From: Flavobacterium silvisoli
GTDB lineage: Bacteria > Bacteroidota > Bacteroidia > Flavobacteriales > Flavobacteriaceae
Assembly (NCBI RefSeq): GCF_004329815.1
Contig: NZ_SJPE01000007.1
Location: 1-64,000 of the forward strand
Length of the DNA: 64,000 nt
Direction of reading: 5' to 3'
Both the position numbers and the translations under genes were made by a program. This document shows positions 1 to 64,000 of this stretch, piece by piece. Numbering within the stretch: the stretch's first letter is position 1; each line of letters begins with the position of its first letter. The notes beneath the pieces were generated by a model. It was not told the origin of the DNA and searched no databases. It saw nothing but the letters and a program-made list of their open reading frames with translations.

Positions 1-72
1 AATTATTTTTGAATTTATTTCAAATCCCTCGTTTTCCAGTTTTCTAAAGAACATTCCCTCTCTTGCGGGGTG

Positions 73-105
73 CAAATATAGAAATCTTTTTTCTCCCAAT
101 CCAAA
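73..105 (-). promoter_or_regulatory. Leftward promoter (TAnnTTTG class) with downstream boxA-like site
   Basis: Read on the minus strand there is TATATTTG (plus 80-73) preceded by TTTG (plus 105-102) with a 21-nt spacer, which fits the Bacteroidetes -33/-7 consensus. Transcription would leave the window to the left. About 20 nt further on the minus strand reads TGTTCTTTAGA (plus 53-43), resembling the boxA antitermination site of rRNA leaders. The layout resembles flavobacterial rRNA operon leaders as I remember them. The gene itself is outside the window, so this identity is inference. Confidence 0.5.
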
Positions 106-221
106 TCTTTTATCCCATTTTTTTATCCTTTTTTTTAATTATCTGATCCATCGGTTTTTGCAGATTAAAATCATCCATTCTTTTTACCGAACCTCTCCAA
201 ACACACCAGACAAACTCTCCC

Positions 222-302
222 TAGCCCCGATTGCAGGGACTACCGTGTAGCCCGGAAAGCGGGAAAACGGACCACAAAAAAAACCGAAACTTTCGCTCCG
301 AG
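222..302 (-). repeat. Dispersed structured element, copy A
   Basis: One of five related intergenic elements. Reading from the DUF4294 stop codon (minus strand) it begins CGGAGCGAAAG, contains TTTCCCGCTTTCCGGG, a small hairpin CTAC-ACG-GTAG, and ends ATCGGGGCTAG. The outer CCCG and CGGG segments can pair around the hairpin. It starts 24 bp after the stop codon at 326. Related copies lie at 16386-16466, 29139-29237, 37472-37552 and 47708-47787. Confidence 0.8.
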
Positions 303-325
303 TTTTTATACTATATATATGTATG

Positions 326-1042
326 TTATTTTTTCAGGGCTTTTTTCTCCCAAAAGTCGGTTAGTTCATCTATATCGACAGGGTTTGCGGATTTTTGCGG
401 TACCAATCGGCCACGGGTGAAAGCGCGATCGAGTATGGTTTCGATTAAGAAGTCTTCGTTGACTTCGTAGGGTTCGTATTTTGTTTTGAGGTTGATATCG
501 AATAAACGGGCGGTGTTGTTGGACCAGAAAGCTTTCCAACCGCTTTTATAATCTTTTATGAGCTCAAATGTGGTGAAACCGGTTTGACGGTGGATGAGTT
601 TGACTAAAATTTGTCCTTGTTTGCGGGATAGTTTTTTGAGTTGACCGGTAAATTCGCCTTCTATGTAGTCTTCCACTATTTTAAAGTATTTTCTTTTTTC
701 GCGGTTGGATTTTAGTTTATCCATATTTTTATTGAGGATGCTTAGTCGCTCTGCCGCTGTTTTAGCATAAGGATAAACTTTGTACACTCTGTTTTGCAAC
801 AAGAGAAAAGCTTTTTTCTCTTCGGGGGATAATTTTTGTTTGTAAACGATTACTTCTTCCAGTTGAACCGGCTCATCGAGTATGGTGTCATTTTCTTCTA
901 CTCCTACTTCTCTTTTGGGTATTGAATCGGTTGAAATCTGCGCTCTTGAAGATATTGACAGGAGAAATATAAAAATGAAAAAAAATAACTTTTCATTTAC
1001 TGTTTTAAATTGAGTTTGGTTTTTAAGAATCTTCGATTTCAT
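326..1042 (-). CDS. DUF4294 family protein, probably exported
   Basis: This 238-residue protein is recognised as DUF4294, a family I know only from Bacteroidetes and without an established function. A basic, polar N-terminus of about 17 residues precedes a hydrophobic stretch (LFFFIFIFLLSIS, residues ~19-31) ending in SRAQ, consistent with a signal peptide. The body is rich in Lys and Glu and holds the family-typical segment NRVYKVYPYAKTAAERL (~84-100). No catalytic motif is apparent. It is divergent from the M42 peptidase gene 80 bp away. Copy A of the dispersed element follows its stop. The family call is from memory of the conserved core. Confidence 0.8.
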   Translation of the reverse strand: MKSKILKNQTQFKTVNEKLFFFIFIFLLSISSRAQISTDSIPKREVGVEENDTILDEPVQLEEVIVYKQKLSPEEKKAFLLLQNRVYKVYPYAKTAAERLSILNKNMDKLKSNREKRKYFKIVEDYIEGEFTGQLKKLSRKQGQILVKLIHRQTGFTTFELIKDYKSGWKAFWSNNTARLFDINLKTKYEPYEVNEDFLIETILDRAFTRGRLVPQKSANPVDIDELTDFWEKKALKK

Positions 1043-1122
1043 AGAAGTTGGATATTAGGGTAAAATTATAGAATATCCTTAACAACTGTAGTGCCAAATT
1101 TATATTTTAGCAAAAAAAAATT

Positions 1123-2211
1123 ATGGCAACAAAATCGATACTAAACAAGGCATCACTTTCGTTTTTGGAAAGTTATTTGAACAATGCATCTCCGACGGGA
1201 TACGAATCTAACGGACAAAAACTCTGGATGAACTATTTAAAACCTTATGTGGATAGTTTTATTACTGATACGTATGGTTCAGCCGTGGGAGTGATAAATG
1301 CGGATGCTCCTTATAAGGTAGTTATCGAAGGGCATTCAGACGAGATTTCGTGGTATGTAAATTACATTACAGACAATGGTCTAATATATGTCATACGAAA
1401 TGGTGGCTCCGATCACCAGATTGCTCCTTCGAAAAGAGTAAATATTCATACTAAGAAAGGAATTGTAAAAGGAGTTTTTGGATGGCCTGCCATCCATACA
1501 CGTAATCGGGGCAAAGAAGAATCGGCAACATTGCACAACATATTTATAGATTGTGGTTGCTCTACTAAGGAAGAAGTTGAAAAGTTGGGCGTTCATGTAG
1601 GCTGTGTCATCACTTATCCGGATGAATTCATGATTTTAAACGACAATAAATTTGTTTGCCGTGCCATTGACAACAGGATGGGTGGTTTCATGATTGCTGA
1701 AGTTGCCCGTTTATTAAAAGAAAACAAGAAGAAGTTGCCTTTTGGATTATACATTACCAATTCGGTTCAGGAAGAAATTGGACTTCGCGGTGCTGAAATG
1801 ATTACCAACACCATCAAGCCTAATGTTGCCATTGTAACCGATGTTTGTCACGATACCACTACTCCTATGATAGAGAAAAAAATAGAAGGTGATTTACAAA
1901 TGGGGAAAGGTCCGGTGATTGCTTATGCGCCGGCGGTGCACAATACCTTGCGTGATTTAATTGTAGAGACAGCTGAAGAAAAGAAAATTCCGTTCCAGCG
2001 TCATGCTACATCAAGAGCAACCGGAACTGATACGGATGCTTTTGCTTATAGCAACGGCGGTGTGGCCTCGGCTTTGATTTCGTTACCGCTTCGTTATATG
2101 CATACCACGGTAGAAATGGTACATCGCGAAGATGTAGAAAATGTTATCAAACTTATTTACGAGAGTTTGTTAAAGATAGAAAATAACGATTCCTTTTCGT
2201 ATTTCAAATAA
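1123..2211 (+). CDS. M42 family metallopeptidase (glutamyl aminopeptidase / endoglucanase M type)
   Basis: A 362-residue dinuclear-zinc aminopeptidase of the M42 family, a cytosolic enzyme that trims peptides from the N-terminus. The expected ligands are visible: His71-x-Asp73 in EGHSDEISW, bridging Asp183 in AIDNRMGG, the catalytic pair Glu217-Glu218 in SVQEEIG, Asp240 in VTDVCHD, and His327 in MHTTVEMVH. The length is normal for the family and no signal peptide is present. A good hairpin terminator follows 10 bp after the stop. Physiological substrate is unknown. Some M42 members were historically named cellulases, which is probably wrong here. Confidence 0.93.
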   Translation: MATKSILNKASLSFLESYLNNASPTGYESNGQKLWMNYLKPYVDSFITDTYGSAVGVINADAPYKVVIEGHSDEISWYVNYITDNGLIYVIRNGGSDHQIAPSKRVNIHTKKGIVKGVFGWPAIHTRNRGKEESATLHNIFIDCGCSTKEEVEKLGVHVGCVITYPDEFMILNDNKFVCRAIDNRMGGFMIAEVARLLKENKKKLPFGLYITNSVQEEIGLRGAEMITNTIKPNVAIVTDVCHDTTTPMIEKKIEGDLQMGKGPVIAYAPAVHNTLRDLIVETAEEKKIPFQRHATSRATGTDTDAFAYSNGGVASALISLPLRYMHTTVEMVHREDVENVIKLIYESLLKIENNDSFSYFK

Positions 2212-2220
2212 AAAACAAAA

Positions 2221-2254
2221 AAGCATCATTAGTAGAAACAAACTAATGATGCTT
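2221..2254. terminator. Terminator between convergent genes
   Basis: A perfect 12-bp stem, AAGCATCATTAG (2221-2232) with CTAATGATGCTT (2243-2254), closes a 10-nt loop. A-rich and T-rich flanks mean it can serve the M42 gene on the plus strand and the secreted-protein gene on the minus strand. Confidence 0.85.
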
Positions 2255-2291
2255 TTAACTTTCGCGTGATGCGAAAGCAATCAACCTAAAC

Positions 2292-2774
2292 TTATAATTT
2301 TAAATCTACAGTAACAGCCATGTTGTTTCTGTACACTTTATTGTTTTTCACAGAACGATTAATTTTTTCAAAATCTAACGAATACACTTCGGTTGTAACA
2401 TTGCTTTCAGTAATTTGATTGGCTTCATTAATATAATCTGCAAACGTTTTTTCTAATGAAAGCGGTTGAGCGATTACTTGTTGACTTTCAGTGATTAATT
2501 GATCTTCTATGATGGTCTCCTCAACAGTTTTTGAATAGCCGGCATAGTTTTTTGTGATTGGCTCAAGAACAATTTCCTCAGCTGTATTAGTTTCAGTTTT
2601 ACCTTTAGAAAATTGTTGACTTACCAAAATCAATTGGTTTTGTTGATTGTTTTCTGCCATTGCAGTGATAATTTCCTGTTGGTTTAAATCTTGTGCTTTA
2701 AACTCATTAGCCGCTTTACTGTTTGTTGTAAAAAAAGAAGCAACTAGTCCTAAATAAATGATTGTTGATTTCAT
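2292..2774 (-). CDS. Small secreted protein of unknown function
   Basis: A 160-residue protein with a clear signal peptide (MKSTIIYLGLVASFFTTNSKA, cleavage near residue 21). The mature part is acidic, rich in Gln, Thr and Glu, has no cysteine and no recognised domain. A C-terminal stretch FEKINRSVKNNKVYRNNMAV is followed by a short hydrophobic strand. The start is supported by the signal peptide. The start codon follows AAATCATC, the same bases as in front of the neighbouring ankyrin-protein gene, so the two may share a translation signal. I do not recognise the family. Confidence 0.7.
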   Translation of the reverse strand: MKSTIIYLGLVASFFTTNSKAANEFKAQDLNQQEIITAMAENNQQNQLILVSQQFSKGKTETNTAEEIVLEPITKNYAGYSKTVEETIIEDQLITESQQVIAQPLSLEKTFADYINEANQITESNVTTEVYSLDFEKINRSVKNNKVYRNNMAVTVDLKL

Positions 2775-2902
2775 GATGATTTACTTTTGTTATTAATATC
2801 CTATGCAAATATATATCTAAAAACAAGTATCTTGTATTACATAGTACTTAAATTTAACATTTTATTAACTTTTTTACATTTCTATCATACTGATTATGAA
2901 AT

Positions 2903-2936
2903 AAAAGCACCTTTTATTTTCAAAAAAGGTGCTTTT
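2903..2936 (-). terminator. Terminator of the ankyrin-repeat gene
   Basis: A 13-bp stem (AAAAGCACCTTTT, 2903-2915, with AAAAGGTGCTTTT, 2924-2936) lies just downstream of the minus-strand stop at 2945 and is followed on the minus strand by T-rich sequence. Confidence 0.8.
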
Positions 2937-2944
2937 AAAGATTC

Positions 2945-3319
2945 TTAGGCTTGTTTTAAAATTGCTATTGCATCGGTTGAATTAGAGAACTCGGCATATT
3001 TCAATGCTGTGTATCCTCTTTCATCTTTTACATCTTTTTTTGCACCCTTTTCCAATAAGTACTTAATGATTTCTACTTTGTTGTATCGGGCAGCAAACAT
3101 TAAGGGAGTCATTCCGTTTGACTCTTCGTTTACATCTGCTCCGTACTCGATGAATTTTTTTACTGTATTCAAATCGCCTTTGTAAATAGCAGTACACAAA
3201 GGAGAGTTTGTACTCATGACAACTTCTTTTGAAATTGCATTGTTTGAAACAGTAGATGCTAATGATACATTAGCAAAAGCTACAAGAGCTAAGCCTGCGA
3301 AAATGATTGTTTTTTTCAT
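2945..3319 (-). CDS. Secreted ankyrin-repeat protein
   Basis: I place the start at 3319, giving 124 residues beginning MKKTIIFAGLALVAFANVSLA, a standard signal peptide. A longer frame starting at 3394 would put 25 unlikely residues before it. The mature part holds about two and a half ankyrin repeats: PLCTAIYKGDLNTVKKFIEYG, then TPLMFAARYNKVEIIKYLLE with KGA, then TALKYAEFSN. Ankyrin repeats bind proteins, and the partner here would be periplasmic or extracellular. It lies between purC and the secreted protein gene on the same strand, each followed by its own terminator. Confidence 0.85.
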   Translation of the reverse strand: MKKTIIFAGLALVAFANVSLASTVSNNAISKEVVMSTNSPLCTAIYKGDLNTVKKFIEYGADVNEESNGMTPLMFAARYNKVEIIKYLLEKGAKKDVKDERGYTALKYAEFSNSTDAIAILKQA

Positions 3320-3426
3320 GATGATTTGTTTTAAAAAGTTATTGATTGTCCATAAGACGTTGATGGACTTATTTTCGTTGCACCAAAATGACAACTATAA
3401 CATAACTTTAACATTTGGCATAAAAA

Positions 3427-3446
3427 AACCACGCTTTAACGTGGCT
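3427..3446 (-). terminator. Terminator of purC
   Basis: On the minus strand a CCACG-TTAAAG-CGTGG hairpin (plus 3429-3444) is followed by a run of seven T. It lies about 20 bp past the purC stop. Confidence 0.75.
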
Positions 3447-3467
3447 TATATCTTGACATACAATTTT

Positions 3468-4415
3468 TTATGACTGCAAAAAATGCAGGACATTTTGTTC
3501 TATGCGGTGATGAATGTTTGAAACATCAGCTTTGACAAAATGTTCTCCGATTATATTTTCATATAATTCGATGTATCGCTCAGAAACCGATTCGATGTAT
3601 TCGTCAGTCATATCCGGAATTGTCTGTCCTTCTTTTCCCTGAAAGCCATTTTCAATCAGCCAACGACGCACAAATTCTTTGGATAATTGTTTTTGCTCTT
3701 CTCCTCTTTCTTGTCTTTCCTTATATCCTTCTGAATAAAAATAACGGGAAGAATCCGGTGTATGGATTTCATCAATCAGAACTATTTTCCCGTCTTTGGT
3801 TTTCCCAAACTCATATTTGGTATCGACCAAAATCAAACCTCTGCTCAAAGCTATCTCAACACCTCTTTGATATAAATCACGGGTATATTTTTCTAAAATC
3901 AAATAATCCTCTTCCGAAACTATTCCTTTGGATAAAATGGCTTCTCTAGAAATATCTTCATCATGAGATCCATTATCTGCTTTGGTTGTTGGTGTAATAA
4001 TAGGTGTCGGAAATTGATCATTTTCTTTTAACCCATCGGGCATAGTGACCCCACAAATGGTTCTTTTGCCCAAAGTATACTCTCGAGCCGCATGTCCGGA
4101 GAGATACCCCCGAATGACCATTTCCACTTTGAACGGTTCACAAAGATGCCCTACAGCAACATTTGGATCAGGTGTGGCTATGAGCCAATTAGGCACTATG
4201 TCCTGTGTCAAATGCATGAATTTTGTCGCAATCTGATTGAGGATTTGTCCTTTATACGGAATTCCTTTAGGCAAAACGACATCAAAAGCAGAAAGTCGAT
4301 CGGTGGCAATCATGACGAGTAATTCATCATTGATATTATAAACTTCTCGTACTTTACCTCTGTAAACGGATTTTTGACCCGGAAATTGAAAATGGGTTGT
4401 AGTGATAGTATTCAT
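3468..4415 (-). CDS. purC: Phosphoribosylaminoimidazole-succinocarboxamide (SAICAR) synthase
   Basis: PurC joins aspartate to CAIR with ATP in de novo purine synthesis. The 315-residue length matches the longer Bacteroidetes and eukaryote-like form rather than the ~240-residue enterobacterial one. Visible motifs are YRGKVREVY (nucleotide-binding N-lobe), [19 protein letters not shown] (family signature 1), LVDTKYEFG (signature 2) and [13 protein letters not shown] prefer the ATG at 4415 ([11 protein letters not shown]) to an upstream one at 4439, because homologues begin close to the TTHFQFPGQ segment. It is a single gene with its own terminator and is divergent from a serine hydrolase gene. 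Confidence 0.95.
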
Positions 4416-4546
4416 TGTATTGTGTTGTTGTTGCCGCAAAAATAGTTTCTTTCACAGACATATACAACCAGCGTTCAACGTTCATTTTAGACATTTATTT
4501 TTATTTATATCAAAAATTTGCTATTATTGCACTAATAATAAGATAC

Positions 4547-5779
4547 ATGAGAGTCGCCCTAGTCACATTCTTCTTATCGATGGTTTTCTACATTTCGGGA
4601 CCAAAAGAAAAAAGACCTACTTCTTTTTTTGGTAGCCACAAGAGTGTAGACAGTACTTTTATTACTATACCCTTTTCTTTAAAAATGGGTAGTGTTTCTG
4701 AGAACTTCATCAGAATAATAACCCCTAAAATTGATTCGTTTTACAATAAAAACATCAAATCTCCATATTACAGTGGCGGATTCATTGTGGCTAAAAACGG
4801 TCGCATCTTGTATGAGGACTATCAGGGTTTTTCGGATTCAAAAAATAAAATTGCGATAGACTCTTCAACAGCCATTCACTTAGCTTCGGTTAGCAAAGTA
4901 CTGACTGCAACGGCTATCCTGAAGTTAGTTCAGGAAGACAACATCATGTTGGATCAAAAAGTGACCGACTGGCTTCCAAAATTTCCGTACAAAGACGTTA
5001 CAATACGCATGTTGCTCAATCACCGCAGCGGTATTCAACCGTATTCAAGTTTCAGCGCTTTGCTCAAAAAGAATTGGAACAGTCGAAAAGTACTGAGTAA
5101 CCAGGATGTTTTGGATTTGATTGTACAGCATAAATTTAAAAAACTATTTGCGTCCAACACCCGATTTGATTATTGCAACACCAATTACGTTTTATTGGCT
5201 TTAATCATTGAAAGAGCAACCGGCATGAACTACCGCAAAGCCATGCAAGAGCTTATTTTCAAACCCTTGGGTATGAGGCATACCTATGTATTCAATTACA
5301 ACACCGACAGAGAAACCGCTTCAAAATCATATAAAGGAAATGCTCAGTTTCCGTGGGATCAATTTGATGAACTCTACGGCGACAAAAATATTTATTCTAC
5401 GCCGAGAGACTTAGTCAAATTTGATTTAGCCACTTATTCTCCCGATTTTATTGACCAAAATCTGTTGCAACAAGCGTACTTCGGATACAGTTCTGCTCAA
5501 ACAGCAAAACCGATAAAAGATTATGGTCTGGGTATGCGCATGCGATTTTTACAGCCAACCGGAGAAAAAATGATTTACCATAACGGCTGGTGGCACGGGA
5601 ACAACACTTCATTCGTTCCGGTGAGAAAAGATACTATAACCGTAGTGTGTTTGGGAAATAAATACTCCAACAGACCATACAGCACACTGAATATGGTTAG
5701 CAATTTGTTTTACAAAAAGCCGAAAGATCACTCAGCTACAGAAATTCCGAGTGAATTGGAATTGTTGGGCGGTGAATAA
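4547..5779 (+). CDS. Serine hydrolase, beta-lactamase / class C penicillin-binding fold
   Basis: This is a 410-residue member of the beta-lactamase family (Pfam Beta-lactamase, class C-like fold), probably a D-Ala peptidase or esterase. Start ATG 4547 gives a hydrophobic signal/anchor (MRVALVTFFLSMVFYISG). An earlier in-frame ATG at 4415 would overlap the purC start and add 44 unlikely residues. Catalytic motifs are SVSK (Ser114, Lys117), YCN (Tyr209, Asn211) and HNG (345-347, in place of KTG). The stop directly abuts the stop of the convergent CvfB-like gene. Whether it acts on peptidoglycan cannot be told from sequence. Confidence 0.88.
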   Translation: MRVALVTFFLSMVFYISGPKEKRPTSFFGSHKSVDSTFITIPFSLKMGSVSENFIRIITPKIDSFYNKNIKSPYYSGGFIVAKNGRILYEDYQGFSDSKNKIAIDSSTAIHLASVSKVLTATAILKLVQEDNIMLDQKVTDWLPKFPYKDVTIRMLLNHRSGIQPYSSFSALLKKNWNSRKVLSNQDVLDLIVQHKFKKLFASNTRFDYCNTNYVLLALIIERATGMNYRKAMQELIFKPLGMRHTYVFNYNTDRETASKSYKGNAQFPWDQFDELYGDKNIYSTPRDLVKFDLATYSPDFIDQNLLQQAYFGYSSAQTAKPIKDYGLGMRMRFLQPTGEKMIYHNGWWHGNNTSFVPVRKDTITVVCLGNKYSNRPYSTLNMVSNLFYKKPKDHSATEIPSELELLGGE

Positions 5780-6613
5780 CTACTCCTTTATCAGGTAGAT
5801 TCCGTCTTCTTTAATCTCAATGCGTTTGTTTTTATAAAGAGAGCCAATAGCTTTTTTGAATGTTTTTTTACTCATTTTCAGCACTGTTTTGATGTCTTCA
5901 GGATGACTGTTATCGTTCAATCTTAAAAAGCCTCCTCTACTGGCTCTGAGTTCATTAAGAATTCTCTCCGCATTGGGTTCAATGTTTTCGTAGCCGATTT
6001 TTTGCAACGAAACATCTATTTTATTGTCAGGGCGAATGGTTTTGATGTAGCCGGTCATTCTGTCGCCGAGTCGAATGTCATCATATACCTGATCTTTGTA
6101 TAAAAGTCCTTTGTGCTGGTCGTTTATAATTACATTAATTCCTAAATCGGTGATATGAGAAATGATTAAATCCACTTCATCGCCTTCGGCTACAGTCAGA
6201 TTTTCATTGCTCAAAAACTGATTGGTTTTGCTCGAAGCCACTATTCTTCCGGTTTTTTCATCAATGTAAGCGAAAACCAAATAGCGTTTTCCTTTTTCCA
6301 TCGGGCGGGCTTGTTCTTTAAAAGGAACGAACAGGTCTTTCTCTAAGCCCCAATCGAGGAAAGCACCAAATTTATTGACATAATTTACACGCAGTAAACC
6401 AAATTCATCCATCAAAATATAGGGTTCTAATGTAGTAGCCACGGGTCTTTCTTCGTGGTCCAAGTATACAAAAACAATAATTTCATCACCAATCTTAAAT
6501 TGTTTAGGCATATACTTTGACGGAAGCAATACATCGTCTTTCCCGTCGGTTAAAAACAATCCTACTTTGGTTTCTCTGGCTATGGTTAATGTGTTATAAC
6601 TCCCTATATTCAT
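5780..6613 (-). CDS. S1-like RNA-binding protein, CvfB family
   Basis: A 277-residue protein resembling CvfB (conserved virulence factor B of Staphylococcus): successive S1-type OB folds followed by a winged helix. S1-like segments are visible at ~2-60, ~66-130 (LLRVNYVNKFGAFLDWGLEK with KDLFVPFKEQ) and ~145-205 (GDEVDLIISHITDLGINVII). The C-terminus (DIKTVLKMSKKTFKKAIGSL, ~240-277) is the winged helix. It is expected to be a cytosolic RNA-binding regulator. On the minus strand TATCTTTG at plus 6646-6639 is a possible -7 element about 25 bp upstream of the start. Confidence 0.85.
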   Translation of the reverse strand: MNIGSYNTLTIARETKVGLFLTDGKDDVLLPSKYMPKQFKIGDEIIVFVYLDHEERPVATTLEPYILMDEFGLLRVNYVNKFGAFLDWGLEKDLFVPFKEQARPMEKGKRYLVFAYIDEKTGRIVASSKTNQFLSNENLTVAEGDEVDLIISHITDLGINVIINDQHKGLLYKDQVYDDIRLGDRMTGYIKTIRPDNKIDVSLQKIGYENIEPNAERILNELRASRGGFLRLNDNSHPEDIKTVLKMSKKTFKKAIGSLYKNKRIEIKEDGIYLIKE

Positions 6614-6732
6614 CTTATTTGCTTGTAATTTTGCCTTGCAAAGATAGGCAAATTTGAAACTTGAAATTAGATTTTAAAATATGTAGTTTTGTGTAGTGTA
6701 ACAAAATCAATTGTTTTTACACTAACAAGGCT

Positions 6733-7227
6733 ATGAGTGAAAACTTAGAACAATCATTTGTCAAACAGCTAAAGGACAACCAGAACATCATCCACAAGAT
6801 ATGTAGGTTGTATACCAATGGCGAAGATGCGCACAACGATTTGTTTCAGGAAATCACCATTCAGCTTTGGAAAGCATTCCCCAAATTCAGAGGCGAATCT
6901 AAATTTTCAACCTGGGCTTATCGAGTGGCCTTGAATACTGCCATTACCTTATATCGAAAAAGCACTCGTTCAGTCAATACCGTAACTTACGAAGGGCAAT
7001 TTCATTTCATCAGTCAGGAAGAATACAATCACGAAGAGGAAGAACAACTCAAATTGATGTATCAGGCGGTACAGCAACTCAATGACATCGAAAAAGCTTT
7101 GGTGTTCTTGTATCTGGAGGATAAAGATTATAACGAAATATCAGAAACTTTGGGGATTAGCGAGGTCAATGCGCGCGTAAAAATGAACAGAATAAAAGGA
7201 AAATTGAAAAAAATATTAAATCCCTAA
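6733..7227 (+). CDS. ECF-type RNA polymerase sigma factor
   Basis: A 164-residue sigma-70 family factor of the extracytoplasmic-function group, with only regions 2 and 4. Region 2 is seen in DLFQEITIQLWKAFPKF and FSTWAYRVALNTA (~35-80), the latter being the usual -10 recognition helix. Region 4 is ELSETLGIS-like: EISETLGISEVNARVKMNR (~136-154). The gene ends 5 bp before a membrane protein gene, so the two form an operon. The sequence upstream of 6733 does not match TAnnTTTG, so autoregulation by a different promoter type is possible. Confidence 0.93.
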   Translation: MSENLEQSFVKQLKDNQNIIHKICRLYTNGEDAHNDLFQEITIQLWKAFPKFRGESKFSTWAYRVALNTAITLYRKSTRSVNTVTYEGQFHFISQEEYNHEEEEQLKLMYQAVQQLNDIEKALVFLYLEDKDYNEISETLGISEVNARVKMNRIKGKLKKILNP

Positions 7228-7232
7228 GGATT

Positions 7233-7883
7233 ATGGAAGAGTTGGATTTATTAAAAAAAGCCTGGAAAAAAGACAATTACTCTTTTAACCAAGTAACCGA
7301 AAATGAAATTTACAGCATGATTCATAAAAGGTCATCATCTATTGTAAAATGGATTTTGATTATCAGCATACTTGAATTTGTATTTTGGAATATCATCAGT
7401 ATACTGTATTTGGGCGATGGCTACATCCGAAAAAAATACGGTAATGAAATTTTTGAATACATCAAAGAAATAAACACTATCTACAACATCATCAATTATA
7501 CGGTGGTTGCCGTATTCATTTACTTGTTCTACAAAAACTACAAACGAATTTCAACCACTACATCAACGAAACAACTGATGAGTGATATTCTTAAAACCCG
7601 CAAAACTGTCATCTATTACGTGTGGTTTAACATCTTATTTTTTGTGGTAGGAACCTTGGTTATCTTGTATGTACAACTGAACTACGATTCTAAATTTGCT
7701 TCACTGATGCAAAAAATACACGATGATACAGGCTACATGACCCTTTGCAAATCCATCGGAATTATACTGGGCTTTATGCTTCTTATAGTAATTGCTATTT
7801 GGCTGTTCTATAAATTAATTTATGGTATACTGCTGGGTAAACTCAGTAAAAACTACAAAGAGTTACAAAAAATTGATTTATAA
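7233..7883 (+). CDS. Four-helix integral membrane protein, candidate anti-sigma partner
   Basis: A 216-residue protein with four predicted membrane helices (~35-58, 85-104, 126-149, 172-198). The cytosolic N-terminus starts MEELDLLKKAWKKDNYSF, a pattern I associate with Bacteroidetes genes that directly follow an ECF sigma gene. Placement 5 bp after the sigma gene suggests it holds or releases that factor at the membrane. It has no zinc-binding anti-sigma domain (no HxxxCxxC), so the role is inference from position. A terminator follows at once. Confidence 0.75.
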   Translation: MEELDLLKKAWKKDNYSFNQVTENEIYSMIHKRSSSIVKWILIISILEFVFWNIISILYLGDGYIRKKYGNEIFEYIKEINTIYNIINYTVVAVFIYLFYKNYKRISTTTSTKQLMSDILKTRKTVIYYVWFNILFFVVGTLVILYVQLNYDSKFASLMQKIHDDTGYMTLCKSIGIILGFMLLIVIAIWLFYKLIYGILLGKLSKNYKELQKIDL

Positions 7884-7890
7884 TAAAAAA

Positions 7891-7914
7891 AATCCCGCTC
7901 AATCGAGTGGGATT
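7891..7914. terminator. Terminator between convergent genes
   Basis: AATCCCGCTC (7891-7900) pairs with GAGTGGGATT (7905-7914) with one G-T pair and a 4-nt loop, flanked by A-runs and T-runs on the two sides. It serves the sigma/membrane protein operon and the minus-strand gene ending at 7928. Confidence 0.85.
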
Positions 7915-7927
7915 TTTTTGTGTCATG

Positions 7928-8404
7928 CTAAAGATATCTGTGAATCAATTCCTGCCATTGTTCGGCCAGTTTTTGTTCTTCATAACCATAAACCGGAACT
8001 ATATAAGGTTTAGCTTTGTCGTGAAAAAGAATATCATTTCCTTGCGATAATCCGTTTTTGGAGAAGAAAATCAATTCTACCTTTTTCACAATATTGGTTA
8101 ATCCATGTGGATTGTCTGTAGCCACCGCACAACCTTTGGTATCGGCTAAATCTCTAAAAGCTACATATGGTTCTTTTAGGTTAAAATCCATAAAAAGCAA
8201 ACCTCTGTTTTGAGGGTCAATTGCCAAAGCTTTGTGGTTTTGCGAAGCTATTAATTGAAAACGGTAACGGTTGTTTTGACTATATTGGGCAATAAGGGCG
8301 TTGATTTTATTTTTGTCTGTTTTATTGGCTCTGATGACAAAATAAACCGGTATGACTACTATCAAAAGAAGCACCGCACCTATAATAATTACTGATGTAT
8401 CCAT
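7928..8404 (-). CDS. Membrane-anchored protein of unknown function
   Basis: A 158-residue protein with one N-terminal membrane helix (IIIGAVLLLIVVIPVYFVI, ~5-23) followed by a basic stop (RANKTDKNK), so the rest should be cytosolic. The soluble part has an alternating strand pattern (LLFMDFNLKEPYVAFRDLAD; LIFFSKNGLS) and a family-like end with WQELIHRYL. I do not recognise it. The start is supported by the hydrophobic segment directly after the initiator Met. Confidence 0.65.
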   Translation of the reverse strand: MDTSVIIIGAVLLLIVVIPVYFVIRANKTDKNKINALIAQYSQNNRYRFQLIASQNHKALAIDPQNRGLLFMDFNLKEPYVAFRDLADTKGCAVATDNPHGLTNIVKKVELIFFSKNGLSQGNDILFHDKAKPYIVPVYGYEEQKLAEQWQELIHRYL

Positions 8405-8489
8405 GTTGTATTTTTTTAAAATAAATGATTGACATCACTCCCCAAAAAAGGAAGCCATGCATTAAAATGTAACGAAGAACATTACACGT

Positions 8490-8849
8490 TTACCAAAAAA
8501 AATGATACGGAAACAAGAGTCGCGATACGCTCTCACATCTGTTGGTATCCTGAAGTACAGCGGTAGTAGTACCCAAAAACCCCAAAACCAAACGAGTGAT
8601 TTCATCATATTGCAAAACAGTATAACCAAACGGCATTGGCTTGGCTACCTGCTCAGAAGTAAGTCTGGCAGTTGATAGTCCCTGAGGCTGTAATAGATCT
8701 TTAGTAAATGAGTGTCCGGCTTTGAAGAGGGAAACTTCTTTAGACCCTTTGGGTGCTATTACCATAGCCGTATTGGCCACCGTTAAATTGCTAAACAGCA
8801 ACAGCAGTAACCAAACTATCCCCAATAGTAAAATCTTTTTTGCCGACAT
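8490..8849 (-). CDS. Small exported protein, uncertain
   Basis: 119 residues with a strong signal peptide (KKILLLGIVWLLLLLFSNLTVA, residues ~4-25). The remainder has no recognised domain, one cysteine and an aromatic end (FPYHFFW). It stands alone between two minus-strand genes. It may be a real lineage-specific gene, but the evidence is only the signal peptide and the open frame. Confidence 0.45.
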   Translation of the reverse strand: MSAKKILLLGIVWLLLLLFSNLTVANTAMVIAPKGSKEVSLFKAGHSFTKDLLQPQGLSTARLTSEQVAKPMPFGYTVLQYDEITRLVLGFLGTTTAVLQDTNRCESVSRLLFPYHFFW

Positions 8850-8944
8850 GTGCCAAAAATAGCCCTATTTACTGAGATAAAGTGGTAAAAGAAAGTTAAA
8901 ACTGCCCAAAACTTATCCTTGTAGACAACAAAAACAGAAATAAA

Positions 8945-8966
8945 AAATCCCTCTAGTGAGGGATTT
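8945..8966 (-). terminator. Terminator of the plsC-like gene
   Basis: A perfect 9-bp stem AAATCCCTC (8945-8953) and GAGGGATTT (8958-8966) with loop TAGT lies 6 bp beyond the minus-strand stop and is followed on that strand by T-rich sequence. Confidence 0.85.
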
Positions 8967-8972
8967 ACTTTC

Positions 8973-9809
8973 TCAGTTCGCTATGCTCGTGTCGGTTTTA
9001 TCTACATTCCATTTGCGGAGTTTGTTGAGGCGTTCCTGTTCGGCCAATTCTTCGGCAGGAATTACATTTAAGAAGGAAGGGTGCTGTTCTATGGCATAGG
9101 CCACTTTTTCTACAATTTGATCTATGGTTTCATTTTCATAATCAATTTCCAAAGGCGGCTTAATGATGAATGACTGCAGTATATTTTTCTTTTTTAGGCG
9201 TAATCCTTTTTTATCAAAAGAACGTCTGAAGCCATCTATTACAATTGGAACAACAACAGGTTTGTGTTGTTTAATGATATGAGCTGTTCCTTTACGCACC
9301 GGTTTAAACGATTTTGTAGTTCCCTGCGGAAAAGTAATAACCCAGCCGTCTTCTAAGGCAATACGAATGTTCTCAGTGTCATTTGGATTGATATTTCGCT
9401 TTTCGGTTACGTCTTTCCCTCCTGACCTCCAAGTTCGTTCCACACTTATCGCACCTACATAAGCCAAAATACGCGGCAACAGTCCTGATTTCATGGTTTC
9501 GCTAGCGGCTACGTAATAAATATTCATTTTGGGTTGCCACAAATAGCCTACATTTTTAATGTTGTCCTCTCTGCCCGAAAGACTGGCATTAAAAACATGA
9601 AACATGGCTACCACATCGGCAAAATACGTTTGATGATTTGAAATAAAAAGAACATTTTTATCGGGCAATGCTCTGATAATTTCGGAGCCTTCTATTTGCA
9701 ACTCGTTAAAACCGCGATAACGACGGTGGGTTAAAACCCCAAATATGCGGATTAACCATTTTTTGATGAATAATATATGACCAAAAGGATTTCGCTTAAA
9801 CAATCCCAT
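8973..9809 (-). CDS. 1-acyl-glycerol-3-phosphate acyltransferase family (PlsC-like)
   Basis: A 278-residue membrane-associated acyltransferase of the LPLAT family, which moves acyl chains onto lysophospholipid-type acceptors. Block I reads NHQTYFAD (His59, Asp65), with five residues between His and Asp instead of the usual four. Block III is FPQGTTKSF where FPEGTR is usual. Block IV contains the VVPIVI segment. An N-terminal hydrophobic stretch (HILFIKKWLIRIFGVL) can lie in the membrane. The Nudix hydrolase gene lies 47 bp upstream on the same strand. Acceptor specificity is unknown; it may not be the main LPA acyltransferase. Confidence 0.85.
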   Translation of the reverse strand: MGLFKRNPFGHILFIKKWLIRIFGVLTHRRYRGFNELQIEGSEIIRALPDKNVLFISNHQTYFADVVAMFHVFNASLSGREDNIKNVGYLWQPKMNIYYVAASETMKSGLLPRILAYVGAISVERTWRSGGKDVTEKRNINPNDTENIRIALEDGWVITFPQGTTKSFKPVRKGTAHIIKQHKPVVVPIVIDGFRRSFDKKGLRLKKKNILQSFIIKPPLEIDYENETIDQIVEKVAYAIEQHPSFLNVIPAEELAEQERLNKLRKWNVDKTDTSIAN

Positions 9810-9855
9810 AGTGTAGTATTTGATTTTAGGTTGGCAAAGCTACAAAACTTATACT

Positions 9856-10494
9856 TTATAAAATCATTTTGAGGGTTTCTTTCAGTTCACTAAGCATCAT
9901 AGCAGTGGCTCCCCAAACAAAATATTCGTTGACCCGAAAACCGGGTACTTCAAAATCACCCGCATAAGAAGTTTTCATAATCTTATTCTGCACTATACCA
10001 TCATCTAAAAAATCAGCCATTGATAACTCGACCAAACCGGCCACTTCTTCTTCTTGTATGGTAAATGCGAGCTCTTGAGTGCTATATCCTAGAAAAGGAT
10101 ATACCATAAAATTACTGGGCGGAATATAGACTTTGGTAAAAGGTCGAATAAGTTCTACTTTATTGGGATGCACTCCAATTTCTTCATGAGTTTCGCGCAG
10201 GGCAGTTTTACTCAAATTTTCATCTCCATCCTCAGCCTTGCCTCCCGGAAAAGCAATTTGGGATGAATGCACCCCGTTATATGAAGTACGCTGAATAAGC
10301 GCCAAATGAGTTTGCTCATTTTTGGGATAAACCAACATCATTACCGCTGCTTTTCGTGGACTCATTTTTTCGAAATCGATATTCTTGAGTAGTTCTAAGC
10401 GGTTAGAAGGTGCCATTTTTGCATGGGCATCCGTTGCCGGAAGCTCGACATTTAGTATTTTTGACGTGTATTTTAAAAATTCGTCGAAGTGCAT
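9856..10494 (-). CDS. CoA pyrophosphatase-type Nudix hydrolase (NudL family)
   Basis: 212 residues. The NudL/UPF0035 signature precedes the Nudix box: ALIQRTSYNGVHSSQIAFPG. The box itself follows with GGKAEDGDENL and TALRETHEEIGV, giving the metal-binding REtxEEiG. The box has the spacing of the CoA pyrophosphatase subfamily rather than the strict MutT spacing. It likely cleaves CoA or its derivatives to 4'-phosphopantetheine and 3',5'-ADP. The start is supported by the short conserved N-terminus MHFDEFLKYTSKIL. Confidence 0.88.
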   Translation of the reverse strand: MHFDEFLKYTSKILNVELPATDAHAKMAPSNRLELLKNIDFEKMSPRKAAVMMLVYPKNEQTHLALIQRTSYNGVHSSQIAFPGGKAEDGDENLSKTALRETHEEIGVHPNKVELIRPFTKVYIPPSNFMVYPFLGYSTQELAFTIQEEEVAGLVELSMADFLDDGIVQNKIMKTSYAGDFEVPGFRVNEYFVWGATAMMLSELKETLKMIL

Positions 10495-10558
10495 GATGAA
10501 GGTTTTAAACCATAAAGTTAGTTCAAAAAAAAAAGCATACCAATTTTACCCCACTAAA

Positions 10559-11002
10559 ATGTACAGCAAAGAAGAAGTTTTAGCCCTTAAAAAAGAGTTT
10601 TGGACGGCATTTGCCACAGCTTATCCCCGCAAATGGTTGTTATACGATACTAAAATTAAAGACGTTACTTTCAAATTTTATATCGACAATAAAAAAGCAC
10701 AAGTACTGCTTGACATTGAACCAAAAGATGAGGAAAAGCGCAAAATATACTACGAAAAAATTGAGTCGCTGAAAACTATTTTGACTGAAGAATACTTGCC
10801 GGAAGCCATTTTAGAACGCAATTTTTATTTAGAAAACGGAAAAGTAATCAGCAGAATATGGGTAGAAAAGTTAGGCGTGAGCATGAACAACCGAAGTTAT
10901 TGGCCTGAGATTTTTGATTTCTTTAGTGAAACCATGACACAGTTTGAACTGTTTTTCTACGAGTACGAGGAATACATCAAAGATTTAGAGATTAACACCT
11001 AA
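10559..11002 (+). CDS. DUF4268 family protein
   Basis: I take ATG 10559 (MYSKEEVLALKKEFWTAFA) as the start, giving 147 residues. The longer frame from 10385 would overlap the divergent Nudix gene and read through an A-tract. The protein is typical of DUF4268: aromatic and charged, with KKEFWTAFATAYPRKWLLYD near the N-terminus, DIEPKDEEKRKIYYEKIESL in the middle and a helical FFSETMTQFELFFYEY end. No function is established. Some relatives resemble nuclease-like domains. Its stop codon overlaps that of the convergent DUF721 gene. Confidence 0.8.
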   Translation: MYSKEEVLALKKEFWTAFATAYPRKWLLYDTKIKDVTFKFYIDNKKAQVLLDIEPKDEEKRKIYYEKIESLKTILTEEYLPEAILERNFYLENGKVISRIWVEKLGVSMNNRSYWPEIFDFFSETMTQFELFFYEYEEYIKDLEINT

Positions 11003-11295
11003 CGAAGAATTATGTCTTTTACGACTTCTTTACCGAGCTCCTCATTAATCATGGTAATGATTTTGGTTTTCCCATAGCTCAGTTCTTCGCGTAAAACAGC
11101 CGAAGTTAAGGACACATAAAGGGTTGAACCTTTCAATATCACTTCTTGAGTGTAACTGTTGACTCCGTTACCCATCAACGATTTCCAGGCAGCCTGCACA
11201 TCAATCTTGTCCATACCGCTTTGAAGTTTATTGGTTTCGATAAAGGCTTTGAGCACTTCTCCTATCGAGCTTTCATTGCTGAGTCTTTTGGCCAT
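10999..11295 (-). CDS. DUF721 / DciA-like protein
   Basis: A 98-residue protein of the DUF721 family, which includes DciA, a loader or regulator of the replicative helicase in many bacteria lacking DnaC. The DciA-like KH-type fold is suggested by IGEVLKAFIETNKL, DKIDVQAAWKSLMG and LYVSLTSAVLREELSYGK. It is shorter than proteobacterial DciA, as is common in Bacteroidetes. Link to DnaB is inferred from the family. It lies 10 bp downstream of a lipoprotein gene on the same strand. Confidence 0.82.
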   Translation of the reverse strand: MAKRLSNESSIGEVLKAFIETNKLQSGMDKIDVQAAWKSLMGNGVNSYTQEVILKGSTLYVSLTSAVLREELSYGKTKIITMINEELGKEVVKDIILR

Positions 11296-11305
11296 TTTTT
11301 TAGAA

Positions 11306-11722
11306 TTATTTTAACGAGAAAGGGACAAAACGTTTGTATTCGTATTGCAATTTATCTTTGTTTTTAAGTACCAAAGTCGAATCAGCAATTTCAATAATTT
11401 CCTCTTTCCATTTACCATAAGGTGTATCGTATTGAATAAAAAAGGTTTTGTTTTCTTCAATGATTTTGATATTTTCCTTAATGTCGTTAGTTTTAAACTT
11501 ACCGTCAAACTGCGGCATTACCTTTTGGCGAAATCCTGCATTATTTTTAACTTCAAAAAAATCAACTGTTTCGTTCACTTTATAGTCTTTTTTTTCACCG
11601 TCTGCCAGTTTAACCTGTTTGATTTCCCAATAGCCGTTAAGCTTTACTAAGTCTTCTTTCTTAACGTTAGAATGACAGGAAATCAGAATAAAAGCGATGC
11701 CTAAAAAACATATTTTTTTCAT
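11306..11722 (-). CDS. Small lipoprotein, lipocalin-like pattern
   Basis: 138 residues with a lipoprotein signal peptide (MKKICFLGIAFILISC, lipidated Cys16). The mature part begins LNGYWEIKQVKLADGEKKDY and continues as alternating strands ending KDKLQYEYKRF, which resembles small lipocalin-type lipoproteins of Flavobacteriia. The fold assignment is from pattern only. It probably forms an operon with the DUF721 gene, and it should sit in the outer or inner membrane facing the periplasm. Confidence 0.75.
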   Translation of the reverse strand: MKKICFLGIAFILISCHSNVKKEDLVKLNGYWEIKQVKLADGEKKDYKVNETVDFFEVKNNAGFRQKVMPQFDGKFKTNDIKENIKIIEENKTFFIQYDTPYGKWKEEIIEIADSTLVLKNKDKLQYEYKRFVPFSLK

Positions 11723-11853
11723 GGTAAAGGTTGTTTTTGAAGTAAGGCAAATTTACTTTTTTAAGTTAATAAAGCCACATCTGTTACCAATTAATATTAT
11801 CAACATTAAACTATTTAATACCTTTAAAGTCCAAAGTGAAATTTATCCTAAAA

Positions 11854-12942
11854 ATGAAAAAACTGTTCCTGTTTCCACTCCTGTTACTTGCTGTTTTCAG
11901 CTGTAGTTCTGATTCATCATCTACTCCTACTCCCAATCCGGTTCCTGAAGCCATGTATTTTCCGCCAAATGACGGCAGCAGCACATGGGAAACTAAAACC
12001 ATAGCCGACTTGGGCTGGAACCAAAATGCTGTACAACCCTTATTAGATTATTTAGAATTGAAGCATTCCAAATCCTTTATGATTTTGGTAAATGGCAGAA
12101 TCGTGATGGAGTATTATTTCAATGGACACAGTGCAACCACTCCGTGGTACTGGGCCAGTGCCGGAAAAACACTAACCTCAACCGTTACAGGCATAGCAGA
12201 ACAGGAAGGTTTTTTAAACATTACTAATAAAGTATCCGATTATATAGGAACCGGCTGGACCAATGAACCATTAGCCAAGGAGAACTTAATAACGTGTAAA
12301 AATCTATTGAGCATGACTTCGGGCATTGATGACTATGTGAATAATGTCTACAGTGATGATGTAACCCCTTCAAGCCTCAATTACAAAGCTGATGCAGGAA
12401 CACGCTGGGCTTACAGTAATGTGTATGTAAAATTACAGGATGTTGTTGCCAGCGCAACAGGACAAACCTGGAGTAATTATTTTAATAATAAACTGAGAGA
12501 TAAATTGGGTATGACCGGTTCATGGATACAATCGGGGAACAATAGTGTATACTGGAGCAATACACGAAGTATGGCCCGTTTTGGTCTGATGGCTTTGAAT
12601 AATGGTAAATGGAATGGTACTCAGATAGTGAATCAAAACTATTTCACGGCAGCAACAAATACTTCGCAAAATATTAATTTGAGTTATGGTTATTTGTGGT
12701 GGCTAAATGGAAAAGCCAGTTACCACATGCCTCAGGTACAAACAGAATTTCCGGGAAGTATTATCCCGACAGGACCGAACGACATGTTTATGGCCTTGGG
12801 TAAAAATGACCAGAAAATCTACGTAATTCCGAGTAAAAAAATGGTAGTCATCCGCATGGGAGAAGCTGCAGATAATGTGAACTTAGCTCTTTCAGATTTT
12901 GATGAAACGCTTTGGGAGAAAATCAATGCTTTATACCAATAG
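11854..12942 (+). CDS. Serine hydrolase lipoprotein, beta-lactamase family
   Basis: I start at ATG 11854, which gives a lipoprotein signal (MKKLFLFPLLLLAVFSC, Cys17) followed by a Ser/Pro/Thr-rich linker. The 362-residue protein has the class C beta-lactamase-like motifs SAGK (Ser102, Lys105) and YSN (187-189). The third motif is unclear. Tryptophan-rich segments (PWYWASAGK, YLWWLNGK) are typical of esterase-like members. It is a paralogue in fold of the hydrolase at 4547 but not close in sequence. Its stop abuts the convergent small membrane protein gene with no gap. Substrate is unknown. Confidence 0.86.
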   Translation: MKKLFLFPLLLLAVFSCSSDSSSTPTPNPVPEAMYFPPNDGSSTWETKTIADLGWNQNAVQPLLDYLELKHSKSFMILVNGRIVMEYYFNGHSATTPWYWASAGKTLTSTVTGIAEQEGFLNITNKVSDYIGTGWTNEPLAKENLITCKNLLSMTSGIDDYVNNVYSDDVTPSSLNYKADAGTRWAYSNVYVKLQDVVASATGQTWSNYFNNKLRDKLGMTGSWIQSGNNSVYWSNTRSMARFGLMALNNGKWNGTQIVNQNYFTAATNTSQNINLSYGYLWWLNGKASYHMPQVQTEFPGSIIPTGPNDMFMALGKNDQKIYVIPSKKMVVIRMGEAADNVNLALSDFDETLWEKINALYQ

Positions 12943-13125
12943 TTACTTTTTGTTGATAAGTCTGAAAAGCCCGTAAACGATGATGATAAAAGCCATCAAT
13001 TGAAGACCTAAAGCTACATTGGTCAGCTTTTTTTCGATAAGTTTCGATAGGCCCTCTATACCTATACCTAGTAACAGTAAAATAAAAGGTGATGATGTTC
13101 TGAAAAAAGATAAAAGTTTAATCAT
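12943..13125 (-). CDS. Small two-helix membrane protein
   Basis: 60 residues with two hydrophobic segments (FILLLLGIGIEGLSKLI, ~14-30, and ALGLQLMAFIIIVYGLFRLI, ~38-57) separated by a short basic turn. It lies 5 bp downstream of ftsY on the same strand, so it is probably co-transcribed. No family is recognised. The position and clean helix-turn-helix membrane pattern support a real gene. Confidence 0.6.
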   Translation of the reverse strand: MIKLLSFFRTSSPFILLLLGIGIEGLSKLIEKKLTNVALGLQLMAFIIIVYGLFRLINKK

Positions 13126-13130
13126 ATTTT

Positions 13131-14084
13131 TTATTTAAAAAACGAATCTACGAATTCAAATTTATTAAAAACCTGCAAATCATTAATTCCTTCTCCAACC
13201 CCGATATATTTAACCGGAATTTGAAATTGATCAGAGATACCAATAACCACACCTCCCTTGGCGGTTCCGTCCAACTTGGTTACTGCCAAACAACTAACCT
13301 CTGTAGCAGCTGTAAACTGCTTGGCTTGTTCAAAAGCATTCTGACCGGTAGAACCGTCTAATACTAATAATACATCGTGAGGGGCATCTTCTACCACTTT
13401 TTGCATCACACGTTTTACTTTGGTCAGCTCATTCATCAGGTTTACTTTGTTGTGCAAACGACCGGCAGTATCTATAATAACTACATCTGCATTCTGAGTT
13501 ACAGCACTCTGAAGGGTATCAAAAGCCACTGAGGCAGGGTCACTTCCCATTTGTTGTTTGACCAATGGCACTCCAACGCGGTCAGCCCAAATTTGCAACT
13601 GATCTATGGCAGCCGCACGGAAGGTATCAGCAGCACCTAAAACTACTTTATAACCGGCTTTATTGAATTGATGGGCTAATTTTCCAATCGTGGTTGTTTT
13701 ACCTACTCCATTGACTCCAACAACCATCAACACATATGGTTTTTTATTGGCGGGAATGGTGAATTCCGATTCTTCTCCCGATTGGGTTTCCGAAAGTAAG
13801 GCCGCTATTTCTTCGCGCAGGATTTGATTCAATTCATCAGTCCCCAAATATTTATCTTGGGCAACGCGTTTTTCTATTCTTTCAATAATTTTTAAGGTGG
13901 TATTTACACCTACATCCGAAGAGACCAATACTTCTTCTAAATTGTCTAAGACCTCATCGTCTACTTTAGATTTTCCGGCTACAGCTTTGGTTAATTTGCT
14001 GAAAAACGAGGTTTTGGTTTGCTCCAACCCTTTATCTAAGGTTTCTTTCTTTTCGGAGGAAAATATTCTTTTAAAAAAACTCAT
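13131..14084 (-). CDS. ftsY: Signal recognition particle receptor FtsY
   Basis: 317 residues, the SRP receptor GTPase that docks ribosome-SRP complexes at the inner membrane. A short charged A region (KRIFSSEKKETLDKGLEQTK) precedes the N domain (helical bundle) and the G domain with GVNGVGKTTTIGKLA (P loop), DTFRAAAIDQL, DTAGRLHNK and TKLDGTAKGG. The A domain is short, as in other Bacteroidetes. Gene order L28-L33-DUF4295-FtsY is typical of Flavobacteriaceae. Heptad repeats TTCCTAA occur about 10-30 bp upstream of the start. Confidence 0.96.
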   Translation of the reverse strand: MSFFKRIFSSEKKETLDKGLEQTKTSFFSKLTKAVAGKSKVDDEVLDNLEEVLVSSDVGVNTTLKIIERIEKRVAQDKYLGTDELNQILREEIAALLSETQSGEESEFTIPANKKPYVLMVVGVNGVGKTTTIGKLAHQFNKAGYKVVLGAADTFRAAAIDQLQIWADRVGVPLVKQQMGSDPASVAFDTLQSAVTQNADVVIIDTAGRLHNKVNLMNELTKVKRVMQKVVEDAPHDVLLVLDGSTGQNAFEQAKQFTAATEVSCLAVTKLDGTAKGGVVIGISDQFQIPVKYIGVGEGINDLQVFNKFEFVDSFFK

Positions 14085-14098
14085 TATAAATGTAAGAT

Positions 14099-14118
14099 TA
14101 AGGAATTAGGAATTAGGA
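14099..14118 (-). repeat. Heptad-period repeat before ftsY
   Basis: On the ftsY sense strand about two and a half copies of TTCCTAA sit some 15 bp before the start codon. The same unit occurs four and five times at 29302-29333 and 47653-47690. Confidence 0.6.
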
Positions 14119-14164
14119 TCAGACCTAAAGCTTAATAAATATTGAGGGCAAATATAAAAATAAA

Positions 14165-14192
14165 AAAGCTACTTCCGAATGAAAGTAGCTTT
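14165..14192 (-). terminator. Terminator of the L28-L33-DUF4295 operon
   Basis: AAAGCTACTT (14165-14174) pairs perfectly with AAGTAGCTTT (14183-14192), followed on the minus strand by a T-rich tract. It separates the ribosomal protein genes from ftsY. Confidence 0.85.
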
Positions 14193-14213
14193 GATATATA
14201 TGAGTTTGCTGAA

Positions 14214-14366
14214 TTAGTTCTTTTTAAGGTAACTATCTACTTCTTCAGGAGTCATGATAGCTTCCTGGAAAGTGTAAGCACCCGTTTTTGGAGATTTAAC
14301 CATTTTGATAGCTTTGGTTAATCTTTTAGATGCTGTTTGTAACGTTGCAACAGTTTTCTTTGCCAT
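14214..14366 (-). CDS. DUF4295 family small protein
   Basis: A 50-residue basic protein reading MAKKTVATLQTASKRLTKA at its start and ending EEVDSYLKKN. It matches DUF4295, a tiny family found in Bacteroidetes directly after the L33 gene. Because of its size, basic character and fixed position among ribosomal protein genes, I infer a ribosome-associated role, which is not established. The start is ATG 14366, 46 bp after the L33 stop. Confidence 0.85.
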   Translation of the reverse strand: MAKKTVATLQTASKRLTKAIKMVKSPKTGAYTFQEAIMTPEEVDSYLKKN

Positions 14367-14412
14367 GATATTATAGTTTTATGAATTTCTACTAATCTGT
14401 AAAAACCCGTAA

Positions 14413-14595
14413 TTATTTAATTTCTTTGTGAACAGTCATTCTCTTCAAGATTGGATTAAATTTTTTAATCTCTAATCTGTCCGGAGTATTTTTTTTGTTT
14501 TTGTTTGTGATGTAACGAGAAGTTCCAGGAAGACCTGTTGCTTTGTGCTCAGTACACTCTAAAATAACTTGTATTCTATTACCTTTCTTTGCCAT
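14413..14595 (-). CDS. rpmG: 50S ribosomal protein L33
   Basis: 60 residues: [20 protein letters not shown], then [20 protein letters not shown] and [13 protein letters not shown]. This is bL33. Only one cysteine (Cys14) is present, so the usual two CxxC zinc motifs are missing and this is a zinc-independent (C-minus) form. It is co-transcribed with L28 upstream and DUF4295 downstream. Confidence 0.96.
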
Positions 14596-14621
14596 CTTAC
14601 TTTATTTTTAAGGATTTCAGA

Positions 14622-14858
14622 TTATTTAATAAATCCGTTTGCTTTAGCATCTTTTAATACTGCAGCCAATCCGTTTTTATTGATTGTTTTAATTGTAGAC
14701 GCGGCTACTCTTAGCGTAATCCATCTGTCTTCTTCAGCAAGATAGAAACGTTTTTTAACTAAGTTAACAGAAAATTTTCTCTTAGTTTTGTTCATAGCGT
14801 GAGAAACGTTATTTCCTACCATCGCTTTTTTACCTGTAAGGTCACAAACTCTTGACAT
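14622..14858 (-). CDS. rpmB: 50S ribosomal protein L28
   Basis: 78 residues, bL28: [20 protein letters not shown], then [20 protein letters not shown] and a conserved [14 protein letters not shown]. One cysteine is left (Cys5), so no zinc site is complete. It is the first gene of the L28-L33-DUF4295 operon and has a good promoter 37-68 bp upstream of its start. Confidence 0.96.
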
Positions 14859-14894
14859 TATGCTTTTCTTTTATCGTTATTCAATTCGAGGGTG

Positions 14895-14926
14895 CAAACT
14901 TAAGCAAAATAAATCATTGAAACAAA
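14895..14926 (-). promoter_or_regulatory. rpmB operon promoter
   Basis: Minus strand: TTTG (plus 14926-14923), a 20-nt spacer, then TAAGTTTG (plus 14902-14895). This is a close match to the Bacteroidetes housekeeping promoter (TTTG-N~19-21-TAnnTTTG) and lies 37 bp before the L28 start. Confidence 0.8.
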
Positions 14927-15021
14927 ATAATTATGGCAGATTTTTTGCTTTTTTTTTATTTGCTTTTTACTGACCCGAAAGAACCTCTTTTTTTGAGGAG
15001 TTTACAAGGCTCTAAATTTCG

Positions 15022-16275
15022 TCACAGCGTCTTATTTAAAATGGCTTTTTGTAGCATTTCCAAGGCTTTATTCGCTGCTCGGTCTATCACTTTTTCTCGG
15101 GGTTGCCCGAAATTAAATTCTTCAGTCAGCATCTCATTTGGAGTAGCTAAAGCAATAAAAACAGCTCCTACTTCGGCCTCTGCATCCCCTTTGCTTGGCC
15201 CTGCATTTCCTGTAGTTGCGATTGCATAATCGGTTTGCATGAGATGTTTTATTCCGCGTGCCATTTCCTGAGCTACCTCAGCACTTACGACAGTATATTT
15301 ATTTATCGTATCTTGAGAAACACTCAAAACCGAAACTTTAGTATCAGTAGCATAACTTACTACACTTCCTCTGAAATACTGCGAAGAACCTGCTACTGAA
15401 GTAATCATTTGGGCAATTTTTCCTCCGGTGCAACTCTCGGCTGTGGCTATAGTCTTTCCGCGTTGTTTGAGCAATCTGCCGATTACCACCTCTAAAGTTT
15501 CCTCTTCATCAAATCCTACGATGATATCGCCTATGATTTGGGTTAAAGATTCAACATTTTGCTGAATTGCGGCTTCCAAAACAGCCTTATCGTTGCCTCG
15601 TGCGGTTAATCGCAAACGAACCCTTCCCGGATTAGGCAAATAGGCCAACTTGATAAACTCCGGTAAATTGTTTTCCCAATCTTCTATGCGTTCTGCAATG
15701 AGGCTTTCGCCCTGCCCGTATGTGAGTATGGTTTTGTGCAAAAAATAAGGGCGTTCGTACTCTTTTACTATTTTGGGAATGATTTCGTTATCCACAATAT
15801 GTTTCATTTCATACGGTACGCCGGGAAGTGAAATGTACACGGTATTTTCCTTTTTCATCCACATGCCTGGTGCTGTTCCCATTTGATTGAATAGCACTTC
15901 GCATTTGGATGGCACCAATGCCTGGTCGCGGTTTAATTGAGTAATCGGACGTTTATAAAAGCCTTCAATCATTTGGATGACATGGGCTTCAACGGCTTGG
16001 TTAACCACTAATTTATCTTCAAAATATTCGCAAAAAGTGTGTTTGGTAATGTCATCTTTAGTTGGCCCTAAACCACCGGTAATGATTACCAAATCAACTT
16101 TATTTTGCAGTGATGTGAATGTATTTAAAATGTGTTGTTTATCGTCGGAAATGGAAAGCATTTCGTGGGTTTGCACTCCAATTTTATCGAGTGCTTTGGC
16201 AATATAACTGGAATTAGTATCCACGATTTGCCCGATGAGGATTTCGTCACCAATGGTTACTATGGTTGCTTTCAT
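15022..16275 (-). CDS. cinA: CinA-type nicotinamide-nucleotide amidohydrolase / competence-damage inducible protein
   Basis: 417 residues with two domains: an N-terminal MoaB/CinA domain (~1-170; [31 protein letters not shown]) and a C-terminal PncC domain (~258-412; [29 protein letters not shown]). The family deamidates NMN to NaMN in the pyridine nucleotide salvage cycle and also hydrolyses ADP-ribose through the N-terminal domain. The conserved serine in AESCTGG is present. Downstream are the ribosomal protein genes with their own promoter. The name reflects historical competence links in Gram-positives. Confidence 0.94.
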
Positions 16276-16385
16276 TAGAAATTTACTATTTGTTTTAGAG
16301 CGGTCTTATGCCATTGCATTGCTCGTGTGATCTAATTTGCAGGATTTAGGAATAAGGCATCAGGATTTGCAAACGGAATCCTGAC

Positions 16386-16466
16386 TAGCCCCGGTTGGAG
16401 CGGCACCTTGTAGAGCGTAAAACGGGAACTACCATTGCTGATAATTCCCGAACCTTTCGCTTCTTA
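16386..16466 (-). repeat. Dispersed structured element, copy B
   Basis: Read on the minus strand from the Hpt gene stop (16469) it begins TAAGAAGCGAAAGGTTCGGG, then GTTCCCGTTTTACGC, and ends CGCTCCAACCGGGGCTA. It begins only about 3 bp after the stop codon. The CTAC/GTAG hairpin of the other copies is degenerate here (CTACAAGGTG), but the CCCG/CGGG pairing is kept. Confidence 0.75.
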
Positions 16467-16468
16467 TA

Positions 16469-16813
16469 TTACATATCGAAATCTTTCTTGATTTCTTTTA
16501 CGGCTTTTTCTACCTGATTTTGGATGCTTTCGAAGGTGTGTTCGATTTCTTTGCGTTTTCCTTCTCTTTTGGTCCAGGCTTCTACCTGAAGGATTTCTTC
16601 AAAAGCTACGGTCATACCCAGTAAATCGAGGCTTGGTTTAATTTTATGAGCATAACTGTAAGCCAGTTTGTGATCTTTGTTTTTGATACCCAAATCTATT
16701 TGTTTCATGTCTTCGGGTACTTCTGTTACGAATAAAGTAATGATTTGCATCACAAATTCGGGATCATTATCAGAGAGTGCGTAGACTTTTGCTAGGTTGT
16801 AATTGATTGCCAT
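16469..16813 (-). CDS. Stand-alone Hpt (histidine phosphotransfer) domain protein
   Basis: 114 residues, all of it an Hpt four-helix domain. The phosphorylated histidine is in AHKIKPSLDLLG (~His56), matching the HxxKxxxxxLG Hpt pattern. Such proteins relay phosphate between a hybrid kinase receiver domain and a response regulator. There is no kinase next to it. The gene overlaps the stop of the FAH-family gene by one base, so it is translated from the same message. The two hybrid kinases in this window lack an Hpt and are possible partners. Confidence 0.88.
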   Translation of the reverse strand: MAINYNLAKVYALSDNDPEFVMQIITLFVTEVPEDMKQIDLGIKNKDHKLAYSYAHKIKPSLDLLGMTVAFEEILQVEAWTKREGKRKEIEHTFESIQNQVEKAVKEIKKDFDM

Positions 16814-17424
16814 TATTTAACGTGTATTCTTAATAGTTGTTTATTGTCTATGAATCCTTCTAAAATATCGTTAGGTGCTACTTTGGCAACACCTTCCGGT
16901 GTTCCTGTAAATATGATATCACCTACTTTTAGCGTGAAATATTGTGAAACATGCGAAATAATTTCGTCAATTTTCCACAGCATGTGGGCAGTATTTCCTT
17001 TTTGAACGGTCTGTCCGTTATTTTTCAACTCAAAAGTAATATTTTCCATCGAAACAAACTCATTTTTCGGAAGAAAGTCACCGATTACCGCTGAACCGTC
17101 AAATGCTTTGGCTTTTTCCCAAGGCAGCCCTTTTTCCTTTAATTTATTCTGAACATCTCTGGCTGTAAAATCGATTCCCAATCCTATTTCATTGTAATAC
17201 TTATGAGCAAATTTGGTTTCGATGTATTTGCCCACTTTATTGATTTTGACCAATACCTCTACTTCGTGATGAATGTCGCTGCTGAAAGCCGGAATATAGA
17301 ATGCCTCGTCTTTCTTTAAGACAGCTGTATCGGGTTTTAGGAAAATCACCGGTTCATCGGGACGCTCGTTATGGAGTTCCTCAATATGGTTTACATAATT
17401 TCTACCTACACAGATTATTTTCAT
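16813..17424 (-). CDS. Fumarylacetoacetate hydrolase (FAH) family protein
   Basis: 203 residues, the minimal FAH fold seen in acylpyruvase/oxaloacetate decarboxylase-type enzymes (FAHD1-like). Metal-binding and active-site segments are EVEVLVKINKVG (~60), GIDFTARDVQNKLKEKGLPW (~90-110) and IIFTGTPEGVAKV (~175-185). Gene start MKIICVGRNYVNHIEELHNE is typical. Reactions in the family include hydrolysis of acylpyruvates and decarboxylation of oxaloacetate. The exact substrate cannot be assigned. Confidence 0.87.
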   Translation of the reverse strand: MKIICVGRNYVNHIEELHNERPDEPVIFLKPDTAVLKKDEAFYIPAFSSDIHHEVEVLVKINKVGKYIETKFAHKYYNEIGLGIDFTARDVQNKLKEKGLPWEKAKAFDGSAVIGDFLPKNEFVSMENITFELKNNGQTVQKGNTAHMLWKIDEIISHVSQYFTLKVGDIIFTGTPEGVAKVAPNDILEGFIDNKQLLRIHVK

Positions 17425-17478
17425 AATAAGAGAATGGAAACTAGACCTGAAACTTCTTCGAGCCAGTCTTGTTTTGTT

Positions 17479-18255
17479 CTAATTGAATTTATTGTTCAGT
17501 TTTCTTAATTTGATTCCGGTCAATACTTTTTTGGTGTACAGTGGAAACTCGGCATTTTGAATCCAACCGAAATAACCCGGTTCTTTTTCCAACACGTCAT
17601 CTACCAATGCTCCTTTGTGTTTCCCGAAAGTAAAGATTTCTTTTCCTTCAGCATTGAGTGCAATGAATCCGGCAAAGTCAACCGATTTTTTTCGGGTGGT
17701 AAACTCAGACAATGCTTTCATATCGTTTTCCAAATCATCATAACGATCCAACTGCGCTTTCAGAATTTCGTAGGTTGCCATTGTATCGGCTTCCGCACTG
17801 TGCGCATTATCCAGGATGCCATTGCAATAAAATTTGTACGCGGCACTGAGTGTTCGTTCTTCTTTTTTATGAAAAATAGTTTGCACGTCAACAGATACGC
17901 GGTTTTTCATATCAAAATCAACATCGGCGCGCAATAATTCTTCGGCTAATAGCGGAATATCAAACCTGTCTGAATTGAATCCGGCCAAATCGGCATCTTT
18001 AATCATAGCATGTATTTGACCTGCGAGTTCTTTGAAAGTTGGCTCATTCGCTACTTTTTCATCGCTGATTCCGTGAACTGCAGTAGCGGTAGGCGGAATT
18101 GGAATCGTGGGATTAACCAACCATGTTTTGCTTTCTTTATTGCCGTTAGGATAGACTTTAAAAATCGAAATTTCGACGATTCGGTCTTTAGCAACGTCGA
18201 TTCCGGTAGTTTCTAAGTCGAAAAAGCAAATGGGTCGGTTGAGTTTTAATTCCAT
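17479..18255 (-). CDS. DEDDh 3'-5' exonuclease (DnaQ-like)
   Basis: 258 residues. The exonuclease fold occupies ~1-170: FFDLETTGID (Asp13, Glu15), GFNSDRFDIPLL (second Asp), and AHSAEADTMATYEIL (His and final Asp), giving a complete DEDDh set. The C-terminus contains GKHKGALVDDVL and GYFGWI, a small domain often attached to flavobacterial DnaQ-like exonucleases. It could act in DNA repair or RNA processing. It is not a fused polymerase epsilon gene. TATATTTG at plus 18281-18274 is a possible -7 element 19 bp upstream. Confidence 0.9.
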   Translation of the reverse strand: MELKLNRPICFFDLETTGIDVAKDRIVEISIFKVYPNGNKESKTWLVNPTIPIPPTATAVHGISDEKVANEPTFKELAGQIHAMIKDADLAGFNSDRFDIPLLAEELLRADVDFDMKNRVSVDVQTIFHKKEERTLSAAYKFYCNGILDNAHSAEADTMATYEILKAQLDRYDDLENDMKALSEFTTRKKSVDFAGFIALNAEGKEIFTFGKHKGALVDDVLEKEPGYFGWIQNAEFPLYTKKVLTGIKLRKLNNKFN

Positions 18256-18327
18256 TATAAAAAGTTAAGTCGACAAATATAAAGTATTGCAGTTACCGTT
18301 GGTCGATTATTTCATTTTTTAAATAAA

Positions 18328-18355
18328 AAAATCCCGATTTTACAATCGGGATTTT
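18328..18355 (-). terminator. Terminator of the E2 gene
   Basis: AAAATCCCGAT (18328-18338) pairs with ATCGGGATTTT (18345-18355), loop of 6 nt, with flanking T-run on the minus strand. It lies 16 bp past the E2 stop. Confidence 0.85.
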
Positions 18356-18371
18356 GATTAATATAGTGCGA

Positions 18372-19667
18372 TTAATATTCTCTGTTTACATCAAACGCTT
18401 CCAAATAATCGGCTACGCGTTTTACGAAACTACCTCCTAAAGCTCCGTCTACCACTCGGTGGTCATAACTGTGCGATAAGAACATTTTTTGACGGATTCC
18501 TATAAAGTCGCCTTCCGGAGTTTCGATTACCGCCGGCACTTTTCTGATGGCTCCTAAAGCCAGAATTCCTACCTGTGGTTGGTTGATGATTGGGGTGCCA
18601 AATACCGAACCAAAGGTTCCAACATTTGTTACTGTATAAGTTCCGCCCTGAGTATCGTCCGGTTTAAGTTTTCCGGCTTTGGCACGGTTTCCTAAATCGT
18701 TAACGGCTTTCGCCATTCCGACTAAGTTCAACTGGTCTGCATTCTTGATTACCGGAACAATTAAATTTCCGTTAGGCAAAGCGGCGGCCATTCCCAGATT
18801 TATATTTTTTCTTTTTATGATGAATTCACCGTCTACAGAGATGTTCATTCCCGGGAAATCTTTTAAAGCCTTAGCTACAGCTTCCATAAAAATTGGGGTA
18901 AACGTAAGTTTCTCTCCTTCTCTCTTTTCGAAAGCATTTTTCACACGGTCTCTCCATTTTACGATATTGGTCACATCTACTTCAATGAAGGATTGTACGT
19001 GTGCAGAAGTTTGTACCGAAGCCACCATGTAGCCCGAAATTAACTTACGCATACGATCCATTTCAACAATTTCGTCACCGCCGTTTACAGACACCGGAGT
19101 AGCAATTGGAGTGGTTGCTTTTGGCGCTGAAGCAGCAACAGGAGCGGCAGATTGGGCAGCCGGTTGATTACCTCTGTTTTTAACGTAATTTAAAATATCT
19201 TCTTTGGTTACACGACCGTCTTTGCCCGAACCTGCAATATTTTCTAATTCACTTAACGAAACTCCCTCTGCATTGGCAATGTTTTTTACCAAAGGCGAGA
19301 AGAATTTATCCGACGATTTAAAATCGGCCGAAGCGGCAACGGCTTGAGCTGTTTCTACAGTTTTAACCACTTCAGCAACCGGAGTAGCTACTGTTTCAGC
19401 CACCGGAGCGGCTACTGCGTTACCTCCTTCGGTTTCAATAATAGCTATTGTCTGCCCTACTTTTACCACGTCATTAACTTGGAATAAAATTTCGGTCAAA
19501 GTACCCGAAACTTCACTCGGCACTTCGCTGTCTACTTTATCGGTAGCGATTTCCAAAACAGCTTCATCCGCACTGATGGAGTCGCCTATATTTTTCAACC
19601 AATTGGTAATCGTTGCTTCTGCAACGCTTTCTCCCATTTTAGGTAATTTCAATTCAAACTTTGCCAT
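18372..19667 (-). CDS. Dihydrolipoamide acyltransferase (E2) of a 2-oxoacid dehydrogenase complex
   Basis: 431 residues with the classic order: lipoyl domain (~1-76, lipoyl Lys44 in EIATDKVDSEV), an Ala/Val/Pro linker, the E1/E3-binding domain (~121-160, FFSPLVKNIANAEGVSLSEL), a second linker, and the catalytic domain (~205-431) ending with SHSYDHRVVDGALGG, where His and Asp are catalytic. Flavobacteria use this type for branched-chain or 2-oxoglutarate complexes. No E1 or E3 gene is next to it, so the substrate is undecided. It has its own promoter and terminator. Confidence 0.92.
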   Translation of the reverse strand: MAKFELKLPKMGESVAEATITNWLKNIGDSISADEAVLEIATDKVDSEVPSEVSGTLTEILFQVNDVVKVGQTIAIIETEGGNAVAAPVAETVATPVAEVVKTVETAQAVAASADFKSSDKFFSPLVKNIANAEGVSLSELENIAGSGKDGRVTKEDILNYVKNRGNQPAAQSAAPVAASAPKATTPIATPVSVNGGDEIVEMDRMRKLISGYMVASVQTSAHVQSFIEVDVTNIVKWRDRVKNAFEKREGEKLTFTPIFMEAVAKALKDFPGMNISVDGEFIIKRKNINLGMAAALPNGNLIVPVIKNADQLNLVGMAKAVNDLGNRAKAGKLKPDDTQGGTYTVTNVGTFGSVFGTPIINQPQVGILALGAIRKVPAVIETPEGDFIGIRQKMFLSHSYDHRVVDGALGGSFVKRVADYLEAFDVNREY

Positions 19668-19704
19668 ATTGATATTCTAAAGTTGTGTTTTGTTATTTTG
19701 CCTG

Positions 19705-19733
19705 CAAAAATACTAAATCTTGCGGGTTAGCAA
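19705..19733 (-). promoter_or_regulatory. Promoter of the E2 gene
   Basis: Minus strand: TTG (plus 19733-19731), 18-nt spacer, TATTTTTG (plus 19712-19705), about 38 bp upstream of the start. Confidence 0.65.
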
Positions 19734-19776
19734 GAATGTTTTTTAATTTAAAATCTTTACTGTCAATTCCCAAATT

Positions 19777-20937
19777 CTAAATGAGAATGATTTCGCCCCT
19801 GTCGTTACTGCTGTTACTCCCGATGATAAAATCACTTTGAGGCAGTAATATTTTAAAAGTAAATGAGTTAAATGCATTTTGTTCTAAAAAAACGATGGCT
19901 TCTTTACAACTCATACTGTTTAAATCGAGAATAAATTCTGTATTTGGGGTTTTCAAAAACGATTGCGAAAATACATTTTTTCCGTTTTCCGAAAGGACAA
20001 TTTCCATGTTTTTTTGAAGTTTATCCTCCAGCTTTTTCTTGACAATCTCGCTGTCCGAAATCAATACATATTGCTCGGAAGCGGCTTTGGGCTTTACTTT
20101 TCCCTGAAACATTTTGACGAAAGAAAAGAAAACAATCCCGACTGTCATAAACAAGGAGAAGAACCCTGATACTTTATAATGCTTTTTGTAAAAAAAGTTC
20201 ATTGCTTCGCGGAAACGTTTCATATAAGTTCCGTCTTTTACAGTGCTTTCGCCTTTGTAATGGATGACGGTAGTTTTGTGAAAATAATAATTCGACTTCC
20301 CTTTTTGCAGTGCCCTGTAGCTCAAATCGATATCATCGGAATACATGAAGCAATTTTCATCAAAACCTTGTAGTTCGTTATACAAGTCACGTTTCATAAT
20401 CATAAAAGCGCCTACCAAAATTTCGACTTTACCGGTTTGATCAGAAGCCAAGTGCTGCGCATAATACCGATTGAAAAACGTCGAATTCGGAAAGATTTTA
20501 TACAAGCCAAAAATCTTGGTAAATGCCACCCAAGGCGTGGGGATTCCACGTTTGCTCTCGGGTAAAAACTTTCCAGTTCCATCAATTAATTTGCATCCTA
20601 CAATGCCTAAATCGGTTTTACTTTTGGCGAAAGCCAACACTTTTTCAAACGTATCTTCGGCTACAACGGTATCGGGATTTAAAATACAGACATATTCTCC
20701 TTTGGCCTGAGCCACACCAATATTATTGCCTTTTGGGAAACCTGAATTTTCTTTGTTTTCAATGAGTTGTACATTGGGGAAACGCTCCTTCATCATGGTA
20801 CAACTGTCGTCGGAAGAATTATTATCGACCACTATAATCTCGGCATCGAGGTTCTGAATCGCCTTTTGCACGCTCAGGACACAGAGCTCTAAAAAGTAGC
20901 GTACATTATAATTAAGGATGACGACCGATAGTTGCAT
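19777..20937 (-). CDS. Family 2 glycosyltransferase (rhamnosyltransferase-like)
   Basis: 386 residues. The GT-A domain covers ~1-240: VVILNYNVRYFLELC at the start, nucleotide-sugar contacts VVDNNSSDDSC and ILNPDTVV, and the acceptor-site segment GFDENCFMYSDDIDLSYRA. A hydrophobic helix (FFSLFMTVGIVFFSFVKMF, ~252-270) suggests membrane association, and a C-terminal extension of ~110 residues has no recognised domain. It is likely to add a sugar to a surface glycan. TATATTTG at plus 20949-20942 ends only 5 bp before the start codon, so the message may have almost no leader. Confidence 0.88.
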   Translation of the reverse strand: MQLSVVILNYNVRYFLELCVLSVQKAIQNLDAEIIVVDNNSSDDSCTMMKERFPNVQLIENKENSGFPKGNNIGVAQAKGEYVCILNPDTVVAEDTFEKVLAFAKSKTDLGIVGCKLIDGTGKFLPESKRGIPTPWVAFTKIFGLYKIFPNSTFFNRYYAQHLASDQTGKVEILVGAFMIMKRDLYNELQGFDENCFMYSDDIDLSYRALQKGKSNYYFHKTTVIHYKGESTVKDGTYMKRFREAMNFFYKKHYKVSGFFSLFMTVGIVFFSFVKMFQGKVKPKAASEQYVLISDSEIVKKKLEDKLQKNMEIVLSENGKNVFSQSFLKTPNTEFILDLNSMSCKEAIVFLEQNAFNSFTFKILLPQSDFIIGSNSSNDRGEIILI

Positions 20938-20978
20938 TGGACAAATATAAGGTATCGATTTGAAAATTTGAAATGAAA

Positions 20979-21002
20979 AAAGCGCAGATACCTCTGCGCT
21001 TT
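20979..21002 (-). terminator. Terminator of the FG-GAP/VCBS-type gene
   Basis: AAAGCGCAGA (20979-20988) and TCTGCGCTTT (20993-21002) form a perfect 10-bp stem with a 4-nt loop. It is followed on the minus strand by a T-tract. Confidence 0.88.
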
Positions 21003-21031
21003 CCTTGTTTAGTATTTTATATTGTACTTTA

Positions 21032-22630
21032 TTACTCTTTGGCCAATCGCTGGGTTAAAACTTGGCCTTCGGCATTGGTAACTTTTAATAAATAAATTCC
21101 TTTCGGCAAATTCGAGATATCAATATTGTTGTCAAAATCTTGAACTATTTCTTTTACAATTGTGCCTTTGATGTCATACATTTTCATCGTTGTAACCGTT
21201 CCTGTATTTGTAACTTTAAAAGTATCTTTTACCGGATTAGGATAAACTGTAATGTGATTTGTCATCCCTTCAAATTCGCTATTTCCTAAATTAGGAGCAT
21301 TGTTAAGGTACACCTTCCAATATTTCTGACCGCCGTTCATAAAGACTTCAGCAATGCTTTCGGTAGCTTCATTTTCAGTATCGACAAAATCCGGTTTACG
21401 ATCGCCATTCATGTCAATAACGGTGTGGTAATCATAAGCCAATCTGTAATCTGAGGAGTCACTCACAATTGGGATGTTCCATTGGGTAGCTGAAGCGGCA
21501 AACCCCGATCCTGTATTCAAATAAACTTTCCAATATTTTTGGCCGCTGTTCACAAAGACATCAGCAATGCTTTCGGTAGCTTCATTTTCAGTATCAACAA
21601 AATCAGGTTTACGGTCACCATTCATATCAATAACAGTGTGATAGTCATATGCCAGTCTATAGTCTGTGGTATCTGTATTGATTGGGATATTCCACTGAGT
21701 TGGTGTCGCGCTGAATCCCGATCCTGTATTAAGGTACACTCTCCAGTATTTCTGACTGCCGTTCATAAAGACATCTGCAACGCTTTCAGTAGCTTGGTTT
21801 TCGGTATCTACAAAATCCGGTTTATTATCGCCATTCATATCAATTACCGTATGGTAATCATAAGCCAGCCTGTAGTCTGAAGTATCTGTATTGATTGGAA
21901 TATTCCATTGGGTGGCTACGGCATCAAATCCGGCTCCATTGTTTAAGTAAACTTTCCAGTATTTTTGGCTACCGTTCATGAAGACATCGGAAGTACTCTC
22001 TGTAGCTTCGTTTTCTGTATCTACAAAATCCGGTTTATTATCCCCATTCATATCAATTACAGTATGGTAATCATAAGCTAACCTATAGTCAGAGGTATCT
22101 GTATTGATTGGAATATTCCATTGAGTCGGCGTTGCACTAAATCCCGAACCTGTGTTGAGATACACCCTCCAATATTTCTGACTGCCGTTCATAAAGACAT
22201 CTGCAACGCTTTCGGTAGCTTGGTTTTCGGTATCCACAAAATCAGGTTTACCATCGCCGTTCATATCGATAACGGTATGGTAATCCCACGACATGCGATA
22301 GTCAGATGTATCAGTATTGATTGGGATATTCCATTGTATGGCAGTAGGGGCGAATGATGTTCCGTTACCCAGATATACCTTCCAGTATTTTTGACTGCCA
22401 TTCATAAAGACATCAGCAATGCTTTCAGTAGCTTGGTTTTCGGTATCGACTAGGTCAATTTTTCCATCACCATCCATATCAATGAGCTGATGGTAATCCC
22501 AAGCAGCACGATAGTCTGTGTCATCGGTGACTATCGGAATGTTCCATTGCAATGCCGGACTGGTGAATCCCTGAGCTTTGATGTAGTTTGAGCTTGTAAT
22601 GACAAATAAAGCAAGTAAAATTTTTTTCAT
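21032..22630 (-). CDS. T9SS-secreted protein with six 71-residue calcium-type repeats
   Basis: I start at 22630 (MKKILLALFVITSSNYIKAQ, signal peptide), giving 532 residues. Residues ~29-454 are six consecutive 71-residue units, each beginning WNIPI and carrying DMNGDxKPDFVDTEN, a DxNxDxxxD calcium-binding loop of the FG-GAP/VCBS kind. The C-terminus (~462-532) is a type A T9SS sorting domain: VYPNPVKDTFKV, MYDIKGTIV, LPKGIYLLKV. The protein is expected to pass Sec, then T9SS, and stay at the cell surface or be released. It lies 67 bp downstream of the RCC1-type gene. Function is unknown; adhesion or binding is a guess from repeat type. Confidence 0.88.
   Translation of the reverse strand: MKKILLALFVITSSNYIKAQGFTSPALQWNIPIVTDDTDYRAAWDYHQLIDMDGDGKIDLVDTENQATESIADVFMNGSQKYWKVYLGNGTSFAPTAIQWNIPINTDTSDYRMSWDYHTVIDMNGDGKPDFVDTENQATESVADVFMNGSQKYWRVYLNTGSGFSATPTQWNIPINTDTSDYRLAYDYHTVIDMNGDNKPDFVDTENEATESTSDVFMNGSQKYWKVYLNNGAGFDAVATQWNIPINTDTSDYRLAYDYHTVIDMNGDNKPDFVDTENQATESVADVFMNGSQKYWRVYLNTGSGFSATPTQWNIPINTDTTDYRLAYDYHTVIDMNGDRKPDFVDTENEATESIADVFVNSGQKYWKVYLNTGSGFAASATQWNIPIVSDSSDYRLAYDYHTVIDMNGDRKPDFVDTENEATESIAEVFMNGGQKYWKVYLNNAPNLGNSEFEGMTNHITVYPNPVKDTFKVTNTGTVTTMKMYDIKGTIVKEIVQDFDNNIDISNLPKGIYLLKVTNAEGQVLTQRLAKE
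21269..22546 (-). repeat. Six in-frame tandem repeats of 213 bp
   Basis: The six 71-residue units correspond to 213-bp DNA repeats. Units 2 and 4 share an almost identical second half (SVADVFMNGSQKYWRVYLN and GFSATPTQ), pointing to recent duplication or gene conversion. Copy number is therefore likely to vary and assembly across this stretch could be unreliable. Confidence 0.85.
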
Positions 22631-22650
22631 GTGTATTATATATTTAATAG

Positions 22651-22688
22651 AGTCAGACACCCAATATGAAACTATTGAGTATCTGACT
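22651..22688 (-). terminator. Terminator between the two T9SS cargo genes
   Basis: A bipartite hairpin: outer AGTCAGA (22651-22657) with TCTGACT (22682-22688), inner CAATA (22662-22666) with TATTG (22673-22677). It lies between the RCC1-type gene stop and the start of the next gene. The T-run on the minus strand is weak, so partial read-through into the next gene is possible. Confidence 0.6.
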
Positions 22689-22697
22689 TTTTGATTA

Positions 22698-25145
22698 TTA
22701 ATTTTTAATTATTTTCAAGGCTTTGGTTTCTCCACCCACATTTACTTTTACTACGTATGTACCTTGTACTAAATGCGAAACATCGATGTTACCTTCATTA
22801 GCATTTATTGTTTTGCTGATCATTTGTTGCCCCAGTAAATTATAGATTGCTACTGTTTCTATGTCTTGATCGAAAGATACAGTCAAAATATCGTGCACTG
22901 GGTTTGGATAAAGCTTTAATATGCTGGCAACGGCCGGATTAAAATCAGAAACACCTAAAACACTGTTGTAACAAGCTACATTTGCTGGTGTATAGGCTCC
23001 ACTGGTAGTTCCATTCCCTAATTCTCCGTAAATATTTGAACCCCAACCCCAAAGTGACTTTTCGGTTTTTACAGCTGCACTGTCATTATAGGATGCCACA
23101 ACAACATCCCAATTGGTAGCGGTCCCTGCTTGTACAGGTGTGTAATAGTTTGATGAGTTACCATTACCTATTTGTCCCCAATGGTTGTAACCCCATCCCC
23201 AAAGCGTCCCGTCGGTTTTTACCGCCACGGTGTGTGAATTTCCGGCACTTGCATTTTTCCAGTTGGTTGCTGTACCCAATTGCGTAGGAATATTTCGATT
23301 ACTGGTATCATTGAGTCCTAACTTTCCAGATTCATTTTCTCCCCAAACCCAAAGCGTTCCGTTTGATTTTTTAGCAACGCTGTGATAATATCCGGCAGAG
23401 ATTTGTTGCCAGTTAGTGTCGGTTCCAATTTGGTAAGGCTCTTCTCGGTTCGAACCAACTCCATCTCCCAACTGTCCGTAATTATTTCTTCCCCAACCCC
23501 AAAGTGTTCCGTTGGTTTTGATGGCCAGTGTAAAGTCCATACCTGCTTCTAAAGTAAGCCAGTTGTTCTCTGTCCCGATGCGAACCGGTGTAATTGAATT
23601 CATATAAGTAGCATTTCCAAGCTGATTGTAGGTATTTCTCCCCCAGCCCCAAAGACTACCGTCAGATTTTATAGCAAAAGTAAAGTCGAATCCCGCAGCT
23701 ACTTTTACCCAATCATTGGCAGTTCCGATGCGTATAGGCGTAGTTCTGTTTGCAGTGGTTCCGTCACCCAATTGACCATTGTTATTGCGTCCCCATGTCC
23801 ATAACGAACCATCACTTTTAATGGCAACCGCGTGTTCACCACCAGCTGCAAAAGTAAGCCAAGTAGAAGTTCCTATCTGTTTCGGTGTAAGTACATCAGC
23901 AGTACTGCCATCAGCAACCTGCCCGTAATTATTTCGTCCCCAAGCCCAAATAGAGTTGTCTGTTTTTTGCGCTATAGTGTAATATTCTCCCACGCTCAAC
24001 GCCTTCCAACACATGGCAGGAACGAAAATGCTAGCAGGACATGCCATACTTATTAAAGTAGTCGAATCTGTCAAACTATTGTTCCCAAATTGTCCGTAAC
24101 CATTATCTCCCGTTGCCCATAATTTACCTTCGCTGTTTACGGCTACAGTAACTCCTGAGCCTCCATCGATACCCTGCCAGTTAGTAGCGGTTCCGATTTG
24201 TGTAGGTACTGTTTTGTTTGTAGTGGTGCCATCACCTAATTGTCCGTCGACGTTTCTACCCCAAGCCCATAGTGTTCCATCGGTTTTTACAGCAAGTGTA
24301 TGATAGTATCCTGTAGCTATGGCTTGCCAGTTCGTAGCAGTTCCTATTTGCGTTGGCACCAAAACGTTGGTAGTGTTTCCGTTACCCAATTGTCCATAAT
24401 TGTTACTACCCCATGTCCAGATAGTTCCATTGGTTCTTTTGGCTATAGTATGTCCGCTTGAACAGGCAACACTTTGCCAGTTGGTAGCAGTTCCTATCTG
24501 GACCGGAGTATTTCTGTTTGTGGTAGTGCCGTTTCCTAATTCGCCATTGCCATTATACCCCCATGCCCACAAAGTACCGTTTGTTTTAACAGCAATTGTA
24601 AAACCATCTCCAGCCACGGCACTTTGCCAGTTCGTAGCGGTTCCTATCTGCACCGGTGCATCTCTTTCAACATTATCTCCGAGACCCAATTCTCCATAGT
24701 AATTTTCACCCCATCCCCAAAGTGTACCGTCTGTTTTTACAGCCACACTGTGGGTAAAACCTGCACTGATACTACTCCAGTTATTAGCAGTACCTATTTG
24801 TGTAGGAGTATTTCTGGCAATACCCGTACCATCGCCCAATTGGCCGTAATAGTTACTTCCCCAAGCCCATATTGTGCCATCGGTTTTTTTTGCAATCGTA
24901 TGCATGTCACCTACTGAAATGGTTTGCCAATTGGTAGCCGTTCCAATTTGTATTGGTAATGGTGCCCACGAAACAGTGGTACCACTACCCAATTGATAAG
25001 TATCATTATAGCCCCAAGTCCAGAGGCTACCGTTACTCCCAATAGCAGCGGTGTGTTTATTGCCGGTCGCAATCATTTGCCAACACTGCTGTGCCGAAAT
25101 TTGCCAACAAAGGGCTAATAAGAAGATAGTAATTGTTTTTTTCAT
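22698..25145 (-). CDS. T9SS-secreted double beta-propeller protein with 14 RCC1 repeats
   Basis: 815 residues. A signal peptide ([19 protein letters not shown]) is followed by 14 RCC1-type repeats of about 50 residues (pattern HTxAxKxDGTLWxWGxNxxG then QLGxG). They fall into two groups of seven, ~21-369 and ~379-725, which fits two complete seven-bladed propellers. Each group opens with CW and closes with AC, so Cys21-Cys369 and Cys379-Cys725 may form closing disulfides. A T9SS type A sorting domain ends the protein ([33 protein letters not shown]). It is a surface or secreted protein whose ligand is unknown. Confidence 0.9.
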
Positions 25146-25623
25146 TTTTTTCTGATTGTTATTTAGTCTGTTTTTAATGTTATTCCATTTTCCGAGAAAT
25201 GCTTTGCCGCTCTATTCAAACTATAAAAGCTACATACTCAATTGGTTTCTAAATTTTAAGCTGTTTTTCCATGTTTAGAGAAATTTTCGCGCAATGATAG
25301 GCAAAAAAAAGTGAGATTTTTTCGCAAATGAACAAACGTTTACTTTTTAACTATTTTCGTTAGATTTTGACGTATAATCGTTTTTGGTGCGATTAATTTA
25401 TCTGTTATTTAACTGTGAAATTTGTGGTTTATTGACAAGGAGTTTCAAACAATCAATATTGGAGTTTACTATATTCATTGGCCGATGAATAAGTCTGTTT
25501 TTTTACAGCTTCGTTAAGTGCCAGCTAAATCAAGACTTTAGATTTACTATTTAAAAAAAACAGGTCTATGCAAAAGTAAATCCTTGTACAATTTCAAGAT
25601 AATATCGATTAAAAATAGAATTG

Positions 25624-25631
25624 TATCTTTG
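25624..25631 (+). promoter_or_regulatory. Putative -7 element for the ABC-F gene
   Basis: TATCTTTG fits TAnnTTTG. No good -33 TTG at the usual distance is visible. The start codon lies about 95 bp downstream, leaving a leader that contains a possible leader peptide (25639-25668). Confidence 0.5.
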
Positions 25632-25638
25632 GCCCAAC

Positions 25639-25668
25639 ATGAGAAAAAATTATTTGTTTTTGAAATGA
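25639..25668 (+). other. Possible 9-codon leader peptide upstream of the ABC-F gene
   Basis: ATG 8 bp after the putative -7 element opens the frame MRKNYLFLK followed by TGA. It would sit at or near the 5' end of the transcript. ABC-F genes linked to antibiotic resistance are often controlled by leader peptides, but this one resembles housekeeping Uup. A chance open frame is just as likely. Confidence 0.2.
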
Positions 25669-25725
25669 AATCACACTACAAATCTCAAAAACGCATAACT
25701 CATTAAAAACAAAAAGCTTACCATT

Positions 25726-27588
25726 GTGAATTACCTTTCTGTAGAAAATATATCAAAATCTTTTGGCGAAAGAACCTTGTTTAAAGACATTTCTTTCGGT
25801 ATCAACAAAGACCAAAAAATTGCTTTTATTGCCAAAAACGGTTCGGGCAAGACCTGCATTATGAACATCCTCAACGGCGAAGACGAACCCGATACCGGTC
25901 AGGTGGTGATTCGCAAAGGATTAAAAATGGCTTTTTTGTCGCAAAAAGACAAACTTCAGGATGAACTCACCATTGAGGAAAGCATTTTTGCTTCTGATAA
26001 TGAAATTCTGCATGTTATTGAGCGCTACGAAAAAGCATTAGAAAACCCCGAAGACGAAGAGAAATACCAATTAGCTTTTGACGAAATGGATCGTTACAAT
26101 GCATGGGATTTTGAAACACAGTTCAAGCAAATTTTATCCAAATTAAAATTGGACGATTTGAAACTGAAAGTAAAATCGCTTTCCGGCGGACAAAAAAAAC
26201 GGTTGTCTTTAGCCATCATATTAATTAACCGCCCCGATTTGTTAATATTGGATGAACCAACTAACCATCTCGATTTAGAAATGATTGAATGGTTGGAGAG
26301 TTATTTTGCTAAAGAAAACATTACTTTATTTATGGTGACGCACGACCGTTTCTTTTTGGAGCGCGTTTGTAACGAAATCATAGAATTAGACAATGGCAAA
26401 TTGTACTCCTATAAAGGTAACTATTCATACTATCTGCAGAAAAAAGAAGAACGCTTAGCCATGGAAAGTGCAACCATTGACAAAGCGCAGAACTTATTTG
26501 TAAAAGAATTGGCCTGGATGCGCAGACAACCCAAAGCCAGAACAACCAAATCGAAATCGCGCCAAGATGATTTTTACAAAATAAAAGAAGTGGCCGAAAG
26601 CCGCAGAAAAGAAAATGTGGTAGAACTCGAAATCAACATGGAGCGCATGGGCAGCAAGATTATTGAGTTGCACAAAATTTATAAAAAGTTTGGCGACAGG
26701 ATTATCCTTGATAATTTCAGCTACGATTTTCAACGCGGAGAACGGATCGGAATTATTGGCAAAAACGGAACCGGAAAATCAACTTTCCTCAATATTTTAA
26801 CCAAAACCATTCAACCCGACGGGGGTAAAGTCGTCATTGGTGACACCATCAAAGTAGGCTATTACACCCAAAGCGGTATCAACCCCAAACCAGGCCAAAA
26901 AGTCATTGACATCATCAAAGAATATGGTGAATACATTCCGCTGACAAAAGGAAAAATCATTTCGGCTTCGCAATTGTTAGAACGTTTCTTATTTGATTCC
27001 AAAAAGCAATATGACTTTGTTGAAAAACTGAGTGGCGGTGAGTTGAAGCGTTTGTATTTGTGTACGGTTTTAATTCAGAATCCGAACTTTTTAATCCTTG
27101 ATGAGCCTACCAATGACTTAGATATCGTGACTTTAAATGTATTGGAAAGTTTCCTGTTGGATTATCCCGGATGCTTGTTAGTGGTATCGCACGATCGTTA
27201 TTTTATGGATAAGATAGTAGACCATCTATTCATCTTCAGAGGTGAAGGACAGATTGAAGATTTCCCTGGAAATTACTCAGATTTCCGTATTTATGAAGAT
27301 TCGGCAGAACCGAAAGAACTGTCTAATGTAAGCACCGAAAAAGTAAATTGGAAACAAAACAATCCAACAACGACTGGTTTAAGCTTCAATGAACAAAAAG
27401 AATTCAACAAAATTGAGCGCGAAATCAAAGACCTAGAATACGAGAAAAAACAAATCGAAAACCTATTCGCCGAAGGTAAAGTTGCCGATGCCGACATCAC
27501 GGTCAAAGCCAACGAATTACAGTCCATCATAAACAAATTAGAAGCAAAGGAAGAGCGCTGGTTTGAATTATCGTCAAAAATGGAATAA
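25726..27588 (+). CDS. ABC-F family ATPase, Uup-like
   Basis: 620 residues, two ABC domains in tandem and no membrane segment. Domain 1: GKNGSGKT-like AKNGSGKTCIM (~43), signature LSGGQKKRLS, Walker B LLILDEPTNHLD. Domain 2: GKNGTGKSTFL (~345), signature LSGGELKRLY, Walker B FLILDEPTNDLD. A C-terminal coiled coil (EIKDLEYEKKQIENLFAEGK, ~560-620) marks the Uup type. Such proteins act on ribosomes or DNA intermediates. The start codon is GTG at 25726, which fits the conserved MNYLSVENISKSFG. The stop overlaps the ATG of the next gene (TAATG), implying translational coupling. Confidence 0.9.
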   Translation: MNYLSVENISKSFGERTLFKDISFGINKDQKIAFIAKNGSGKTCIMNILNGEDEPDTGQVVIRKGLKMAFLSQKDKLQDELTIEESIFASDNEILHVIERYEKALENPEDEEKYQLAFDEMDRYNAWDFETQFKQILSKLKLDDLKLKVKSLSGGQKKRLSLAIILINRPDLLILDEPTNHLDLEMIEWLESYFAKENITLFMVTHDRFFLERVCNEIIELDNGKLYSYKGNYSYYLQKKEERLAMESATIDKAQNLFVKELAWMRRQPKARTTKSKSRQDDFYKIKEVAESRRKENVVELEINMERMGSKIIELHKIYKKFGDRIILDNFSYDFQRGERIGIIGKNGTGKSTFLNILTKTIQPDGGKVVIGDTIKVGYYTQSGINPKPGQKVIDIIKEYGEYIPLTKGKIISASQLLERFLFDSKKQYDFVEKLSGGELKRLYLCTVLIQNPNFLILDEPTNDLDIVTLNVLESFLLDYPGCLLVVSHDRYFMDKIVDHLFIFRGEGQIEDFPGNYSDFRIYEDSAEPKELSNVSTEKVNWKQNNPTTTGLSFNEQKEFNKIEREIKDLEYEKKQIENLFAEGKVADADITVKANELQSIINKLEAKEERWFELSSKME

Positions 27589-28367
27589 TGTTTCACTGGG
27601 CAAAATCTTATCTCAACTTCCTTTGGCACTCCAAAAACGAACACGGAGTGCATTCGCCTTTCGTGTTTTCTTTAGTGACCAAATGTTTTTACGATAAAAA
27701 AAAGTATGCCGAATATGCTCTTTTAAAAAATTATCGCAATACGCTTTTACAAAACAAAAACACGATTGAAGTCACCGATTTCGGAGCCGGTTCGCGCGTT
27801 TTCAAAAGCAATAGCAGAGCCGTAAATCAAATAGCAAAGAACGCCGGTATATCAAAAAAAAGAGCCGAATTATTGTTCCGAATCACCAATTATTTCAAAC
27901 CCGAAAATATACTGGAGATAGGAACCTCACTAGGGCTAGCCTCTTCGGCACTTTCGTTAGCAAGTAAAAATGCTACCATAACCACGTTGGAAGGTTGCGA
28001 AAATACTATGACCGAAGCCAAAAAACAATTTAAAAAATTCGGTTTAAAAAACATTAATTCAATTCATACAGAATTTTCAAACTACCTAAAAAATTGTCAA
28101 TTGTCAATTGTCAATTATCAATTAATCTACTTTGACGGCAACCATTCCAAACAAGCCACTTTAGAATATTTCGAGTTACTTCTTCCAACCACAACCAACG
28201 ACTGCGTTTGGATTTTTGACGACATTCACTGGTCAGAAGACATGGAGGAAGCATGGGAGGCAATTAAAAAGCATCCATCCGTAACGGTAACTATCGATAC
28301 TTTTCAATGGGGATTGGTATTTTTCAGAAAAGAACAACCCAAAGAACATTTTGTAATCAGAATATAA
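27588..28367 (+). CDS. Class I SAM-dependent methyltransferase
   Basis: 259 residues. The SAM-binding motif I is [16 protein letters not shown] (~105-120), motif II is in [14 protein letters not shown], and [20 protein letters not shown] with [10 protein letters not shown] resembles the O-methyltransferase-type motif IV/VI region. Just before YFDGN lies [11 protein letters not shown], encoded by an array of 7-nt repeats (28095-28125) that appears to be an insertion. The gene is coupled to the ABC-F gene upstream. Substrate is unknown. Confidence 0.85.
28095..28125 (+). repeat. Heptad-period repeat inside a coding region
   Basis: Four tandem 7-nt units (TGTCAAT three times, then TATCAAT) followed by TA lie inside the methyltransferase gene. 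Seven is not a multiple of three, so the units are read in shifting frames, giving QLSIVNYQL. Similar arrays elsewhere in the window are intergenic. Confidence 0.85.
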
Positions 28368-28397
28368 ACCCGATGTAACAAAACCTGATTTCAGATT

Positions 28398-28436
28398 ACT
28401 TATATTTACCATTCACAATTCACAACTCACAATTTC
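28398..28436 (+). repeat. Heptad-period repeat before the LolD-type gene
   Basis: TTCACAA, TTCACAA, CTCACAA and a partial TTTCA run directly into the ATG at 28438. Confidence 0.75.
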
Positions 28437-28437
28437 A

Positions 28438-29136
28438 ATGGCAAATCCATTAATCAAAATAAGCAACCTGAAACGCGATTTTCAATTAGGCAGCGAAACC
28501 ATTTATGTCTTAAAAGGCATCGATTTAGAAATCAACAAAGGCGAATATGTAGCCCTCATGGGACCATCCGGTTCCGGAAAATCCACTTTAATGAACCTTT
28601 TAGGTTGTTTGGATACGCCAACTTCAGGAACGTATATTCTGAACGGAAAAGACGTCAGCCAAATGCACGATGACGACCTGGCCGAAATCCGCAACAAAGA
28701 AATCGGATTCGTCTTCCAAACTTTCAATCTTTTACCCAGAACTACTGCGCTCGATAACGTGGCCTTGCCCATGATATACGCCGGATATTCCAAATCCGAA
28801 AGAAACCAGCGCGCCACCGAAGTACTGACTCAGGTAAATTTGTCCGACCGTATGGACCACCAGCCCAACCAACTTTCGGGGGGACAACGCCAACGTGTAG
28901 CCATTGCCCGGGCATTGGTCAACAAACCTTCAATTATACTGGCCGACGAACCCACCGGAAACCTCGACAGTAAAACCTCGGTCGAAATCATGAATCTGTT
29001 CAACGACATTCACAAAAACGGCAACACCGTGATTTTGGTCACCCACGAAGAAGACATCGCCAAATACGCCCACCGCATCATCCGCCTGCGCGACGGATTA
29101 ATTGAAAGCGACAGCCTCAACCCCGATCATCTTTAA
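28438..29136 (+). CDS. ABC transporter ATP-binding protein, LolD/MacB type
   Basis: 232 residues. Walker [10 protein letters not shown] (~42-50), Q-loop [11 protein letters not shown], signature [15 protein letters not shown], Walker [12 protein letters not shown], and the H-loop in [14 protein letters not shown]. The Q-loop NLLP and D-loop GNLD are typical of the LolD/MacB/FtsE-like group that powers MacB-fold permeases (lipoprotein release or peptide and macrolide extrusion). No permease gene is adjacent, so the partner is encoded elsewhere. Base composition is visibly more GC-rich than the neighbours. Confidence 0.9.
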
Positions 29137-29138
29137 AA

Positions 29139-29237
29139 TAAGAAGCGAAAAGCTTGGGTTTTATCAGTAATCCGTTTTCCCGCTTTCCGCGCTACACGGT
29201 AGCTGCTGCACACGAGCGAAGCGACTGCCTAAGGAAT
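29139..29237 (+). repeat. Dispersed structured element, copy E (longest)
   Basis: Read on the plus strand it begins just after the LolD-type stop (29136): AAGAAGCGAAAAGCTTGGG, TTTTCCCGCTTTCCGC, hairpin GCTAC-ACG-GTAGC, and ends ATCGGGGCTAG. Compared with copies C and D it carries an extra ~25 bp (29207-29231) containing its own GAGCGAAGCGACTG palindrome-like sequence between the hairpin and the end. Confidence 0.8.
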
Positions 29238-29246
29238 CGGGGCTAG

Positions 29247-29278
29247 TTGGTTATCCATTTGTATTTTTGTTATCTTTG
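29247..29278 (+). promoter_or_regulatory. Promoter of the adenosyltransferase gene
   Basis: TTG (29247-29249), 21-nt spacer, TATCTTTG (29271-29278). The start codon is 61 bp downstream, and the leader contains the heptad array 29302-29333. I saw no cobalamin riboswitch in this short leader. Confidence 0.65.
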
Positions 29279-29301
29279 AAATCAAATATATCGAATTACG
29301 A

Positions 29302-29333
29302 ATTTCCTAATTCCTAATTCCTAATTCCTAATT
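29302..29333 (+). repeat. Heptad-period repeat in the leader of the adenosyltransferase gene
   Basis: Four copies of TTCCTAA followed by a diverged unit end about 6 bp before the ATG at 29339. The same unit appears five times at 47653-47690. Confidence 0.85.
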
Positions 29334-29338
29334 CACTC

Positions 29339-29908
29339 ATGAAAGTCTATACCAAAACCGGCGACACCGGAACTACCGCACTCTTCGGCGGTACCCGCGT
29401 GCCCAAACACCATATCCGCATCGAAAGTTACGGCACCGTTGACGAACTCAATTCCCACATCGGTTTAATCCGTGACCAAGACATGAACCCATTGTATAAA
29501 AATGTATTGGCGGAAATACAAGACCGATTATTTACCGTTGGAGCCATACTGGCCACTCCACCCGAAAAAGAAATTCTTAAAAACGGTCAGCCGCGTCTCA
29601 ACATCAACCGCATTTCGGAAGAAGACATCGTGTTTTTAGAAAATGAAATCGACCTGATGGAGACCGCTTTGCCTCCCATGACACACTTTGTCTTGCCCGG
29701 CGGTCATACTACCGTGTCATATTGTCACATTGCCCGCTGTGTCTGCCGCAGAGCCGAACGATTGGCCGTACATTTACACGAATTAGAACCCACCGACGAA
29801 CAAGTTATTAAGTACTTAAACCGACTTTCTGACTATCTTTTTGTCTTGGCACGGAAGTTGTCCCAAGACCTGCACGCAGACGAAGTAAAATGGATACCAA
29901 GAAAATAA
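29339..29908 (+). CDS. Cob(I)yrinic acid a,c-diamide adenosyltransferase, PduO type
   Basis: 189 residues. The enzyme transfers the adenosyl group of ATP to cob(I)alamin. Family motifs are MKVYTKTGDTGTTALFGGTR at the N-terminus (ATP binding), ESYGTVDELNSHIG, FVLPGG and CRRAERLAV, and LNRLSDYLFVLAR near the end. The product adenosylcobalamin is the cofactor of methylmalonyl-CoA mutase, whose chaperone MeaB is encoded at 39893. Confidence 0.95.
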   Translation: MKVYTKTGDTGTTALFGGTRVPKHHIRIESYGTVDELNSHIGLIRDQDMNPLYKNVLAEIQDRLFTVGAILATPPEKEILKNGQPRLNINRISEEDIVFLENEIDLMETALPPMTHFVLPGGHTTVSYCHIARCVCRRAERLAVHLHELEPTDEQVIKYLNRLSDYLFVLARKLSQDLHADEVKWIPRK

Positions 29909-29963
29909 AATTTTAGAATAAAGATTAACGATTTATGAGGTCAGATTTGATATTGAAGTACTT

Positions 29964-30002
29964 CTTAAATCTTAAATCACAAATCAACAATCAACAATAA
30001 AA
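29964..30002 (+). repeat. Heptad-period repeat upstream of the DUF2795 gene
   Basis: Reads in 7-nt steps as TCTTAAA, TCTTAAA, TCACAAA, TCAACAA, TCAACAA, TAAAA. The units differ in sequence but keep the 7-nt period. It lies upstream of the DUF2795 promoter. Confidence 0.75.
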
Positions 30003-30042
30003 AGCCGTTCTTAAACATAATTAAAAATAAATCAAAAAAAAC

Positions 30043-30072
30043 TTGACTTTTTCAGTATTAAATTTATTTTTG
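30043..30072 (+). promoter_or_regulatory. Promoter of the DUF2795 gene
   Basis: TTG (30043-30045), 19-nt spacer, TATTTTTG (30065-30072), 22 bp before the start codon. This is one of the best consensus matches in the window. Confidence 0.8.
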
Positions 30073-30094
30073 CATAAACTAAAATCGACAGAAG

Positions 30095-30316
30095 ATGTAT
30101 TGGACATTAGAATTAGCATCCTACTTAAGTGATGCCCCTTGGCCAGCTACCAAAGATGAACTTATCGACTATGCTATACGAACAGGAGCTCCACTAGAAG
30201 TAGTAGAGAATTTACAATCGATAGAGGACGAAGGTGAAATTTACGAATCAATGGAAGAAATTTGGCCCGATTATCCAACTGACGAAGATTACCTTTGGAA
30301 CGAGGATGAATATTAA
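30095..30316 (+). CDS. DUF2795 family small acidic protein
   Basis: 73 residues, very acidic. MYWTLELASYLSDAPWPATK followed by DELIDYAIRTGAPLEVVENL matches DUF2795, a small helical domain in which the WPATKxELIDYA pattern is typical. The C-terminus is a run of Asp, Glu and aromatic residues. Function is not known. It has its own promoter and terminator and lies just before secA. Confidence 0.88.
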   Translation: MYWTLELASYLSDAPWPATKDELIDYAIRTGAPLEVVENLQSIEDEGEIYESMEEIWPDYPTDEDYLWNEDEY

Positions 30317-30339
30317 AAAAATAAACGTACACAGCAGAA

Positions 30340-30366
30340 AAAAGTCCACTTGGGGCTTTTTTTTTG
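30340..30366 (+). terminator. Terminator of the DUF2795 gene
   Basis: AAAAGTCC (30340-30347) pairs with GGGCTTTT (30353-30360) including one G-T pair, followed by a run of T. The T-run leads into the secA promoter. Confidence 0.75.
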
Positions 30367-30368
30367 TT

Positions 30369-30376
30369 TAAATTTG
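30369..30376 (+). promoter_or_regulatory. -7 element of the secA promoter
   Basis: TAAATTTG lies 35 bp before the secA start, directly after the T-run of the preceding terminator. A TTG at 30350-30352 gives a slightly short 16-nt spacer. Confidence 0.5.
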
Positions 30377-30410
30377 CACACCTTTTTTCAACATATAATA
30401 CAAACCCATT

Positions 30411-33400
30411 ATGAGTTTCATAAATAGCATTATCAAAGCTTTTGTAGGCGACAAATCTCAAAAAGATGTCAAAGCCACACAACCTTATATCAACAAAATA
30501 AAAGCTTTAGAGCCTGTGTTAGCGGCACTATCTCATGACGAACTGAGAGCTAAAACAGCCGAATTCAAGGCCAAAATAAAACAAGCAAGAGCTAAACAGG
30601 ATGCCGAAATTGAAGCCAAAAAAGCCGAAGCCGAAAACACTGCGGATATCGACCTGAGAGAAGACATCTATAACGCTATAGATGCTTTGGAAAAAGAAGC
30701 TTATGAAATTTCAGAAAAGGTATTAATGGAAATTCTTCCCGAGGCTTTTGCCGTGGTAAAAGAAACCGCCCGTCGTTTCAAAGAAAACACTTCTATTACC
30801 GTAACCGCGACTCCTAAGGACAGAGAGCTTTCGGCTACTAAATCATACATTACTCTTGACGGTGACCAAGCACACTGGGCCAATTCCTGGAATGCCGCCG
30901 GAAAAGAAATTACCTGGGACATGATTCATTACGACGTGCAGTTGATTGGGGGTATCGTGTTGCACCAAGGTAAAATTGCCGAGATGCAAACCGGAGAAGG
31001 AAAAACATTGGTGGCAACCTTGCCGCTCTATTTAAACGCTTTGACCGGAAACGGCGTACACCTAGTAACCGTAAATGATTATTTGGCCAAACGTGACAGC
31101 ACTTGGAAAGCTCCGTTATTCGAGTTCCACGGATTGACTGTAGATTGTATCGACAACCACTCTCCGAATTCTGATGCGCGAAGAAAAGCTTACGAAGCCG
31201 ACATCACTTACGGAACCAATAACGAGTTCGGTTTTGATTACCTGCGTGACAACATGGCGCATTCACCCGAAGATTTAGTACAACGCAAACACAATTATGC
31301 CATAGTCGATGAGGTAGACTCCGTATTGATTGACGATGCGAGAACTCCGTTGATTATTTCGGGTCCGGTGCCTGATGGTGACCGACACGAATTCAACGAA
31401 TTGAAACCAAAAATTGAAAACCTTTACAATTTACAACGTCAACTGGCCAACGGATTCTTAACCGAAGCTAAACGTTTGTTCAAAGAAGGCAATATGAAAG
31501 AAGCCGGGTTCCAATTGTTGAGAGCCTACAGAGCTTTACCAAAAAACAAAGCACTAATCAAATTCTTGAGCGAAGAAGGTGTTAAACAATTACTGCAAAA
31601 AACCGAAAACGAATACATGGCTGACAACAACCGCAAAATGCCGGAAGTGGACGAAGCCTTGTACTTTGTAATCGAGGAGAAAAACAATCAAGTAGAATTA
31701 TCAGATAACGGGATTAAATTCTTATCCAAAGACACCGATGAAAACTTCTTCGTTTTACCGGATATCGGAACCGAAATTGCCAACATCGAAAAACAAAATC
31801 TGGAAAAAGATAAAGAAGCAGAAGCCAAAGAGCGTTTGTTTCAGGATTTCGGCATAAAAAGTGAGCGCATCCACACGTTGACACAATTACTAAAAGCTTA
31901 CACCTTGTTTGAAAAAGACGTCGAATACGTAATCATGGATAACAAAATCCTGATTGTAGACGAGCAAACCGGGCGCATCATGGATGGCCGTCGCTACTCA
32001 GACGGATTACACCAAGCCATTGAAGCCAAAGAAAACGTAACCATTGAAGCGGCAACCCAAACCTTTGCAACCATTACCCTTCAGAATTACTTCCGTATGT
32101 ACAGTAAATTAGCCGGTATGACCGGAACTGCTGTAACCGAAGCCGGAGAATTTTGGGAAATTTACAAATTGGATGTGGTAGAAATTCCAACCAACAGAGG
32201 AATTGCCCGTCAGGATAAAGAAGATTTAATTTACCGTTCCGTTCGTGAAAAATTTAATGCTGTCATTGAAGATGTGACGCAATTGTCACAATCCGGAAGA
32301 CCGGTATTGATTGGTACTACCTCGGTAGAAATTTCAGAATTGTTGAGCCGCATGCTTCGCGTTCGTAACGTTCCGCATAATGTATTGAACGCCAAATTAC
32401 ACAAAAAAGAAGCTGAAATTGTAGCCGAAGCCGGAAAACCGGGTGTCGTTACGATTGCAACGAACATGGCCGGTCGTGGAACCGATATTAAGTTAACTCC
32501 GGAAGTAAAAGCTGCCGGCGGTTTAGCCATCATTGGTACCGAGCGACATGATTCTCGTCGTGTTGACCGTCAGTTGCGCGGTCGTGCCGGTCGTCAGGGA
32601 GATCCGGGAAGTTCACAGTTTTATGTGTCTTTGGAGGATAACCTGATGCGTTTGTTTGGTTCAGAAAGAGTAGCCAAAATCATGGACCGTATGGGATTGA
32701 AAGAAGGTGAAGTAATTCAACACTCGATGATGACCAAATCGATTGAGCGCGCACAGAAAAAAGTGGAAGAAAACAACTTCGGTACCCGTAAGCGTTTGTT
32801 GGAATACGATGATGTGATGAATGCTCAAAGAGAGGTCGTTTACAAACGTCGTCGCCATGCCTTGCACGGAGAACGTCTGAAACTGGATATCGCCAATATG
32901 ATGTATGATACCTGCGAGTTAATCGTAAGTGAAAATAAAGCGAAAAACGATTTCAAAAATTTTGAATTCGAATTGATTCGTTATTTCTCTATTACCTCAC
33001 CCATCACTCAAAGCGAATTTGAAAAAGGTTCCGAAATAGATATTACCGGTAAAGTATATAAAGCTGCTTTGGCTTACTATAACGAAAAAACTGAGAGAAG
33101 TGCCCGAGAAGCATTCCCAATCATTGCGGATGTTTATCAACGTGAAGGCAATAAATTTGAACGCATCATCGTACCGTTTTCAGACGGCATCAAAACATTG
33201 AATGTAGTGACCGATTTGAAAAAAGCCTTTGAAACTAACGGTGCTCAACTCGTAGCTGATTTTGAAAAAAACATAACATTAGCCATCGTAGACGAAGCAT
33301 GGAAGAAACACTTACGCAAAATGGACGAATTAAAACAATCCGTACAATTAGCGGTGCACGAACAAAAAGATCCACTGCTTATATACAAACTGGAAGCTTT

Positions 33401-33764
33401 TAAATTGTTCCGAAACATGTTAGACGGAGTCAACAAAGAAGTGATTTCATTCTTGTTCAAAGGTGATTTACCGCAACAAAATCAAAACATACAAGAAGCA
33501 AGACAAATTCGAGAAAAACAAAACTATACCGAAAGCAAAGACGAAGTATTAAATTCGGATGAATTGGCAGAACGCAATCGAGAAGCCGGCCAAACCCAAC
33601 AACGTCCGCAAGTAACTGAAACCATTGTACGCGATCAACCGAAAATCAACCGCAATGACAATGTTACCATCAAGCACGTAATGAGTGGTAAAACCGAAAC
33701 CATGAAATACAAAAAGGCCGAAAGCATGTTGGCTTCAGGCGAGTGGGTTATTGTAAATGAATAA
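30411..33764 (+). CDS. secA: Preprotein translocase ATPase SecA
   Basis: 1117 residues, the motor that pushes unfolded proteins through SecYEG. Motor motifs: [14 protein letters not shown] (Walker A), [71 protein letters not shown]. It is ~200 residues longer than E. coli SecA. The main addition (~335-500, between [13 protein letters not shown] and [13 protein letters not shown]) is in the preprotein cross-linking domain, as in other Bacteroidetes. The end ([20 protein letters not shown]) lacks the CxC zinc finger that binds SecB in proteobacteria. Confidence 0.97.
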
Positions 33765-33795
33765 TTAGCCTTCAATTTCTGATTATTAAAACTAA

Positions 33796-33825
33796 AACCC
33801 CCAACAACTTTGGTTGTTGGGGGTT
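33796..33825. terminator. Bidirectional terminator between secA and a hybrid kinase gene
   Basis: A perfect 13-bp stem AACCCCCAACAAC (33796-33808) and GTTGTTGGGGGTT (33813-33825) with loop TTTG. The genes on both sides converge on it. Confidence 0.9.
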
Positions 33826-33837
33826 CTCTTTATGTCA

Positions 33838-35802
33838 TCAATTATGATTATTCTTTATCTTTTCAATCCATACTTGAAGCACTTTTCGCAATTCGTCAAC
33901 AATGAGCGGTTTCGACAAATAATCGTTCATTCCTGCCTCAAAGCATTTCTCTTTTTCTCCCGGCATAATACCGGCTGTTAATGCAATTATCGGAATCATA
34001 TTACCCTGACTATGCTTACGCATAGCTACTGTTGCTTCATATCCATTCATCCTGGGCATTTGAATATCCATAAAAATCATGTCTAATGATTCTCTTTCAA
34101 AAATTTCCAATGCCTGAACACCATCAAAAGCTTGAAATAAAGTTACATTTGGGATCAATCGTTTCAGTAATGTTTTGGCCAAATAAAGATTTACCTGATT
34201 GTCTTCTACCACTAAAATATTCAAAGTTTCTTCAAAAAGAATTGAATCGTATTCACTTGTTTGATCTTTTTCTTGTTCCAGCTGTGAACTGATATGATTC
34301 TGAATCTTGAACTTTACCTCAAAATAAAAATCACTGCCTTCGCCATATTTACTGATTAGCTGCAATCTACTGTTCATGAGCTCTAACAACTTATTAGAAA
34401 TAGCTAAGCCCAATCCGGTACCACCAAATTTTCTGCTCGTAGTTGTATCCTCCTGTACAAAGGACTGAAATATTTTTTCCTGATTCTGCTTTTGAATTCC
34501 CATACCGGTGTCTTTTACAGAAAATTGTATGGTTGTTTCTTCTTCATTTTTAACAATCAGTCGAATATCAATATGTATTTGACCAAAAGCCGTAAACTTG
34601 AGAGCATTACTGATTAGATTAACCAAAATTTGTTTTAATCGTAAATCATCCGCCAAAATAAACTGTGGAATTTGACTATCAATAGTCAATTTTAAATCAA
34701 TCTTTTTGCGATCCGCTTCATGCCTGAATAATTCAACTATTTGCTGTGAAACGGCGAAAATGTCAATAGTATGTTCATTCAGTTCGAGCTTGCCTTCTTC
34801 GATTTTAGAAAAATCCAAAATATCGTTTACAATTTCCATGAGTGTTGAAGCAGAATCGGTAATCATGGTCATGTATTCCGATTGGTTTTTATCCAAATCT
34901 GTTCGCATCAAGAGCCCGGTAAACCCAATGATGCCATTCAAAGGAGTCCTGATTTCGTGACTCATATTGGCCAAAAAATCAGATTTAGCCTTACTTGCAG
35001 CTTCCGCTTGAATTTTTGCCTTTACCAACTCCATTTCCATTTCCTTACGATCTGTAATGTCTATAAAAGTAATGACTACTTCTTCTATTTGCTGATCATG
35101 ATCAAAAACCGGAAAACCATTGACCATTACCCAAACCACATCACTTTGAGTCGGTCTGTAAATACCCATCGTAAAATTTTTAAGGGGATGCCTGCTTTTT
35201 ATGATTTGATTCACGGGAAAATCAGCTAACAGAAGCTCTGAATAATCTTCATCTATAAATTTCCATTCCGATTCAATAGCTATTTTTCCTTTCATTTGGG
35301 CCTCGGTGAGCCCTAATAAATCACAGGATTTTGAATTGCAATTTCGTACAGAAGTATCAGGATTATGAACCACCACTCCGGCTTCAAGATTATTTAAAAT
35401 ACTTTGATACCGTTGCTCATTTTCCTGAATCGATTTCAATACGTTTTTACGCTCTGTAATATCCTTACCATAACAAACCACGCCTATGATTTCATCTTTG
35501 GAGTACATAGGATGAATATTGGCTTCAAACCAATATATTTGATCGGAATCTTTTCGGGGAACGCAAATTTCCTCCTTAACAATCTCTCCCGACAAGCCAC
35601 GGTCATAAAAAGTTTTCCAAAGATTAAGATAGTCTTCCGGATAAGCTTCCCGGTTTAAGGCGCATTCATTTATCTTAAAAGTCGTTCCGGTTGAATCTCT
35701 GACCGTCTTTAAAAAAGCATTGTTAGCCGCAATCAATTTATACTCTCTGTCAACACTCCAAATTAAATCGGAAATACTATTCACAATGGCTTCATTCAAC
35801 AT
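33838..35802 (-). CDS. PAS-PAS hybrid sensor histidine kinase with receiver domain
   Basis: 654 residues, no membrane segment, so a cytosolic sensor. Order: PAS (~1-118, ending YGKDITERK), PAS (~120-250, ending TFIDITDRK), short coil, HisKA with [19 protein letters not shown] (phospho-His282), HATPase (~390-510: [28 protein letters not shown]), and a C-terminal receiver with phospho-Asp579 in [11 protein letters not shown]. There is no Hpt domain and no output domain. The ligand or redox cue of the PAS domains is not evident. It is a paralogue of the kinase at 52695. Confidence 0.93.
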
Positions 35803-35986
35803 AGTCCAGGCGTATTAATTCAATAAATTAATTTTAAATTTAGTTAAAATAATCAATCTTTTATATGTTTTAAAAAAATTAAATAAAATACTTATTGTTT
35901 TTTAACAATTAGTAAAAACAATAAATAAACAACCTTGAAATCCAAAATAACTGCAGTCTGTAGTAAGTTTTGACAGATAATCAAAA

Positions 35987-36006
35987 AGTCCCGGCTTGCC
36001 GGGACT
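35987..36006 (-). terminator. Terminator of the FAD-oxidase gene
   Basis: AGTCCCGGC-TT-GCCGGGACT, a 9-bp GC-rich stem with a tiny loop, lies just past the stop codon on the minus strand and is followed there by a short T-run. Confidence 0.85.
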
Positions 36007-36010
36007 CTCT

Positions 36011-37414
36011 TTATAATTCATCAGGAAAAATCTTCCCGGGATTTAAGACATTATTGGGATCAAATACGCGCTTGATGCTTTCCATCAATTCCAGATGAGT
36101 GCGGGTAAATGCAATATCCATAAAGTTTTTTTGAACGTAGCCTATACCGTGTTCTCCTGAGAGCGTTCCTTTGAGCGAAACCGTTAACTCAAATATTTCG
36201 CGTATGCCTAACGGCACTTGAGTTCGCCAATTGTCATCGGTCATGTTGCCTTTGATGATGTTGACGTGCAAATTGCCATCGCCGGCATGTCCGTAACACA
36301 CCGATTGAAATCCGTACTTAGCTCCAATTCTTTTGATACCTGAAAGTAATTCCGGGAGCATGTATCTTGGCACTACTGTATCCTCTTCTTTATAAACAGA
36401 GTTTGATTTTACCGCTTCGGCTACAGAACGTCTCATTTTCCAGAGGGCATTTTTTTGGTCTTCGGTGTCGGCAAACAGCACCTCATCGATTTCAAATTGT
36501 TCGACTACTGCCAAAATCTTTTCCGCTTCCTGCATCAATACTTCCGGGTAATTGCCATCAACCTCAATCAGTAAGTGCGCCTGATGCTCAGGTTTTACCG
36601 TTACACTGATCCCTTCTACCAATCTGAGAGTCCAGTCGATGGCATCGCGTTCCATAAATTCTAAAGCACTAGGGGTAATACCTGCCCTGAAAATGGCTGA
36701 TACGGCTTCACAAGCTTCATGTGCCTTGTAAAAAGGCACCAACATTAAGACGTTATGACTGTTTTGCGGTAAAAGTTTCAGGACGGCTTTAGTGATAACA
36801 CCCAATGTTCCTTCACTGCCTACCATTAGCTGAGTCAGATTGTATCCGGTAGAGTTTTTCAAGGTATTAGCTCCGGTCCAAATGATTTCCCCGTTGGGCA
36901 GAACCACTTCCAAATTTAAAACATAATCTTTGGTGACACCATACTTTAACGCTCTGGCTCCACCGGCGTTTTCTGCAATGTTTCCTCCTATCCAACAACT
37001 GCCCATACTGCTGGGGTCGACGGGGTAAAACAAACCTTTTTCGGCCACAGCTTCGCGCAAAACCTGATTGATTACTGCCGTTTCTACCGTTACCTGAAGG
37101 TTTTGTTCGTCAATTTCGATGATTTTATTCAAACGCTCAGTTGATAAACCAATACCCTCATAAATAGACAAAGCACCACCGCTCAAACCCGTGCGGGCTC
37201 CTATGGGTGTGGTCGGTATTTTATAATCGTTAGCTACTTTTAAAATGGCGGCTATTTCCTGTGTATTGGCTGGTTTTACTACCACACTGGGCGGAAATAC
37301 CAAATCTTCGGTTTCATCGTGGCCGTAGTGTTCACGGGTTTCTATATCAGTAAAAATATAGGCTTCACCAACAATAGCGGTAAGCTTTTGAATTATTTCG
37401 GGTTGTAGTGACAT
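36011..37414 (-). CDS. FAD-binding 2-hydroxyacid oxidase/dehydrogenase (GlcD-like)
   Basis: I start at 37414 (MSLQPEIIQKLTAIVG), giving 467 residues; the frame extends 12 residues further upstream without support. FAD_binding_4 domain: PTTPIGARTGLSGGALSIYE, DPSSMGSCWIGGNIAENAGG, STGYNLTQLMVGSEGTLGVI. The FAD_oxidase_C domain ends with CYGHAGDGNLHVNI, LSGEHGIGY and FDPNNVLNPGKIF. The family oxidises glycolate, D-lactate or D-2-hydroxyglutarate. No GlcE/GlcF gene is adjacent, so a single-subunit D-lactate type is more likely. Confidence 0.9.
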   Translation of the reverse strand: MSLQPEIIQKLTAIVGEAYIFTDIETREHYGHDETEDLVFPPSVVVKPANTQEIAAILKVANDYKIPTTPIGARTGLSGGALSIYEGIGLSTERLNKIIEIDEQNLQVTVETAVINQVLREAVAEKGLFYPVDPSSMGSCWIGGNIAENAGGARALKYGVTKDYVLNLEVVLPNGEIIWTGANTLKNSTGYNLTQLMVGSEGTLGVITKAVLKLLPQNSHNVLMLVPFYKAHEACEAVSAIFRAGITPSALEFMERDAIDWTLRLVEGISVTVKPEHQAHLLIEVDGNYPEVLMQEAEKILAVVEQFEIDEVLFADTEDQKNALWKMRRSVAEAVKSNSVYKEEDTVVPRYMLPELLSGIKRIGAKYGFQSVCYGHAGDGNLHVNIIKGNMTDDNWRTQVPLGIREIFELTVSLKGTLSGEHGIGYVQKNFMDIAFTRTHLELMESIKRVFDPNNVLNPGKIFPDEL

Positions 37415-37471
37415 TTTGTAAAAATTGAGACGTAAATGTACTGATAACAAAAAGAAAAGACAAATCCTTTT

Positions 37472-37552
37472 TAGCCCCGATGGGAGTGGCTACCGTGTAG
37501 CGCGGACAGCGGGAACAGGGTTTATTAAATAGCCCGGACCTTTCGCTCCTAG
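37472..37552 (-). repeat. Dispersed structured element, copy C
   Basis: On the minus strand it starts within the TAG stop codon of the MFS gene: TAGGAGCGAAAGGTCCGGG, then TGTTCCCGCTGTCCGCGC, hairpin GCTAC-ACG-GTAGC, CACTCCC and ATCGGGGCTA. Nearly identical to copy D at 47708 over the hairpin half. The GGAG and CTCC segments can also pair, which would overlap the CCCG/CGGG pairing (possible pseudoknot). Confidence 0.85.
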
Positions 37553-38754
37553 CCTTTTTTCAAATTCGGTAAAAAGTAACAAATGATGCCTATCAGCGGC
37601 AGGAAAGAACACACGTGATACACGTATTGAATGGAGGTAAAATCAGCCAATTTGCCTAATAACGCTGAACCCAAGGCTCCCATTCCGAAAGCAAAACCAT
37701 AGAAAAGACCGGACACCATTCCCAATTTTCTAGGCAGTAATTCCTGTGCGTAGACCAATATAGCTGGGAAAGCCGAAGAAATAATCATTCCGATGATGAC
37801 CATAAGTACATCGGTCCAGAATAAGTTGACGTAGGGCAGCAATAAAGCAAAAGGTGCCGCTCCGAAAACAGATAGCCAAATCACGTATTTTCGTCCAATC
37901 TTATCCCCCAAAGGCCCGCCTAAAATGGTTCCGGCTGCATAGGCAATCAGGTAAATAAACATGTGAAATTGGGCTTCTTTGATGGTTAAATGGAATTTAT
38001 CCATCACATAAAACGTGTAGTAGGTTGATAAACTTGCGGAGTAAAAAAACTTAGAGAAAATCACAACCAGCAAAATGACAATGGCCCACTTTACCTTGCT
38101 TTTAGTTAAGCGTTGAAAATCGGCAAAAACCACTTTTTTCTGTTGGCGGTGGATTAAATGATCGCGGTACCAAAAGGCAATCTTACTTATAATGGCAATG
38201 GCGATTCCGGCAGCTAATACAAACCAAAGCAGGTGTTTTTGACTGTAAGGAACCACGATAAGAGCTACCAGCAATGGACCTAATGCCGTTCCGAAATTAC
38301 CGCCTACCTGAAAAATAGCTTGTGCCAAGCCCCTTCTTCCGCCCGATGCCATATTGGAAATACGTGCTGACTCGGGGTGGAATATAGAAGAACCGGTACC
38401 GATGAGCATAACCGAAATCAATATCCAGTAAAAATTATTGGCAAAAGCAATGGAAATAACTCCGGCCATGGAGAATAACATTCCGTAAATCTGTGAAAAA
38501 GGTTTCGGATATTTATCGGTATAATACCCCACGAAAGGTTGAAACAGTGAAGCCGTTAACTGAAAGGCAAACGTTATCAATCCGATTTGAGAAAAAGACA
38601 AATTGTAATTCTGCTTCAAAATAGGATAAACCGAAGGAATTACTGCCTGAATCAAATCATTCAGTAAGTGCGCAAAGCTAATGGAAAACAGTATGGAATA
38701 AACCGTCTTTTGCGCTAAATCTTTTTTGGACGATGCGTTTACCAATGAATCCAT
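37549..38754 (-). CDS. MFS transporter, fosmidomycin-resistance (Fsr)-like
   Basis: 401 residues with about 12 hydrophobic helices. The N-terminal part (FAHLLNDLIQAVIPSVYPIL, then FSQIGLITFAFQ, and a GYYTDKYPKP loop) resembles the Fsr family, proton-coupled drug exporters named for fosmidomycin resistance. GTGSSIFHPESARI is a further family-typical segment. It is directly downstream of an AEC-family transporter gene with no intervening base, so both are on one message. The actual substrate is unknown. Confidence 0.88.
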   Translation of the reverse strand: MDSLVNASSKKDLAQKTVYSILFSISFAHLLNDLIQAVIPSVYPILKQNYNLSFSQIGLITFAFQLTASLFQPFVGYYTDKYPKPFSQIYGMLFSMAGVISIAFANNFYWILISVMLIGTGSSIFHPESARISNMASGGRRGLAQAIFQVGGNFGTALGPLLVALIVVPYSQKHLLWFVLAAGIAIAIISKIAFWYRDHLIHRQQKKVVFADFQRLTKSKVKWAIVILLVVIFSKFFYSASLSTYYTFYVMDKFHLTIKEAQFHMFIYLIAYAAGTILGGPLGDKIGRKYVIWLSVFGAAPFALLLPYVNLFWTDVLMVIIGMIISSAFPAILVYAQELLPRKLGMVSGLFYGFAFGMGALGSALLGKLADFTSIQYVYHVCSFLPLIGIICYFLPNLKKG

Positions 38755-39666
38755 TTAAAAAGTATTTAAAATGAAATACCAAAAAGCCAGTGTAAGGAAT
38801 GACAACGGTATCCCGATGCCCACCATCATACTGCTCAGCTTGGGTTTTAAGCCATAATTAGAAGCCAGAATTGCTCCCGTAATCATGGGTGCCATAGCCG
38901 ATTCTATAATAGAAACATTTACAGCCAAGCCTTTACCTCCCAAAATTATTTTATACAACACAAAGAAAACAGCGGGAGTAATGAACAGTTTGAACAATAA
39001 TCCTAATCTTAAGAATTTCCAGTGCTGACTTCGCTTGTCAATTTTTAACTGAAGCCCGACAGCAACTAAAGCTACCGGCGTTACTGTAGCTCCTAACTTT
39101 TGAAAAACCGTTTGAAAATGCTCGTTGAAATCAACTTTCAGAACATTCAGTACACATGCGAGAACAAAAGCTATGAACGGCGGAAAAAGTAGTATCTTTC
39201 TAATGATTTCATTGCGGCTGGGTTCGCCTTTGGCAAAAATTCCGGCAGTAATAATCCCAAGTGTAGCCATTACCACAAAAGAACCGGGTTGATCGACTAT
39301 GATTGCTGTTTTTAATCCTTCTTCGCCATAAAGTGCCTGAACGATTGGAAAACCAATAAATGAAGTATTCCCCAGTCCGGCAGTAATAACCAAGCAGCCA
39401 ATTAATCGGTTTGGCCAGCCGAGTTTTTTTCCTATGGAATAGAAAAAGACAAACGACATCATAAAACCAATCCAGGCAATACCCAACGGATAAAGCAAAT
39501 CGGTTGATACGGAAACCTTGGGAATATAGTACAATGCCAATGAAGGCAGAGCTATATAAATCACAAATTGGTTAAGGGCTAAGTGTCCGTTTTTAGGAAA
39601 AGCTGAAACTCGTTGCATCCCCAATCCCATGAGTAAGCAAAGAAAAACTAATAGAATGTTATCCAT
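38755..39666 (-). CDS. AEC (auxin efflux carrier) family permease
   Basis: 303 residues, about 10 hydrophobic helices in two halves, as in the AEC/BASS fold. Features: NGHLALNQFVIYIALPSLAL near the N-terminus, GNTSFIGFPIVQALYGEEGL (family-typical kinked helix), and the repeat-related SAMAPMITGAILASNYGLKP. AEC members transport organic acids such as malate. Its stop codon directly adjoins the ATG of the MFS gene (no gap), which suggests joint translation of two exporters. Confidence 0.88.
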   Translation of the reverse strand: MDNILLVFLCLLMGLGMQRVSAFPKNGHLALNQFVIYIALPSLALYYIPKVSVSTDLLYPLGIAWIGFMMSFVFFYSIGKKLGWPNRLIGCLVITAGLGNTSFIGFPIVQALYGEEGLKTAIIVDQPGSFVVMATLGIITAGIFAKGEPSRNEIIRKILLFPPFIAFVLACVLNVLKVDFNEHFQTVFQKLGATVTPVALVAVGLQLKIDKRSQHWKFLRLGLLFKLFITPAVFFVLYKIILGGKGLAVNVSIIESAMAPMITGAILASNYGLKPKLSSMMVGIGIPLSFLTLAFWYFILNTF

Positions 39667-39892
39667 TCGAAAGGTGAAAAATTATTGTGCAAAGGAACGG
39701 CAAAAAAAGCAAACAGACTAAAATGTGAAGCGAAATGAACTTAAGAAAATGTTAAAGTTGGCGATGTGCCAAGCTAAGAATTAGAGTACGTCAATCCTAA
39801 GAATAAATATCCCTTCATACATGGATGAAAAATGACATTTTTTCAATTTTCGGCGCAAATTATTTTACTAAATTTACCCAAACGATTTTCCA
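39667..39892. other. Divergent intergenic region without recognisable signals
   Basis: 226 bp between the AEC permease and meaB genes. I found no element copy, heptad array, hairpin terminator or exact TAnnTTTG. TTCCTTTG on the minus strand near the AEC start is a near miss. Confidence 0.4.
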
Positions 39893-40984
39893 TTGAATCA
39901 AGAGTCAAATAAACCAAGTGCTTTACACGAAAAAGAGGGCGTTGAACAACCCGAAGTTTTCAGTCAGTCGGCTATGGCCAAGATTGTACACAGGCGCAAA
40001 GTTCAGCCTTCTGCACAGGAGCTCATTGAAGGTATCTTAAACAAGGACAAAGTTGCCTTGAGTCGCGCTATCACTATGGTAGAAAGTACTAATTCTGCTC
40101 ATTTGGAAAAAGCCAATGAAATCATTACAGGCTGTTTACCCTACGCCAACCAATCAGTGCGCATTGGCATTACCGGGGTTCCGGGTGTGGGAAAAAGTAC
40201 TTTTATCGAAGCTTTCGGAAGCTATTTAACCTCAATAGGAAAAAAAGTAGCCGTATTGGCGGTAGATCCTAGCAGTACGATATCGCATGGCAGTATTTTG
40301 GGCGATAAAACCCGAATGGAAGAGTTGGTCAAAGATGAAAACGCCTATATAAGACCTAGTGCTTCAGGAGAAACTCTGGGTGGCGTGGCCCGAAAAACCC
40401 GTGAAACAATTATCCTTTGCGAAGCTGCCGGTTTTGATACGGTAATCATAGAAACCGTTGGTGTAGGACAAAGCGAAACGGCCGTTCACAGCATGGTGGA
40501 TTTCTTTTTACTGTTAAAAATATCCGGTGCCGGCGACGAATTGCAAGGTATCAAACGTGGAATTATGGAAATGGCCGATGCTATCGTCATCAATAAAGCG
40601 GATGGTGATAATATTGCTAAAGCCAAATTGGCCAAAACCGAATTCAACCGGGCATTGCATTTATTTCCGGCTAAAAGTTCGGGATGGGTACCTACGGCTT
40701 CTACTTGTAGTGCTTATGAAAAAACCGGAATTGACGAGGTTTGGAAAACGATTTCAAATTATTTTGAATTGGTCAAAAGCAATCATTATTTCGAAAACAA
40801 ACGTCAGGAACAAAGTTTATACTGGATGATGGAAACCATCAATGAGCAACTTAAACAACGTTTTTACCAACATCCGGATATAGCCGAAATGCTGATGACC
40901 ACACAACAAGAAGTACTGCAAAACAAACGTTCTCCATTTGCTGCTGCACAGCATTTGTTAGGTCATTATTTCAAAAAAGAATAG
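39893..40984 (+). CDS. meaB: Methylmalonyl-CoA mutase-associated GTPase MeaB
   Basis: 363 residues, a G3E-type GTPase that guards methylmalonyl-CoA mutase and gates adenosylcobalamin loading. P loop GVPGVGKSTFIEAFG (~98-112), AVDPSSTISHGSILGDKTRM (switch I), VIIETVGVGQSETAV (switch II), and VINKADGDN (base recognition). The start is TTG at 39893; I keep it because the N-terminal SALHEKEGVEQPEVFS is conserved in relatives, and the first ATG (39974) would delete it. It is linked by function to the PduO-type gene at 29339. Confidence 0.94.
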   Translation: MNQESNKPSALHEKEGVEQPEVFSQSAMAKIVHRRKVQPSAQELIEGILNKDKVALSRAITMVESTNSAHLEKANEIITGCLPYANQSVRIGITGVPGVGKSTFIEAFGSYLTSIGKKVAVLAVDPSSTISHGSILGDKTRMEELVKDENAYIRPSASGETLGGVARKTRETIILCEAAGFDTVIIETVGVGQSETAVHSMVDFFLLLKISGAGDELQGIKRGIMEMADAIVINKADGDNIAKAKLAKTEFNRALHLFPAKSSGWVPTASTCSAYEKTGIDEVWKTISNYFELVKSNHYFENKRQEQSLYWMMETINEQLKQRFYQHPDIAEMLMTTQQEVLQNKRSPFAAAQHLLGHYFKKE

Positions 40985-41010
40985 GAACGACTTCTTCTTT
41001 TCTCTCTAAA

Positions 41011-41238
41011 TTACTCTTCGTAGGCCTCCATTTCTTTATCGTAAAACTCCCCTGCCAGTGTAATCAAATGTTCCATTTCCGATTCCAGTTCGGTTTCATC
41101 TTCACCTTCCAAATCTTCCAAAAACTCTACTTCATCGTCTTTTAAATTAATGATAAAGCGCGGAAAATCAAGGTGAATTACAAAAATATCTTCAGGAAAA
41201 TCAGAGTTGTCAGCGAGTACGAATTTTGGTAATTGCAT
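41011..41238 (-). CDS. Small acidic conserved protein of unknown function
   Basis: 75 residues. The N-terminal half is strand-like (MQLPKFVLADNSDFPEDIFV, then IHLDFPRFIINLKDDEVEFL), the C-terminal half is a very acidic helix (EGEDETELESEMEHLITLAG). I think related small proteins are widespread in Flavobacteriaceae, but no function is known to me. The start is ATG 41238. A degenerate heptad-period array (41253-41290) lies just upstream. Confidence 0.72.
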   Translation of the reverse strand: MQLPKFVLADNSDFPEDIFVIHLDFPRFIINLKDDEVEFLEDLEGEDETELESEMEHLITLAGEFYDKEMEAYEE

Positions 41239-41252
41239 GTGTTTTATTTTTT

Positions 41253-41290
41253 AGATGATAGACGAATAGATGACGGATAATAGACGGACA
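41253..41290 (-). repeat. Degenerate heptad-period repeat upstream of the acidic protein gene
   Basis: On the sense (minus) strand CGTCTAT, TATCCGT, CATCTAT, TCGTCTA and TCATCTA follow one another with about 7-nt spacing, ending some 15 bp before the start codon. Confidence 0.6.
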
Positions 41291-41366
41291 CGAAAATGTT
41301 AGTACAAAAGTAAAAATAAATCGGTCTGTTACAATTCTGTTAAATGTTGTTTGACAGCATGATTGA

Positions 41367-42749
41367 TTAGCTGATTTCATTTTCCAAAACCAACTTCTTG
41401 GTCAGGTAATGAAATCGCAGGAATAAAAAAACCGCAGCGGCTGTTAAACCCGCCAAAAGGCCTATCCAAACTCCGGTTGCTTTCAGTTGGGTATGTTCGC
41501 CCAAATAAAACGAAATAGGGAAACCAACCAACCAATAAGCCACAAAGGTAATGTACATAGGGATTTTAACATCCTGCAAACCGCGAAGCGCTCCTAAAAC
41601 CACCACCTGTATACCATCGGAAATTTGAAAAACAGCAGCCACCAGTAATAGTCTGGCGGCAATAGAAATTACTTCCTGATTGTCTAACAATTGGGTTTCA
41701 TTTTCCATATTCAGAAACAGGTAAGGCAACACTTGGTGCAACGCAACGAACATAACCGCGAAAATGATTTCTATGATTATAGCCAATAAAAATATGGAAC
41801 GCGCCACGACAATCAACTGTTTGTAATCGCCTAATCCACGCTGATTGCTTACCCTTATCATGGAAACCACACTCAACCCCATAGCAAACATAAAGGTCAT
41901 CGAAGCCAAACTCAGTGCAATCTGATTGGCTGCCTGACTTGTCTTACCGATGTTTCCACACAGCCAAATTCCCGCTGTAAATAAAACCACTTCAAACAGC
42001 ATTTGCATAGCTGAAGGCAACCCCAAATTGACAATTTTTTTAATGGTTTCCTTCTTGATTTCATCAAAACTGAACTCGTGAAAATACTGTTTCAACTGTT
42101 CTTTACGAGAGAGAATGATGTGCATAAAAATTACCATTGCCAAACGCGAAATCACAGTTCCCAAACCAGCTCCGAGTATGCCCATTTTTGGAAAAATCCA
42201 AACTCCGTATATCAAACAATAGTTTATAGGCACGTGAATGATATTAGCCATCACAATAGCATACATCGAAATTTTGGTCATCGACAATCCATCGGCAAAC
42301 TGTTTGTATCCTTGGTAAATGATTAAAGGCACTAATGAAAAAGCTACCCAATCCAAATAAGGTTTGGCCAAAGTGATGACTTCTTCCGGCTGGTGTAACA
42401 ATTCCATTATCGGCTTTGCCAATACCACCAAACCAAAAAGAGCAAACCCTAAAATGATGCACAAAAACAATCCGTGGTGAAAAGCCGAACGTATTTTACT
42501 GTTGTCTTTTTCGGCATCAGCTTCGGCAACTATAGGTGTAATAGCGGTTGAGAAACCAATACCCAACGACATGGCTACAAACACCAAACTGTTGCCTAAA
42601 GAAACAGCCGCGAGTTCAGTACTGCCCAATTTACCAACCATTATGTTATCAACGATGGCTATTAATGTATGCCCCAGCATACCCAGTATCACAGGATAAG
42701 CCAATTGCATATTGTATCTGAATTCTTTGGTGTATTGGGCTAGATTCAC
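41367..42749 (-). CDS. MATE family multidrug/cation efflux transporter (NorM-like)
   Basis: 460 residues with about 12 helices in two related halves. Typical MATE segments: VILGMLGHTLIAIVDNIMVG at helix 1, STELAAVSLGNSLVF, FGLPSAMQ-like NLGLPSAMQMLFEVVLF in the second half, and SQAANQIALSLASM. MATE exporters use Na+ or H+ gradients to remove cationic drugs and metabolites. It has its own promoter, which overlaps the end of the downstream-lying PPK2 region on the chromosome. Confidence 0.93.
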   Translation of the reverse strand: MNLAQYTKEFRYNMQLAYPVILGMLGHTLIAIVDNIMVGKLGSTELAAVSLGNSLVFVAMSLGIGFSTAITPIVAEADAEKDNSKIRSAFHHGLFLCIILGFALFGLVVLAKPIMELLHQPEEVITLAKPYLDWVAFSLVPLIIYQGYKQFADGLSMTKISMYAIVMANIIHVPINYCLIYGVWIFPKMGILGAGLGTVISRLAMVIFMHIILSRKEQLKQYFHEFSFDEIKKETIKKIVNLGLPSAMQMLFEVVLFTAGIWLCGNIGKTSQAANQIALSLASMTFMFAMGLSVVSMIRVSNQRGLGDYKQLIVVARSIFLLAIIIEIIFAVMFVALHQVLPYLFLNMENETQLLDNQEVISIAARLLLVAAVFQISDGIQVVVLGALRGLQDVKIPMYITFVAYWLVGFPISFYLGEHTQLKATGVWIGLLAGLTAAAVFLFLRFHYLTKKLVLENEIS

Positions 42750-42769
42750 TTTGCTTTTTTTTGAGTGCG

Positions 42770-42797
42770 CAAAGATAATCAGTTTTTATGGTTTCAA
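42770..42797 (-). promoter_or_regulatory. Promoter of the MATE gene
   Basis: Minus strand: TTG (plus 42797-42795), 17-nt spacer, TATCTTTG (plus 42777-42770). It overlaps the last bases of the PPK2 gene and lies 21 bp before the MATE start. Confidence 0.65.
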
Positions 42798-43661
42798 TTG
42801 GTTTTTATAAAAATCAATATTGGCTTTTACTTTCGGGTCCAATTCGGGTTCGGCAATATCCGTGAGTTGCTCCAGAGTTTCCCAAATGATTTTGGCAACA
42901 ATATACCGTGATATTTCTTTATCATCGGCAGGAACAATATACCAGGGAGCGTGTTGGGTAGAGGTTGTATTAATGGCTTCTTCGTAATACTGCATGTAAT
43001 CTTCCCAATGCTCTCTCTCTTTTAAATCACCAACCGAAAATTTCCAATTATCTTCTGCATTTTCCAGGCGATGCAATAATCTTTGACGTTGTTCTTCTTT
43101 GCTGATGTGCAGGTAAAATTTAAGCACCTGTGTACCATTTTGCGCAATGTATTTTTCAAAATGATTGATTTGTTTCATGCGTTCCTGCCAAAAATCCTCG
43201 GGTATATCCGTTACTTTTTCAATTCCCGGCAGATTTTCGCCCAAGATATACTCCGGATGCACACGGGTGACAAGTATGTTTTCATAATGAGTGCGATTGA
43301 AAACGGCAAACTTTCCCTTTTCGGGCAAGGCGATGTAATGGCGCCACAGGTAATCGTGTTCTAATTCGGCCGATGTCGGAGTTTTGAAACTGTGCACCAC
43401 CACCCCGCGCGGATTGAATTCTTTGAATACTTCCCGAATCAGGCTGTCTTTTCCGCTGGTATCCATTCCTTGCAGACAAATCAGTACTGCATGTCGGTTG
43501 TGGGCGTACATAGCATCTTGGCGCTTGCTGAGTTTTTGTTGTATATTCAACAGTTTTTCAGCAAGTTCTTCACGGTTCATTTCCGTTGTCATACGAGTCG
43601 GGATTTTTGACAACCGAACGGTATCTTTTGCCCTGAAGTCTTCAGAAGTTATTGCTTTCAT
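42786..43661 (-). CDS. Polyphosphate kinase 2 family (polyphosphate:nucleotide phosphotransferase)
   Basis: 291 residues from ATG 43661 (MKAITSEDFRAKDTVRL); a frame with 17 further upstream residues has no support. PPK2 motifs: LQGMDTSGKDSLIREVFKEF (Walker A), SFKTPTSAELEHDYLWRHYI, FNRTHYENILVTRVHPE (Walker B and lid region), KFYLHISKEEQRQRL, and a C-terminal WYIVPADDKEISRY. PPK2 enzymes use polyphosphate to phosphorylate nucleotides (AMP to ADP or ADP to ATP). The one-domain form here is class I or III; the nucleotide level cannot be decided. Confidence 0.92.
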   Translation of the reverse strand: MKAITSEDFRAKDTVRLSKIPTRMTTEMNREELAEKLLNIQQKLSKRQDAMYAHNRHAVLICLQGMDTSGKDSLIREVFKEFNPRGVVVHSFKTPTSAELEHDYLWRHYIALPEKGKFAVFNRTHYENILVTRVHPEYILGENLPGIEKVTDIPEDFWQERMKQINHFEKYIAQNGTQVLKFYLHISKEEQRQRLLHRLENAEDNWKFSVGDLKEREHWEDYMQYYEEAINTTSTQHAPWYIVPADDKEISRYIVAKIIWETLEQLTDIAEPELDPKVKANIDFYKNQLKP

Positions 43662-43689
43662 AATTTCTTGTATAAGTGTAAATATAAAA

Positions 43690-43721
43690 AAACCTCGGCT
43701 GTATTGAAACAACCAAGGTTT
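43690..43721 (-). terminator. Terminator of the second ABC-F gene
   Basis: AAACCTCGGCTG and CAACCAAGGTTT pair with two mismatches around an 8-nt loop, followed on the minus strand by a run of seven T. Confidence 0.75.
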
Positions 43722-43743
43722 ATTTATGCGAGTTTGTAAATTG

Positions 43744-45378
43744 CTATTTTTCTATTTCTTTCAGACTTTCCATCTTTTTGTGAGCCAAGAACCCTTTGAT
43801 GTCTTCAAAATGTTCTTTGACTCTTTTGTTTCCGAACTCAAATACTTTTTCGGCCAAACCATCTAAGAAATCACGGTCATGCGACACTAGGATTAACGTT
43901 CCGTCAAAATCTTTCAAAGCTTCTTTGATGATGTCTTTGGTTTTCATGTCGAGGTGGTTGGAGGGCTCATCTAGAATCAGCAGATTTACCGGTTCTAGCA
44001 AGAGTTTAATCATAGCCAAACGTGTTTTCTCACCGCCCGAAAGTACTTTTACTTTTTTCTGAATGTCATCGCCATGGAACATGAAAGCTCCGAGGATATT
44101 TTTGATTTGCGTCCTGATTTCGCCTACAGCAATGTTATCAATCGTTTCAAAAATGGTAGCGTTTTCATCTAACAACGAAGCCTGATTTTGGGCAAAATAT
44201 CCAATTTGAGCATTATGTCCAATCTCTACCGAACCTCCATTGATTTCGATTTCCTTCATAATGGCTTTGATCATAGTTGATTTTCCTTCCCCGTTTTTAC
44301 CCACAAAGGCCACTTTCTGTCCGCGTTCAATGACTAAATTAGCATCTTTAAAAATCAAATGATCGCCATAAGATTTTTCCAAATCGCGCACAATCACCGG
44401 ATACTGTCCTGAACGCACTGATGGAGGGAATTTGAGTTTCAGGGCCGAATTATCAATTTCGTCAATTTCTACCGGAACCAATTTTTCTAACATACGAACC
44501 CTCGATTGCACTTGTTCTGTTTTGGAAAAAGTGCCTCGGAAGCGCTCGATAAATGCCTGATTTTCGGCAATGAATTTTTGCTGCTCGTCGTAGGCTTTCT
44601 GTTGGTGAATTCTTCTGTCCTTGCGCAACTCCAAATAATGAGAATATTTGGCTTTGTAATCGTAAATGCGTCCCATCGTTACTTCGATGGTGCGATTAGT
44701 AATATTATCGACAAAAGCACGGTCGTGGGAAATCACCATAACAGCTTTAGCTTGATTGATTAAGAAGTCCTCCAACCATTGAATACTATCCATATCCAAG
44801 TGATTGGTAGGCTCATCAAGCAAAATCAAATCGGGTTGTCTTAACAGGATTTTAGCCAGTTCAATGCGCATACGCCATCCTCCTGAAAACTCAGAAGTGG
44901 AACGATTGAAATCCTCGCGAACAAATCCTAAACCTTTTAAGACTTTCTCTACTTCGGCTTCGTAATTGACCTCTTCAATAGAATAATATTTTTCGCTGAG
45001 CTCTGACACCCGTTCAATCAATTTCATGTACTCATCGCTTTCATAATCGGTTCGTATGGTGAGTTGTTCATTGATTTCATCAATCTCCGCTTTCATTTTG
45101 AATATTTCTGAAAAAGCTTTCGATGCTTCTTCCATCACGGTACAATTGTCTGCTGCCAATAAATGCTGAGGCAAATAGGCAATTACCGCTTCCTTGGGAG
45201 CTGTGATGGCTCCGCATGTGGGTTTGTTTTCACCGGCTACAATTTTGAGCAGGGTTGATTTTCCGGCACCGTTTTTACCCATAAGTGCTATTTTATCGGT
45301 TTCATTAATAGCGAACGTTACGTCGCTGAAGAGTGTGGTGCCGCCAAATTCAACGGCTATGTCGTTTACGGTAATCAT
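43744..45378 (-). CDS. ABC-F family ATPase (YbiT/EttA-like)
   Basis: 544 residues, two ABC domains, soluble. Domain 1: GKNGAGKSTLL (~35), signature FSGGWRMRIELAK, Walker B LILLDEPTNHLD. Linker helices ~235-300. Domain 2: GKNGEGKSTMI (~355), signature LSGGEKTRLAMIK, Walker B LLILDEPSNHLD. It lacks the long C-terminal coiled coil of Uup, so it is a distinct paralogue of the ATPase at 25726. ABC-F proteins of this kind act on the ribosomal E site during translation. Confidence 0.92.
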   Translation of the reverse strand: MITVNDIAVEFGGTTLFSDVTFAINETDKIALMGKNGAGKSTLLKIVAGENKPTCGAITAPKEAVIAYLPQHLLAADNCTVMEEASKAFSEIFKMKAEIDEINEQLTIRTDYESDEYMKLIERVSELSEKYYSIEEVNYEAEVEKVLKGLGFVREDFNRSTSEFSGGWRMRIELAKILLRQPDLILLDEPTNHLDMDSIQWLEDFLINQAKAVMVISHDRAFVDNITNRTIEVTMGRIYDYKAKYSHYLELRKDRRIHQQKAYDEQQKFIAENQAFIERFRGTFSKTEQVQSRVRMLEKLVPVEIDEIDNSALKLKFPPSVRSGQYPVIVRDLEKSYGDHLIFKDANLVIERGQKVAFVGKNGEGKSTMIKAIMKEIEINGGSVEIGHNAQIGYFAQNQASLLDENATIFETIDNIAVGEIRTQIKNILGAFMFHGDDIQKKVKVLSGGEKTRLAMIKLLLEPVNLLILDEPSNHLDMKTKDIIKEALKDFDGTLILVSHDRDFLDGLAEKVFEFGNKRVKEHFEDIKGFLAHKKMESLKEIEK

Positions 45379-45446
45379 TGGATTGCTAAGATTTTTAGAC
45401 TTCTCAGGCTACTTGCTGAGCTTGGAAGTTTTTGTTTTTGAAGCGG

Positions 45447-45476
45447 CAAAGATAGCTTAATTTGACAATGAGGCAA
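45447..45476 (-). promoter_or_regulatory. Promoter of the second ABC-F gene
   Basis: Minus strand: TTG (plus 45476-45474), 19-nt spacer, TATCTTTG (plus 45454-45447), 69 bp upstream of the start. Confidence 0.75.
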
Positions 45477-45537
45477 TTATTCTTCTGCTCTGTTGATGAG
45501 AAGAAAAAACAATAGTATTCAGATTTTATCAAATCAT

Positions 45538-45753
45538 TTAAAGACTCATCCGAAAAGCTTCGAGCACCGGACTGGCTTTGCCGTAATCTACTTCCTGAAT
45601 AAACAGTTCTACTGGTTTAGCTGTTGAAATACTGGGCAACACATTGGCCTGATTATTGGCTCTGAGGACCACAGTAATATTGGCTTCTTCCAATCTTTGT
45701 TTTAACGTAACGGCCAAGATTTCTTCTCCTGAGAATATTTTTATTAAGCCCAT
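45538..45753 (-). CDS. DUF2007-type small protein
   Basis: 71 residues from ATG 45753 (MGLIKIFSGEEILAVTLKQR); a frame opening at 45819 would run into the upstream gene. The pattern, with GLIKIFSGEEILAVTLKQRL, then NITVVLRANNQAN and a C-terminal ELFIQEVDYGKA, matches the DUF2007 'putative signal transducing' fold (ferredoxin-like). No function is established. It lies 34 bp downstream of the half-helicase gene and is probably co-transcribed. Confidence 0.78.
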   Translation of the reverse strand: MGLIKIFSGEEILAVTLKQRLEEANITVVLRANNQANVLPSISTAKPVELFIQEVDYGKASPVLEAFRMSL

Positions 45754-45787
45754 TTTTTTAGTAATTAAATTATATAAATTGTAATGA

Positions 45788-46402
45788 CTACTCCTCCATT
45801 TCGAAAAAAAGTGGTTCAATCATTATTTTATCTGCCAAAACTTCTACCCTTTCTGTGATTTGCGAACAAAAGAACAAACGTTGCGTTTTTTCGATACTCA
45901 TAGAGAGTCGCTGTACTATAGCATCATGGCGCAAACGGAAAAGCACATCGGCATCGTCTATAACAAACATTTTTATGGTATTGATATTGAAACCGGCTGA
46001 AGAGAACATAGCATTAATTTTATTGGGCGTTCCAATCAACACATCCAGTCCCATTGAAATGACGTTTTTATCATAATCGATATCGCCTTTGTCGTGCACA
46101 CCCAAGATGCTTAAGTCGGTATAGGTTCCGTATTTTAAAAACATTTCTTCCATTTCCATCACTTTTTCTTTGGTTTCAACGATGATGAGTGCCCGGGTGC
46201 TTTCGCCTTGCGATTTTTCCAATCGTTGAAGGACATTTAAAACGATGGTCGTAGTCTTGCCGGTTCCTCCGGGAGATTGTATCACGGCATCGGCGCCACT
46301 TTTGATGGTTGAAAAAGTTTCCTGTTGCATTTCATTGGCTTCGGTCAATCCGTTTTCGATGAGTGCTTTTTGCAGGTTGGGGTTTATTTTTTTTAAATTC
46401 AT
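45788..46402 (-). CDS. Half-length DEAD-box-like protein (first RecA domain only)
   Basis: 204 residues from ATG 46402 (MNLKKINPNLQKAL). It covers only the N-terminal RecA-like domain of a DEAD-box helicase: Q-motif area MQQETFSTI, motif I SPGGTGKTTTIV, motif Ib-like GTPNKINAM, motif II VIDDADVLF (DDAD for DEAD), motif III FCSQIT (SQI for SAT). The second RecA domain with motifs IV-VI is missing and no frame downstream supplies it. It can probably bind ATP and RNA but cannot be a complete helicase. It is intact, not a visible frameshift product. Confidence 0.85.
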   Translation of the reverse strand: MNLKKINPNLQKALIENGLTEANEMQQETFSTIKSGADAVIQSPGGTGKTTTIVLNVLQRLEKSQGESTRALIIVETKEKVMEMEEMFLKYGTYTDLSILGVHDKGDIDYDKNVISMGLDVLIGTPNKINAMFSSAGFNINTIKMFVIDDADVLFRLRHDAIVQRLSMSIEKTQRLFFCSQITERVEVLADKIMIEPLFFEMEE

Positions 46403-46445
46403 TTTATTGGCTTTTAGCTTTAGCAAAAATGCTGATGGCTACTAT

Positions 46446-47609
46446 TTATTTTGATGCAAACAAGGTTACATCGGTTTCTGATATTTCGTTACCCCCAAGA
46501 ATGATAAGTCTTTCGACTACATTTCTCAGTTCGCGTATGTTACCCGTCCAGTCGTATTCCTGAAGCAGTTTAACCGCATCTTTCGAAAAAGATTTCGGAG
46601 CATTTCCTTGTTCTTCAGCAATTTTTACGGCAAAGTGTTCTATCAATAACGGGATGTCGTCTCTTCTGTCGTTTAATGCCGGAACTTTGATTAAAATCAC
46701 AGCTAAACGGTGGTATAAATCTTCGCGGAAACGTCCTTCGGCTATTTCTTTTTTCAGGTCTTTATTAGTTGCGGCAATTACCCGGACATTGATTTTGATG
46801 TCTTTATCAGCACCGACCCTTTGAATCAGACTTTCCTGTAAAGCGCGCAATACTTTGGCCTGAGCCGAAAGACTCATATCGCCAATTTCATCAAGAAAAA
46901 TTGTTCCTCCATCAGCCGCTTCAAATTTTCCTGCGCGGTCTTTAACGGCTGAAGTAAAGGCTCCTTTCACATGACCGAACAATTCGCTTTCTATCAATTC
47001 TGATGGAATGGCGGCGCAGTTTACCTCAATCATGGGTGCATGAGCCCGTTCACTTTTTTCGTGCAGTTGATGGGCAACCAATTCTTTTCCGGTTCCGTTG
47101 GGGCCTGTTATGAGAACGCGGGCATCGGTTTGAGCTACTTTTTCAATCATTTGTTTGATCTGATTGATGGGCTCACTTTGGCCTATGATTTCATAGTTTT
47201 TGGAAACTTTTTTCTTGAGGATTTTGTTCTCGACCACCAATTGCTTTTTGTCTAAAGCATTGCGAACGGTATTGAGTAAACGGTTCAAATCGGGTGGTTT
47301 GGAAATGTAATCGAAGGCTCCGAGACGCATGGTGTTGACTGCCGTTTCCAAATCGCCGTGACCGGAAATCATGACCATGGGGATTTCAGGTTTTATTTTT
47401 TTGACCGCTTCAAGCAGTTCTTCGCCGTTCATTTTGGGCATTTTGATGTCGCACAATACCAAATCGTAATCTTCGGCTTTGATTTTTTCAAATCCTTGTT
47501 TGCCGTCTTCGGCTTCGTCAACTGTATAAGTATCGCTTTCTTCGGTAAGTATTTTGACCAATACTCTTCGGATGGAAGCTTCGTCTTCGATGATTAATAT
47601 TTTAGGCAT
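46446..47609 (-). CDS. Sigma-54-type (NtrC family) response regulator without HTH
   Basis: 387 residues: receiver domain (~1-120, phospho-Asp54 in VLCDIKMPKMNG), AAA+ domain (~140-375) with GPNGTGKELVA (Walker A), KGAFTSAVKDR in the place of the GAFTGA loop, and GTIFLDEIGDM (Walker B). It ends NVVERLIILGGNEISETDVT with no Fis-type DNA-binding domain. Such HTH-less forms are known in Bacteroidetes. They should activate sigma-54 promoters without a specific enhancer site or with a partner. Heptad repeats lie upstream (47653-47690). Confidence 0.9.
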   Translation of the reverse strand: MPKILIIEDEASIRRVLVKILTEESDTYTVDEAEDGKQGFEKIKAEDYDLVLCDIKMPKMNGEELLEAVKKIKPEIPMVMISGHGDLETAVNTMRLGAFDYISKPPDLNRLLNTVRNALDKKQLVVENKILKKKVSKNYEIIGQSEPINQIKQMIEKVAQTDARVLITGPNGTGKELVAHQLHEKSERAHAPMIEVNCAAIPSELIESELFGHVKGAFTSAVKDRAGKFEAADGGTIFLDEIGDMSLSAQAKVLRALQESLIQRVGADKDIKINVRVIAATNKDLKKEIAEGRFREDLYHRLAVILIKVPALNDRRDDIPLLIEHFAVKIAEEQGNAPKSFSKDAVKLLQEYDWTGNIRELRNVVERLIILGGNEISETDVTLFASK

Positions 47610-47652
47610 GTTTTTTTGGTTGATAGTTGGTGGTGGTTGGTTAATATCTTTA

Positions 47653-47690
47653 TTCCTAATTCCTAATTCCTAATTCCTAATTCCTAATTC
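47653..47690. repeat. Heptad-period repeat between the NtrC-type gene and panB
   Basis: Five tandem copies of TTCCTAA (plus strand) in the divergent gap, 40-80 bp upstream of the NtrC-type start. Identical unit to 29302-29333 and 14099-14118. Confidence 0.85.
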
Positions 47691-47707
47691 TTTCACGGTT
47701 GGCTGTT

Positions 47708-47787
47708 TAGCCCCGATGGGAGTGGCTACCGTGTAGCGCGGACAGCGGGAATATGGTTTACTCAGAGCCCGAACCATACGCTCCTGA
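47708..47787 (-). repeat. Dispersed structured element, copy D
   Basis: Minus strand: TCAGGAGCGTATGGTTCGGG, then ATTCCCGCTGTCCGCGC, GCTAC-ACG-GTAGC, CACTCCC, ATCGGGGCTA. Unlike the other four copies it does not follow a gene end. It lies in a gap between two divergent starts, 18 bp after a heptad array. Confidence 0.82.
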
Positions 47788-47873
47788 CTTTGGAGACAAA
47801 AATAAGATAATTTCGCATTGGACGCTGCATCCGAAATAGATTTAATACTTTTACAGTTCCAAAACGAACACTT

Positions 47874-48692
47874 ATGTCAACTGCAAAAAAAGATTATAAA
47901 AGAATTACGACCAAGTCCTTATTTGACATGAAAGCCAACGGTGAGAAGATTTCGATGCTGACGGCTTATGATTATACTATGGCTAAAATTGTTGACTCGG
48001 CCGGAGTTGATGTGATTTTGGTGGGTGACTCGGCCAGTAATGTGATGGCAGGACACGAGACCACTTTACCGATTACATTGGACCAAATGATTTACCATGC
48101 TTCCTCTGTAGTAAGAGCGATTGACAGAGCTTTGGTCGTGGTGGATTTGCCGTTTGGAAGTTACCAATCGGACCCGAAAGAAGCTTTGCGCTCAGCCATC
48201 AGAATCATGAAAGAAAGCGGCGGACATGCGGTAAAACTGGAAGGCGGAAGTGAAATTAAAGAAAGTATCAAACGCATCCTGAACGCGGGAATTCCGGTTA
48301 TGGGTCATTTGGGTTTGACGCCACAATCGATTTACAAATTCGGAACCTATACAGTAAGAGCCAAAGAAGAAGCCGAAGCGGAAAAACTATTGGAAGATGC
48401 TAAATTATTAGAAAGAATTGGTTGTTTTGCCTTGGTATTGGAGAAAATCCCGGCGGCCTTGGCCGAGAGAGTGGCTAAGACCATTTCGATTCCGGTGATT
48501 GGCATTGGTGCCGGTGGCGGAGTGGACGGACAGGTTTTGGTGATTCACGATATGTTGGGCATGAACAACGAATTCAGTCCGAGATTTTTACGCCGTTACA
48601 TGAACTTGTACGAAGGAATGACCCAAGCTATCGGACAATATGTGGAGGATGTAAAATCGCAGGATTTCCCGAATAAGAATGAGCAGTATTAA
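47874..48692 (+). CDS. panB: 3-methyl-2-oxobutanoate hydroxymethyltransferase (ketopantoate hydroxymethyltransferase)
   Basis: 272 residues. PanB makes ketopantoate from 2-oxoisovalerate and methylene-THF, the first step to pantothenate and CoA. Motifs: [39 protein letters not shown] (metal Asp), [38 protein letters not shown] and [18 protein letters not shown] (catalytic Glu region). Length is normal. It is followed on the same strand by a four-helix-bundle gene and rluA-type gene with very short gaps. No other pantothenate gene is near. Confidence 0.96.
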
Positions 48693-48694
48693 TT

Positions 48695-48729
48695 CAGATT
48701 GTTAGATTTTTAGATTATCAGATTGTTAG
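48695..48729 (+). repeat. Left arm of the inverted repeat around the four-helix-bundle gene
   Basis: CAGATTGTTAGATTTTTAGA, then TTATCAGATTGTTAG. It contains the 12-mer CAGATTGTTAGA twice (48695-48706, 48719-48730). Its reverse complement resembles the right arm at 49084-49117. It begins 3 bp after the panB stop. Confidence 0.8.
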
Positions 48730-48733
48730 AAAT

Positions 48734-49087
48734 ATGCATAGATTTAAAGATTTAGAAATTTGGAAATTAAGTCGCTTGTTTTGCTCACAAATATATTCTG
48801 TAACAGCTCATTTCCCCGATAGTGAGAAATTCGGCTTAACAAATCAGTTAAGAAGAGCTTCCGTTTCTATTCCATCGAATATAGCTGAAGGCTGTTCGAG
48901 GATAAGCAACAAAGAATTCTCAAGATTTCTCGAAATTGCAATAGGTTCTGTTTATGAAATAGAAACACAGTTATTAATCGCTTTTGATTTGGGATACATC
49001 AATCAAATAGAGCTAGATAAATTAGTTCATGATTTGGACATCATTATCAAAATGACAACGAAATTCCGTTCCAGATTAATTGTCTGA
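48734..49087 (+). CDS. Four-helix-bundle protein (S23/IVS-encoded family)
   Basis: 117 residues, four amphipathic helices. It has the family pattern FKDLEIWKLSRLFCSQIYSV near the N-terminus, LTNQLRRASVSIPSNIAEGC in the middle (the most conserved segment), FSRFLEIAIGSVYEIETQLL, and a final helix KLVHDLDIIIKMTTKFRSRL. Members were first found in intervening sequences of 23S rRNA and occur as single genes in Bacteroidetes. The structure is a pentamer in solved relatives; no molecular role is settled. The gene is bracketed by inverted repeats and fills the panB-rluA gap. Confidence 0.92.
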   Translation: MHRFKDLEIWKLSRLFCSQIYSVTAHFPDSEKFGLTNQLRRASVSIPSNIAEGCSRISNKEFSRFLEIAIGSVYEIETQLLIAFDLGYINQIELDKLVHDLDIIIKMTTKFRSRLIV

Positions 49088-49117
49088 TAATCCAACAATC
49101 AAAAAATCCAACAATCG
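49084..49117 (+). repeat. Right arm of the inverted repeat around the four-helix-bundle gene
   Basis: CTGATAATCCAACAATCAAA, then AAATCCAACAATCG. Its reverse complement matches the left arm over ATTGTTrGATTTTT and GATTATCAG with an 8-nt insertion. It overlaps the stop codon of the four-helix-bundle gene and ends 3 bp before the TTG start of the next gene. Confidence 0.8.
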
Positions 49118-49120
49118 ATT

Positions 49121-49810
49121 TTGAAAATAGTCTCAACTAAAGAAAACCTACAGGTTCTTCACGAAGACAACCATATAATTGTGGTGAACAAGCGTGTCGG
49201 CGATATTGTACAAGGCGATAAAACCGGCGACAAACCCCTTTCTGAAGTGGTTAAGGAATACATCAAAGAAAAATACAACAAACCCGGAGAAGTATTTCTT
49301 GGAGTTGTTCATCGGCTGGACAGACCAACCACCGGAATAGTTGTTTTTGCCCGCACCAGTAAAGCTCTGACACGTTTAAACGAATTGTTCAGCAACAGAG
49401 AAACTAAAAAAACCTATTGGGCTGTAGTCAAGAATAAACCACCCAAAACAGAAGATACGCTTGTACATTATTTGAAACGCAACGAAAAAAACAATACTTC
49501 CAAAGCGCATTTGAAAGAAGTTCCCGGAAGTAAAAAAGCCAGTCTTGATTATACCATCATCAAAGAATTAGACCATTATTTCGCCTTAGAAATCAATCTG
49601 CACACCGGAAGGCACCATCAAATCAGAGCGCAACTAGCGGCTATTGGTTGTCCTATTAAAGGAGATTTAAAATATGGATTTGACCGCAGCAATCCTGATG
49701 GAGGGATTCATCTGCATGCACGGAAATTGGTATTTATCCACCCCGTCAACAAAGAAACTCTTGAAATTACGGCTCCCACACCAAAAGATGTTATTTGGAA
49801 TTTGATTTAA
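49121..49810 (+). CDS. RluA family pseudouridine synthase
   Basis: 229 residues, the catalytic domain only, without an S4 domain. The catalytic Asp is in VHRLDRPTTGIVVFAR (~Asp68). Other motifs are VLHEDNHIIVVNK, KTYWAVVKNKPPK and LHTGRHHQIRAQLAAIGCPI. The start is TTG 49121, giving MKIVSTKENLQVLHED, which fits the family N-terminus; no ATG occurs before the conserved part. Target (23S rRNA or tRNA uridine) cannot be told. The right inverted repeat abuts its start, so the element forms its 5' leader. Confidence 0.92.
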   Translation: MKIVSTKENLQVLHEDNHIIVVNKRVGDIVQGDKTGDKPLSEVVKEYIKEKYNKPGEVFLGVVHRLDRPTTGIVVFARTSKALTRLNELFSNRETKKTYWAVVKNKPPKTEDTLVHYLKRNEKNNTSKAHLKEVPGSKKASLDYTIIKELDHYFALEINLHTGRHHQIRAQLAAIGCPIKGDLKYGFDRSNPDGGIHLHARKLVFIHPVNKETLEITAPTPKDVIWNLI

Positions 49811-49861
49811 AAGTAAAATTGTATATTTACTTTTGATTTTTAATCCAAATGACTTCCTACT

Positions 49862-51199
49862 ATGAAAAAAACCATTGTAACCCTTGGCCTTCTTATGGGT
49901 TTTAGTGCTTTTGCACAAGACCATTTCTCCGGGATGAGTACCTCAAACCGAGTTGGCATTTTAAACGGAGCCATGAATCCTGCCGAATTTGTTAACCTCT
50001 CAAAACGATTTGAAGTTAATATTTACGGCCTCAGTTTCAATGTAGCCAACAATAAAATTGGTTTCAGCGACATCAGTTCGGATGCTAATTTTGAAGAACT
50101 GCTTTTTAAAGGCACCGATCCGGTTGATGCCCGTGTTGATGCCGAAATTTTAGGCCCGGGTTTTGCCATGAAATGGATGAAATGGGGATTCGCTATTACT
50201 ACCAAAGCACATGCTAATTTCAACATTACCGATGTGGATCCGGATATTGGGAAAGCGATTACCAACGATAATTTTGTACTCACTAATATCCCATTGAACA
50301 GCACCAACAATCAGCGTTTGAACGGAGTAGCCTATGGTGAGTTGGGACTATCAGCCGCCCGCAGTTTATTTGAAAACGATAAGCACAGTTTCAGTGCCGG
50401 ATTAACCCTTAAATTTTTATTTCCGGGGACTTATTCCAACTTTGGTTTGGCTAATCTGAATGGTCAAATTAGTGAAGGTCCTACCGGAGCATACCTAACC
50501 ACCAACTCACCGGCCACATTGAATATTGCTTATTCGGGTAATTTGGCTGATAGTTTCACTAACTTCAGCGATTATGGTAAATCTATTTTTGGAGGATTGA
50601 ATGGAACGGCTATCGATATTGGTTTCAATTACCAATGGAAAGGCGGCAGCAAAGACTATAAAATTAATGCCGGATTGGCTTTCAAAAATATGGGAAGCAT
50701 GACTTTTAAAGACGGTAATAACCAATCAACTAATTACATTTTTGACACCCAAGAACCCGGCCCTTTAGATTTGAGTCAATTTGATGGAGTTGACAACTTA
50801 AAAGAAGTAGAAGAAATTTTATCGACTAATGGGTATATTACAAAAACCACAGGTGGAAAGGATTTTAAAGTAAAATTACCAGCAATGATTAATTTGTATG
50901 CTGATTTTAAAATTGTCCCAAAATTCTACGTATCGGGGTTTTTACAACAAAAACTACAGGATAATGAAGGCAATGACCAAATCACAACAGTCAATACATT
51001 TACCGTGACACCGCGATTTAATATTGGTTTCTTTGAAGCATTTTTACCGGTAAATAACAATGAAATTTCAGGGACTAATGTAGGTCTCGGATTCCGATTC
51101 AGAGGATTTTACTTAGGTTCAGGCTCTATGGTAACGGCTTTAATCAACGACAGCAAACAAGCCGACATATACACCGGTTTCCGTTGGGCATTTCTGTAA
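49862..51199 (+). CDS. DUF5723 family protein, probably outer membrane
   Basis: 445 residues with a signal peptide (MKKTIVTLGLLMGFSAFAQ). The body has alternating strands with many Asn, Gly and Phe, segments such as GVAYGELGLSAARSLFENDK and KINAGLAFKNMGSMTFKDGN, and a C-terminal strand ending in an aromatic pattern (IYTGFRWAFL) typical of outer-membrane beta-barrels. It matches DUF5723 of Bacteroidetes. Function is unknown. Barrel is inferred from pattern. Confidence 0.82.
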   Translation: MKKTIVTLGLLMGFSAFAQDHFSGMSTSNRVGILNGAMNPAEFVNLSKRFEVNIYGLSFNVANNKIGFSDISSDANFEELLFKGTDPVDARVDAEILGPGFAMKWMKWGFAITTKAHANFNITDVDPDIGKAITNDNFVLTNIPLNSTNNQRLNGVAYGELGLSAARSLFENDKHSFSAGLTLKFLFPGTYSNFGLANLNGQISEGPTGAYLTTNSPATLNIAYSGNLADSFTNFSDYGKSIFGGLNGTAIDIGFNYQWKGGSKDYKINAGLAFKNMGSMTFKDGNNQSTNYIFDTQEPGPLDLSQFDGVDNLKEVEEILSTNGYITKTTGGKDFKVKLPAMINLYADFKIVPKFYVSGFLQQKLQDNEGNDQITTVNTFTVTPRFNIGFFEAFLPVNNNEISGTNVGLGFRFRGFYLGSGSMVTALINDSKQADIYTGFRWAFL

Positions 51200-51251
51200 A
51201 CCGAATACCCTATTTATTGGCTAAAAAACTAATCGGGCTAACTGAACCAAA

Positions 51252-52583
51252 ATGAATTTTATATCGGACATCCATTTCAGAAAGCAAGCCTTACTAAAAC
51301 TACTACATGCTGTTCAGATGCATGAAGAAGCTATTATCAAAGCGCTTTACGATGATTTTAAAAAACCGGCGTTTGAAACGGTGGTTACCGAAACTGCCTA
51401 TACACTTGCCGAACTCAGCCATACTATTAAAAACATTCATAAATGGGCAAAACCGCAAACGGTTTTGCCCTCTTTTTTAAATTTTCCTTCTACAGATTAC
51501 ATCTACAAAGAACCTTATGGGAAAGTACTGATTATAGCGCCTTGGAATTATCCTTTTCAATTGGTGATGTCGCCTTTGATAGCTGCCTTAGCTGCCGGAA
51601 ACCAAGTGGTGGTTAAACCTTCCGAATTGACGCCTAATACTTCGCAAATTATTGCCAAAATCATAAGCGAAACTTTTGATAAAAACCATGTAGAATGTGT
51701 CTTGGGCGGTGTTGAAACGGCACAACAACTTTTGGCGCAACGTTGGAATTACATCTTCTTTACCGGAAGTCCAGCCGTCGGAAAAATAGTAGCACAAGCT
51801 GCCGCCGAGAATTTAACGCCCGTTACCTTGGAACTCGGGGGTAAAAATCCGTGTATCGTTGATGAAAATGTCAATCTGAAACTAGCTGCCAAGCGCATCG
51901 TTTGGGGAAAATTTATCAATGCCGGTCAAACTTGTATTGCTCCCGATTACATTTTGGCGCATCAAAGCATCAAAAGTGAACTAATTCGGTTTCTGATTGA
52001 TGAAATAACTCTTGCATATGGCGACAATCCTGAAGCCTCTCCTGATTTTGCACGCATTATCAATGCTAAAAACCACCAGCGGTTAGTTTCTTTACTTGAA
52101 AACGAAACCGTTATTTTCGGAGGAAAAAGTAATCCTGAAGATTGTTATCTGTCTCCGACTCTTTTGGATGAGCCCAACTTAGACAGTCCGGTGATGAGGG
52201 GTGAAATTTTCGGGCCTATACTCCCGGTTTTGAGTTATGAAACCGAGACCGATTTGGAGCGTATCATCGGATTATATGAAAAGCCACTCTCGTTGTACAT
52301 CTTTTCAAAAAACAGCCAATTTGCGGAGAAGATGATTCGGAGGTTTTCATTTGGCGGAGGCTGTGTGAATGATACTGTGATTCATTTTGCTAATAAAAGA
52401 TTGCCTTTTGGCGGTGTCGGTCAAAGCGGTATGGGTGCTTATCATGGCAAACGCTCTTTTGATACATTTTCACACCTCAAACCGATTGTAAAAAAAGCCA
52501 ACTGGCTCGACATTCCTTTCAGGTATGCTCCCTATCAAGGCAAACTTCTTTTGATAAAAAAGATAATGAAATGGTTTTCCTGA
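51252..52583 (+). CDS. Aldehyde dehydrogenase, class 3-like
   Basis: 443 residues, short form of NAD(P)-dependent aldehyde dehydrogenase that resembles class 3/fatty aldehyde dehydrogenases. Motifs: IIAPWNYPFQL (N169-type Asn), VVKPSELTPNTS, FTGSPAVGKIVAQAAAENLT, catalytic Glu in LELGGKNPCIV, catalytic Cys in NAGQTCIAPDY, and EIFGPILPVL. A C-terminal basic, hydrophobic end (LLLIKKIMKWFS) may touch the membrane. No partner gene is evident. Confidence 0.93.
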   Translation: MNFISDIHFRKQALLKLLHAVQMHEEAIIKALYDDFKKPAFETVVTETAYTLAELSHTIKNIHKWAKPQTVLPSFLNFPSTDYIYKEPYGKVLIIAPWNYPFQLVMSPLIAALAAGNQVVVKPSELTPNTSQIIAKIISETFDKNHVECVLGGVETAQQLLAQRWNYIFFTGSPAVGKIVAQAAAENLTPVTLELGGKNPCIVDENVNLKLAAKRIVWGKFINAGQTCIAPDYILAHQSIKSELIRFLIDEITLAYGDNPEASPDFARIINAKNHQRLVSLLENETVIFGGKSNPEDCYLSPTLLDEPNLDSPVMRGEIFGPILPVLSYETETDLERIIGLYEKPLSLYIFSKNSQFAEKMIRRFSFGGGCVNDTVIHFANKRLPFGGVGQSGMGAYHGKRSFDTFSHLKPIVKKANWLDIPFRYAPYQGKLLLIKKIMKWFS

Positions 52584-52694
52584 TTGCTAAAAATATGATA
52601 GTTACTTGGTGATGTATTTCTATTTTTATGTATATTGGAGCAGAAAATGAATAACCCTAAACGGAATCGTCTAATTGGATAAAACTACATCACT

Positions 52695-55600
52695 TTGAGT
52701 ACGCTTGTTTCATTTGCAAACATCAATAGTTACATAATAATCAGCTTATTATTAATTGTTTTAATGCTATTTTACATAGCTATCAATAAAACAGTACAAA
52801 AAAAACTCAACCTCAGCAACAAATATTCTGATTTTGAACCGAATGCGGAACAATTCAGAATCTATTTGCTCTTTTTTGGAATAACTATTCCGCTGATAGA
52901 AATCATTGCAAATGTTTTTGAGCTAAGGGCTACCAGTCATTTGACCTTTAATTTATCGGTTGGAGGACTGCTCTTAATACTGTATTACCTTTCAGATAAG
53001 CACGACTACATTTACCAACATCTCAGCAAGATTTTTACGTTTCTGTATCTGGGGTACTTTTGTTATGTTGCCTATAATGTTTTCTTCAGACCCTTTGAAC
53101 TATTGGCCTATATAGGATTAATACTTGGCTACTTCCTTTCCTATTTTGTTATTAAAAACATTACACGTTATTGGATTTTTGTTTTTGTTTCGGTGCTTTC
53201 ACTCGTGGTTGCTTATTACGGAAAATTCATTGACGGCAAGCTGATTATTTTACTCTTTTGTGTGTTTTTAACGATTAGTGCAATTCATGTTTCTACACAC
53301 TTAGCCTCAATCGGGGTCAGAAATAAGTTTATTTTTTCTGATATAATAGTAAATAACGGGAATTCTTTAATCATTACAGCAAATAAAAAAGGAGAGCTGA
53401 CTTTTTGTAGTGAATCGGTAAAATCTATTTTGGGATACTCTGTAGAGGAAGTTTTAGGCTACGGATTTTGGCATCTGACCGAAGACCCCGAATTCATAGG
53501 GGTTGATTATCACGACGATTATGTTGATGGGCGACTATACATCAGAAAATTAAAATGCAGCAATGGAGATTACAAATACATTCAGTGGAAAGACAAAAAA
53601 TACTCTGATGAAATCATCATTGGGATAGGACAAGATGTAACCGAACAGGTTAAAATAAAAGACCAATACCGCAGCTTGATTGAATCGGCTGTCGATTTGA
53701 TTTATGAAGTCGATTTGGATTCTCAAATCACCTACGTGAATCATTTTACCGAAAAAACTTTGGGATATACCCGAGAAGAAATTTTAAATAAAAACTACAG
53801 CCAATTCATCCGTCCGGATTACTTAGAGTATGTTGTGGCTTTTTATGATGAAGTTCCCGAAGAAGCCCAGGATTACAACGATTTGGTTTTTCCGTTACTC
53901 AAAAAAGACGGTGATTCGATTTGGGTTTCCCAAAAAGTAACTTTAAAAAGAAATGAAAATGGAGAAGTTATTGGTTACTCGGCCATTGCCAGAGATATCA
54001 CTTTAGTTAAAAATCTGGAAATAGAACATTACAATCGAAGCAAAAAAGTCAGAATTCACAACGAAACACTCAAAAAACTAACTTCCCAAAGCTATTCCAA
54101 CAAGGATACGTTCAATGGTATTTTAAAAAACATTTTAAAAGTATCGGGCAGCAATTGCAGTATAGACCGTGTGAGCTATTGGTCCTACATTCCTGAAGGA
54201 TTGCGTTGTGAAAATATGTATTATTTGAAAAGCGATCGTTTTGAGAAAAACTTTTTTCTGGCTTTAGAAAACTACCCAACTTATTTTCAAAAAATTGAAA
54301 CCGGAATGCAAATAGTAGCTTCCAATGTGTACAACAACAATATAACGGCTGAACTTTGTGTGGATTATTTCCCCAAAAACAATGTCAAATCGATGTTGGA
54401 CACGCCTATCTTCATCAACGGAAAAATTATCGGAATTCTGTGCTTTGAATCGGTCGAAACTACCAAAGACTGGGATAATGAAGACATCAATTTTTCACGT
54501 TCAATTGCTGATTTAATTGCCATTGCCATCGAATCGCAGATGCGCATCGAAGTGGAACAAAAATTATCCTACAAGAGCGACATCTTATTGGAAATTACCA
54601 AAAACACCGAGCGGTTTTTGTTGTCTAAAAACACCCATGAAATTTTCACAGGAATTCTTGAAACCATCGGACATGTAACAAATGTTGACAAGCTATCGTT
54701 TTTTGAAAGCGATAATATTAATAAAACCTACACTCAAAAATACCGTTGGGCAGCTGAAGCTAACAGCATTACAACACCAAACCCTGACTTGACCAATTTG
54801 CCCCACAGTGTAATTCCCGGAATTACCGCAAAATTGCTCGAAAACAAAATTTACTTTTCTACTATCCGGAAAATGACCGACGAAACGTCGCGTACGTTTT
54901 TACAGAAACTGAATACTAAGTCCATTCTTTTCATTCCCATCTTTGTAAAATCGGCTTTTTACGGTTTCATTGTTTTTGATGATTCAACCAAAGAAAGGGA
55001 ATGGTCTAATGACGAAGTCAGTGCCTTGCAAACACTTACCAATAATATTTCGTATGCTATTGAGCGCAATATAAACGAAGCGATGATTCAGGAAAGTGAG
55101 GAAAAGTTCCGATTATTAGCTAACAACATTCCGGGAACGGTTCACCTTTCAAAATTTGATGAAAAATGGACTAAAATATACCTGAATGATGAAATTGAAA
55201 AACTAACCGGTTATCCTAAAGAAGATTTTCTGTCGAACAAAATTCATTTTATTGATTTAGTGCATCCGGATGATTTAAAAATTGTTCAGGGCAAAGCCAA
55301 CGAATTATTCAAAAACAAACAAAAAATTCACTTAATCTACCGAATCATCAATAAAAAAGGGTATTACATCTGGGTAGAGGAATTTGGAGAACCTATTTTT
55401 AAAGACAATGAAATAGTGTACATCGTAGGGATCTTTCTAGATATTACCCAAAGAATGGAAGCCGAAGAAGCCATCAAGGCCAAAAATTACGCCGAAGCTG
55501 CCAACAGAGCCAAGTCTGAATTCCTGGCCAATATGAGTCACGAAATCAGAACCCCGCTAAACGGAATTATTGGCTTTACCGAACTACTCATGAATACTGA

Positions 55601-56651
55601 GCTGGAAAGCATCCAAAAAAAATATATGGAAACGGTGAATCAATCAGCCAATGCACTGATGGAAGTCATCAACAACATTTTGGACTTTTCAAAAATTGAA
55701 TCGGGAAAATTAGAATTGCACATTGAGAAATTTGACGTTACCGATTTAGCCCATCAGGTGGTGGATTTAATCAAATACGAAGCCAATCTGAAGAAACTGC
55801 AACTCAATCTGAACATTGATAAAAATGTTCCTAAATATATCTGGGTGGATTACATCCGTCTGAAACAAGTATTAATTAATTTACTGAGCAACGCCGTCAA
55901 GTTCACCGAAAAAGGGAGTATAGACTTCAGTGTTTCGGTTTTTAGGCTGATAGATGACTCTAAAATACAACTGCAATTTTCAGTAAAAGATACCGGTATC
56001 GGAATCAAAAAGAAAAACCAACTGCGCATTTTTGAGGCATTTTCGCAGGAAGACAATTCTACCACCAAAAAATTCGGAGGTACCGGACTGGGGCTATCTA
56101 TATCAAATCAGTTGCTGGGCTTAATGAACAGCCAGTTAGAACTGAGCAGCGAGGCCGATAAAGGAAGTACTTTCAGTTTCATCCTGGAAGTTTCTTACTC
56201 TAATGAAGCGTTGAATAGCGATCATTCCAACGATTTCACTTTTAAAAATACTAAGACGAATGTAATTTCCAATGAAGCCAAAGTCATTTTTATTGTAGAA
56301 GACAATAAAATAAATATGCTTTTAGCCCGAACCTTAGTCAAACAAATCCTCCCGAATGCTGATGTAATTGAATTGGAAAACGGTAAAGAAGCATTGGAAA
56401 AAGCACAGCAAAAATTACCGGATTTGATTTTGATGGATATACAAATGCCTGTGATGAACGGTTATGAAGCTTCAGCCGAAATCAGAAAACTTCCCAATTC
56501 TGGAGATATCCCGATTATTGCGTTGACCGCCGGAACCATTGTAGGAGAAAAAGAAAAATGTATAGAGCACGGTATGAATGATTACATTCCGAAACCTATT
56601 GATAAAGAATTTTTGGAGAATATTATACGCGAATATATTACGCCCAATTAA
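52695..56651 (+). CDS. Large membrane hybrid sensor kinase: 7TM-PAS-PAS-GAF-GAF-PAS-HisKA-HATPase-REC
   Basis: 1318 residues, start TTG 52695. About seven hydrophobic helices fill ~10-215, followed by PAS (~225-310), PAS (~322-440, ends GYSAIARDIT), GAF (~465-615), GAF (~640-805), PAS (~815-930, ends VGIFLDITQR), HisKA with [20 protein letters not shown] (phospho-His949), HATPase (LINLLSNAVKF, DTGIGIK, GGTGLGLSIS) and a receiver with phospho-Asp1248 in LMDIQMPVMNG. It lacks an Hpt and an output domain. The kinase core and receiver are close to those of the kinase at 33838. Confidence 0.92.
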   Translation: MSTLVSFANINSYIIISLLLIVLMLFYIAINKTVQKKLNLSNKYSDFEPNAEQFRIYLLFFGITIPLIEIIANVFELRATSHLTFNLSVGGLLLILYYLSDKHDYIYQHLSKIFTFLYLGYFCYVAYNVFFRPFELLAYIGLILGYFLSYFVIKNITRYWIFVFVSVLSLVVAYYGKFIDGKLIILLFCVFLTISAIHVSTHLASIGVRNKFIFSDIIVNNGNSLIITANKKGELTFCSESVKSILGYSVEEVLGYGFWHLTEDPEFIGVDYHDDYVDGRLYIRKLKCSNGDYKYIQWKDKKYSDEIIIGIGQDVTEQVKIKDQYRSLIESAVDLIYEVDLDSQITYVNHFTEKTLGYTREEILNKNYSQFIRPDYLEYVVAFYDEVPEEAQDYNDLVFPLLKKDGDSIWVSQKVTLKRNENGEVIGYSAIARDITLVKNLEIEHYNRSKKVRIHNETLKKLTSQSYSNKDTFNGILKNILKVSGSNCSIDRVSYWSYIPEGLRCENMYYLKSDRFEKNFFLALENYPTYFQKIETGMQIVASNVYNNNITAELCVDYFPKNNVKSMLDTPIFINGKIIGILCFESVETTKDWDNEDINFSRSIADLIAIAIESQMRIEVEQKLSYKSDILLEITKNTERFLLSKNTHEIFTGILETIGHVTNVDKLSFFESDNINKTYTQKYRWAAEANSITTPNPDLTNLPHSVIPGITAKLLENKIYFSTIRKMTDETSRTFLQKLNTKSILFIPIFVKSAFYGFIVFDDSTKEREWSNDEVSALQTLTNNISYAIERNINEAMIQESEEKFRLLANNIPGTVHLSKFDEKWTKIYLNDEIEKLTGYPKEDFLSNKIHFIDLVHPDDLKIVQGKANELFKNKQKIHLIYRIINKKGYYIWVEEFGEPIFKDNEIVYIVGIFLDITQRMEAEEAIKAKNYAEAANRAKSEFLANMSHEIRTPLNGIIGFTELLMNTELESIQKKYMETVNQSANALMEVINNILDFSKIESGKLELHIEKFDVTDLAHQVVDLIKYEANLKKLQLNLNIDKNVPKYIWVDYIRLKQVLINLLSNAVKFTEKGSIDFSVSVFRLIDDSKIQLQFSVKDTGIGIKKKNQLRIFEAFSQEDNSTTKKFGGTGLGLSISNQLLGLMNSQLELSSEADKGSTFSFILEVSYSNEALNSDHSNDFTFKNTKTNVISNEAKVIFIVEDNKINMLLARTLVKQILPNADVIELENGKEALEKAQQKLPDLILMDIQMPVMNGYEASAEIRKLPNSGDIPIIALTAGTIVGEKEKCIEHGMNDYIPKPIDKEFLENIIREYITPN

Positions 56652-56675
56652 AAATCTGCCTCAAAATTAAACCAA

Positions 56676-58211
56676 CTAGCCTAACCAACCATCGCGGTCC
56701 AAACTGCGGTATTGAATAGCTTCGGCTATGTGACCGGAGTTTACTGTTTCGGTTTGCTCTAAATCAGCTATAGTACGGGCAACTTTCAAAATTCGGTCGT
56801 ATGCCCTGGCAGAGAGGTTTAAACGTTCCATGGCTGTTTTTAACAATTGCAAAGAAGTCTCATCCAAAGCACAAAATTCCCTGATTTGTTTGGTATTCAT
56901 TTGCGCATTATAATGAATCCCCTCTAAATGAGCGAAACGTTGCGATTGCTTTTCACGCGCTTTAGTCACTCGTTTCCGAATAGACAAACTGCTTTCTGCG
57001 GGACGGGTTTCCGTTAATTTTTCAAAGGGTACGGGAGTTACTTCGATATGGATGTCTATTCGATCTAGTAACGGCCCCGAAATTTTACTCAAATACCGGT
57101 GCATTTCAGCAGGTGAAGAACTGACCGGTGCATCGGGATCATTAAAGTAACCACCCGGACTGGGATTCATACTGGCAACCAACATGATGGAGGAAGGATA
57201 AGTGATTGAAAATTTAGCTCTGGAAATAGTAACTTCTCTATCTTCTAACGGCTGGCGCATAACCTCCAATACCTCTCTTTTGAATTCGGGCAACTCATCT
57301 AAAAATAAAACTCCGTTGTGTGCCAAAGATATTTCTCCCGGTTGCGGATAGCTTCCTCCTCCTACCAAAGCAGCTGCAGAAGCCGAATGATGCGGACTCC
57401 GAAAGGGCCGTTGGTTCATCAAACCCACATCTTTTATTTTTCCTGCCACGCTGTGAATTTTAGTAGTTTCCAAGGCCTCCTTCATAGTCATTGGTGGCAA
57501 AATACTGGGCAAGCGCTTGGCCAGCATGGTTTTTCCGGAGCCCGGCGGGCCTATCAAAATGATGTTGTGTCCCCCGGCAGCGGCTATTTCCATACAGCGT
57601 TTGATACTTTCCTGTCCTTTGACATCGGCAAAATCATATTCGGGAAAATCCAAAGCTTTGTAAAATTCTTCACGAGTATCAATAACTGTTGGTTCTAATT
57701 CCTGCTTGCCTTCAAAAAAACCGATTACTTCTAAAACATTTTCTACGCCGTACACATTCAACCCACTTACAATAGCGGCTTCCTTTACATTTTGTTTGGG
57801 CAAAAAGAATCCTTTGAATCCCTCTTCCTTGGCTTTAATGGCAATAGACAAAGCTCCTTTTATGGGTTGCAAACTACCGTCGAGCGACAATTCGCCCATA
57901 ATCATGTACTGATCAACCTCATCAGCTTTAATTTGATTGGAAGCAGCCAGTATACCAACAGCTAAAGTCAAATCGTAAGCAGAGCCTTCCTTGCGTAAAT
58001 CAGCCGGAGCCATATTGATGGTTATTTTCTTTCCCGGAAGCTGGTACCCGTTGTTCTTCAGGGCTGCTGCTATGCGGTAACTGCTTTCTTTGATGGCATT
58101 ATCGGGCAAACCAACCAGATGATAGCCGACTCCTTTATCGATATTTACTTCTACCGTCACGGTCGTGGCCTCCACCCCAAAGACAGCACTTCCAAAAACC
58201 TTTACCAACAT
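56676..58211 (-). CDS. comM: ComM/YifB family Mg-chelatase-like AAA ATPase
   Basis: 511 residues. An N-terminal Lon-protease-like S5 fold domain (~1-170) is followed by the AAA+ domain with GPPGSGKTMLAKRLPSILPP (Walker A, ~218), FLDELPEFKREVLEVMRQPL (Walker B) and a C-terminal Mg_chelatase_C helix region (LSARAYDRILKVARTIADLE). The family's ComM is a hexameric helicase that promotes branch migration during natural transformation. The region between 56652 and 56675 separates it from the convergent kinase gene with no obvious terminator. Confidence 0.94.
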   Translation of the reverse strand: MLVKVFGSAVFGVEATTVTVEVNIDKGVGYHLVGLPDNAIKESSYRIAAALKNNGYQLPGKKITINMAPADLRKEGSAYDLTLAVGILAASNQIKADEVDQYMIMGELSLDGSLQPIKGALSIAIKAKEEGFKGFFLPKQNVKEAAIVSGLNVYGVENVLEVIGFFEGKQELEPTVIDTREEFYKALDFPEYDFADVKGQESIKRCMEIAAAGGHNIILIGPPGSGKTMLAKRLPSILPPMTMKEALETTKIHSVAGKIKDVGLMNQRPFRSPHHSASAAALVGGGSYPQPGEISLAHNGVLFLDELPEFKREVLEVMRQPLEDREVTISRAKFSITYPSSIMLVASMNPSPGGYFNDPDAPVSSSPAEMHRYLSKISGPLLDRIDIHIEVTPVPFEKLTETRPAESSLSIRKRVTKAREKQSQRFAHLEGIHYNAQMNTKQIREFCALDETSLQLLKTAMERLNLSARAYDRILKVARTIADLEQTETVNSGHIAEAIQYRSLDRDGWLG

Positions 58212-58376
58212 ATCCTATTTTATTTACAAAATAAAAATAATAAAATAGTTACAAAAATTGATATTAGCAAGTATAATTTTAATTAAAAAGTAAAACAAAG
58301 CAAACTTTTTGTAAAGTTTATTTGTCTATTTGTAAAATATAACATACTTTCGAAATGAATTTAAATCACAACTCAC

Positions 58377-58856
58377 ATGAAAACACATTTTTTACTTCCG
58401 AACCAATTCAAAAAAATCGGCTGGTTTTTATTTATTCCTTCCTTGATTGCTTCGCTCCTCATTTCGATAGCAAACCTTAACATTGATGACTATTTAGTTG
58501 TGAAAGTTTTTGCTTTTACTAACGACGACATCTTAGGTCCAAAAAAATACTTTTCTTTTATCAATAACAGTATAGCCGATGAACTTTTACTTTTCGGTTT
58601 GGTTATCGGAGGTATTTTAATAGGATTTTCAAAACTGAAAATTGAAGACGAATTCACTTCTAAAATACGGTATGAAAGTTTGGTTTGGGCCACTTATCTC
58701 AATTACGGGCTGATATTGTTTTTTACGATTTTTGTTTACGGATTGCCGTATCTGAACGTTTTGTTTTTCAACACATTTACACTGTTGTTGTTTTTTATCA
58801 TACGGTTTCATTATCAGATTTACAAACTCAATAAAACTTCAGGCGATGACGAATAA
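58377..58856 (+). CDS. Four-helix membrane protein, paired with an XRE regulator
   Basis: 159 residues with about four hydrophobic segments (~13-32, 63-80, 100-122, 124-144). It has no recognised domain, and a short cytosolic C-terminus ([11 protein letters not shown]) overlaps the next gene by 11 bp. Membrane proteins of this size followed at once by a ~65-residue XRE regulator are common in Firmicutes and Bacteroidetes. The regulator probably controls the pair, but the membrane protein's role is unknown. Confidence 0.75.
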
Positions 58857-59046
58857 TCTGAAAGTACTGAGAGCTATTAAAAACATTTCTCAGGAAGAAT
58901 TGGCCAAACAAATACAAGTGAGCCGGCAAACCATCAATGCTATGGAAAAAGGGAAATATGTACCATCAACGGTACTGGCCTTGAAGTTAGCCCGTTTTTT
59001 TGAAAAACCGGTAGAGGATATTTTCACTTTAGAGGAAACCGATTAG
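58846..59046 (+). CDS. XRE family helix-turn-helix regulator (YozG-like)
   Basis: 66 residues, a single HTH_3 domain: [40 protein letters not shown] (recognition helix), then [20 protein letters not shown]. This length and end (VEDIFTLEE) are typical of the short YozG/YgzD-like regulators. It overlaps the membrane protein gene by 11 bp, so translation should be coupled. It likely represses its own operon. Its stop is 4 bp from the stop of the convergent patatin gene. Confidence 0.92.
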
Positions 59047-59050
59047 GCGT

Positions 59051-59953
59051 CTACTGCAAATTGTCACTCATCAGTTCACTCTTGTTTTTGGCATAATCAT
59101 ACCCTTGTTGCCACCATTGCTTCATTTTATCTTTATTAAAAATCAGAGCATTGTTAGTCAACTGTGTGGGGGTATAGTATAAATTGAGCTTAACATTTTT
59201 GTTGTTTGCTGCCAATTTGCCTATGGTGATATCGTGTTTTTCTACCTGATTCAACAGCGTTTGAAACAAATCTATCATCAACGAAAACGGGTTCCGTCCA
59301 ATGGCTTTGGGAGTACTTTGTTTTTCGGTTTCCAAAATTACGACGTCTACTTCGGTAGCACCTCTGTTGATGGCTTCGCGTATGGGGACCAAACTCGAAA
59401 AACCTCCGTCGCCATACTCCTGATTGTTTTTGGTCACCAAACTCATAAACGGAATATAGTTGCACGAAATCCAAATCCATTCACAAAACTCATCATAGGT
59501 AAAATCGTTAATTGACTTATACTCTACCTCATTTTTTGAGAGATTGGTAACCGTCACTACTATATTGCAGCCCGAAGCCTTTAATTGATTGAATTCGCTT
59601 TCAGTAAAGTTTTCTTTGATGTAACTTTTCAAACGATGGCTTTCGCCAAATGTTCTCTTTCCTCTTAAAAGCTGCAACAGTACATTGAAGTGATTGATGG
59701 AAACTATTTCCAGATCGCCTTTTTTCTTGACCACAAACGGATTGATATCGAAAATCTTGCTCATGTCGACACTGGTGTAAATGCCGTGAATTTTGCTCAC
59801 ATTGCCCAAGGCCAAATGAGGAATCAACAAACTCCCGGTCGAACTCCCGATGAGCAAGTCGTATTGGTGTAATTTTTCCTGAAGCAGGTATTGCGCCACA
59901 CCGCCACCAAAAGCACCTTTGCTTCCGCCTCCCGAAATCACTAAAGCCCTCAT
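59051..59953 (-). CDS. Patatin-like phospholipase
   Basis: 300 residues, a cytosolic Ser-Asp lipid hydrolase. Oxyanion segment GGGSKGAFGGGVAQYL (~8-23), nucleophile in GSSTG (Ser39 area), catalytic Asp in YGDGGFSSLVP (~Asp178). There is no signal peptide. The start overlaps the stop of the M1 peptidase gene by 4 bp (ATGA type overlap), so both are from one message. Natural substrate (phospholipid or other lipid) is unknown. Confidence 0.9.
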   Translation of the reverse strand: MRALVISGGGSKGAFGGGVAQYLLQEKLHQYDLLIGSSTGSLLIPHLALGNVSKIHGIYTSVDMSKIFDINPFVVKKKGDLEIVSINHFNVLLQLLRGKRTFGESHRLKSYIKENFTESEFNQLKASGCNIVVTVTNLSKNEVEYKSINDFTYDEFCEWIWISCNYIPFMSLVTKNNQEYGDGGFSSLVPIREAINRGATEVDVVILETEKQSTPKAIGRNPFSLMIDLFQTLLNQVEKHDITIGKLAANNKNVKLNLYYTPTQLTNNALIFNKDKMKQWWQQGYDYAKNKSELMSDNLQ

Positions 59954-62034
59954 GGTTTCTCGTTTAAGAGTTTTTGCAACTGACTTTTATCGGGTTCCGC
60001 AAGTGTGGGTAACATGGTTTCAAACAAGTTGCGATAACCTTCCAGAGTAAGTAATTCTCTGATTTTATCGCGCCCGAATTTGCTGAACTGCCATCTATAA
60101 TGTGTAGTGGCATTGACCAGATTTTTTAGAACAATGATGTCTTTATCGTTTATGGTCAAAGCGTTGATTATAGCATTTTGACGTACTGAGCTTTCGTATT
60201 TTGACGAAGTGTAGGCTATCAATTCGTTGTAACAATTTTCCTTGGCATCGCTTTTTTCCTCGGCAGACATTACCGAAAACGCCAAGAACATAATCCGCAA
60301 ACTTTTGTCGTTTCCGCCTACCCAATTTTGTGCTTTGGTCAAATAAATGCTTCGGCTTTCGGGAAAGTTTTTCCACAAATTCATAAAAGCAATTTCTTTG
60401 GTGTCGTAGGATTGGTCGTCTAATAACGTTTCATATTGGGTTTTAAACTCCAACGGAATTTCATTGGTAAACTCAGCTACCGATTGGCGAACTTTAATAT
60501 CATTGGTTTGCAATGCTAATTCCAGCAATTCTCTTTTATCCTCAAACGGCATGTACTTTATTTGATACAGAATCTCAGTCTTTATCGGGTAAAATACATC
60601 CGACAGCAGTAATTTTTTGTAGGTTTCTTTGTTATCGGCGAACTTATTTTTACGCAATTGTTGGGTTTCAAACAGTGTCTTGATGAAGCTATTTTTCTTG
60701 AGTAAAACGTTAGCCTCATCGGTTTGAAAATGGTAATCCTGCAACCAGTTTTTCTTGAAGGTTTCAGTATCAAAATGAGACACTTTTCTGATTTCTGCTA
60801 AAAAATCATCGGTTTCAGCATTCTTATATTGATACTTTTTCAGATAGGATTTCACGGCTTTCTGAAAAGCTTTCGGACCAATAGCTTCTCGGATTACGTG
60901 CAAAGCCCAGGCTCCTTTTTGGTAAAACGACAGCGAACTGGCTCGTTCACTCATCACCGGAACCGTATCCGACTTTGCGGCATTGCGCAGTTGTAACGAC
61001 GAACGGTACAGTTGATGGTAAAAATAATCATCTCCAAAAACCTGACGCTCGGCCAGGAGGGCATAATAAGTAGCAAATCCTTCCTGCAACCAATGGTGTT
61101 TTCCTGATTTGGCCGTCACTAAATCGCCAAACCAATGATGGGCTAACTCATGAGCATTGACATTGACGTAATTCCTGTCGTTAAATCCCACCTCATCTAC
61201 TACAAAATCTTGTGCAAAAATGGTAGCTGTGGTGTTTTCCATGCCGGCGTACAGAAAATCCTCTACCGGAATTTGTTTGTAGATTTTCCATGGGTATTTT
61301 ACTCCTATTTCTTTCTCCAAATAATCAAATATTGTTTTAGAATGGCGGTAAGTAGCTTCAAACTTTGCCGTATCCTTAGGCTGAATGAACAACTGCAGCG
61401 GCACCCCCGATTTAGAGCCTATGGCTTTATTACTGAAATCGCCTATAGCCAACGCCAGCAAATAAGAACTCATCGGATGCTGCATTTCATACTTCCAGAT
61501 TCGTTTGTCTTTATCGGGCAGAACTTCTTTTAAAACTCCGTTAGCAATGACGTTGTAGTTTTTATCAAACGAAACATTCAAGTTAAAAATCACCTTCTCA
61601 TTCACATCGTCAAAACTCGGAAACCAATGGCTGGTATATTTACCTTGCCCTTGCGTCCAAACTTGTTGGTTGCTGATTTCAGGAGCGGTAAAATCGCCGT
61701 TGAAATATAGCGTTTGTTTGGGCTTGGCCTGATAGGTAAATGCCAGAGTGTACTTCCCTTTTTTATAGCCGTCAAACAGCAACAATTGTTTTCCCGAATT
61801 GCTAAACCTTGCCTCCTTACCGTTTATTTTAACGCCAGCAAAAATCATGTTCTGCGCATCAATTTTAAGGGTATCAACCGGTTCTTTTACTTCTAAAGTG
61901 TAACGAACCGATCCTGATATTTTTTTCTCTACAGGGTTGATTGTGATATTTCCGTAAGCGGTTTTGAAGTCGACCTTAGAAGTCTGCTGGGCAAAAGTAA
62001 AAACCGAAAAAAAGAGCAAGGAAAGTTGGCGCAT
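59950..62034 (-). CDS. M1 family metallopeptidase (aminopeptidase)
   Basis: 694 residues with a signal peptide (MRQLSLLFFSVFTFAQQ), so it is exported. The substrate-binding motif is AGMEN (GAMEN in most members, ~256-260). The zinc site is HELAHHWFGDLVTAKSG followed by LQEGFATYYALL, i.e. HExxHx18E, complete. A C-terminal helical region (~480-690) has HEAT-like repeats. It should clip N-terminal residues from peptides in the periplasm. It is translationally coupled to the patatin gene. Confidence 0.93.
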   Translation of the reverse strand: MRQLSLLFFSVFTFAQQTSKVDFKTAYGNITINPVEKKISGSVRYTLEVKEPVDTLKIDAQNMIFAGVKINGKEARFSNSGKQLLLFDGYKKGKYTLAFTYQAKPKQTLYFNGDFTAPEISNQQVWTQGQGKYTSHWFPSFDDVNEKVIFNLNVSFDKNYNVIANGVLKEVLPDKDKRIWKYEMQHPMSSYLLALAIGDFSNKAIGSKSGVPLQLFIQPKDTAKFEATYRHSKTIFDYLEKEIGVKYPWKIYKQIPVEDFLYAGMENTTATIFAQDFVVDEVGFNDRNYVNVNAHELAHHWFGDLVTAKSGKHHWLQEGFATYYALLAERQVFGDDYFYHQLYRSSLQLRNAAKSDTVPVMSERASSLSFYQKGAWALHVIREAIGPKAFQKAVKSYLKKYQYKNAETDDFLAEIRKVSHFDTETFKKNWLQDYHFQTDEANVLLKKNSFIKTLFETQQLRKNKFADNKETYKKLLLSDVFYPIKTEILYQIKYMPFEDKRELLELALQTNDIKVRQSVAEFTNEIPLEFKTQYETLLDDQSYDTKEIAFMNLWKNFPESRSIYLTKAQNWVGGNDKSLRIMFLAFSVMSAEEKSDAKENCYNELIAYTSSKYESSVRQNAIINALTINDKDIIVLKNLVNATTHYRWQFSKFGRDKIRELLTLEGYRNLFETMLPTLAEPDKSQLQKLLNEKP

Positions 62035-62075
62035 TTGGCTGTAAATTATTTGATACGAATATAATCATTTTCAAA

Positions 62076-62165
62076 TTGACTCATTTTCAAATTTTCAAAT
62101 TAAAAAACTATCTTCGCTTTGAATAAAAAGACAAAAGATGAAAGACGAAAAGATGAAAGACTGTC
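62076..62165 (+). repeat. Two short-period arrays upstream of recG
   Basis: 62076-62104 repeats TTTTCAAAT with about 9-nt spacing. 62127-62165 alternates AAAGATG, AAAGACG, AAAGATG and AAAGACT at 7-8-nt spacing. Both sit in the recG 5' region. Confidence 0.6.
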
Positions 62166-62198
62166 TGCCGTCTGTCAATCCATCAGTTAGCTCAAACA

Positions 62199-64000
62199 AT
62201 GTCATACTCTCTCCTGCAGACTCCCATCGAATATCTTAAAGGCGTTGGTCCTCAGCGCGGTGAGTTGTTGCGCAAAGAAATAGGCATCCACCGCTATGAA
62301 GACCTGCTCAATTTTTATCCCAATAGGTATATTGACCGAACTCGCTACTATAAAATCAATGAATTAAACAACAATCCGGCGGAAGTACAAATCATAGGCA
62401 AAATCATCAACATCAAAACTGTTGAATTCGGTAAAGGCAAAAAACGACTGGCCGCTGTTTTTGTGGATGATACCGGGCAAATGGAACTCACCTGGTTCCA
62501 GGGACACAAATGGATTCGCGACACCTTGAAACTCAATATTCCTTATGTGATTTTCGGAAAGGTAACGAACTTCAACGGGCAGTACAGCATGGCTCATCCC
62601 GAAATGGAACTGCTCAGCGAACACGAAAAGAGTCTGCGCTCGGCCATGCAACCGGTCTATCCGTCAACAGAAACCCTGACCAACAGGGGTATTTCGAATA
62701 GGGTGATTACCAAAATGATGCAACAGGTTTTTTTAGAAACTCAGGCACAGTTTGTTGAAACTCTGCCCTCATACCTGATGGATGAATTAAAGTTGATTCC
62801 GAAAAATGCAGCGTTGTTTAACATACATTTTCCTAAAAGTGCCGATCTTTTGGCGAAAGCCCAATTTCGGTTAAAGTTTGAAGAATTGTTCTTTATTCAA
62901 CTACAATTGATTACCAAAAATCTGGTCCGAAAACATAAAATCAAAGGACATCCTTTTACCGTGGTAGGGAATCACTTTAATGACTTTTACCAAAATCACT
63001 TGCCTTTTCCACTGACCAATGCCCAAAAAAAGGTACTCAAAGAAATCAGAAATGACCTGGGGTCGCATGCGCAAATGAACCGTTTACTACAGGGCGATGT
63101 GGGCTCGGGGAAAACCATCGTGGCCCTGATGGTCATGCTTATTGCTTTGGATAACGGTTTTCAGAGTTGTTTGATGGCTCCTACCGAAATTTTAGCCACC
63201 CAGCATTTCAACGGTTTAACCGAACTGGCCAGAGAATTAAACATCAACATCAAAATTCTCACCGGTTCAACCAAACCCAACGAACGCAAAATCATACACG
63301 AGGAACTCGAAAACGGAACACTTCATATTTTGATAGGAACCCATGCGCTGCTGGAAGACAAAGTACAGTTTCAAAATTTAGGGTTGGCCATTATCGATGA
63401 GCAGCATCGTTTTGGTGTAGAACAACGTTCCAAACTTTGGCAAAAAGGAGGCTCTGCCGGAGGAACACAAGTACCGCCGCACATATTGGTTATGACCGCC
63501 ACTCCTATTCCGCGTACATTAGCCATGAGTTTGTATGGCGATCTAGACATCTCAGTTATTGACGAATTACCGCCCGGCAGAAAACCCATACAAACCGTGC
63601 ATCGGTACGACAGTAACCGATTGAAAGTGTGGAAATTCATTAAAGATGAAATAGCCAAAGGCCGTCAAATTTACATTGTGTACCCTTTGATTCAGGAAAG
63701 CGAAACGATGGATTACAAAGATTTGATGGATGGCTATGAAAGTCTGTCAAGAGATTTTCCTTTACCGCAATACAGTATTTCAATAGTGCATGGTAAGATG
63801 AAACCCGCCGAAAAAGATGCCGAAATGAAACGCTTTGCCGAAGGTAAAACCAACATCATGGTAGCCACCACGGTAATTGAAGTGGGAGTAAATGTGCCTA
63901 ATGCGAGTGTGATGATCATAGAAAGTGCCGAACGCTTCGGCTTGTCGCAATTGCATCAGTTGCGAGGTCGCGTAGGTCGGGGTGCAGAACAGAGCTATTG
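62199..64000 (+). CDS. recG: ATP-dependent DNA helicase RecG, cut by the window end
   Basis: The first 600 residues of an about 700-residue protein are present from ATG 62199 (MSYSLLQTPIEYLKGVGPQR). Wedge/OB domain ~60-150 (FVDDTGQMELTWFQGHKWIR), then helicase motifs QGDVGSGKTIVALMV (I), IIDEQHRFGVEQR (II), MTATPIPRTLAMS (III), VATTVIEVGVNVPNA (V) and LHQLRGRVGRGAEQS (VI). RecG remodels stalled replication forks and branch-migrates Holliday junctions. Only the C-terminal tail is missing, beyond 64000. Confidence 0.96.
   Translation, partial: MSYSLLQTPIEYLKGVGPQRGELLRKEIGIHRYEDLLNFYPNRYIDRTRYYKINELNNNPAEVQIIGKIINIKTVEFGKGKKRLAAVFVDDTGQMELTWFQGHKWIRDTLKLNIPYVIFGKVTNFNGQYSMAHPEMELLSEHEKSLRSAMQPVYPSTETLTNRGISNRVITKMMQQVFLETQAQFVETLPSYLMDELKLIPKNAALFNIHFPKSADLLAKAQFRLKFEELFFIQLQLITKNLVRKHKIKGHPFTVVGNHFNDFYQNHLPFPLTNAQKKVLKEIRNDLGSHAQMNRLLQGDVGSGKTIVALMVMLIALDNGFQSCLMAPTEILATQHFNGLTELARELNINIKILTGSTKPNERKIIHEELENGTLHILIGTHALLEDKVQFQNLGLAIIDEQHRFGVEQRSKLWQKGGSAGGTQVPPHILVMTATPIPRTLAMSLYGDLDISVIDELPPGRKPIQTVHRYDSNRLKVWKFIKDEIAKGRQIYIVYPLIQESETMDYKDLMDGYESLSRDFPLPQYSISIVHGKMKPAEKDAEMKRFAEGKTNIMVATTVIEVGVNVPNASVMIIESAERFGLSQLHQLRGRVGRGAEQSY

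Follow-up and report, generated by a model that had tools for sequence, protein, structure and literature searches.

An S23-type gene within inverted clade-specific repeat arrays between panB and rluA of Flavobacterium silvisoli: a candidate gene-plus-hairpin unit

RAYT genes are flanked by REPs, and the RAYT/REPIN system is the closest in layout to the locus reported here. According to PMC8049555, the RAYT genes are old and vertically inherited, and genomes that have the gene are richer in REPINs. The intervening sequences (IVS) in 23S rRNA, as in Leptospira and Coxiella, carry a gene of the S23/IVP protein family within stem-forming terminal inverted repeats and are suspected to be mobile. 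We know of no account of what their protein does or of how they move. The S23-type structure 2gsc is a ring of five bundles, as described in PMC4990558.

Short tandem heptamers provide a further parallel. The P6b repeats of the Nostoc tRNA-Leu intron, TDNGATT, reportedly described by Costa et al. in 2002, are 7-nt tandem units in a stem and may resemble the arms found here. The TAACTGA heptamers of Beggiatoaceae are likewise short 7-nt tandem units in intergenic positions, but PMC4679880 names no IVP gene with them, and neither "four helix" nor "23S" nor "intervening" occurs in its text.

The window analysed here is a stretch of 64,000 nt on contig C37 of the 2.89-Mb F. silvisoli genome (G000). 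In it, panB for ketopantoate hydroxymethyltransferase (47874–48692, plus strand; PF02548, E 1.9e-115; TIGR00222, E 4.6e-98) ends with its stop codon at 48690–48692, and a gene for an RluA-family pseudouridine synthase (49121–49810, plus strand; PF00849, E 4.7e-35) begins downstream with a TTG. The gap between them, 48693–49120, is 428 nt long, the same as the Coxiella IVS of 428 nt given in PMC4990558. It holds the IVP gene at 48734–49087 on the plus strand, encoding a four-helix-bundle protein of 117 aa (PF05635, E 4e-39; TIGR02436, E 4.7e-37), as the earlier note on this DNA had recognized.

The gene occupies the loop of a potential hairpin. Its 5′ arm at 48697–48733 on the plus strand is a period-8 array of T(T/C)AGATTN, which is the G-containing strand, and its 3′ arm at 49079–49116 is the inverted array, reading TTGGATTN / TTTGATTN in 8-nt units on the minus strand and overlapping the IVP stop codon. 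Both were found by repeat search and alignment, and the best ungapped arms (48697–48730 and 49083–49116, 34 nt each) are 79% complementary. The gene is thus bracketed by imperfect inverted arms as first noticed, with ends differing by 1–2 nt. The accompanying claim that the element fills the gap exactly needs a small correction, as it nearly does so, leaving 4 nt spare on each side instead of 3.

The arms are well above chance. As an arm score, we took the best local complementarity between 150 nt on either side of a gene, with a threshold of 28. The two gap ends here score 34, which none of 2000 dinucleotide shuffles reached (mean 15.1, maximum 28). In a scan of the window at 1714 evenly spaced positions with a step of 37, a score of 34 was reached once, at offset 48692, which is the element itself.

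Our preferred reading, to which we assign a probability of about one half, is that 48693–49120 represents a single gene-plus-arms unit of a kind with further copies, in which an Avd-like IVP gene lies within inverted arrays of a clade-specific repeat and may take part in the upkeep of the hairpin. The evidence for the unit, and the other readings of it, are weighed below.

The AlphaFold2 model of the window IVP has four helices with a mean pLDDT of 96.5 and matches the S23-type proteins 2gsc (TM 0.94) and 2rld. It also resembles Avd of the diversity-generating retroelements in fold, with TM 0.82/0.89 to 4dwl (Foldseek E 0.069) and TM 0.79 to chain D of the DGR RNP 8ube, but the identities are as low as 9% and 7%, respectively. 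To our knowledge, the IVP proteins have no nuclease or transposase motif or fold. The closest named IVP locus to that of the window, at 80%, is in F. psychroterrae.

The orthologues at the panB site are under purifying selection, with a median dN/dS of 0.12 (140 unsaturated of 190 pairs). This and the inheritance at the site described below are what an ordinary domesticated gene would show, beside short repeats that are prone to slippage and carry no meaning. We hold this explanation to be very improbable, being disfavoured by the counts: arms around IVP genes are far above controls, inverted and polar. Moreover, among 20 orthologous loci, arms fit the partner of their own locus better than a permuted one (means of 48.4 and 34.6, p 5e-5), although the own partner is the best in only 4 of the 20, the unit being common to these loci.

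The counts come from two sets. In the genus, the family was found in 19 of the 20 genomes searched, and of 114 matches the loci of 90 were examined, the 24 left out being mostly the weakest and including six from G062. An IVP ORF was present in 92 of 95 loci, and removal of an edge case and duplicates left 87 genes, two of them without a neighbour on one side. The named set from several phyla has 85 genes from 77 of 79 loci, four of them without a neighbour. Controls were ORFs of at least 100 aa from the same loci, and mismatched pairs were flanks of different IVP genes.

A score of at least 28 was reached by 59/87 IVP genes of the genus, against 22/574 control ORFs and 63/2000 mismatched flank pairs, and by 54/85 of the named set against 7/477 controls. 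In total, 113 of 172 IVP genes are armed, as compared with 29 of 1051 control ORFs. Among the highest-scoring controls are ORFs next to IVP genes as well as GxxExxY genes, themselves armed. Outside Bacteroidota, and going by record titles, armed named loci include those of Verrucomicrobia, Pirellula, Geothrix, Poribacteria and Ignavibacteriae. The other 59 of the 172 genes have no arms at this threshold, among them L217 (score 20) and L222 (19), which belong to the clade of the window IVP and are close relatives of it.

The arms have a common style. Of the 108 loci scoring at least 30, 92 have a periodic 5′ arm, with period 7 in 67, period 8 in 20, period 6 in 3 and period 9 in 2. Across the 108, the 5′ arm has more G than C in 89 and more C than G in 12. 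In G000, the window protein finds five IVP genes at E 0.001, while a sixth, partial one falls below this cut-off. Each of the five adjoins, by eye, inverted short-period repeats of its own unit. Four of them have arm scores of 34, 51, 46 and 26; the fifth, with an in-frame stop, was left out. At C12:108488–108799 of G000 (L005 / L138), an IVP gene with an in-frame TAA is flanked by AATTGATA-type arrays and is a decaying copy.

Other short arrays are scattered in the window. Upstream of panB, a tandem ATTCCTA array of period 7 lies at 47652–47690; read in reverse as GAATTAG, it is similar to the unit in the arms of L004, a further IVP gene of G000. Period-7 arrays also occur at 29304–29334 and 28092–28116 (ATTCCTA; AATTGTC). 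A dispersed sequence containing GGAGTGGCTACCGTGTAGCG has two copies in the window, at 37483 and 47719, and similar sequences adjoin TTAGATT arrays at two other G000 loci (L008 and L023).

The repeat unit tracks the protein clade. We compared all pairs of the 108 armed loci, defining different neighbourhoods as having no homologous ORF within 2.5 kb and unit sharing as an arm score of at least 24 in the same orientation, with the reversed orientation as control. Between different neighbourhoods, the unit was shared in 15/17 pairs of IVPs at least 70% identical (reversed 0), 15/43 at 60–70% (3), 11/77 at 55–60% (3), 32/410 at 50–55% (1), 69/1996 at 40–50% (9) and 56/2773 below 40% (18). These pairs are not independent, as one locus enters many of them and several of the 17 top pairs involve L218. 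A locus and its closest relative in another neighbourhood have a unit in common in 37 of 104 cases, where 3.8 are expected.

The window clade itself is found at several sites. Its TTAGATT/TTCGATT arms are at panB-rluA and also beside a menA-like gene in Aequorivita (L218). It recurs at another site in G033 (L388) with an arm score of 51 and in a second, kynureninase-arginase-like gap in G055 (L406, 32) and in G061 (L401, 23, below the threshold). G055 has two copies of the clade, one at panB-rluA (L316) and one in the second gap, both scoring 32. The proposal that gene and arms form one unit is upheld by these sites, at the sub-threshold one with the weaker arms.

In the second gap, the gene is absent from 16 of 20 loci and present in 3 of the 19 found by search plus L401, which was known beforehand. 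Two of its occupants, L408 and L429, encode IVPs 51–53% identical to the window's; the unit of L408 is akin to TTCAGATT, while that of L429 (53%) is quite different, GATAGAAAG / GATTGAAAG. The same gap in G000 holds a hairpin without the gene (L412). On sequence comparison, then, the arms match within a locus, and the unit has been passed on together with the protein clade, in neighbourhoods that are unrelated and in different phyla.

An alternative is that the arms belong to a separate family of hairpin repeats in operon gaps that is moved by other means, with IVP and GxxExxY genes trapped in them or employing them for termination or insulation. Gene-less hairpins are indeed common, GxxExxY genes have the same architecture, and several genomes, G004 for one, are rich in copies and lack the clade gene. 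We nevertheless regard this as unlikely: a separate family is hard to reconcile with a unit that follows the IVP clade, with its polarity unchanged, from one neighbourhood to others unrelated to it, or with the diverged L429 having a unit different from those of L401, L406 and L408 at one and the same gap.

Hairpins without the gene were searched for with a pattern of three units in tandem, which was found in 51 of 101 genus genomes. The pattern read backwards was disregarded as a control for the array counts, because TTAGATT reads the same backwards and the backwards pattern is therefore no valid null. Copies outside the panB gap occur in 18/20 genomes with the panB-site gene (median 12) against 27/66 without (median 0), with p of 9e-7 by the Mann-Whitney test and 9e-5 by Fisher's test. 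When G033 and G061, which carry the clade at other sites and have zero copies by this pattern, are counted as carriers, the figures become 18/22 (median 8) against 27/64 (median 0), with p of 2e-5 and 0.001.

Correction for the tree leaves 8 independent pairs, of which 4.4–4.7 go in the expected way and 0.1–0.2 in the opposite, and with these the link of copies to gene is not significant (median p 0.06–0.125). Copy-rich genomes without the clade gene are G004 (93), G008 (32), G038 (18), G095 (15), G007 (14) and G082 (14), as called at a cut-off of 1e-42 that matched 23 genomes and misses at least one true carrier, G081. Outside the 86 genomes compared at panB-rluA, those with at least 9 copies have the clade gene in two cases, G021 (31) and G039 (9), and lack it in two, G048 (16) and G014 (9).

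We inspected 28 gene-less loci, one per genome, leaving out a twenty-ninth inside an ORF. Between co-directional ORFs lie 24 of them; 13 have two arms, all with the TTAGA arm first, and 15 have one. The earlier note had named short-period arms found without the gene as something that would refute its proposal. This applies by half, as such copies are common but across genomes accompany the gene.

At panB-rluA itself, 68 genomes lacked a first locus; the addition of 60 of these gave 90 loci in all, four of which lack panB beside rluA. The gene is in the gap in 20 of the 86 genus genomes and absent from 66, so that the empty sites sought in relatives exist in number. Among the 66 gene-less gaps, 61 measure 1–238 nt and five 479–1450 nt. 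The occupied gaps reach an arm score of 28 in 17 of 20 cases. Gene-less gaps may still hold a hairpin, of the TTAGACTTCTTAGA unit in L300 and L313 (scores 27 and 30) and of a different unit in L051 and L297. As judged from these alignments, sites with and without the gene exist, and gene-less copies are dispersed in intergenic gaps, more so where the gene is kept.

In G062 (L056), arms of the TTAGACTTCTTAGA unit at panB-rluA surround a different sequence of about 1.1 kb, which appears to be coding, with no IVP. This arrangement also speaks for a separate hairpin family.

The history of the site was read from two trees. The first, built from the DNA of panB and rluA together, was used in place of a single-gene tree that was too weak; on it, gene presence takes no fewer than 12 changes, and well-supported branches force 8 of these. 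The second, of 184 IVP proteins, accounts for the 24 genes at the panB site with as few as 3 changes, as compared with a shuffled mean of 23.0, so the window copy is no recent arrival and the site is old and mostly inherited. Taken together, the gene is old at panB-rluA, with many losses or exchanges since. We saw no target-site duplication or exact junction in these species-level relatives, the gaps of which are too diverged to place one.

Hence, from the frequency of the arms, the clade-specific repeat and the gene-less sites, the gene and its arms behave as one unit. The results suggest a widespread, little-described kind of gene-plus-hairpin unit able to move.

The earlier note saw in this locus an IVS-type unit residing in an mRNA. 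At the RNA level, the arms would pair in the panB-rluA transcript, RNase III would cut the stem, and the IVP segment would be freed or excised. Such a reading draws on the protein family and the overall layout, which are as in the 23S IVS (PMC4990558), and on the predicted RNA fold, which is closed at the base by arm pairing with a z of −2.54, 2 of 100 shuffles being equally good.

Orientation bears on it too. In the genus, 71 of the 85 IVP genes with two neighbours have co-directional genes on both sides, and all but one of the 71 (70) are in sense, as are 67 of 69 in the named set. Control genes between co-directional neighbours are likewise in sense in 234 of 259 cases, against 137 of 140 for the pooled IVP genes (Fisher p 0.004). 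The sense excess is real but modest, and says little for an RNA-level IVS because the controls show it too. The difference is larger for having both neighbours in sense, with 70/85 IVP genes and 234/388 control genes.

If pairing of the sense RNA were selected, G.U mismatches should exceed A.C ones. In 114 loci at score 28, arm mismatches are G.U in 95 and A.C in 133 (p 0.014 in the opposite way), so selection at the RNA level is not supported. Together with the numerous hairpins without the gene and the intact 23S gene of G000, this makes the RNA-level reading unlikely. It is partly supported, by the arm pairing in the predicted fold and a weak sense excess; the G.U excess that should go with it did not appear.

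The search of the G000 23S rRNA for an insert came out negative, as the sole 23S gene found covers model positions 1–2925 in 2883 nt and leaves no space for one. The window element is not a 23S IVS, because its site is outside rRNA and the 23S gene of G000 has no insert. It differs from the 23S IVS by lying between protein genes, by clade-specific short tandem arms, by many gene-less copies and by having no sign of G.U selection.

The sites of IVP genes are short gaps such as panB-rluA, gmk-nadD and sdhA-sdhB. Except for panB and rluA, these gene names come from our reading of translated ORFs, and neighbours were taken from mechanically called ORFs. The gmk-nadD site is listed for F. columnare as well, in PMC5524665.

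Candidate enzymes for the movement were looked for by profile. G000 has no match to the Y1 transposase (PF01797) or to GxxExxY, and neither Y1 transposase nor RVT_1 is matched in G054, a genome of 67 arrays; hence none of the three is needed everywhere. As a general driver, the Y1 transposase was rejected, since no match was found in G000, G004, G054 or G081; some other array-rich genomes have one. Y1 transposase loci pass the arm threshold in 4 of 23 cases where the match is strong and in 4 of 7 where it is weak, and by eye they have classical palindromes.

RVT_1 was matched once each in G000, G009, G065 and G080 of the six genomes searched and in neither of the carriers G054 and G075. A reverse transcriptase as the partner of IVP is made unlikely by this absence, which is also a difference from Avd.

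The GxxExxY genes (TIGR04256) have no sequence kinship to IVP, and yet 24 of 30 loci (L156–L185) have inverted, mostly short-period arms; L179 was counted as a miss, another, longer ORF having been scored there. The arm style is thus not exclusive to IVP and is common to at least two small-protein families in the genus. Units seen at GxxExxY genes of the genus (L130, L142, L156–L185) are CGCAAAG, CCACAGATT, CATTAAG and ACATAG.

RAYT/REPIN remains the nearest parallel. Here too, a protein gene is flanked by its repeat and is old and vertically inherited, and dispersed gene-less hairpins are commoner in carriers of the gene, although the latter is not significant here after tree correction. In contrast to RAYT, the IVP is a four-helix bundle and no Y1 (HUH) tyrosine transposase, and the repeats are arrays of 7–8 nt units instead of single palindromes. 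The unit is not a RAYT system because of the missing Y1 transposase, and its defining features are common with both RAYT and IVS.

In the preferred reading of a gene-plus-arms unit, we infer the following mode of movement. An IVP ring would bind the hairpin that its own arms form, either in single-stranded DNA or in RNA. Enzymes of the host or others would, at a low rate, then place copies of this hairpin in further gaps, the gene being included or not. By analogy to the RAYT for REPINs, the IVP would thus maintain a small population of hairpins, and its gene might be retained at sites where it is transcribed in sense as part of an operon.

Several results count against the gene-plus-arms reading, namely the lack of a nuclease motif in IVP and of a target-site duplication, the copy-rich non-carriers, the loss of significance upon tree correction, the zero copies in G033 and G061, the 59 unarmed genes and the arms of GxxExxY genes. 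There is a fair likelihood that the unit constitutes a separate class. Among the matches listed for open-access full text, none describes IVP genes with such arms outside rRNA; a description may exist elsewhere.

A broader proposal, which we put forward tentatively and at somewhat less than even odds, is that an Avd-like ring protein with no known nuclease domain keeps populations of clade-specific 7–8 nt hairpins, as a REPIN-like class of mobile units across Bacteroidota and several other phyla, with the 23S IVS as a special case that settled in rRNA.

For the S23/IVP family, these results add a frequent partner outside rRNA in many genomes, a hairpin made of a clade-specific repeat. Being clade-specific, the hairpin makes the binding and the mobility of IVP directly testable. 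In Flavobacterium and relatives, the unit may account for part of the short-period hairpins in intergenic gaps.
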